A stretch of 24,199 nt of DNA from a virus, in IMG/VR virus record IMGVR_UViG_3300028840_001407, positions 1-24,199 of that record; one strand, written 5' to 3'. The notes beneath the pieces were generated by a model, which searched no databases, was not told where the DNA came from, and was given only the letters and a program-made list of their open reading frames with translations. Shown one piece after another: positions 1-24,199 of this stretch (within the stretch, counting starts at the first letter, position 1; every line of letters starts with the position of its first letter). The translations under genes and the position numbers were made by a program.

Positions 1-255
1 CGTTCCAGCATTGTCGGAATCATAGGAAAGAGTTGATCCATGATGAACCAGTAATGTTTTTCTGAAATTGAAAATCTTTTTAGGAACATTCGCCAATTGT
101 GTTCCATATTTCTTGAATCCGCGGCGCGTTTCTGTTGTGCCTTCGCGATCAATGACCACGTTGTTAGCAATCAATAACGCCCCTTGCGGAACCTCGCCCA
201 ACTGATTTGGGAACGTGTAGAGTCCCTTGGCTTTTAAATCAAGAGTTTGTGGCAT
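1..255 (-). CDS. Putative tail nozzle / tubular protein, N-terminal part (runs off left edge)
   Basis: The ATG at 255-253 overlaps the stop of the preceding neck-like gene by one base (TAATG), and 85 codons stay open to the window edge. The protein begins MPQTLDLKAKGLYTF and continues through a segment reading NVVIDREGTTETRRGF. The pattern 'PNxLGxVPxGALxxANNVVIDRxGxxExRRGF' is what I associate with the N-terminus of phage tail nozzle/hub proteins (T7 gp12-like or equivalents in environmental podoviruses). In those the large beta-rich protein closes the tail tube. The position directly after the presumed neck/adaptor gene fits. Only the first 85 residues are visible, so the assignment rests on a short motif and synteny; a generic minor structural protein is the alternative. 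Confidence 0.45.
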   Translation of the reverse strand, partial: MPQTLDLKAKGLYTFPNQLGEVPQGALLIANNVVIDREGTTETRRGFKKYGTQLANVPKKIFNFRKTLLVHHGSTLSYDSDNAGT

Positions 256-1202
256 TACCAAACACCTCTCCGACGGGATCCAAACCCACTTGACCAGTCC
301 AAAATCCCATTTCTGTTATTTACTTTCAGCGTGGAACCTTTAACCCTTGGGGTTAATGTTTTAATGAATTTGTTTTCAAGTCGGGTGGCCGCGGCATAGG
401 CATTATCAAGTCCCTTCGGATCCGTTAAGCCCTCCAAGGCTTTGACGCCACCCAATTGGGCCAGCCATCCAAAAGCGTTATATGGAATCTGTGGCACGGG
501 TGAAAATCGAGTTTCAACAACCCACATTCCAAGAGCCAAATCTGTCGGCAATGGATCATCGAAAGTAAGAACATTCGTAACGATGCTATTGATCGAATAA
601 TCATCCCCAAGCGATATAAAAAGCGGTTCATTGTGGATAAAGTCAAATTTGGTGCTTGTGGTCCATGAACTTGGAGCGGATGAGACGGTCACTTGTTGGA
701 GAGTTGGATTGATGGCAATAATGGTAGAAGCTTCTGATTTTAAAACAAGATCACCTGGCAATCTCTCAATTCGAAATCGTAATTGGTAACCCGCCACATT
801 GGCCAAGTCCTCTGGAAATAAAACAACGCTATCGTTCTCAATATAAAAGCCAAAAAGACGATTGTTTGTCCTTGCGGGGTTATTTTTAATGGCATCGTAA
901 GTCAGACGCGGCAATTCCACCTCTTGTTCTGAAGCATCCAACAAAACAACGTCACGAAGACCACCACCAATGGCTCTGGTTGGGATTCGATATCGATTTG
1001 TTGTCACATCGATTGGCACGTCAACAATTTGGACAAAATAATCCTCACGCGCGGAGGTAATTGCGGGAACAATGGTATCCTGAAGTTCATTGCTCATTAA
1101 TTGGACAAGTTGAGCCGTTGAATAAAGCGGTTGCGTCGTTGGCATTGAAACACGGAGTTTCAAGTCTTCCACTAAGTGTTGAGCCGAAAAATCTTTTGGC
1201 AT
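255..1202 (-). CDS. Putative head-tail adaptor / neck protein (315 aa)
   Basis: This is a 315-residue soluble protein. Its N-terminal third contains helices followed by a strand-rich region with the segment YRIPTRAIGGGLRDV (about residues 71-85). That segment is a recurrent signature of a structural protein beside the portal/nozzle genes in environmental podoviruses. The family is usually unannotated; I infer a connector role from its place just upstream of the presumed nozzle gene and its size. The stop overlaps the next start (TAATG), and its own ATG lies one base after the preceding stop, so it is translated as part of a coupled series. There is no membrane segment or catalytic motif. A minor head protein would be an equally acceptable reading. 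Confidence 0.5.
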   Translation of the reverse strand: MPKDFSAQHLVEDLKLRVSMPTTQPLYSTAQLVQLMSNELQDTIVPAITSAREDYFVQIVDVPIDVTTNRYRIPTRAIGGGLRDVVLLDASEQEVELPRLTYDAIKNNPARTNNRLFGFYIENDSVVLFPEDLANVAGYQLRFRIERLPGDLVLKSEASTIIAINPTLQQVTVSSAPSSWTTSTKFDFIHNEPLFISLGDDYSINSIVTNVLTFDDPLPTDLALGMWVVETRFSPVPQIPYNAFGWLAQLGGVKALEGLTDPKGLDNAYAAATRLENKFIKTLTPRVKGSTLKVNNRNGILDWSSGFGSRRRGVW

Positions 1203-1203
1203 T

Positions 1204-1671
1204 TTAATCCCCCTTCATTCCATGTTCCTTGAAATATTTCTCCCAGGCATCGTGAATCAATCGCCTGGCGTTTTCAGGCAACATTCCAACGCATTCCTTA
1301 AGGCAATCAACACCCAATTGATACGTTTTCTTGTCTTTTGACGTTAATCCATCGATCAAATGATCAAGAAAATACTTGTCTGGATATTCATAGCCAGCCG
1401 ATGCGTTGTTTTGAATGGCCATATCAAGCTTTTGTTGCGAATCCGCCTTTGGCTCTTCTTTTGGCTTCGATGGTTCAACCTCAATTTCAATCTCAATCAT
1501 TGAAATCGACGGATCATGCCTGACCGCATCCTTTGTGACACGTTCCAGACGGGGATCGACATCATCCTTCATCCCCTGAAATGCCCTCTTTATGTCTTGT
1601 TCTACGGTTTGGTTGTCCTGAGTCCTGGGATACTTAGGAAACCCGTAGATTTCCTTCGTATTGGGTGCCAT
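1204..1671 (-). CDS. Hypothetical virion-region protein (155 aa), acidic linker
   Basis: I do not recognise this 155-aa protein. A basic/polar N-terminal part (residues 1-55) is followed by an alternating Ile/Glu stretch (IEIEIEVEP near 59-67) and a Lys/Glu/Pro-rich linker. A helical C-terminal part (about 95-155) includes YPDKYFLDHLIDGL and a Cys-containing helix. The ATG directly follows the TAA of the upstream gene, and the stop is one base from the next start, so it is coupled on both sides. Its place between the fibre and the neck gene suggests a minor virion or assembly factor, perhaps internal, but nothing in the sequence proves this. Confidence 0.5.
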   Translation of the reverse strand: MAPNTKEIYGFPKYPRTQDNQTVEQDIKRAFQGMKDDVDPRLERVTKDAVRHDPSISMIEIEIEVEPSKPKEEPKADSQQKLDMAIQNNASAGYEYPDKYFLDHLIDGLTSKDKKTYQLGVDCLKECVGMLPENARRLIHDAWEKYFKEHGMKGD

Positions 1672-2034
1672 TTATTGATACCGAGAAGCAATGAGTTTCA
1701 ATAAACGATTATCAATACGTTTTTTCTCAGGAACGGTGCCTTTCATCCCAGCCACAGGCCCAACCTGATCCGATTCTCCCGTTCTCTCAGTGTCACCAAT
1801 GAGATTGGCTTGCTCGCTTGCGGGCAACCCAATACTGACATCGCCAGGGCCATTCTCAGCGTTTTGCAACCCTTCGACAGCCATTTGCCCGAGAACCATT
1901 TGATTCAATTTGTTCTCGTCAATTTGGCCCTCGTCTTTTCCCTTTGATCTCTTGCGAACAAACTTAGACGGGGATGACGGATTCCCCCCAAAGTCCATTC
2001 CTGACAAGTCGTGCATATCTCGATAAGCTGGCAT
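1672..2034 (-). CDS. Hypothetical basic/disordered virion-region protein (120 aa)
   Basis: I place the start at the ATG at 2034, giving MPAYRDMHDLSGMDF. It has a strong GGGAGG ribosome binding site about 8 nt upstream and lies just after the preceding stop at 2036. A longer reading from 2091 would overlap the upstream gene by over 50 bases. The protein is low in hydrophobic residues. A Lys/Arg/Ser cluster (FVRKRSKGK) sits near residues 25-35, then a short helix, then a Gly/Pro/Glu-rich presumably unstructured segment, and a basic helix at the C-terminus (NRLLKLIASRYQ). Function is unknown; it belongs to the run of small late genes between fibre and neck. Confidence 0.55.
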   Translation of the reverse strand: MPAYRDMHDLSGMDFGGNPSSPSKFVRKRSKGKDEGQIDENKLNQMVLGQMAVEGLQNAENGPGDVSIGLPASEQANLIGDTERTGESDQVGPVAGMKGTVPEKKRIDNRLLKLIASRYQ

Positions 2035-2035
2035 T

Positions 2036-2377
2036 TTATTTCCCTCCCTTGGCTTTTTGTTCTTCCTCATACTTCTTTTCGGAATCAACAAGTTTCTTAT
2101 AAAGCTGTCCGACCATCGCGGCTGGCCACTTCAGCGGGTTTTTGTCCAAGGCGTTTTTGATTTTGTTGAATTCCGCGTCTTCCAACTCAATATCCGCCCC
2201 GTCAACTCCCAGCTTCAATCCAACTTCGACATACTCCATGGCCTCAATACCACTTTCCGCCACATGGTTGGATATCACCGCGCGATACAAAAACCGAAAC
2301 TTCCCCCCTTCGGCTTTTTTATCACTCTCGTTGATTGTGTCTTGTAATTTTTCATCTATGCCATAGATCTTCTTCAT
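2036..2377 (-). CDS. Hypothetical helical protein (113 aa)
   Basis: This is a 113-aa mostly helical, acidic protein with no membrane segment. The middle reads GVDGADIELEDAEFNKIK, resembling the helix-loop-helix found in small tail-assembly chaperone-like or gp-type phage proteins, but I cannot name a family. The last 30 residues are a Lys/Glu-rich helix that could form a coiled coil. The start has a clear purine-rich site (GGAGAGG) just before the ATG. It sits in the late cluster immediately downstream of the fibre and a 91-aa gene, so a structural or assembly accessory role is a reasonable inference. Confidence 0.5.
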   Translation of the reverse strand: MKKIYGIDEKLQDTINESDKKAEGGKFRFLYRAVISNHVAESGIEAMEYVEVGLKLGVDGADIELEDAEFNKIKNALDKNPLKWPAAMVGQLYKKLVDSEKKYEEEQKAKGGK

Positions 2378-2387
2378 TTCCTCTCCT

Positions 2388-2663
2388 TTATGCTGACGTT
2401 ATATTTAGCTCAGATTCAGAAACAGGTCGTTGGGTATCCTGTGCGGTTTCACCCGATTCCCTGACTTCCTGATTTACCGCTTCCCCTTTTATCCATTCAA
2501 CAACTTTCCGTTTGTTAAATGCCACTTTGGTTTCAGGGTTTGGTATCATGCTTCCTGGATTACCTGGATCTTCAATTTGATCCTGATATTCCCATCGACG
2601 ACCCAAAAGATTGTTTACCCTAACCCCAATTCCGTCGGGAAATTCAATTATGATTTGTGCCAT
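2388..2663 (-). CDS. Small hypothetical phage protein (91 aa)
   Basis: The protein begins MAQIIIEFPDGIGVRVNN and contains IPNPETKVAFNKRKVVEWIK near residues 40-59. Small proteins of this build ('MAQIIIEFPD...NPETKxxFxKRKxxE') recur next to tail fibre genes in environmental phages; no function is established that I know of. A strand-rich N-terminus is followed by one amphipathic helix and a polar tail. The ATG lies one base after the fibre's TAA, so it is very likely translated by the same ribosomes. It may be a fibre accessory or chaperone, but this is inference from position only. Confidence 0.55.
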   Translation of the reverse strand: MAQIIIEFPDGIGVRVNNLLGRRWEYQDQIEDPGNPGSMIPNPETKVAFNKRKVVEWIKGEAVNQEVRESGETAQDTQRPVSESELNITSA

Positions 2664-2664
2664 G

Positions 2665-5637
2665 TTATGCGGCCTCCTTTAACTCTTTGATTTCTTTTTC
2701 AAGCTCCTCAATCTTTTCGGCATTCGATTTAATTTTTCCAACAACATCAAATCCATCGAATGTTTTGAAGCTGTTCGCATAAATGGTGCCATCCAATTCG
2801 AAACGAACAACCATTTCTTTTTCTTTGTTCAGGAACTGGATTCCAATATATGAATGCTCCTTCATCCATTCCGCGGATTTAGTGAACACGTCTTCAGCCG
2901 AACATGGATACTCGCGAATGATCCATCCATTCTGAAATCCATAGTCAGCACCGTTAATCAACACGCTCCGAACATCGGACCATCGTGTTGAAGCCTGGCC
3001 GCAACTTTTCTGGCCATCTGAAACAGGGCCAAAATAGTTTGTATTCATCTTGTATAACTGACCGCCAGCGATTGCATAATCAATATTTGCCGTGCCAGAG
3101 AAATATATTCCTGTGTCCGTATCATCTTTATTCGCCAGAGTTGGGCTTGTATTTGATCCTGGCCGCAACCTTAAATATCCAGTGCTATTTATTGCGAATA
3201 CTTGCGAAGATCCAGACGAAAGGTCAAATGCACCATTCTGATAAAATCGCCAGTATGTTCCAGACACGTTAGACCCAAAGTAGAAACCTTCTGTGAAATC
3301 TGAGCAACGGAAAGTGAAATTCGCCATCGTTTGGGCGGCGGTTCCGATAGAGCCTGAGTTGCTTACGTTTCGACCGTCAGTATAAGTTCCAGTCTGTCCA
3401 TTTGGATATTTTTGAAACACCAACGAACCAATTGTTGTCCCCGTTGATAAATTCCTCAATTGAATACCACAACGAGCGGCGGTGGGAGATGAGCGGGAAT
3501 TATTTATTCGTAACCATGTATCATCATTTTCTTCGCCATTTCGAATAATATCAAGGCCAATATCATCAACGGAGTTAAACTGAGAAGTAATTTCTGTGTC
3601 AGCTTCCCAAACAGCCACAATTCTATTTGTGAATCCATCGGCGTTTGAAATTACCAGTGGATCGCCAGTAACGGAGTTGTCTATTCCCATATACCAGGCT
3701 TGAAGGCCAGGCAATGTCCATCTCAAGGTAGGATCCCCCGCGCTCGACCCTCCACCCCAAAGAGTTAAAAGTGGCCGCGATCCCGCCGTGTTTGAAAGGT
3801 TCCTGACGCGCAACTCATTGATTCCGCCAGCAAAATCCGTGTAACCAACAATCACTTCATTTATTGTTGAAGATGACGGATTCATTCGAATCATTTGATA
3901 ATTTGTTGCGGTGGCTGAATTGTAAAGATAAATCGACGTTCCATCGTTTAATGCGGCTGGCACATTGAACTTGGCCGCGATCTGTCCATTGGTGCTGATA
4001 TAAACAGGATAATTCCCAGTCGCTTGAATATTGAATGAGCTGGCAATCCCCATGAATGTCCCACCGCCCGCATCGGTTTCAGTTTCAATTCCAATGCGAT
4101 GTTGAACACCTCCGAAATTTTGAAACCCAATCCAACTCGCTTTTCCTGTGGCATTAACATCCAGAATCATTCTTGCGTCATATGCTGGATTCCCCAGATA
4201 AAATGGGACATCACTGTTTAATTGAATGTTTAGAGAACTTGCGGGCCCAAGAAATGCGCCACCGCCAGTGTCATTTGTAGTCTCTATTCCAAGCGTATGG
4301 GTTACGGTGCTATTTTCGAATGAGATAGAAGCGATTTTGTCCGCATCCTGTGCTTCAATATGAATCTTCGCATTGCCAGAGACATTTTGAATACTAAAAA
4401 GCGCATCCGCCGCTTTATCAAACGAACCTTCAATGTCACCATCTTGTTGAAAATTCCAATAAGTTCCAGCAATATTGGAACTGAAATAAATACCATTAGT
4501 GACGCTCCCAAAGTCAAATACCATACTGTTGAATGCTTGGGCCGCCGCGCTGAATCGAACGGTATTTGTCAATCCAATTCCAGAGAGATAAGTCCCAGTT
4601 GTTGCGGCTGGATATTTCCTGATAACAAACTGGCCCGTTCCTGTTGTGCTATACGTTTCGAGGCTCAGGCCTGTCCAGACACCATCGGTATTGTCCGTGT
4701 TGCTCAATTGAATTTGAAGATATCCCGTATAATTCCTGGACATCAATATCTCATCGGTGTTGTTTGTTGACAATAAGATTTGGTCATCAACCGTGGTATT
4801 GGTCGCTGGATAATAAGCGAAATAACTTGCCACACCAGAATTGACAGTTCCCGATCCAACAGGTGACAACCATTGAAGTTGACCGCCCGCTTGATAGGAT
4901 AGATATTCGCCAGGTGAGCCCGCGGCGGCTGGCCAATAAAGGTTATATGTGGTAACCGCGGTCGGTGATCCTATCCCGACATATTCGGCCCCAACATCAT
5001 CAACAAAATGCAAGCGACCACCATTTGATGTTTTGATGTTATCGCCAGATATATTCCAGCCAAATGGAACAATAACACCGCTTGCATTTGTAATCATAAC
5101 CCTATCGGCGGTTAAAGCCGCCAGTTTTGTAAGGTCGATGGCCGCCGCGCTGTTTATCATCGAATTAACAATGTAATTGGGCGATAATGTCGCCACCCCA
5201 ACATTGCTCATGGTCCATGCCCCTGATATGGTTCGGGCTGTGGATGAGTTGGCCGCATCACCAACAAACATATCACCCGATGGCAATGTGTCCGATTCAA
5301 TAACAACACCGTTGAACATCAACTGGTCGGATGCGTTTACAGCCAATGCCAGATCGGCACCATTGGCCTGATTTCGCCACACAACGCTGTCTACCCTGGC
5401 AAGGCGCACAATGCCAGATTGGGCGATATTGGCTGTCCTCGATTTGTAATAAATCGATTCCAGACCAAAATTCGCGCCAAAGTCGACGTCGGCTGAGAGC
5501 GAGAAAAGGCCGCCTGTGGGTTGAAGAACACCATTGGGGATCGCAACCAAAAAATCGGTTACGTTTTGGCCCCAATCAGTATCGTTTACATCGGGGATCG
5601 TATAACTTGACCCGTTAAATGAAATAATTTGCGCCAT
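2665..5637 (-). CDS. Tail fibre / receptor-binding protein (990 aa)
   Basis: At 990 aa this is the longest protein in the window. The N-terminus (residues 1-110) has the recurring phage fibre opening: MAQIISFNGSSYTIPDV, then LSADVDFGANFGL and SGIVRLARVDSVVWRN, probably the part that docks to the tail. The body is Gly/Ser/Thr/Asn-rich beta structure with internal duplications: about 334-406 resembles 734-806 (both contain KYP...TGTY and GTYW), and about 421-485 resembles 496-550. The C-terminal part has STRWSDVRSVLINGADYGF (884-902), a module common at the distal end of fibres, then a coiled coil (about 968-990). A good AAAGGAG site precedes the ATG. It is expected to trimerise and recognise the host surface. 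No enzymatic motif was seen, so fibre fits better than depolymerase spike. Confidence 0.85.
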   Translation of the reverse strand: MAQIISFNGSSYTIPDVNDTDWGQNVTDFLVAIPNGVLQPTGGLFSLSADVDFGANFGLESIYYKSRTANIAQSGIVRLARVDSVVWRNQANGADLALAVNASDQLMFNGVVIESDTLPSGDMFVGDAANSSTARTISGAWTMSNVGVATLSPNYIVNSMINSAAAIDLTKLAALTADRVMITNASGVIVPFGWNISGDNIKTSNGGRLHFVDDVGAEYVGIGSPTAVTTYNLYWPAAAGSPGEYLSYQAGGQLQWLSPVGSGTVNSGVASYFAYYPATNTTVDDQILLSTNNTDEILMSRNYTGYLQIQLSNTDNTDGVWTGLSLETYSTTGTGQFVIRKYPAATTGTYLSGIGLTNTVRFSAAAQAFNSMVFDFGSVTNGIYFSSNIAGTYWNFQQDGDIEGSFDKAADALFSIQNVSGNAKIHIEAQDADKIASISFENSTVTHTLGIETTNDTGGGAFLGPASSLNIQLNSDVPFYLGNPAYDARMILDVNATGKASWIGFQNFGGVQHRIGIETETDAGGGTFMGIASSFNIQATGNYPVYISTNGQIAAKFNVPAALNDGTSIYLYNSATATNYQMIRMNPSSSTINEVIVGYTDFAGGINELRVRNLSNTAGSRPLLTLWGGGSSAGDPTLRWTLPGLQAWYMGIDNSVTGDPLVISNADGFTNRIVAVWEADTEITSQFNSVDDIGLDIIRNGEENDDTWLRINNSRSSPTAARCGIQLRNLSTGTTIGSLVFQKYPNGQTGTYTDGRNVSNSGSIGTAAQTMANFTFRCSDFTEGFYFGSNVSGTYWRFYQNGAFDLSSGSSQVFAINSTGYLRLRPGSNTSPTLANKDDTDTGIYFSGTANIDYAIAGGQLYKMNTNYFGPVSDGQKSCGQASTRWSDVRSVLINGADYGFQNGWIIREYPCSAEDVFTKSAEWMKEHSYIGIQFLNKEKEMVVRFELDGTIYANSFKTFDGFDVVGKIKSNAEKIEELEKEIKELKEAA

Positions 5638-5658
5638 GATGTTCTCCTTTGTCAGTTC

Positions 5659-6192
5659 TTATGCGGTTGCTGACCTTCCCAATTCAATATTTGTGACATC
5701 ACCTGAAGCACCACTTCCCAAGGTTGCGGCACCCGCGGTGATATTTCCTGTTGCGGTTGTGGTAATTGCATCACCAATCGCACCTTGCGTGGTTGCGGCC
5801 ACGGTGACAACGCCAGCCGCATATCCAGCGACAACAAAAATGTTGACGGTAGACAGCGAGTTGATTTTGTCAGCCAAATTCTTGGCTGTATCTTCAACAC
5901 TTGCGCCAATTTGAAACTCAGCGGCAAGCGTAGGCGATGTTCGTGCGGTTAAAGTCACACCGCCAATTACAGCGGTATCCCCATCCGCGGCGTTTGGGGC
6001 AATCGTAAATGTTCCATTCGATTGGACACCACCTGATTCGATGGTCAGGAATGAGCCACCGCGGCTTTTCAACCCCTCGATCCAGTTTGCCAGTCGACCG
6101 ACAACTCCCACATCATCCTTAATCGGATTAATATGATCGACATTGACCGCGCTGGCTTCACGTGTGTTGATAACTAATTTGAGTAAACCCAT
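5659..6192 (-). CDS. Putative head decoration / minor structural protein (177 aa)
   Basis: This 177-aa protein lies directly downstream of the major capsid gene, the usual place for a capsid-decorating protein. After about 55 residues it consists of an Ala/Thr/Gly-rich beta domain (about 60-157). It carries the repeating-strand pattern DTAVIGGVTLTA ... FQIGASVEDTAKNLADKIN ... VVTVAATTQGAIGDAIT. This module is widespread in phage structural proteins. No signal peptide or membrane segment is present. The ATG is preceded by AAAGGAG. A strong hairpin lies in the leader between it and the capsid gene (6219-6249). Decoration is inferred from domain style and location; a minor tail protein is possible. 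Confidence 0.6.
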   Translation of the reverse strand: MGLLKLVINTREASAVNVDHINPIKDDVGVVGRLANWIEGLKSRGGSFLTIESGGVQSNGTFTIAPNAADGDTAVIGGVTLTARTSPTLAAEFQIGASVEDTAKNLADKINSLSTVNIFVVAGYAAGVVTVAATTQGAIGDAITTTATGNITAGAATLGSGASGDVTNIELGRSATA

Positions 6193-6218
6193 TTTAATCT
6201 CCTTTGTTCATCCCCCCT

Positions 6219-6249
6219 GGGGGATCCAGGCATGAAGCCTGGAACTCCC
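6219..6249 (-). promoter_or_regulatory. Strong intercistronic RNA hairpin after the capsid gene
   Basis: The two arms 6225-6231 (tccaggc) and 6237-6243 (gcctgga) pair perfectly around a 5-nt loop. Beyond an A/A mismatch, five more pairs form (6219-6223 with 6245-6249, one of them G-T). No T-run follows on the minus strand; instead a purine run and the AAAGGAG site of the next gene follow. It is therefore unlikely to be a rho-independent terminator. It is more likely an mRNA-stabilising, processing or expression-balancing element at the 3' end of the highly expressed capsid message. Confidence 0.55.
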
Positions 6250-6269
6250 CCCCAGAGAGAATGTGTTTT

Positions 6270-7544
6270 TTAAACAGTGTTGACGATGTTCGTTAGCTTT
6301 ACGGTCCGTGCTGGGGTTTCCACAAAGATCGCTTGATCAGTGTAGGTCCGCAATTCAAAACCCGCGTTTGATGGCAAGTGCAAGAAGATTTCGTCTTCGC
6401 GACCTGGGGTCTTGAAGGAAATATCTTGCGCGCCCACGCGCCGCACCTTTTTGGGTGGGAACACGAACGCTTCGCCCTCTTTAACGCAATTGTGGGACAC
6501 CAATTCAATCGCACCATTTTGGTGGTAGAACGTGATGTTTTCCACACCGTTTTCCGCACGCTCACGCCGATAGGACCCGTCGTATTCACGAAGGGCGGCC
6601 AGATCGGAATTCACGTTGGCCCAGGTGTCTGGGTTCAGCAAACAAACAACCTTTTCGTTCAACCCACGTTGGACAGCTTTGGACACGCCGATTAACAATT
6701 TGCCCATTGTTAAGGCGACGTTGCCGACGCTGAACACGTTTCCAGCCCACAGATTGTAGTCGGTGGCCGAGATGTTGAACAGGGTTGCGGATGTGTTGGA
6801 CAGGATTTGATCGAGTCCATACATTTCCTTCGCAAACGAGCTGTTGAAATAGATATCAACGTCGTTGGCGTTTGCCAGAATGGCGGCGTCAAGCGCGGTG
6901 ATACCAGTCGCGGTTCCCGTAATGAGAAGTTTCCGATTGTTTGCGTCCACTTGCGTAACGGTAAAGATTGAGTCCGCACCCGAAGACACCAAAGTGGTGT
7001 TCGAGGTGTAGAAGTTCACTTTTGCCGTTTCGCTCCCTGACCAAATACCAGTCGCCCAATAAGCGGTGGTAAGAGTAACCAGGGTCGTGGTTGCGCTTGC
7101 GTTCGCGGACGAAGCACATTTGCCAAGTCCAGAACGTCCGTAAAGACAGGAAAGTTCAAGCCGTTTGGCCGAAGATTCCATCATGTTTTCAACCAACAAT
7201 TCAGTGGCCTTCACGAAGGCCTTTTTAGAATTGCTGGCTTTGGCGGCGGCGTCATAAGACAATGCAGATCGGAGAAGGATTTGTGATCCTTCCACCTGGG
7301 CATCTTGCATGTTCATGGACACCGCGTCGTTCAAAGCAAATGCACCCGCTGACGGTCCCGCATAGGTGAAACCATGTTCGTTGGACACGATGACAGGTTG
7401 ATGGTATTTGTTACCTTCTTCCTTATCGCGTTCAATGAACGGCACCATTTTGATGACCTTCGCAACCTCTGGAACGAGGTTTTGAATCACGTCAGCGTAG
7501 GCCTCTTTGAACAAGCCAGTAAGTTCGCTGGGTGTCGTTGTCAT
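6270..7544 (-). CDS. Major capsid protein (424 aa, HK97-fold, inferred)
   Basis: This 424-residue protein lies between the scaffold and decoration-like genes, in the standard order of a capsid module. The N-terminus (MTTTPSELTGLFKEAYAD) leads into a helical region and then a strand-rich body. The middle contains an Ala/Thr/Ser-rich insertion around the segment YGRSGLGKCAS. A late segment reads GAIELVSHNCVKEGEAFVFP, the typical beta-rich 'P-domain' style end where coat proteins recite their polymer-binding strands. Size, composition and synteny match coat proteins of P22/N4-like podoviruses. It has the best ribosome binding site in the region (TTAAGGAG, about 9 nt before ATG), as expected for the most abundant virion protein. 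No protease motif is present, so maturation cleavage is not implied. Confidence 0.82.
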   Translation of the reverse strand: MTTTPSELTGLFKEAYADVIQNLVPEVAKVIKMVPFIERDKEEGNKYHQPVIVSNEHGFTYAGPSAGAFALNDAVSMNMQDAQVEGSQILLRSALSYDAAAKASNSKKAFVKATELLVENMMESSAKRLELSCLYGRSGLGKCASSANASATTTLVTLTTAYWATGIWSGSETAKVNFYTSNTTLVSSGADSIFTVTQVDANNRKLLITGTATGITALDAAILANANDVDIYFNSSFAKEMYGLDQILSNTSATLFNISATDYNLWAGNVFSVGNVALTMGKLLIGVSKAVQRGLNEKVVCLLNPDTWANVNSDLAALREYDGSYRRERAENGVENITFYHQNGAIELVSHNCVKEGEAFVFPPKKVRRVGAQDISFKTPGREDEIFLHLPSNAGFELRTYTDQAIFVETPARTVKLTNIVNTV

Positions 7545-7595
7545 TTTAAGTTCTCCTTAATTTATTTTTCGTTCCCGTTCGGTATTATTTCCGCT

Positions 7596-7717
7596 GGATA
7601 GCCGTAGCGTCCACGTTTTTATTCCCGATCAGTAACACACTTCACTTTCATGGTGCCGCGCTTCGGATGGCCGTAGCGTCCGAGTCGTCAGCATGGGGTT
7701 GGATGGCCGTAGCGTCC
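7596..7717. repeat. Three copies of a 17-bp direct repeat between scaffold and capsid genes
   Basis: The + strand copies are 7596-7612 (ggatagccgtagcgtcc), 7665-7681 and 7701-7717 (both ggatggccgtagcgtcc). Two are identical and the third differs by one base. Start-to-start spacings are 69 and 36 bases, both multiples of three. They fill most of the roughly 186-base gap (7545-7730), the largest non-coding stretch in the window. No gene is convincing there. They could be protein- or RNA-binding sites controlling capsid expression, a phage promoter family, or the remnant of a degraded coding repeat. Confidence 0.85.
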
Positions 7718-7730
7718 TTCCCCGTTGAAA

Positions 7731-8756
7731 TCAGTATTTTTCGCCCTTTATTTCGGCATTATGGCGTCGAAAATCGTCCATTGTTCGCAATTTCGGGCCA
7801 TCTTGCTTTGGCGTTGCGGCGCGGGGTTTGTAATCCCGCCCCTTTTGCTGGCGTTCCATTTCCTTTTGCTGAACCAGCTTCAATTCAAATTCGCGTAATT
7901 TGCGCCGAACATCGTCGCCCACTGTTTCCACGATGGCGTCTGGGTCCATGTTGGACAATAGCGACCGTTGTTCGTTGATGTAATCCTCTTTGACAAGAGG
8001 GATCACGTCTTTGGCTGGCAATTTGATTCCCATTTTGCCGTAGGCCTCTTGCAAATAGTGGATCACCCGCTTTTGGGTCCACATGTTGTTGGGTAACTTC
8101 GCATCGGACAACGCGGTGTTGATTTCGCGCGTGTAGTTCTCTTTGGCGATGTTGACGCGCTCTTGGATCATGCGTTGTTCGTGTTCGTATTTTAAGCGTT
8201 TGTTTTCTTCCTCAATCTGGCGCAACCGTTCTTCGTTCTCCAACGCCTTCCGTTGCTCTGGCGTCATGTTTTCACGCTCAATCCGTTTCAGGATTCGATC
8301 ATGCGCCCATTGGTCTGGATCGATCCCGAATTGCGTCATAAACACGTCTGGGCGGTTCTGGGCCAGCCACAGCAATTGTTGTTCGCGTTGTTGCATTCTG
8401 GCGTAATCGTTCAGCCGTTTGTCGGCGGCCAACGATTTCTGAATCTGGGCCTTTAATTGGTCCCGTGTGAATTCCTTTTTAACCGTCTGTCCGTCCACCG
8501 TGAAATCAAATTCAAACTTTTCAGCCGCCTGTTTAAGCGCGTCTTTAACGTCCGAATCTGGCGTCGGAATGCCGTCGCCGCCCTGGCCTGGAATCTTGCC
8601 AGTCGGGATTTCGCCTTCTTTTGGTTCCTGTGGTTCAACCTTCGGTTCACGCCTTGGCGGCGCGCCCTCTGGTATCCGTTCAGGTTTTGACGGTGTTTCG
8701 GGCGCGGCTGGCGCGTCCATTGTTGCCATTTTGTTTTCGAGTCCTACGATTCCCAT
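7731..8756 (-). CDS. Capsid scaffolding protein (341 aa)
   Basis: This 341-aa, highly charged and mostly helical protein lies immediately upstream of the major capsid gene, the classical place for a scaffold. Residues 13-70 are Pro/Glu-rich and probably disordered. Residues 70-125 include TVKKEFTRDQLKAQI, like the short domain at the start of many environmental-phage scaffolds. Residues 155-210 form a Glu/Arg/Lys coiled coil. The C-terminus (300-341) is basic and helical, fitting the coat-binding helix-turn-helix of scaffolds. The start has AAAGGAG. It should co-assemble with the coat protein and leave or be recycled. No serine protease motif was noticed, so it is not evidently a protease-scaffold fusion. 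Confidence 0.75.
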   Translation of the reverse strand: MGIVGLENKMATMDAPAAPETPSKPERIPEGAPPRREPKVEPQEPKEGEIPTGKIPGQGGDGIPTPDSDVKDALKQAAEKFEFDFTVDGQTVKKEFTRDQLKAQIQKSLAADKRLNDYARMQQREQQLLWLAQNRPDVFMTQFGIDPDQWAHDRILKRIERENMTPEQRKALENEERLRQIEEENKRLKYEHEQRMIQERVNIAKENYTREINTALSDAKLPNNMWTQKRVIHYLQEAYGKMGIKLPAKDVIPLVKEDYINEQRSLLSNMDPDAIVETVGDDVRRKLREFELKLVQQKEMERQQKGRDYKPRAATPKQDGPKLRTMDDFRRHNAEIKGEKY

Positions 8757-8832
8757 TTTGTTTTCTCCTTTATGCCGCGCCGCTTGCGTGGAACGCGGAC
8801 ATGCCCGTTTGCATGGGGCGATTTATTTTTTG

Positions 8833-9204
8833 TTACTTGAATTCCTGATAAAACAGTTTTTCAGCCGCCGTGTGCAAGCTGATTGCCCATAATTTCAACC
8901 GCGTTCCAATGTTAATCATCAACGGTGGATCAGCGGGAAGCAACGTCGCGCCCGTGGTCGTCGATATGGTCGGCGTTGTGTCCGAGTCCGTGATAATGAA
9001 AAGCATTGACGCTGTGTTTGTGTTGTAATTGTCAATCAAGATCGCCTTTCGGCTTTCGGTGTTCGATGCGGGGACGGCGGTCCACCCAGAAGTCGACACA
9101 ACCACGTCGCTGGAAACAGCCACGTAATTGTAATCGGCCCCGCCCCAACCGAATGCGACTGACGCCAGAAGCATCAATCCGATAAATCCAAACAATGATT
9201 TCAT
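8833..9204 (-). CDS. Small exported beta-domain protein with N-terminal signal peptide (123 aa)
   Basis: The first 19 residues (MKSLFGFIGLMLLASVAFG) look like a signal peptide: Lys2, a hydrophobic core and small residues near a possible cleavage at 17-19. The mature part (about 100 aa) resembles the beta-sandwich found in phage structural proteins, 'GW..VP....SRKAILIDNYN ... LPADPPLMINIG'. It ends in a hydrophilic tail (EKLFYQEFK). A signal peptide on a gene in the virion cluster is unusual. The product may act in the host envelope, or the hydrophobic stretch may be a membrane anchor used during DNA entry. Its ATG is 1 base after the previous stop. Function unknown. Confidence 0.55.
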   Translation of the reverse strand: MKSLFGFIGLMLLASVAFGWGGADYNYVAVSSDVVVSTSGWTAVPASNTESRKAILIDNYNTNTASMLFIITDSDTTPTISTTTGATLLPADPPLMINIGTRLKLWAISLHTAAEKLFYQEFK

Positions 9205-9205
9205 G

Positions 9206-9409
9206 TTACCCCCTTTTGGTTTTCGCTTTAATTGTTACGAATGGATAAATCTGATCGCCGCGAATCTCAATACTGGAATCAATCGTGCAATCATTTTCTT
9301 CCAACGCCTTATTGATCGCATCCATACAGCGTGCCTCACGCAATCCAGCGTCGCCGCCCATGTGGATGGTTTTCAAATCGACAGTTTTATGGCCGTTTGT
9401 TTGGCTCAT
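9206..9409 (-). CDS. Small hypothetical protein (67 aa), start at ATGA overlap
   Basis: I chose the ATG at 9409 (MSQTNGHKTVDLK) because it overlaps the stop of the upstream membrane-protein gene as ATGA, the coupling used throughout this phage; a longer form from 9451 would add 14 residues inside that gene. The protein has an N-terminal polar stretch, a helix (LREARCMDAINKALEEND) and a C-terminal beta strand (YPFVTIKAKTKRG). It has one Cys near the centre and no transmembrane segment. It is not recognised. Its place between a holin-like and a signal-peptide gene suggests either a structural or an envelope-related role, but this is not provable. Confidence 0.5.
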   Translation of the reverse strand: MSQTNGHKTVDLKTIHMGGDAGLREARCMDAINKALEENDCTIDSSIEIRGDQIYPFVTIKAKTKRG

Positions 9410-9624
9410 TTTTTTACTTCCTGTGTCCAAAATATGTGGCCCATCAAACATCCGAACGCAAACGGGATGGACGGATTTTCATGGGCAAGATTCAATAAAA
9501 ATTCAGAAATCGTGTCGCCTTCCGTCGGAGTTTTCACCATGAACAAATCCCATATAACAAGACCAACTGTTACAACAATCAAAATAATTCCCGTATATTT
9601 CTTGGTCCCGACTATCGTCATCAT
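9406..9624 (-). CDS. Small two-segment membrane protein, holin-like candidate (72 aa)
   Basis: Residues 11-30 form a hydrophobic segment (YTGIILIVVTVGLVIWDLFM). After a polar loop a second, weaker hydrophobic stretch follows (PSIPFAFGCLMGHIFW, about 51-66), and the C-terminus is charged. The second stretch, with its IPFA.G...GH.FW pattern, recurs in small phage membrane proteins often listed as possible holins. The gene overlaps both neighbours (ATGA at each end). No endolysin is visible nearby, so a lysis role is only inferred. A virion-associated membrane protein is the alternative. Confidence 0.5.
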   Translation of the reverse strand: MMTIVGTKKYTGIILIVVTVGLVIWDLFMVKTPTEGDTISEFLLNLAHENPSIPFAFGCLMGHIFWTQEVKK

Positions 9625-10379
9625 AAGATCACGGTCCTTTCTCTATACAATTCAATTGAAACGTAACCATAGGATGTGCTGTCCGCTTCTGGCGTTGTGA
9701 TCGCAACCCAGAATTTCATTCCCGCTGGAATCTTATTACTGGCTGATTCCGTGTTTAATTCGTCGCCCATCGCGCAATCGCCAGACATTCTGTGCCGATT
9801 GGCATAAGTGGCGATAATCGTATCGACGGATGCCAGCGCGGGTGTTCCATCATTTTTTAGGTAATAGGACCCCGCTGGGCATACGACGTGAAAATCAAGG
9901 TAGCATCCCTTTGGCGCGTCGTGAAAGTAAATGGACCCCTCTTTTATCCACACTTCATCAAGAAAAGTGAATTCGATCTTTTTCCGCTTGAATCCAGACG
10001 GCGCGCTGACGATATCGTCGGAATTTGAGAAGTCCCAGAAAATATCCTTCCCGCCGCCAATTTTCTGTGGGGAATCAATTTTGTCGCCAGACATTGTGAA
10101 CCAGGTCGTGCAACCGATTGGGCGAGATTCGGCGCGCGTGTAATGCTTTCCGTCGTCGTCCACAGGTCCAGACATATAAGACGAATCATCACTGGCCCCA
10201 CTCTTGTAATTATTGTCGAAATCTGTTTTATCAGACGTTTCCGTGAAAAATAGGATGCAGACATAATCAACACCCTCTGATTTTGTCCAAATGTAATAAC
10301 GGTTTGAATCCAACGTTTCATAAAAATACTTATGGCCCGCATTTATGAAATCTTTGAATTGCGCCCACGTCAAATTCAT
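9621..10379 (-). CDS. Hypothetical virion-cluster protein (252 aa)
   Basis: This is a 252-residue, aromatic and Asp/Ser-rich soluble protein (many Tyr, Trp and Phe) beginning MNLTWAQFKDFINAGHKY. Its composition and strand-rich appearance resemble small beta-structured virion proteins or fibre-tip/chaperone proteins. I recognise no catalytic motif. Cys residues are spread out (about five), so a metal site is not evident. It is tightly coupled: its ATG overlaps the previous stop by one base (TAATG), and its stop overlaps the next ATG (ATGA). The block between portal and scaffold contains several such proteins, so a structural role is likely. Confidence 0.5.
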   Translation of the reverse strand: MNLTWAQFKDFINAGHKYFYETLDSNRYYIWTKSEGVDYVCILFFTETSDKTDFDNNYKSGASDDSSYMSGPVDDDGKHYTRAESRPIGCTTWFTMSGDKIDSPQKIGGGKDIFWDFSNSDDIVSAPSGFKRKKIEFTFLDEVWIKEGSIYFHDAPKGCYLDFHVVCPAGSYYLKNDGTPALASVDTIIATYANRHRMSGDCAMGDELNTESASNKIPAGMKFWVAITTPEADSTSYGYVSIELYRERTVIL

Positions 10380-10876
10380 TAGTAATAACCTCGTATCCGA
10401 TAATCAAATTCAGAATTGACCTTTGTGTAATTCAAAACGTCAATTTCCAATACCCGCGTCCCATCCCCGACGTATGTTTCTTCTGAAAAATCGATCCTAA
10501 ACATTGAGATATGTTGCAGATAAATTGTCGATATCAAAACCTGTCCAGACGTATTTCCAGCCCCGTTTGGCCTGTAATAAAGTCGCGCTCTAGCGTTCAT
10601 CGGATCATTGGCGTCAGCGGGGATAAAGCCGCCAAATTCAAACGATTGCAACGTGAACGTTTGCCCGTTCGGAATTGTATAGGCGTATGTTTCTGTCCCG
10701 CCGCCCTTCGTAACGGGGGCTGTTTCACCAGCATTTACCTTTGTTTTTCCTGGCGGCGTTGGAACGGACGTGTTGACATTGATGGACCCATTCGCGTTCG
10801 GCTTTATGTAGTAGCCCGTCAGCGAATCCCATACTTGCGCCATCCACGGCTTCCGATTCAAATTCCCTTTTGCCAT
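10379..10876 (-). CDS. Hypothetical beta-rich structural protein (165 aa)
   Basis: The 165-aa product has a short polar N-terminus with a Trp-containing segment (NRKPWMAQVWDSLTGYYI), a Gly/Pro/Thr linker (about 30-60), and then a beta-sandwich-like part. That part contains YTIPNGQTFTLQSFEF, RARLYYRPNGAG and ISTIYLQHISMFRID. This arrangement resembles jelly-roll decoration or fibre-adapter domains in phages, but no family is certain. There is no signal peptide or membrane helix. It shares one-base TAATG overlaps with both neighbours, so it is made in step with them as part of the virion gene series. Confidence 0.5.
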   Translation of the reverse strand: MAKGNLNRKPWMAQVWDSLTGYYIKPNANGSINVNTSVPTPPGKTKVNAGETAPVTKGGGTETYAYTIPNGQTFTLQSFEFGGFIPADANDPMNARARLYYRPNGAGNTSGQVLISTIYLQHISMFRIDFSEETYVGDGTRVLEIDVLNYTKVNSEFDYRIRGYY

Positions 10877-11526
10877 TACGATTCCCTTCCATAAACGACA
10901 GTCCCTTCAAACTTCAAAAGTCCCGTCAAATCATCATTCACAACGGCGTAAATCTTGTCTGACGTTCCAGCGGCCAACAACGCCTTGTTCAGCGGGACAT
11001 GAATCAGGATCGCTTCGTTATTCGACGAATCGAATCCCGCCACAATGTCGAAGTCGCCGACCGCTTTGGCGAATAAGTCGTAAGTCGTCTTCGCCTTGTC
11101 GATGATCGTCTTGGTTACGCCGCCTTGATCGATCTTCAAATCAAACCCATTCGCCAGGGTCGAGATCGCCCCAAAGTCCTTGTAATTGATCTTGGAATCT
11201 TCCATTCGCAAGATCACTTCTTCGATATACGAATCATTCGATGCGTCAGCCAGCAATTGAAACGTTTGTGGCGTAACCGAGCCATTTATATTCATGGCCG
11301 CCGATGCGCCGTTTTTCAGCAAGTCCTTTAAGTAAAGGTCTGTGTTTATCATTTCAATTGTTACGTCGCCTGTCCCTTCATCCGCACCCGTCGAGGTGAT
11401 TTTCAGTCCAGGGCCGACGGCCACCTTTAAGATGACCGCCGACCCCGAATCCTGATAATTTATGTCTTGCCGACGGATTGTGTAATCCTCAATATCCGTC
11501 CCCCGTAACTGGGTGCGTTTTGCCAT
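10876..11526 (-). CDS. Hypothetical virion structural protein (216 aa)
   Basis: The protein starts MAKRTQLRGTDIEDYTIRRQDI, an opening typical of small phage structural proteins whose first residues resemble the next upstream gene product (MARTLIRGNTQIKPG); both may use a common docking peptide. A Gly/Thr-rich strand region (VGPGLKITSTG, ...GTGDVTIEMI) follows, then mixed alpha/beta sequence with no catalytic motif. The C-terminus repeats short strands (IYAVVNDDLTGLLKFEGT). It is probably a minor capsid, tail-appendage or fibre-connector protein. The start is close behind the previous stop, with only a weak purine site. Confidence 0.55.
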   Translation of the reverse strand: MAKRTQLRGTDIEDYTIRRQDINYQDSGSAVILKVAVGPGLKITSTGADEGTGDVTIEMINTDLYLKDLLKNGASAAMNINGSVTPQTFQLLADASNDSYIEEVILRMEDSKINYKDFGAISTLANGFDLKIDQGGVTKTIIDKAKTTYDLFAKAVGDFDIVAGFDSSNNEAILIHVPLNKALLAAGTSDKIYAVVNDDLTGLLKFEGTVVYGRES

Positions 11527-11542
11527 TGGATCACTTTATACC

Positions 11543-12187
11543 TTATGCCTTGATGTAGTCAGCCAACAACACGTCGGTGTTACCTGGCGCGGCTTTTGGC
11601 GCAAAGTTCAGCGTGATGTTCACGCCGCTGATCGTGTAGTCGTCCGACGCACCTGGCTTCAACCGTTGTCCGTTGTGATAGATGCGCTCCGTCCCAACCT
11701 CTGGGGTGTTGGCCAGCGTGAATGCGGTGTTCGATCCGTTGATCGTCCCGCCAGGTGTTTCGCTCACGATGAATTCCGACACTTCCACAGGATTTTGGGC
11801 CGCCGACACTTTGATGAATGACTGTGCGGTGGTCCCAGGGGTGATCGGGTTGGTCGTTGCGTTGATCCAGACGGTGGAATCATAATCCGTTCCCTCTGGC
11901 CCGACGCCGATCAATTCACCGCCAAACACTTCGCCCAGTTCATCTGCATCGTCAGCGCGCGCCCATGCGCCAGCCGCCGCGACCCAGATTCCGTTTTCGG
12001 CTGGGGTTGTTTGGTTGGTGAGTAGGATTCGATCACCTGTCGCCGTGTTCTGGCCATCGACTGACACAACGCCGCCCGTGGTAACGTCAACGTTGGTGTC
12101 GGCGACAAGCCGAACCTCTTTTTTAATGCCAGTGTCCAAGGACCCTGGTTTTATCTGTGTGTTGCCTCTTATGAGTGTTCTTGCCAT
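11543..12187 (-). CDS. Fibre-like structural protein with two beta modules (214 aa)
   Basis: Two modules known from tail appendage proteins are visible. Residues about 25-110 carry 'VDGQNTATGDRILLTNQTTP ... NGIWVA..GAWARADDAD', a short repeat unit common in tail fibre proteins. Residues about 145-214 carry 'GSNTAFTLANTP ... ERIYHNGQRLKPG..DDYTISG', a beta domain also present in the next gene upstream. The N-terminus is short and basic. No enzymatic site is present. It likely forms part of a short side fibre, head fibre or tail-tip accessory. Its ATG has a GGAGGG site about 10 nt upstream. Placement between portal and scaffold would suit a head fibre. Confidence 0.6.
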   Translation of the reverse strand: MARTLIRGNTQIKPGSLDTGIKKEVRLVADTNVDVTTGGVVSVDGQNTATGDRILLTNQTTPAENGIWVAAAGAWARADDADELGEVFGGELIGVGPEGTDYDSTVWINATTNPITPGTTAQSFIKVSAAQNPVEVSEFIVSETPGGTINGSNTAFTLANTPEVGTERIYHNGQRLKPGASDDYTISGVNITLNFAPKAAPGNTDVLLADYIKA

Positions 12188-12205
12188 GGTAGTGGCCCTC
12201 CGTTT

Positions 12206-12517
12206 TTAGAGTGTTCTTGCGTAATTAACTACGATGTCGTCGCCGACGTTCAACCCGATATCCGACGCAAACGTTACCTGGTTGCCCGTTATTGTATAAC
12301 TCTCTGACGCGCCCTTAATTTGGGCCACACCGTTGAGCAATACCAATTCGCTGTTGGCAAACGGGGTAAACCCCAGCGAATAAATCAATGTGGCTGGATT
12401 TGAAACGACAAAATGTTCGTTCTCAAATGCCAGCTTGTCTTGCAAATTCGAGATATCACGGAGATATTGGAACCGCCCCATGTGGGGGCTAAAACCAACG
12501 ACATTCGGTTGCGCCAT
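12206..12517 (-). CDS. Small structural protein with C-terminal beta module (103 aa)
   Basis: Residues 1-55 are a polar helical region (FQYLRDISNLQDKLAFENEH). Residues 57-101 form a compact beta domain, 'ELVLLNGVAQIKGASESYTI ... VGDDIVVNYA', that aligns by eye with the C-terminal module of the next gene downstream (ERIYHNGQRLKPGASDDYTI). The two genes therefore look like relatives that share a domain through duplication. There is no membrane segment. It is presumably a virion accessory, for instance a head fibre anchor. It is separated from its neighbours by only 10-20 nt. Confidence 0.55.
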   Translation of the reverse strand: MAQPNVVGFSPHMGRFQYLRDISNLQDKLAFENEHFVVSNPATLIYSLGFTPFANSELVLLNGVAQIKGASESYTITGNQVTFASDIGLNVGDDIVVNYARTL

Positions 12518-12527
12518 CTATACCCCT

Positions 12528-12797
12528 TTATTCGTATGTCAAAGATGCCCTGTCCGACCACTTCACGTAGTCTTCCGAGCACTTGATCGTCAGCGGGAAC
12601 CCGTTCACGTCATACGTGAATTTGGCCACGTTCCACCCTTGCTGATCTTCTGGCAATCCACGCTTGGCAACGCCAACATAAACGGGCTGGCCTTGTCCTG
12701 GGCCGCCCGTGTAATCGTATCGCCATTGGTTCTGTCGCTGATAATCAAATCCATATTGGAATCGCACCATGAAGTCTTGCGGGTTCAAAAGCGTCAT
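12528..12797 (-). CDS. Small portal-associated hypothetical protein (89 aa)
   Basis: This 89-aa Tyr/Gln/Trp-rich protein (MTLLNPQDFMVRFQYGF, DYQRQNQWRYDYTGG) starts in an ATGA overlap with the portal stop, so its translation is coupled to the portal. Small proteins of this type often follow P22-like portal genes in environmental phages; none has an assigned function I know of. The composition suggests a small beta fold with exposed aromatics. A head-completion or portal-linked role is conceivable, but this is inferred only from linkage. Confidence 0.5.
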   Translation of the reverse strand: MTLLNPQDFMVRFQYGFDYQRQNQWRYDYTGGPGQGQPVYVGVAKRGLPEDQQGWNVAKFTYDVNGFPLTIKCSEDYVKWSDRASLTYE

Positions 12798-14884
12798 TGG
12801 CCGACCATCCCTGGCGGCAAGCCGCCTGTCTGATTGTTAAATCGTTCGCCCGTCATCGGATTGTTGGGCATGTTGGGCATATTCACGCTGGCCGCCTTCT
12901 GCATCAACGGCGTCTGTGGATTCAACGCGGGCATCGGTCCAGGCGGCGGCCCACCCATTCCAGGTTGGCCAGGTGGCGGCGCGGGCTGTGGCTTCGGAAC
13001 CTGTGGCTGGCCGTAAAGAGACAGCAACACAGGATTCCCGTTCTGCAACGCTTGGATATGCGCGTTGATGTGATCCAACGTCTGTTTGACGATCTTGGGG
13101 TTCTGGCGGGCCTCTGGGCTAGACAGAACAACGCCATGTTCGACAATGTGCAACCGATGGTCGTCTGTGTCGATGGCCATGACCTTTTCGCCTTCGCCCA
13201 TCCGTTCGTTTTCGGCCCGTATCAGCAACATTTGGGCTTGCTGACCTTCAATCATGGGTTCCAGCTTCCCTGTGTTCAAAAGCGTGATATATTCGTCCTT
13301 CTCCCGCACCATGCCCGCATTCAAAAGCTGATCGGCAATTTGCATTCGCCCCGCCACTGTCCTGGACAACGGATTGCCCAAGTCGACCGTTACCCGATCA
13401 ATTTCGGACAAGTCCTGGCCCGTAAACTCTTTGATGTAGGACCGATTGGCCTTCCCAGCGATCATGGCCATTCGTGGCGTCTTGGCGTTGTCTTTGAGCA
13501 AATCAACGATGGCGGTCCCAATGTCTTCCATAAGCTGGGCGTATGATTGCTGTAATCCTGAATTGAATTGGATCGCCTGACTGGCCACCAACGCCAGCGC
13601 GGCCCCAGACTTCAAGGACGCTTCTGGATTGCCCCTGGTTACGGAATTGACGCCAGACAGCGTTTCCATAAGGGCTTCCAATTGCTGGATGAATGAGAAG
13701 ATTTCTTGCGGCGTGTTGGTGAGGTTCAGCGGCTTTGGTTCACCCGCCTTCGGATTGTATTTGATGAGGTTCAGCCCGCCAGCCAGTTCGGTAACACCGA
13801 TGTTGGCCCCGTCAGGCATCAAGATGTTTTGGACGCCGAAGGTGGCTTGGTTTGTCAAAACGGTGCTATAAAGCGCGTCGATTGCCTCTTGTAACGCCAG
13901 TAAGTCCCAAGCAATAGTGTATCCAAAAGGGGACCCGTCTTGTTCGGATGACGTTGTGCGATAAACGGGAATCCCTTTGGTCGGCAACGGGCCTTCGGTG
14001 GTTACGATCTCTGACGAATAGAATTCCACGAATCGGCCTTGCGGCACCGCTGGGGTCTTCCTGTGGTAGAACCGATATTTCGGTATCGAATCCTTTTCGT
14101 CCACCGTAAACGGTCGGCCAAGCCGCCGTTCCTTCCACATAGCGGGATCAATCGAAAGCGTCAGAATCTTGTCGGCCAGGTCTGGGAATTTGACGGCCTC
14201 ATCGTATTTGTTGACGAATTCCCGTGTGATGATCCAGTTCCCTTCAACGAATGAGTTTTCGGAGTAAGGACGGATGATATCAACGGGATGAAAGTTTTTG
14301 ATGCGGATATCGCCCTGTTTGTATGGGCGGGCCAGGTCGTTCGGGTTCGGCGCATAATCCTGGCCTAAATTCGGGTCCCACGACACTTCCACGAATCCTT
14401 CGCTGGCGTATAAAGCGTCTTCGATGGCCTTCTTTGAATAGCGTTCGACCCGCAAGTGTCGATTGTAGAATTCCAGGATGCCGCTGGCCACAATCGTTTG
14501 GCTCTGGCTCTTGTAATCGGTGTTTGTGGCATGTGGCTCAAAGCTGGGACGCTGGGACGTGGTGTTGTTGACAAGGTGCTGAATGATGTTGCGGTAGTGG
14601 TTGATGTAGATTGTATCGTATTCGTCTTGTGCGCCCGTCTTCTGGATGCGTGCGCCCCGTTGCTGGCCGTTGAAATAGTATTCGTAGGATCGCGTGTAAA
14701 GCCGCCATCGGCCTGACGTGGCCAGGTATTCGTAATAGTCATCGACCCGCTTCATCAATTCCTGGCCGATATCCTCAAAAGGTTTGTTGGCAAAGTATTC
14801 GTCAGCGGGATCATTGGTCCGATCTTCGCCTGGATATTTTAGTGGCGCGTCATTTGGGTTTGATCTAGCGATTGATCCAGCCAC
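12794..14884 (-). CDS. Portal protein, P22-like (696 aa)
   Basis: At 696 aa the length matches the long portal class of P22 (725 aa) rather than the roughly 500-aa lambda/SPP1 types. The N-terminal half has the wing-type pattern with YYEYLATSGRWRLYTRSYEY and NTTSQRPSFEPHA. The middle has the helical stem/crown region with IQQLEALMETLSGVNSVTRG (about 420-440). The last roughly 70 residues are Pro/Gly/Met/Asn-rich (PPPGQPGMGGPPPG) and probably disordered. As the dodecameric ring it connects the head to terminase during packaging and to the neck afterwards. It overlaps the terminase stop by 20 bases and the next gene by 4 (ATGA). Family and location agree well. Confidence 0.88.
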   Translation of the reverse strand: MAGSIARSNPNDAPLKYPGEDRTNDPADEYFANKPFEDIGQELMKRVDDYYEYLATSGRWRLYTRSYEYYFNGQQRGARIQKTGAQDEYDTIYINHYRNIIQHLVNNTTSQRPSFEPHATNTDYKSQSQTIVASGILEFYNRHLRVERYSKKAIEDALYASEGFVEVSWDPNLGQDYAPNPNDLARPYKQGDIRIKNFHPVDIIRPYSENSFVEGNWIITREFVNKYDEAVKFPDLADKILTLSIDPAMWKERRLGRPFTVDEKDSIPKYRFYHRKTPAVPQGRFVEFYSSEIVTTEGPLPTKGIPVYRTTSSEQDGSPFGYTIAWDLLALQEAIDALYSTVLTNQATFGVQNILMPDGANIGVTELAGGLNLIKYNPKAGEPKPLNLTNTPQEIFSFIQQLEALMETLSGVNSVTRGNPEASLKSGAALALVASQAIQFNSGLQQSYAQLMEDIGTAIVDLLKDNAKTPRMAMIAGKANRSYIKEFTGQDLSEIDRVTVDLGNPLSRTVAGRMQIADQLLNAGMVREKDEYITLLNTGKLEPMIEGQQAQMLLIRAENERMGEGEKVMAIDTDDHRLHIVEHGVVLSSPEARQNPKIVKQTLDHINAHIQALQNGNPVLLSLYGQPQVPKPQPAPPPGQPGMGGPPPGPMPALNPQTPLMQKAASVNMPNMPNNPMTGERFNNQTGGLPPGMVGQ

Positions 14885-16337
14885 GATTCCTCCTTCTCAC
14901 TCCGATGATCTTTTCGATTTCAACACGCGAAGGTTCCCGCTTCTTGTCGAATTCGGCTGAAATATGGTGCGTAAGCTCTGACATGTGAAGGTCCGCTGGA
15001 ATCGGATTCGTGTATTGGTCGATGTTGCGGACCAAGTAAACCAGCGCGGCCAGCCCGTCAAAATGCCCGTAGACTTTGGACCTGGCAAATTCCCGCTTTC
15101 TTTGTTTGTTAATGTCCCAGACGCCATATTTAAGGCATCCTATCGTGTGGGCGCAACGTGGATTCAGGTTTACCCGCCCATTCCCAACCCAAACCCTCAA
15201 TTCGTTCACCATGGCATCCAGGTTGTCCTTCGTCGTTGGGTTGAACGGGATTTGGTGCAGATATCCCATGTCCTGGATCAAGATTAGGTTGTTGTCGTCG
15301 CTCACCCGAAGGATTTGATCTGGGGTCTTGTCTTTGAACCATATCGCTTCCTTCGCCTTGATTGCTCTTTGTAGCAAATCCGAAGTCATAGTCGGCCCCT
15401 TCATTACCAGTTCGTCTTCGATGAATAGGGCCGCTTTCATAAAATCGTAATACCCGAATAGAACCACCGTGAAGTCCCGCACTCCAATGTCCATGCTCAC
15501 ATAGCACTTGTAATAAGGCCAAAGGGCTGTCCGTTCCCAAGGTAGGGTGTGCTTCTTTTCGTCGAATTCTGGGATGATCGCCAGGTCTTGATCCACGACG
15601 AATTGGCACAGATATTCCCGTTTCCAGGTCGATGATTCGGCCCCCCCTGACTCCTTCATAAACTTCTGGATTATGTGATCGGGATAGCCCGAATCGAAGA
15701 TCGTGAATTCGCTGTAAGTCCCTTCCTCTTTGGCTTTGTGGGCGAAGTCCACAAATTCGTGAACGGGTGTCGGTGGCGGGGTTGATGAAATGATGATTCG
15801 GCCTTCGGTTGTCAGGCATTGGGGCAAGAGAATGTCTTGAACCACGTAATCCAAGTCGTCCACGTAGCCCGCTTCGTCGACTATCGCCAGGTCCGAGGCG
15901 TTTCCGCGAAGATTTTCGGCGTGGCCAGCGTTCAAGCCCGACAAGTGAACCAATGAATCGGTGCGCGGGAAGTAGTAGGCAAAGTCGGACGCTTGATATT
16001 GCGGCTTGTAGTCGGCTGGACAATCGCGGATTATGTAGCGAAAGATCGGCTGGATTACTTTCTTTAATGCACGCTGGGAAGGAAAGCCAAAGTGGATTTG
16101 TGCGCCTGGTTTTTTCATCGCCGCTTCGATGGCTATTGTGCAAAGCGTGTGCGTTTTTCCGATCCGACGGGAAGCGTTGATGACCTCTTTTAGTGAATCC
16201 GATTCCCGAAGGTGGTTGTAAATCTTTTCTTGGACAGGCCGTAGCTTCCAACGGATTTCACCCCTTCGCCACAATTCGTTTTTAAGTTCGTGTTCCAGCG
16301 CATCACGGTCTTGCTGATTCACGTTCTTTGTCTTCAA
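14865..16337 (-). CDS. terL: Terminase large subunit (490 aa)
   Basis: This is the ATP-driven packaging motor and headful/cos nuclease. Visible motifs: Walker A-like SRRIGKT at residues 56-62, Walker B LAIVDEAGY (150-158, catalytic DE at 154-155) and coupling motif IIISSTPPP (181-189). In the RNase H-like nuclease domain, acidic residues occur at SMDIGVRDFTVV (D283), VSDDNNLILIQDMG (D347/D348 and D356) and YGHFDGLAALVYLV (D427). Length and motif order are standard for Terminase_6/TerL proteins, so it appears intact. Its start overlaps the small terminase by 35 bases, and its end overlaps the portal by 20. It acts at the portal vertex together with TerS. Confidence 0.95.
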   Translation of the reverse strand: MKTKNVNQQDRDALEHELKNELWRRGEIRWKLRPVQEKIYNHLRESDSLKEVINASRRIGKTHTLCTIAIEAAMKKPGAQIHFGFPSQRALKKVIQPIFRYIIRDCPADYKPQYQASDFAYYFPRTDSLVHLSGLNAGHAENLRGNASDLAIVDEAGYVDDLDYVVQDILLPQCLTTEGRIIISSTPPPTPVHEFVDFAHKAKEEGTYSEFTIFDSGYPDHIIQKFMKESGGAESSTWKREYLCQFVVDQDLAIIPEFDEKKHTLPWERTALWPYYKCYVSMDIGVRDFTVVLFGYYDFMKAALFIEDELVMKGPTMTSDLLQRAIKAKEAIWFKDKTPDQILRVSDDNNLILIQDMGYLHQIPFNPTTKDNLDAMVNELRVWVGNGRVNLNPRCAHTIGCLKYGVWDINKQRKREFARSKVYGHFDGLAALVYLVRNIDQYTNPIPADLHMSELTHHISAEFDKKREPSRVEIEKIIGVRRRNRGWINR

Positions 16338-16638
16338 TCGTGGATCGTAGAGCCGCCAGAAGATCGTCCACTTGCTTGTCTTTTAGGATAGATTCTTCGT
16401 GTGGTCGCTCACCAACGTTTTCAAACTTCTGAACCTTTGGTTCAACCCAACCGTAAAGCCGCAACAACAAAGTAACTTTCGTTTCGCGGTTTTCGATTGC
16501 GAAAATTTCTTTAAGTATCAACGGCGCAAGGTCCAGTTCCAGATTTTGGAACAATTCGCGCATAGTAGTCAACTTAAATTTGTTTTTTGCGCCTTTTGGA
16601 CGGCCTGGGTTTCCTGGACCAAAAAGATGTTTGGCCAT
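16303..16638 (-). CDS. Putative terminase small subunit (111 aa)
   Basis: The N-terminus carries GPGNPGRPKGAKNKFK, the short basic 'G-N-P-G-R-P-K-G-A-x-N' signature of the DUF5681-like small proteins found just upstream of TerL in many phages and thought to be small terminases. A central helical region (TTMRELFQNLELDLAPLILK) and a charged C-terminal helix follow. At 111 aa it is within the usual range. TerS recognises the packaging site on concatemeric DNA and regulates TerL. Position directly before terL with a 35-base overlap supports this strongly, although direct DNA-binding evidence is not visible. Confidence 0.7.
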   Translation of the reverse strand: MAKHLFGPGNPGRPKGAKNKFKLTTMRELFQNLELDLAPLILKEIFAIENRETKVTLLLRLYGWVEPKVQKFENVGERPHEESILKDKQVDDLLAALRSTIEDKERESARP

Positions 16639-16657
16639 CTGTTAATCCTCTGTTAAT

Positions 16658-16735
16658 TCACTGTTTTTTCAGATTTTGTCTGGATTCTTCCGACAGTTCG
16701 TCCAAATACCAATCTGGAAGCGTAACGATGCCCAT
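16658..16735 (-). CDS. Possible 25-aa microprotein in the gap before TerS
   Basis: The frame MGIVTLPDWYLDELSEESRQ and 5 more residues begins 2 bases after the preceding stop (TAA at 16740-16738) and ends 19 bases before terS. Its composition (acidic, amphipathic helix) is protein-like, and the spacing fits the dense gene packing. The ribosome binding site is weak (AAGGGG some 13 nt upstream). It could be a real peptide or a stray frame in a leader. Confidence 0.35.
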   Translation of the reverse strand: MGIVTLPDWYLDELSEESRQNLKKQ

Positions 16736-16737
16736 AA

Positions 16738-17037
16738 TTATTTAAGACCCCTTTCTTTACGAACACCAAGCATAAGTTTGATGTTGGATAGTTCCTGATT
16801 CAAGAGTTTAATTTTAGAATCCATGTCCTTCAACATACCGAAGAAATCTTCTTCATACTGAACAAGGGTTTTTCTTTGAGGAATTAAGGACCGCAAGTAG
16901 TAGATGCAAAGGACAATCACAATCCCAAACACTTCGGCCCAGTGAATCCCACGGACAATAGAAGACTTGATCGCGATATAGCCAAAGGCGATAAGCGTCC
17001 AATCGAAATTGAATGTCGTTAGTTTCTTCCAGTTCAT
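16738..17037 (-). CDS. Membrane protein with C-terminal coiled coil (99 aa)
   Basis: Two hydrophobic stretches lie near residues 12-30 (DWTLIAFGYIAIKSS) and 32-50 (IHWAEVFGIVIVLCIYYL), followed by a basic stop (RSLIPQRK). A Lys/Asn/Leu coiled coil follows (YEEDFFGMLKDMDSKIKLLN, about 60-90). The two-segment membrane hairpin with a cytoplasmic coiled coil resembles small holin- or spanin-related and envelope-interacting phage proteins, but no precise family. It starts in an ATGA overlap with the preceding gene and ends just before a possible 25-aa microprotein and terS, a place where lysis genes sometimes sit. No endolysin accompanies it. Confidence 0.5.
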   Translation of the reverse strand: MNWKKLTTFNFDWTLIAFGYIAIKSSIVRGIHWAEVFGIVIVLCIYYLRSLIPQRKTLVQYEEDFFGMLKDMDSKIKLLNQELSNIKLMLGVRKERGLK

Positions 17038-17327
17038 CCGTTTTGTCTTCCGAATCCAGGAATATCCATGGCTTTGGAGATATGCCCGATTTGTAAAGCG
17101 CGTGTGGTTTCAATGTTTTCAATCCGTTCGATAATTTCATCGTCTTTAATTTTGAGAATGACAGCCCGATAAAGCTGGCCGACAGGTTTCAGCCCGTAAC
17201 AGAAGATAATTCCTTCTCGAAGGTCGTCGGTGGTTGGCGACGGTAAGCCGACCTTGTTCATTTGGGTTGTCGGATATTTATGCTTTGCCGTTGTTGCTGA
17301 CGGGCGTTCTTTTGTTTTGGGTGCCAT
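17034..17327 (-). CDS. Hypothetical protein (97 aa), internal start
   Basis: I start it at the ATG at 17327 (MAPKTKERPSATTAK) because AAAGGAGA lies about 10 nt upstream. A longer form from 17390 would overlap the upstream coiled-coil gene by a further 63 bases. The first 35 residues are basic and Thr/Pro-rich and probably flexible. Residues 50-97 look folded (REGIIFCYGLKPVGQLYRAV, then IIERIENIETTRALQI). Function unknown. It overlaps the preceding gene by 50 bases and the next by 4. Confidence 0.5.
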   Translation of the reverse strand: MAPKTKERPSATTAKHKYPTTQMNKVGLPSPTTDDLREGIIFCYGLKPVGQLYRAVILKIKDDEIIERIENIETTRALQIGHISKAMDIPGFGRQNG

Positions 17328-17640
17328 TGTCGCCGATCTCCTTTTGAAGATTCGCCACTTTATTTTGAAGCGAATCGATTTCATTTCCAAGTTTTGAAAC
17401 GGCGTCCTTAACGCTGTCCTTCATGTTCCTGATCCAGTAGAGGTTGTCGGCCATTTCAAAGGCGTGGTCGCCGATGATCGAATGACAGGACAAATACTTG
17501 CGAATGGATTCAAGGCGTTTAAGGGACGATTGGTGATAATTCAGATTGGCCCTGGTATCGCGCAACCGTTCCAAGGTGCCGTTTAGAATCTTCTGTTTGT
17601 CTTCCACAGACGGTTCGATGATTTCAGATTGTTTTGACAT
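17278..17640 (-). CDS. Coiled-coil protein, first gene of the late unit (120 aa)
   Basis: A largely helical 120-aa protein: residues 12-50 and about 75-105 have heptad-like spacing of Leu/Ile/Val in a Lys/Glu/Asn background (KQKILNGTLERLRDTRANLN; VSKLGNEIDSLQNKVANLQK). It has no membrane segment. Two Cys/His residues in the middle (CHSIIGDH) are probably incidental. No Shine-Dalgarno precedes the ATG; instead a perfect TATAAT lies 7 nt upstream, so it probably begins a transcript as a leaderless mRNA. It may be a late regulator or assembly factor, but the function is unknown. Confidence 0.5.
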   Translation of the reverse strand: MSKQSEIIEPSVEDKQKILNGTLERLRDTRANLNYHQSSLKRLESIRKYLSCHSIIGDHAFEMADNLYWIRNMKDSVKDAVSKLGNEIDSLQNKVANLQKEIGDNGTQNKRTPVSNNGKA

Positions 17641-17647
17641 TGGTTAA

Positions 17648-17653
17648 ATTATA
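17648..17653 (-). promoter_or_regulatory. Probable promoter -10 (TATAAT) for the packaging/structural unit
   Basis: On the minus strand TATAAT (17653-17648) is followed by 7 nt and the ATG at 17640. That puts the expected transcription start at or next to the start codon, giving a leaderless message. No convincing -35 hexamer is present at 16-18 nt, so an activator or phage factor (for instance the sigma-like protein at 23.6 kb) may be needed. Confidence 0.45.
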
Positions 17654-17667
17654 ACTCACTTTGTGGA

Positions 17668-17817
17668 TTAAATACTACGATAGAATTTATTTTTCTTTCT
17701 TCTGGAACGTTTTACAAGAGCAACGGCGACTGTCGTTATGCCCAAGATGGGACATACACATGCCAGAAATATAGCCGTGGGCGTCTTTGTGATGGCCGCA
17801 AACACAGATTCCATCAT
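17668..17817 (-). CDS. Possible single-span membrane microprotein (49 aa), ATGA-coupled
   Basis: The frame begins MMESVFAAITKTPTAIFLAC. It starts in an ATGA overlap with the preceding 77-aa gene and ends in the space before the next promoter. A hydrophobic segment (about residues 12-36) is followed by a strongly basic tail (KRSRRKKNK), the positive-inside pattern of a small membrane protein. Its coupling is the same as at most other junctions. It occupies almost the same DNA as a Cys-rich frame (17687-17905), so only one may be expressed, or both. Confidence 0.4.
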   Translation of the reverse strand: MMESVFAAITKTPTAIFLACVCPILGITTVAVALVKRSRRKKNKFYRSI

Positions 17818-17905
17818 TCCTTCCCGTTGGTTGTGGTTCCGATTGTAGGATCAGCTTCTTTGTCGAATTTCGCTGATAAAAATTCAACGATCGCTTGAAT
17901 CGCAT
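17687..17905 (-). CDS. Cys/His-rich frame, probable zinc-binding protein (72 aa)
   Basis: Residues 34-67 read ICVCGHHKDAHGYISG...C......RRCSCKTF, that is C-x-C-G-H-x4-H ... C ... C-x-C-x-x-F, a recurring arrangement of small zinc-binding phage and bacterial proteins. The ligands would be C34, C36, H38/H43, C50, C62 and C64. The only upstream ATG (17905) makes it overlap the 77-aa gene by 92 bases, and there is no good ribosome binding site. It must therefore start at a non-ATG codon, be reached by frameshifting, or be a fortuitous frame. The regular spacing of Cys argues against fortuity. See the competing 49-aa frame. Confidence 0.5.
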   Translation of the reverse strand: MRFKRSLNFYQRNSTKKLILQSEPQPTGRNDGICVCGHHKDAHGYISGMCMSHLGHNDSRRCSCKTFQKKEK

Positions 17906-18047
17906 GTTTTGGTTCCCATAGGGCCTGTTGCATGATGGCGTCGGTTCGGCAAGCGTCCAGGTCGTAACCTTTGTCGCGGTGAATGGCCAGCGCGGTGAGT
18001 TCGTCGATTTCTTCTTTGACGCTCATTTTTTTTTCGTTGTCTGTCAT
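17814..18047 (-). CDS. Hypothetical small protein (77 aa; possible shorter start at 18026)
   Basis: This is a mostly helical, soluble protein: EEIDELTALAIHRDKGYDLD is followed by ACRTDAIMQQALWEPKHAIQ and a polar tail. Two starts are possible: MTDNEKKMSV at 18047 or MSVKEE at 18026. The second lies right after a run of nine A and would form an ATGA overlap with the upstream gene if that run had ten. The stop overlaps the next ATG (ATGA). Composition and size match the many unannotated small host-directed proteins of this region. It is not recognised. Confidence 0.55.
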   Translation of the reverse strand: MTDNEKKMSVKEEIDELTALAIHRDKGYDLDACRTDAIMQQALWEPKHAIQAIVEFLSAKFDKEADPTIGTTTNGKE

Positions 18048-18210
18048 ATTCGGTTTTTAACTCCTTTTTTCGATCTTTTAACGCTTGAATGCACAGCCGA
18101 TGGTATTCGATTTGTTCGTTGAAGGCCAATTGTTCGCCGATATAGCGACTTCTGTCCATTCCCGTTGTCGAAATTCGTCGTCCGTGTCGAATTTGATTTA
18201 ATGTTGTCAT
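17884..18210 (-). CDS. Hypothetical charged helical protein; frame disturbed at an A9 run (real product probably about 62 aa)
   Basis: The first 61 residues (MTTLNQIRHGRRISTTGMDR ... RKKELKTEYDRQRKK) look like a genuine basic/charged helical protein starting in an ATGA overlap. After a run of nine A (T-run at 18026-18034 on the + strand), the frame continues for about 47 residues that are only the out-of-frame shadow of the next gene (Arg/His/Gly-rich). One extra A, or a one-base slip, would end the protein immediately at TGA, overlapping the next ATG exactly as at other junctions. I therefore suspect a sequencing/assembly indel or transcriptional slippage. It is not recognised. Confidence 0.45.
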   Translation of the reverse strand: MTTLNQIRHGRRISTTGMDRSRYIGEQLAFNEQIEYHRLCIQALKDRKKELKTEYDRQRKKNERQRRNRRTHRAGHSPRQRLRPGRLPNRRHHATGPMGTKTCDSSDR

Positions 18211-18298
18211 TGATCCCTTGATGCCACCCGCAATTGGTGCAGACGCCGCCTACCAACGGTTCGTTGCACCAAAAGCAAGTGGGCGCCGCGAATATGCT
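18044..18298 (-). other. Hidden zinc-ribbon reading frame without a normal start
   Basis: Directly after a TGA (18301-18299), a frame stays open for 84 codons. Its first part reads APTCFWCNEPLVGGVCTNCG: C-x2-C-x8-C-x2-C (18277-18230), a textbook zinc ribbon. No ATG, GTG or TTG precedes the first Cys; the first TTG lies between the two Cys pairs. The frame overlaps the accepted genes 18207-18395 and 17884-18210. It could be reached by a +1 shift from the upstream 62-aa frame, or be explained by an indel in the sequence. Confidence 0.4.
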
Positions 18299-18395
18299 TC
18301 AAATCGGCTTCATCAAATGTTGTCAGGATTCCGCACACGTAGCCAACTTTGTGAATATGTTCCCATAATAATTTTTCTTTCCAATCGCGATTCAC
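18207..18395 (-). CDS. Hypothetical protein with GTG start (62 aa), conflicted C-terminus
   Basis: It starts at GTG in a GTGA overlap with the preceding gene and stops in an ATGA overlap with the next. The first 35 residues (MNRDWKEKLLWEHIHKVGYV...) look like a genuine folded or amphipathic segment. The remaining 27 (Arg/His/Leu-rich, RTVGRRRLHQLRVASRD) look like a shadow of the zinc-ribbon frame at 18230-18277. The real protein may thus be the first half joined to the zinc ribbon. Both ends nevertheless obey the coupling rule, so the simple frame cannot be dismissed. Confidence 0.45.
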   Translation of the reverse strand: MNRDWKEKLLWEHIHKVGYVCGILTTFDEADLKHIRGAHLLLVQRTVGRRRLHQLRVASRDQ

Positions 18396-18613
18396 TTATT
18401 TTCGCTCACTGGGCTATTGGCCTTTGCCATCCATATGCGCCACTTTGTAACCAAATCCTTGATTTCTTCTTCGACGGCTTCCATGAATAAGTCCAATGCG
18501 GATTCAAACGGCATGTCTTTACCGCGAAGATTGTTGTCAACGCCGCGTAGGATATCCATTCGCATTTCGACTTCTCTGTCGATTTCTTTTTGAAGGTCTT
18601 CACGTAATTGCAT
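18392..18613 (-). CDS. Acidic helical protein (73 aa)
   Basis: I start it at the ATG at 18613 (MQLREDLQKEIDREVEMRMD), which overlaps the preceding 25-aa microprotein by 14 bases; a longer frame from 18664 would run over that microprotein. The protein is almost entirely helical and acidic, with heptad-like spacing (AVEEEIKDLVTKWRIWMAK), so a coiled-coil or DNA-mimic-like role is possible but unproven. Its stop overlaps the next GTG (GTGA). No membrane segment or Cys is present. Unknown function. Confidence 0.5.
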   Translation of the reverse strand: MQLREDLQKEIDREVEMRMDILRGVDNNLRGKDMPFESALDLFMEAVEEEIKDLVTKWRIWMAKANSPVSENK

Positions 18614-18677
18614 GATACCACCAACCACAGACGGCACAGACCCACTTATCGCCGCGCAATTCATATTCGTGCCTCAT
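18600..18677 (-). CDS. CxxC microprotein (25 aa)
   Basis: The frame MRHEYELRGDKWVCAVCGWW plus YHAIT begins in an exact ATGA overlap with the 172-aa gene. It has the sequence style of a half zinc knuckle (W-V-C-A-V-C-G-W). Similar 'WxCxxCGW' segments occur in the 31-aa gene at 19646-19741. The size is too small for gene finders, but the coupling and the strongly non-random composition support it. It could bind zinc as a dimer or with a partner protein. Confidence 0.45.
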   Translation of the reverse strand: MRHEYELRGDKWVCAVCGWWYHAIT

Positions 18678-19192
18678 ACAAAGTCCCCCCCTATCGCCGC
18701 CGACGGAAACCAGTTCACTTGGTCTTTGTCCCATCTGGTTCCGAACCGAACGGACACCATGTCTTTGATTGTGAAATCGCCTTTCTCTGGATAGGGAAGC
18801 GGTTTAGCCCACGGCCAGAACCAATGGAAGCTGACGCCCCATCCAAGCCCCAGTGATCCAGGCGCATACGTCAAAAGGAAGTGGGCGCGGCTCCAATACT
18901 GGACGACGGATGGGAAGTAACCGTCTTCCTGTAAGACGGCCACCGTTTTTGGATTGTCAAATTTCCTGTCCTTCAAATACAAGTCTGGGTGTTTAAGGTG
19001 TTCCCACCGCTTGACGCCGTATCCGAATTTCAAAACAGGTTGTTGCCACCTGGCCCACCAATGTTTTGAGCGCGGGCCGTAGGCAAACCAGCCCTTAATC
19101 TTGATCCATGACCGCTGAAACCAATTGTCCCAATCGGTCCCTTCCCATTCGTGCGGCTCGTTGATGTGTTCTGGTAGAGCATCCCAAGGCAT
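18674..19192 (-). CDS. Trp-rich hypothetical phage protein (172 aa)
   Basis: I start it at the ATG at 19192, which forms a TAATG overlap with the upstream Cys-rich gene; a longer frame from 19330 would duplicate that gene's coding region. The protein has an unusually high content of Trp, Phe and Tyr (WDNWFQRSWIKIKGWF; GWGVSFHWFWPWAKPLPY). It ends with a pattern reminiscent of a small beta-sheet phage family ('VSVRFGTRWD...NWFPSAAIGGDF'). No catalytic residues, signal peptide or hydrophobic segment long enough for the membrane is obvious. I recall similar Trp-rich proteins in environmental phages but no function. Confidence 0.55.
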   Translation of the reverse strand: MPWDALPEHINEPHEWEGTDWDNWFQRSWIKIKGWFAYGPRSKHWWARWQQPVLKFGYGVKRWEHLKHPDLYLKDRKFDNPKTVAVLQEDGYFPSVVQYWSRAHFLLTYAPGSLGLGWGVSFHWFWPWAKPLPYPEKGDFTIKDMVSVRFGTRWDKDQVNWFPSAAIGGDFV

Positions 19193-19449
19193 TATTGTTC
19201 CCACTTCGCGCACGCTTGCCAGAAAACGCGGTGGTCCGTTGCGGGGCCATGTGTCATTTTCCGAAGGTCGCATTTGTAATAGGTTCGATTTGATCCACCA
19301 TGTCCATGAAGGTGTTTGCAATCTTTGCATGGGCGCGGCGGCTCATACTTCCCATAAAGGTTCACACACGGATTTTCGTTAGGTTTCGGTGCCATCTTTT
19401 CGGCGTCTTCCAGCGTGTGTTTTCCGAAAATCAGCCGTTGTTCGCTCAT
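19192..19449 (-). CDS. Cys-rich probable metal-binding protein (85 aa)
   Basis: Conserved-looking Cys/His residues are C28, C41-x2-C44, H47, C60 and C80, in the order 'PPRPCKDCKHLHGHGGS ... YYKCDLRKMTHGPATDHR ... ACAKWE'. This is the pattern of a recurrent small phage protein family with a four-Cys metal site and a 'C.L...T.G..TDHR..W.AC..' tail. The metal is probably structural zinc. Function unknown; such small proteins are often host-directed early factors. It starts in an ATGA overlap and ends in a TAATG overlap. Confidence 0.6.
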   Translation of the reverse strand: MSEQRLIFGKHTLEDAEKMAPKPNENPCVNLYGKYEPPRPCKDCKHLHGHGGSNRTYYKCDLRKMTHGPATDHRVFWQACAKWEQ

Positions 19450-19664
19450 TTTTTCAATCCCTTGGCCACGTCGTTGGCATCACGAAGTTTCGACAGGAAG
19501 TCTTCGGCCTGGTTTCGATCAAACATCACTTGGATTGTCGGCGTGTTCGGAATCTGGATGATAAAGCCGATCCGTCCGCGAATCTTTTCATCTGGGGCTT
19601 GGCCAATAATCTGGATCGGCGGGTTTTCGTAATTGAAGTGTGGCGTTACTTGGAAGCTGAACAT
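19446..19664 (-). CDS. Hypothetical small alpha/beta protein (72 aa)
   Basis: The start ATG at 19664 (MFSFQVTPHFNYENPP) is chosen because GAGGGGGG lies just upstream; the longer frame from 19733 runs through the 31-aa microprotein. The protein has two or three strands (IIGQAP, RIGFIIQIPN, TIQVMF) followed by an amphipathic C-terminal helix (QAEDFLSKLRDANDVAKGLK). It is small and soluble with no recognised motif. The arrangement resembles compact beta-beta-alpha folds of phage accessory proteins. It overlaps the preceding gene by 19 bases and the next by 4. Confidence 0.5.
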   Translation of the reverse strand: MFSFQVTPHFNYENPPIQIIGQAPDEKIRGRIGFIIQIPNTPTIQVMFDRNQAEDFLSKLRDANDVAKGLKK

Positions 19665-19741
19665 GGTTCCCCCCTCATGTCGGCGTAGATGCCTTCGGAT
19701 GGTTCGGCGTAATGCCACCCGCACGCTGTGCATGTTCTCAC
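19646..19741 (-). CDS. Cys-containing microprotein with GTG start (31 aa)
   Basis: The GTG at 19741 overlaps the preceding stop (GTGA), with AAAGGA four bases upstream. The product (MRTCTACGWHYAEPSEGIYA plus 11 residues, ending in CSASK) has C-x2-C and one further Cys, suggesting zinc binding or a redox role. A longer ATG frame runs through the preceding gene and looks like its shadow. The EGIYADM segment resembles EGIYDAV in the neighbouring 41-aa protein, possibly through duplication. Confidence 0.45.
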   Translation of the reverse strand: MRTCTACGWHYAEPSEGIYADMRGEPCSASK

Positions 19742-19863
19742 TTTTCCTTTTGCCCGTAAATGGATTCCGCTGTTATTTTTTTCTGTCCAATCACGGCATC
19801 GTAGATGCCTTCGTAAACAACGGGTCCATGGCACAGGTGCGGCTTATCGTTTGTTGTTCTCAT
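19738..19863 (-). CDS. Small protein (41 aa)
   Basis: The ATG at 19863 (MRTTNDKPHLCHGPVVYEGI) overlaps the upstream gene by only 20 bases, while the longer frame from 19926 would overlap it by 83. It has one Cys and two His near the middle and a YEGIYDAVIGQKK segment that reappears in the next gene as SEGIYADMRGE. It ends in a GTGA overlap with the next start. No hydrophobic segment is present, and function is unknown. The small size lowers confidence. Confidence 0.4.
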   Translation of the reverse strand: MRTTNDKPHLCHGPVVYEGIYDAVIGQKKITAESIYGQKEK

Positions 19864-20080
19864 ACTGGATTCGCCTGAATGTTTTTTTGATGCTCTTTTG
19901 GGATTTGCGAAGCGTTGGGAGTTCATGCAGATTGGCGGTTGCTTTCAACCGATTCAGAATCCATTCGTTCTTGGTTATCTTTTCGTGAAAGGCGGTTCGC
20001 GTAATCCATTCGTCTTCGTCAATGGTGGCCATGAAGATAATGGGAACGTGTCGTTTTAGTCCAATTGGTAAGCGTGGCAT
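19844..20080 (-). CDS. Basic hypothetical protein (78 aa), first gene after terminator/promoter
   Basis: The start is the ATG at 20080 (MPRLPIGLKRHVPIIFMATI); the longer frame from 20119 begins inside the terminator hairpin and lacks support. No Shine-Dalgarno is present. The gene lies 9 nt after a -10-like hexamer, so it is probably near-leaderless. The N-terminal third is hydrophobic/basic. The rest is basic and helical (HEKITKNEWILNRLKATANL, then KSQKSIKKTFRRIQYENNK), suggesting nucleic-acid binding. No motif identifies a family. Confidence 0.45.
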   Translation of the reverse strand: MPRLPIGLKRHVPIIFMATIDEDEWITRTAFHEKITKNEWILNRLKATANLHELPTLRKSQKSIKKTFRRIQYENNKR

Positions 20081-20089
20081 ATTGAATTT

Positions 20090-20119
20090 ATTAAAACATA
20101 AAAAAACCCCCGCCGTCAA
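20090..20119 (-). promoter_or_regulatory. Probable sigma70-type promoter overlapping the terminator
   Basis: Minus-strand TTGACG at 20119-20114 (5 of 6 to TTGACA), an 18-nt spacer and TTTAAT at 20095-20090 (5 of 6 to TATAAT). The ATG of the next gene follows 9 nt later at 20080, so the transcript would have almost no leader. The -35 touches the terminator's 3' arm, and the terminator T-run lies within the spacer. Confidence 0.55.
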
Positions 20120-20147
20120 TTGGGGGCAACCAAAAAACGGGCGGGGG
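20100..20147 (-). terminator. Rho-independent terminator (minus strand)
   Basis: The two arms 20140-20147 and 20107-20114 (+ strand ggcggggg and cccccgcc) form an 8-bp GC stem. The loop is about 25 nt and can itself pair partly (gggggc). On the minus strand seven T follow (20106-20100). It separates the lipoprotein/membrane group from the next group of small genes. Confidence 0.7.
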
Positions 20148-20168
20148 CTGGATTGATCGTCGTTCGAT

Positions 20169-20327
20169 CTAATCCAAATTAAAATCGTCGGCTATGTAGA
20201 TCACCTTCGGCATTTCCTGGCCACGTGGAACCGTAACCAGCTTATGATCGAGGATGCCTTGTAGAAGCATACCCAAAACCATCGCAACGGCAAAGGCGAT
20301 GACAACGTTCTTTGTTCGTATAGGCAT
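20169..20327 (-). CDS. Single-span membrane protein (52 aa)
   Basis: I start it at the ATG at 20327 with AAAGGACGG upstream; the longer frame from 20390 lies in the Cys-rich gene. After six basic/polar residues (MPIRTKN) comes a transmembrane segment (VVIAFAVAMVLGMLLQGIL, 8-26). A short exposed tail follows (VTVPRGQEMPKVIYIADDF). A basic N-terminus before the helix suggests the tail faces the periplasm. It is the last gene before the terminator at 20.1 kb. It overlaps the Cys-rich gene by 127 bases, an unusual amount. Confidence 0.5.
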   Translation of the reverse strand: MPIRTKNVVIAFAVAMVLGMLLQGILDHKLVTVPRGQEMPKVIYIADDFNLD

Positions 20328-20590
20328 TCTAAACACCGTCCTTTCCACATGTAGGCGTTTCCGTGGTCTTTTGGTTTGTCGCCGCACCATTCCCCGTCGT
20401 CAATCCAGGAATCCAATTGGTCTTCGCAACACTGGAAGTCGCCCAGTTCGGCCAGTTCAGCGACTTCGCCGTTTCTCATGTGGTGATCGTGGCAATCTTC
20501 ACAATTGCATTCTTCTGGGCATTTCGGTTCTGGCGGGTCCAGCCATCGGTCGTAGGCCGCGTCGGCCCCTGGGGTATCAAATAGTCTCAT
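20201..20590 (-). CDS. Cys/His-rich acidic protein (129 aa)
   Basis: It starts in an ATGA overlap with the lipoprotein gene (MRLFDTPGADAAYDRWLD). Clustered metal-type ligands are C24, C28, C30, C33, H34, H36, H37 (CPEECNCEDCHDHH) and C54-C55, C69, C86, C89. The sequence between is acidic. The C-terminal third (about 92-129) is largely the out-of-frame image of the next membrane gene, so the functional part is probably the first 90 residues. The ligand density suggests two zinc sites or a metal-storage role. It is not recognised. Its 127-base overlap with the membrane gene is noted separately. Confidence 0.5.
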   Translation of the reverse strand: MRLFDTPGADAAYDRWLDPPEPKCPEECNCEDCHDHHMRNGEVAELAELGDFQCCEDQLDSWIDDGEWCGDKPKDHGNAYMWKGRCLECLYEQRTLSSPLPLRWFWVCFYKASSIISWLRFHVARKCRR

Positions 20591-20934
20591 CGGTAGGCCC
20601 CCTTCACGATGACGTTGTTTTCGATCCAGAATGTCCACACCTGGCAATCTTGGCGCGTTGGAATTGGAACATTTCTGGCAAACACTGAATAATCAGAGCC
20701 ATAAAGCGTGTAACCGCCACGTGATTGGCAATACTGGTATTCGTAGATTTCCTGGCCGTCCAGATCAATTGTTCGGTGGGGAACGCCCCATGTGTTGACA
20801 AGGTTGGCTTTGTTGCCGCCCATCCAAGAATCGAGAACGTCCCTATTTGTTTGCGGTCTTTGCTGTTGGTAGGGTGCCTTTAAGGCGGCGCACCCGACGA
20901 AAAGGAATAGAAGTGGGATTATTGCCATCTTCAT
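20587..20934 (-). CDS. Phage lipoprotein (115 aa)
   Basis: The ATG at 20934 (MKMAIIPLLFLFVGCAALKA) is supported by an ATGA overlap with the upstream gene. It gives a textbook lipoprotein signal: Lys2, a hydrophobic core, then the lipobox F-V-G-C with Cys15 as the lipidated residue. The mature part contains NLVNTWGVPHRTIDLDGQEI, resembling a small lipoprotein domain seen in bacteria (W-G-x-P-x-R...). It then ends in strands with Cys residues (EYQYCQSRG, TRQDCQVWTFW) that may form a disulfide in the periplasm. It is likely displayed in the envelope; superinfection exclusion or a lysis-related role are plausible but unproven. Confidence 0.65.
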   Translation of the reverse strand: MKMAIIPLLFLFVGCAALKAPYQQQRPQTNRDVLDSWMGGNKANLVNTWGVPHRTIDLDGQEIYEYQYCQSRGGYTLYGSDYSVFARNVPIPTRQDCQVWTFWIENNVIVKGAYR

Positions 20935-21116
20935 AGCACACCCCCAAACAGGGTATAAATCCCCATTCCAAGAGCGAACAACATTCCGAAGATTAACAAC
21001 GTGAGGTAGGCCGTAATGAATTGGTCCCGCCAATACCCTGGTTGCTTCCGTTCCCATTCACGGTATTCGCGGTCTTCTTCTTCGCGCTTCCAGTATTCGT
21101 ATTCTTTTGTGTTCAT
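20931..21116 (-). CDS. C-terminal-anchored membrane protein (61 aa)
   Basis: The ATG at 21116 (MNTKEYEYWKREEEDREYRE) is preferred over 21128 because GGGGG lies 7 nt upstream of it. The N-terminal 36 residues are extremely charged (Glu/Arg/Tyr). A transmembrane segment (FITAYLTLLIFGMLFALGMG) fills the C-terminal half. This is a tail-anchored topology with a charged cytoplasmic head. It overlaps the lipoprotein by 4 bases, so the two are probably partners, for example an inner-membrane and an outer-membrane component. It is not a classical spanin pair, because the anchor is at the wrong end. Confidence 0.5.
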   Translation of the reverse strand: MNTKEYEYWKREEEDREYREWERKQPGYWRDQFITAYLTLLIFGMLFALGMGIYTLFGGVL

Positions 21117-21185
21117 GGTTGCCCCCATGTGAATTTTATTTACTCAATCCAGTGTAACCGCGACCCATGACACCTTGATGACAAA

Positions 21186-22031
21186 TCAATGCTTTTTTGA
21201 AGACATTTTTTCGCCTATTGTTTTCAGGGCGTCTTGGACCACCTTATCTGGCATTATCTTGGTGTCTTGCAACAAATGTGCCTCATAGATTTCGGCCCCC
21301 CGCTTCCAGGCGTAATTGTCAACCAGGGTTGGAATGTGGCTCACGAAGGCCGAAAACGAATAGCCCGTGGATCGCACCCAGTCGTTTGAGGATTGCAGAA
21401 AATCGTCCCAAAGAGCCATGACGCCCCATGGCTGGTAGGTGGCCGCCAGGGATTTCAGGGTTTTGTATTCCTGTGGCCTCATAAACAGCTTGGCCTTCTT
21501 CTTCCGTTCCCACATGTCATGTAAGTGCTTCACCATGTCTTGCCAAAACGGGGTGGTTTCTTCGTTTTTTGGTTTTTTGGCCTTTTTGGAGTTATCCACA
21601 GGGTTATCCACAGCGGTGGATAAAGAGTCTTTATTACGGTTAGGTAAGGTTATGTTAGGTAGGCGCGTTTTTCGGCTTTGTTCGGCTTTATTCGTCGTTT
21701 TGCACCGCGCAATCTTCTGGCGATAAAGTCTGTCTTTCACTATTTTTCCAGCGTAGTCGGACCAATCGTGAACCTTCATCCCATCAAGCCATCCACACTT
21801 TTGTAGTGCCTCTAAAAATGTGTTTGGGTCTTTTTTCCAATCGCACGCCGCGCATATCGAGTGCGCGGAATAGCGCGTCAGGTCCGCGTCGCGCCAGGCA
21901 TAACGAAGCGTAAAATGCCACAATAGATGCAACAATCCGACCGCCGCGTGTTTTTCAACACCTAGCATCGCCGCCAGTTCAAAAACCTTTGGGTGATCTG
22001 ATAAATTATCGTGTGATTCGATCCAAGCCAT
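21186..22031 (-). CDS. Replication initiator / replisome organiser-like protein (281 aa)
   Basis: The N-terminal domain (about 1-120) matches the winged-helix domain typical of phage replication initiators: MAWIESHDNLSDHPKVFELA, then GLLHLLWHFTLRYA, LDGMKVHDWSDYAGKIVKDR. A Lys/Asn/Ser/Pro-rich linker (about 125-165) is followed by a helical C-terminal domain (PFWQDMVKHLHDMWERKKKA; LWDDFLQSSNDWVRSTGYSF). It would recognise the origin and recruit host helicase loader or primase. The linker DNA holds DnaA boxes, as the origin of lambda lies in gene O. The start is the ATG at 22031, 7 nt after a -10-like hexamer; a longer frame from 22112 begins in the terminator. Confidence 0.75.
   Translation of the reverse strand: MAWIESHDNLSDHPKVFELAAMLGVEKHAAVGLLHLLWHFTLRYAWRDADLTRYSAHSICAACDWKKDPNTFLEALQKCGWLDGMKVHDWSDYAGKIVKDRLYRQKIARCKTTNKAEQSRKTRLPNITLPNRNKDSLSTAVDNPVDNSKKAKKPKNEETTPFWQDMVKHLHDMWERKKKAKLFMRPQEYKTLKSLAATYQPWGVMALWDDFLQSSNDWVRSTGYSFSAFVSHIPTLVDNYAWKRGAEIYEAHLLQDTKIMPDKVVQDALKTIGEKMSSKKH
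21565..21661. other. Probable origin of replication inside the initiator gene
   Basis: Two perfect DnaA boxes TTATCCACA (21592-21600, 21604-21612) lie next to an opposing near-perfect box (21615-21623, ggtggataa). Three T-tracts lie immediately to the left (21565-21570, 21573-21578, 21583-21587), and to the right is a direct repeat gttaggta (21639-21646, 21654-21661). This is the expected mix of initiator boxes, iterons and an easily unwound tract. Confidence 0.6.
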
Positions 22032-22038
22032 GTGATTT

Positions 22039-22066
22039 ATTCTATAAAAAAAAGGGCCGCCCGCAA
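22039..22066 (-). promoter_or_regulatory. Probable promoter for the initiator gene
   Basis: Minus-strand TTGCGG (22066-22061), a 16-nt spacer and TAGAAT (22044-22039), followed after 7 nt by the ATG of the initiator. The -35 match is poor; the -10 has 5 of 6. No Shine-Dalgarno is present, so the mRNA would be leaderless. The elements overlap the terminator in the same way as at 20.1 kb. Confidence 0.4.
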
Positions 22067-22079
22067 GGGAACGGACGGC
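22046..22079 (-). terminator. Rho-independent terminator (minus strand)
   Basis: The arms 22072-22079 (cggacggc) and 22056-22063 (gccgcccg) pair with one G-U around an 8-nt loop. They are followed on the minus strand by CC and eight T (22053-22046). The stem ends exactly at the stop codon of the upstream gene, so termination immediately follows translation. Confidence 0.75.
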
Positions 22080-22285
22080 TAATAATTTTTGAGCCAATAC
22101 CGACGAAGCCACAGATCAATGTCGGCGTGCGGGACCTGTATTCCTTCGCCATGTAGGTTTTCCAGCCAAAAAGAATCATTGTCAAAATACGAAACAAAGT
22201 ATGATCCGATGTGGACACGCGGGCCGTCCAAATCTGGAATTCTTTTCAGAACGGGAGTTCGCCTTGTCTTTTTCCGCGCGCCCAT
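22079..22285 (-). CDS. Small hypothetical phage protein (68 aa)
   Basis: The start is the ATG at 22285 (MGARKKTRRTPVLKRIPDLD), with GGTGAGGG directly upstream; the longer frame from 22369 overlaps the previous gene. After a basic 20-residue N-terminus there are strands and a final helix (FWLENLHGEGIQVPHADIDL). That part resembles a small family repeatedly seen in early regions of phages ('sFWIE...GEGMQV'), for which I know no function. A basic tail suggests DNA contact. Its stop lies in the terminator stem. Confidence 0.55.
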   Translation of the reverse strand: MGARKKTRRTPVLKRIPDLDGPRVHIGSYFVSYFDNDSFWLENLHGEGIQVPHADIDLWLRRYWLKNY

Positions 22286-22551
22286 TCCCTCACCTTTTCT
22301 TCTTCTTCCATTCGTTTTTGACGCTTCTCTCCAAGATACTTTCCAGCTTCCTGGAATTTGCGGCGGCATCGTGTAATTGATTCAGGCGTCAACCCTTCGT
22401 CCTTAATCCAAACAAGACTACTCCACGAAGTCTTCCAGCCCTGGGCCAACCAGACATGGCAAATCAAAATCTTGTCGTTGTCCCTGGCGTTCGGATGCTT
22501 TTGTAGAATTTCTTCGACTATCTTTTCGGCTGATTCAATCTGTTTTAACAC
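22246..22551 (-). CDS. Early hypothetical protein ending in a clamp-motif-like QGELPF (101 aa)
   Basis: This 101-aa protein has the helical core typical of a widespread small phage protein near replication genes: HPNARDNDKILICHVWLAQG, then EGLTPESITRCRRKFQEAGK. A Lys/Glu/Arg helix runs to the C-terminus, which ends QGELPF (96-101). That tail resembles the Q-x-x-L-x-F sliding-clamp-binding motif of bacterial clamp partners. A DNA-replication-linked role is inferred from motif and position. It overlaps the neighbours on both sides. Confidence 0.55.
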   Translation of the reverse strand: MLKQIESAEKIVEEILQKHPNARDNDKILICHVWLAQGWKTSWSSLVWIKDEGLTPESITRCRRKFQEAGKYLGEKRQKRMEEEEKVREWARGKRQGELPF

Positions 22552-22756
22552 CTTTCGCGATCTCCTCTTTTACTTCGTCTGGGACGTGATTCATTAAATG
22601 ACACGTCAACCGCCCCGCCTCATGCTTCATTTGATCGAATTTGGACGGCGACATTGGCAATTCGTTACGGGTTACAAATTGCGAAAACAAAAGACTTCGC
22701 GTCGCATACCAAAGAACGTCCGCTATTTCCTTTTTATTTATTTCGTTTTCTCCCAT
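22535..22756 (-). CDS. Hypothetical helical protein (73 aa)
   Basis: The N-terminal segment (EINKKEIADVLWYATRSLLF) and a C-terminal segment (MKHEAGRLTCHLMNHVPDEV) are both amphipathic helices. There is no transmembrane segment, metal motif or recognised domain. The start has AGAGAGG about 8 nt upstream. It overlaps the next gene by 17 bases and the previous by 19, so translation is coupled. It is part of the early cluster of short regulatory-size proteins between the sigma-like gene and the initiator. Confidence 0.5.
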   Translation of the reverse strand: MGENEINKKEIADVLWYATRSLLFSQFVTRNELPMSPSKFDQMKHEAGRLTCHLMNHVPDEVKEEIAKGVKTD

Positions 22757-22965
22757 TCTTCTAACCTCTCTACGATGTAATCAACATAATTCCCAGATTT
22801 CCCAGTGAATTTTAAGTGGTCCACGACATATTCAAGCGCGATGGCCAATTTCTTCGCCTTCTCAATGGCTTCTATATACCCTTCGGCGCGCCAGAGATCG
22901 ACGGAATCAATTTCGCCTGGAATAATTCCGCATTTGATTATGTTTTTGGCGTCCTTTTCGTTCAA
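22738..22965 (-). CDS. Hypothetical protein (75 aa)
   Basis: This is a predominantly helical soluble protein: MNEKDAKNIIKCGIIPGEID, then DLWRAEGYIEAIEKAKKLAI and a final charged helix (DYIVERLEEWEKTK). One Cys (residue 12). It starts in an ATGA overlap with the preceding gene. The composition resembles short regulatory or adaptor proteins, but no family is recognised. Confidence 0.5.
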   Translation of the reverse strand: MNEKDAKNIIKCGIIPGEIDSVDLWRAEGYIEAIEKAKKLAIALEYVVDHLKFTGKSGNYVDYIVERLEEWEKTK

Positions 22966-23174
22966 TGAGTTTCCTTTTTCAAATCGTTAATGACCCTATC
23001 CAATTTTTCGGCCTGTGATATTTCTTCGCAAACACAAATGTTGACGTTATGATCGCATGGGCCGCAATCGGTAATCATCGTTTCAAAATACAACCTGACG
23101 CTTTCAAGGTTATCGATCCATTCGCGCTGTCGAATTTGCCGATTCGTCCAGCTAGGCATCGGCCCTTTATTCAT
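22962..23174 (-). CDS. Small Cys-containing protein (70 aa)
   Basis: Between two helical parts lies DCGPCDHNVNICVCEE (near residues 36-51), i.e. C-x2-C ... C-x-C with a His, a likely zinc or disulfide site. The N-terminus is polar with a Trp/Arg helix (PSWTNRQIRQREWIDNLESV). The start overlaps the preceding gene by 8 bases, and the end is an ATGA overlap. It may be a regulatory zinc protein, consistent with the many Cys-rich small proteins elsewhere in this phage. Not recognised. Confidence 0.5.
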   Translation of the reverse strand: MNKGPMPSWTNRQIRQREWIDNLESVRLYFETMITDCGPCDHNVNICVCEEISQAEKLDRVINDLKKETH

Positions 23175-23514
23175 CTTCGCGCACCTTCACTGTCCACCAC
23201 TCCGATACTTCTGGATCGTAAGGTTTCGTCCAGAGTTCGTCATAAAGGACACGGCTTTTCGTCAGCCAATTGCGAATCTCATCAATGCGTTCCGACAATG
23301 TATGGGGACGAATGTTCTTGTCCGTCGGATCAATCTTTTTTAGAACAACGATTATTTTGTCTTTTGGATTGTCCACCTTGTAAGACCGCATTTTATTGAT
23401 GTTGGCTTCGATGGGATATCCGATCCAGTTCGTGGGCTTCCAATTTTGATATGTGGCCACCCATCCGTCCAAATCAGCCGCGATGGCCTTCGGCTTTTCT
23501 TGTGTATCAACCAT
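23167..23514 (-). CDS. Degenerate HAD-fold protein, catalytic residues lost (115 aa)
   Basis: The order of segments follows the small HAD-like phosphatase family of phages: motif I 'IAADLDGWVATYQNW' (residues 11-25), where the family has 'VDFDGTLA'; a cap-less middle; motif II region 'KIIVVLKKID' (53-62), where the family has 'IFTAR'; and motif III/IV region 'WTKPYDPEVSEWWTVKV' (95-111), where the family has 'KDY...LWDDRAVQV'. D14 and D16 and Lys97 remain, but the residue after DxDG is Trp, the motif II Thr is gone and the DD of motif IV is WT. It is thus likely non-catalytic: a binding or decoy protein. A good GAAGGAG site precedes the ATG. Confidence 0.45.
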   Translation of the reverse strand: MVDTQEKPKAIAADLDGWVATYQNWKPTNWIGYPIEANINKMRSYKVDNPKDKIIVVLKKIDPTDKNIRPHTLSERIDEIRNWLTKSRVLYDELWTKPYDPEVSEWWTVKVREDE

Positions 23515-23532
23515 GTCGTTTTACTCCTTCGT

Positions 23533-23766
23533 TCAATTTCGATTTCGGAAAACATTCTTTTCTTCCTTCTTCCATCGGTCGCGATAGTATTTATCTGTGG
23601 CTTTTCCGTCCGTCCATTCGTCCATATTGAACAATTGTTTCAATTCGTTTGCCCTACAAGGATGGCGCATTTTACGAATAGCCCTTATTTCAATTTGCCT
23701 AATCCGATCCCTTGTTACTCCAAAAACTTTTGATATTTCTTCATATGTGCATGGAATCTTCAACAT
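23533..23766 (-). CDS. Sigma70 region 4.2-only protein (77 aa)
   Basis: Residues 6-40 ([20 protein letters not shown], then [10 protein letters not shown]) are an unmistakable sigma70 region 4.2 helix-turn-helix, the part that reads the -35 element (compare '[28 protein letters not shown]'). Regions 1-3 and 4.1 are absent; a charged tail ([20 protein letters not shown]) follows. It may compete with host sigma for the core beta-flap, act as an activator or guide polymerase to phage promoters. The start at 23766 (ATG) is preferred; TTG at 23781 is possible. It overlaps the XRE gene. Confidence 0.75.
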
Positions 23767-24088
23767 CGTTTTTGTGTTCAATCAACTTTTGTGCTTCTTC
23801 TGAATTGTATGGGAGAATAAATTGCTCTGGATTTATTTCACGAACGATCCGATTGCTTTTAATTCCCTTCAATTCCTCTGGAAATAATTCGTCGATTGTT
23901 CGTTCAAAGTAATCCGCTATCTTCTTCGCATCCTCTACGCTTATGGTATGCAATTGTTCCGCTTTTTGATAAACATTAACCCTGATCCCAATTGCTTCGG
24001 CCATCTGAACCTGTGTCAATCCAGCTTCCAGTCTTCTTTTCTTTATGAGATTGTTTCTTAATAATAATGTCGCTTCAATTGACTTCAT
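23741..24088 (-). CDS. XRE-family transcriptional regulator (115 aa)
   Basis: It starts at the ATG at 24088, which forms an ATGA overlap with the nuclease gene; a longer frame from 24145 would overlap that gene. Residues 13-60 are a Cro/CI-type helix-turn-helix: [20 protein letters not shown], then [20 protein letters not shown], followed by a short helix linker '[16 protein letters not shown]'. The C-terminal 45 residues lack the LexA/CI protease signature, so it is not a self-cleaving repressor. It could act as an early repressor or anti-repressor controlling the minus-strand operon. Confidence 0.75.
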
Positions 24089-24199
24089 TTTTTTACATAT
24101 GGGCAAGAATGCCAATACCCGCAATAGGCGGGGGCGCACCACCACGCACCGTCGTGGGCGGGTGAATACACCCCCGCGTTGATCCCATTCAGAACGGCG
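24085..24199 (-). CDS. C-terminal end of a PD-(D/E)XK-like nuclease (partial, runs off right edge)
   Basis: Thirty-seven codons plus TGA are visible. The segment PAHDGAWWCAPAYCGYWHSC (about residues 13-32 of the fragment) has the C-x4-C-x5-C pattern seen at the end of Cas4/RecB-type phage nucleases, where these Cys hold a metal or Fe-S cluster. The fragment ends PYVKK. The catalytic domain lies outside the window, so the call rests on this terminal motif. Its stop overlaps the XRE start (ATGA). Such nucleases process DNA ends in replication or recombination. Confidence 0.55.
   Translation of the reverse strand, partial: AVLNGINAGVYSPAHDGAWWCAPAYCGYWHSCPYVKK

Follow-up and report, generated by a model that had tools for sequence, protein, structure and literature searches.

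A dense accessory region of small cysteine-rich genes between the replication initiator and terminase genes of a tailed phage

Between its replication initiator and terminase genes, the phage described here carries a string of small, mostly overlapping genes (positions 17668-20590, referred to below as the island). The island is an ordinary phage accessory region, though an unusually dense one. It is probably a delayed-early module of the ninR type, whose cysteine-rich members would be small zinc proteins belonging to unrelated families. This reading builds on the position of the island, the coupling of its genes, its excess of cysteine motifs, the conservation of cysteines in two families and the enrichment of such motifs in relatives, among which one carries NinG and another Lar. 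What gives the island its value is family G, a zinc-type family that is uncatalogued, lies beside replication genes and is found in phages as well as prophages from several bacterial phyla. A short putative docking motif of G suggests a concrete partner, DnaN.

Genome and gene order

The window, i.e. the whole stretch of DNA that was analysed, is an IMG/VR record of 24,199 bases, 19.4 kb of which is 100% identical to IMGVR_UViG_3300017963_000157, a contig of 36,550 bases. Since both ends of that contig hold window bases 20126-20248, the 36,550-base genome is circular or terminally redundant. The phage is a tailed one of the P22-portal type with a genome of 36.5 kb. All likely genes of the window are carried by the minus strand, on which every feature mentioned below is located. 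In the direction of transcription, genes for a nuclease, a RecT-like protein, an exonuclease-like protein (these three labels come from reading of the sequence rather than from a profile search), an XRE protein and a sigma-70 region 4 protein are followed by small genes, the gene for the replication initiation protein Rep (21186-22112; phrog_9474, E 4.5e-32), a lipoprotein-like gene and then the island. Downstream of the island come a small-terminase-like gene, the large terminase subunit gene TerL (14865-16337; PF03237 and phrog_2), a P22-type portal gene and the major head protein gene. By their position between the replication initiator and terminase, the island genes are not virion genes.

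Megablast of the window against phages gives zero matches, and the sole near match for dN/dS is the 100% identical contig. Searches for tRNAs and Rfam families find nothing, and promoter-like sites are no more frequent than expected by chance.

The chain of small genes

When all frames are read, the island appears as a string of small genes (A to M), mostly joined by ATGA or GTGA (xTGA) overlaps. Two scores were used to judge them. A frame-by-frame coding score trained on large genes favours F, J, M, B, D and parts of H. A synonymous-codon score has low power (in-frame +1.15, off-frame -1.14, SD about 1.7 per 40 codons).

The chain opens with A (20201-20590), a Cys-rich protein of the form MRLFDTPGADAAYDRW...CPEECNCEDC...CLEC, whose gene overlaps the upstream lipoprotein gene by ATGA. 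Its head has a synonymous-codon score of +2.6, some 40 of its C-terminal codons overlap B in a different frame, and no relatives were found. B (20169-20327) is a 52-aa membrane-type peptide whose frame scores as coding. A strong intrinsic terminator (20100-20150; fold of -27.8 kcal/mol, z -3.6, then T7) splits the island after B. It is followed by C (19844-20080), a 78-aa protein without Cys pairs, and by D (19738-19863), a 41-aa protein whose frame scores as coding and whose stop overlaps the start of E (GTGA).

E (19646-19741; VRTCTACGWHYAEP...) and I (18600-18677; MRHEYELRGDKWVCAVCGWWYHAIT) resemble half zinc ribbons, with one CxxCGW motif each. E probably comprises 31 aa, starting at GTG 19741 with the Shine-Dalgarno sequence AAGGA ahead of it, and I probably comprises 25 aa, starting at ATG 18677 with GGGGGGG as its Shine-Dalgarno sequence and ATGA coupling to H. 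Between them lie F (19446-19664), a 72-aa protein without Cys pairs and with a clear coding signal, G (19192-19449; 85 aa), and H (18674-19192), a Trp-rich protein of 172 aa that scores as coding by its synonymous codons and for which no relatives were found. The chain continues with J (18392-18613), a 73-aa acidic helical protein; K (18207-18395), a 62-aa ORF that is GTGA-coupled to J and ATGA-coupled to L; L (17884-18210), the last 53 or so codons of which overlap M; and M (17814-18047), a 77-aa protein with a clear coding signal.

The sequence-only reading that preceded this analysis had noted membrane peptides interleaved with the Cys-rich genes, and short hydrophobic, membrane-like ORFs are indeed found at 17668, 20169 and 20931. 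It had also pointed to a neighbour at 22962, outside the island, where a small protein with CGPCDHNVNICVC (22962-23174, from the ORF listing) carries the Cys pairs CGPC and CVC. The numbers that it took for starts are low-coordinate ends and so, on the minus strand, mostly stop codons.

Excess of cysteine pairs

CxC and CxxC motifs were counted in stretches of 25 or more codons free of stops. On the minus strand of the island there are 12, as against 2.9 expected, and none of 500 dinucleotide shuffles reaches 12. Elsewhere the counts fall below expectation, both on the plus strand (3 versus 6.7) and in the structural half (7 versus 16.8). The early-to-middle concentration of dense, short genes of metal-binding type that had been noticed in the sequence largely holds up, and it lies between Rep and the terminase. 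The pairs are found in the frames at 17687 (CVC, CSC), 18230-18277 (CFWC...CTNC), 18600 (CAVC), 19192 (CKDC), 19646 (CTAC) and 20201 (CPEEC, CNC, CEDC, CLEC). It is very improbable that they are chance products of overlapping frames. Several of the frames do overlap and two are without starts, but the shuffles fall short of the count and two frames, G and 17687, belong to conserved families, so that conservation tests have already largely refuted a chance origin.

A similar excess is seen among relatives. Among 57 loci that have a related initiator, 410 Cys pairs occur on the same strand within 4 kb downstream of Rep, where 245 would be expected, and the count tops expectation in 49 of the 57. 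Upstream of Rep the excess is weaker (264 versus 196). The surplus of Cys proteins past the replication initiator recurs in very distant phages, and this helps to place phage genes by position.

Comparison with lambda ninR

In lambda, the ninR region sits between O/P and Q (PMC7166090); plaques still form after its deletion, which makes its genes non-essential (PMC10695390). Like ninR, the island consists of small, overlapping, coupled genes after the replication genes, all on the same strand, with Rep upstream and TerL downstream. In one relative (L009) the same interval holds NinG (E 3e-29), and in another (L008) it holds a Lar restriction-alleviation protein (above cut-off). The sequence-only reading had stated that none of these genes matches a system it knew; the arrangement does fit that of ninR. 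Unlike ninR, the window has no recognised Nin protein, and where ninR gives way to an antiterminator and lysis genes, the island ends at the terminase. It is because no Nin protein is present in the window that we describe the island as working like ninR and do not file it as ninR.

Translationally coupled small genes on one strand, between a replication initiator and a terminase, would constitute a delayed-early accessory module. Its Cys-rich members would bind zinc and probably act on DNA, in replication, recombination or repair, and some of them on host functions. We infer the zinc binding, as well as the timing and expression of the island genes.

Family G

Family G is a real, widespread, unnamed family that is absent from Pfam, PHROGs and NCBIfam; searches against these collections and PDB give no significant match. 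A tblastn search with G identifies one annotated relative, gp60 (hypothetical protein) of Parageobacillus phage NIIg3.2. It shares with G 40% identity, all four Cys, the TDHRVxWxAC core and a location after replication genes, although NIIg3.2 is a different phage type from the window phage. gp60 is flanked by DnaD/DnaC genes on one side and by ArpU and HNH genes on the other. Wider searches reveal G in 20 and then in 38 viral loci (the two sets overlap) and in five bacterial genomes, three from Bacteroidota and two from Bacillota, judging by their titles. It is rare in chromosomes: of two phylum samples, one has it in 2 of 398 genomes and the other in 3 of 395, with the genome that served as centre counted in each case.

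Alignment of 22 members reveals invariance of Cys41, Cys44, Cys60 and Asp72 and near invariance of Cys80 (at least 90%), His73 and Trp77. The four conserved Cys are kept over about 40 relatives. One member of the family is fused to DUF3850. The AlphaFold single-chain model of G has a mean pLDDT of 74, which is of moderate confidence. Foldseek finds nothing significant for this model in PDB; among viral models, a Gordonia phage protein, itself uncharacterised, comes out on top (E 0.06). In the six loci that were read, the genes near G encode a replisome organiser, a DnaC-type loader, a Prim-Pol/D5 helicase or a nuclease; the replisome organiser and ssDNA-annealing labels near G come from reading, without Pfam support.

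The N-terminal motif of G and the sliding clamp

Ahead of its core, G bears a tail with a hydrophobic-plus-Phe motif. The N-terminal peptide in the window is MSEQRLIFGKHTLED, which carries QRLIF. Bacterial clamp-binding peptides follow the consensus QL[S/D]LF or QxxLF, whose first position varies in one DnaE class (PMC12309361), and transposases employ the same kind of peptide (PMC4549789). QRLIF and the LF/LFG motif of the family tails are similar to such peptides; unlike them, most of the independent G relatives do not have the glutamine.

A strict form, Qxx[LMIFW]F or Q[LMF]x[LMIF]xL, written post hoc, is present in 10 of 19 tails of a first set that includes close kin (0.26 in shuffles). 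In 19 further members it is present in only 2 (0.15 expected). The looser pattern [LIMW]F is found in 14 of 19 tails of the first set. Having been fixed before the independent set was scored, it is found there in 11 of 19 versus 3.4 in shuffles (0 of 5000 reach this count). Another pattern, [LI][FWY]G, picked post hoc, occurs in 10 of the 19 independent tails and in 2.2% of 462 neighbouring ORFs. Because the strict form held up poorly in the independent set, our claim is limited to the looser LF form. From these sequences we tentatively propose, as the likeliest mechanism for G, that the LF motif docks it on the host sliding clamp, so that its putative zinc core of four Cys would be kept at the replication fork of the phage. 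That a core so placed steers replication or recombination at the fork, or displaces host polymerases from the clamp, is a more speculative and rather unlikely extension.

In a different account, put forward in the sequence-only reading, the island is a collection of host-takeover or counter-defence factors. The mechanism would be that small zinc proteins bind host RNA polymerase, the clamp or restriction enzymes and shut them off. We consider this account improbable. It does have precedents, since lambda Orf73, a four-Cys TraR homologue, reprograms host transcription (PMC9239242) and Twort gp168 and G1 gp240 target DnaN (PMC3594737), and the N-terminal motif of G could block the clamp. Lar and TraR/Orf73 are like the Cys proteins of the island in size, Cys content and phage accessory location. 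However, the window proteins match no Nin, Lar (PF14354), TraR/DksA or anti-defence family in Pfam or PHROGs, and none of the island frames, on reading, has the D-x-x-D N-terminus with CxxC-17-CxxC of TraR/DksA/Orf73. Moreover, G stands beside phage replication genes in the six loci read, where a helper role fits as well or better. Nothing in the window favours takeover or counter-defence. Either is possible for individual genes, counter-defence because a Lar-like protein is present in the same interval of L008. The island as a whole looks like a mixed set of delayed-early accessory genes, and the ninR-type module is preferred.

Overlapping frames and the finger at 17687

The six separate Cys proteins or frames listed by the sequence-only reading all exist as frames. 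About four of them are plausible proteins and two are of doubtful expression, because the ribbon at 18230 has no usable start and the finger core at 17687 is out of frame with ATG 17817. The ribbon (18230-18277; CFWCNEPLVGGVCTNC) is a full zinc ribbon whose bases are also read, in another frame, by K. Its sole in-frame start, TTG 18256, falls inside the ribbon, past the first CxxC. Its codon score was graded ambiguous, and the tail of its frame scores as non-coding (-5.3).

The finger core (17687-17806; ICVCGHHKDAHGYISGMC...CSCKTFQKKEK) resembles short proteins in three loci, L031, L069 and L093; two of these proteins are encoded directly upstream of a related Rep gene. Its Cys/His pattern and C-terminal end are conserved. 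The group pattern, C.CGH.4H followed by another C and by a closing CxC close to the C-terminus, is shared by the window frame, L031, L093 and a fourth locus, L115, while the L069 protein has C.CSH in place of C.CGH. In family G and in the 17687 frame, then, the Cys are kept where relatives exist. Tblastn of A, the finger, the ribbon over K and the 22962 protein against phages gives no match, nor does the finger match plasmids.

These frames bear on the possibility of partial decay, in which the ribbon over K and the CxCGH finger would be remnants left after frameshifts, and the overlapping ORFs of "membrane" and Arg-rich type would be by-products. We regard such decay as conceivable, with the balance tilting against it. 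In L031, L069 and L093, where the finger is a separate gene, it starts 1-5 codons ahead of the first Cys. In the window the corresponding ATG 17817, which overlaps the stop of M, is shifted out of frame by one base. The tail of L scores as non-coding (-5.2), as does that of the ribbon frame, and the 49-aa membrane-type ORF that runs from the coupled ATG (17668-17817) looks off-frame in its codon use (-2.0). On the other hand, codon scores say little over a length of 30-50 codons, and that of the finger itself, at +0.5, points neither way. The CxCGH frame retains all its Cys, ends at the stop typical of its family and has no stop codon as far back as ATG 17905, so that the finger could still be made; it may be translated from that ATG or be a broken gene. 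Partial decay is compatible with the ninR-type module.

Programmed frameshifting was considered at L/M, D/E and M/finger. The candidate slip sequences read were an A9 run near 18026 and GGGAAGGA before 17817. Comparative support is absent and D/E has no canonical slippery heptamer, and for these reasons frameshifting is not claimed. In L115, the match to the finger is a segment within a viral DNA polymerase III-like ORF.

Other features of the early region and of related loci

At the start of its early region, the window encodes a small, stand-alone sigma-70 region 4 protein (23533-23781, minus strand), immediately after an XRE regulator. A strong terminator-like hairpin with a T8 tract (22056-22079, minus strand) directly precedes the replication initiator gene. 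Between the initiator and the island of small Cys-rich genes lies a lipoprotein-like gene (20587-21057, minus strand; MKMAIIPLLFLFVGCAALK...), and the equivalent interval of the related locus L009 encodes a small exported protein (3762-4205) somewhat similar to its product.

Within the island, a run of nine A residues (in the segment 18010-18050, minus strand) lies between ORF L and ORF M, whose frames would fuse if the run lost one A. Comparative evidence for slippage at this run was not found.

Among the relatives, a viral DNA polymerase III alpha-like ORF (L115, 2833-3640, plus strand) carries the CxCGHx4H...CxC zinc-finger segment in its N-terminal part. The segment appears to be an insertion, flanked by ...KIVKAC and IKPILGCD....

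Two Bacteroidota members of the four-Cys family G (L109, 7932-8420, and L110, 7932-8417, both plus strand) bear an additional C-terminal tail of ~80 residues, for which there was no Pfam match, and in L151 (3761-4450, plus strand) a C-terminal DUF3850 domain is fused to the family G core (E 5.7e-25).
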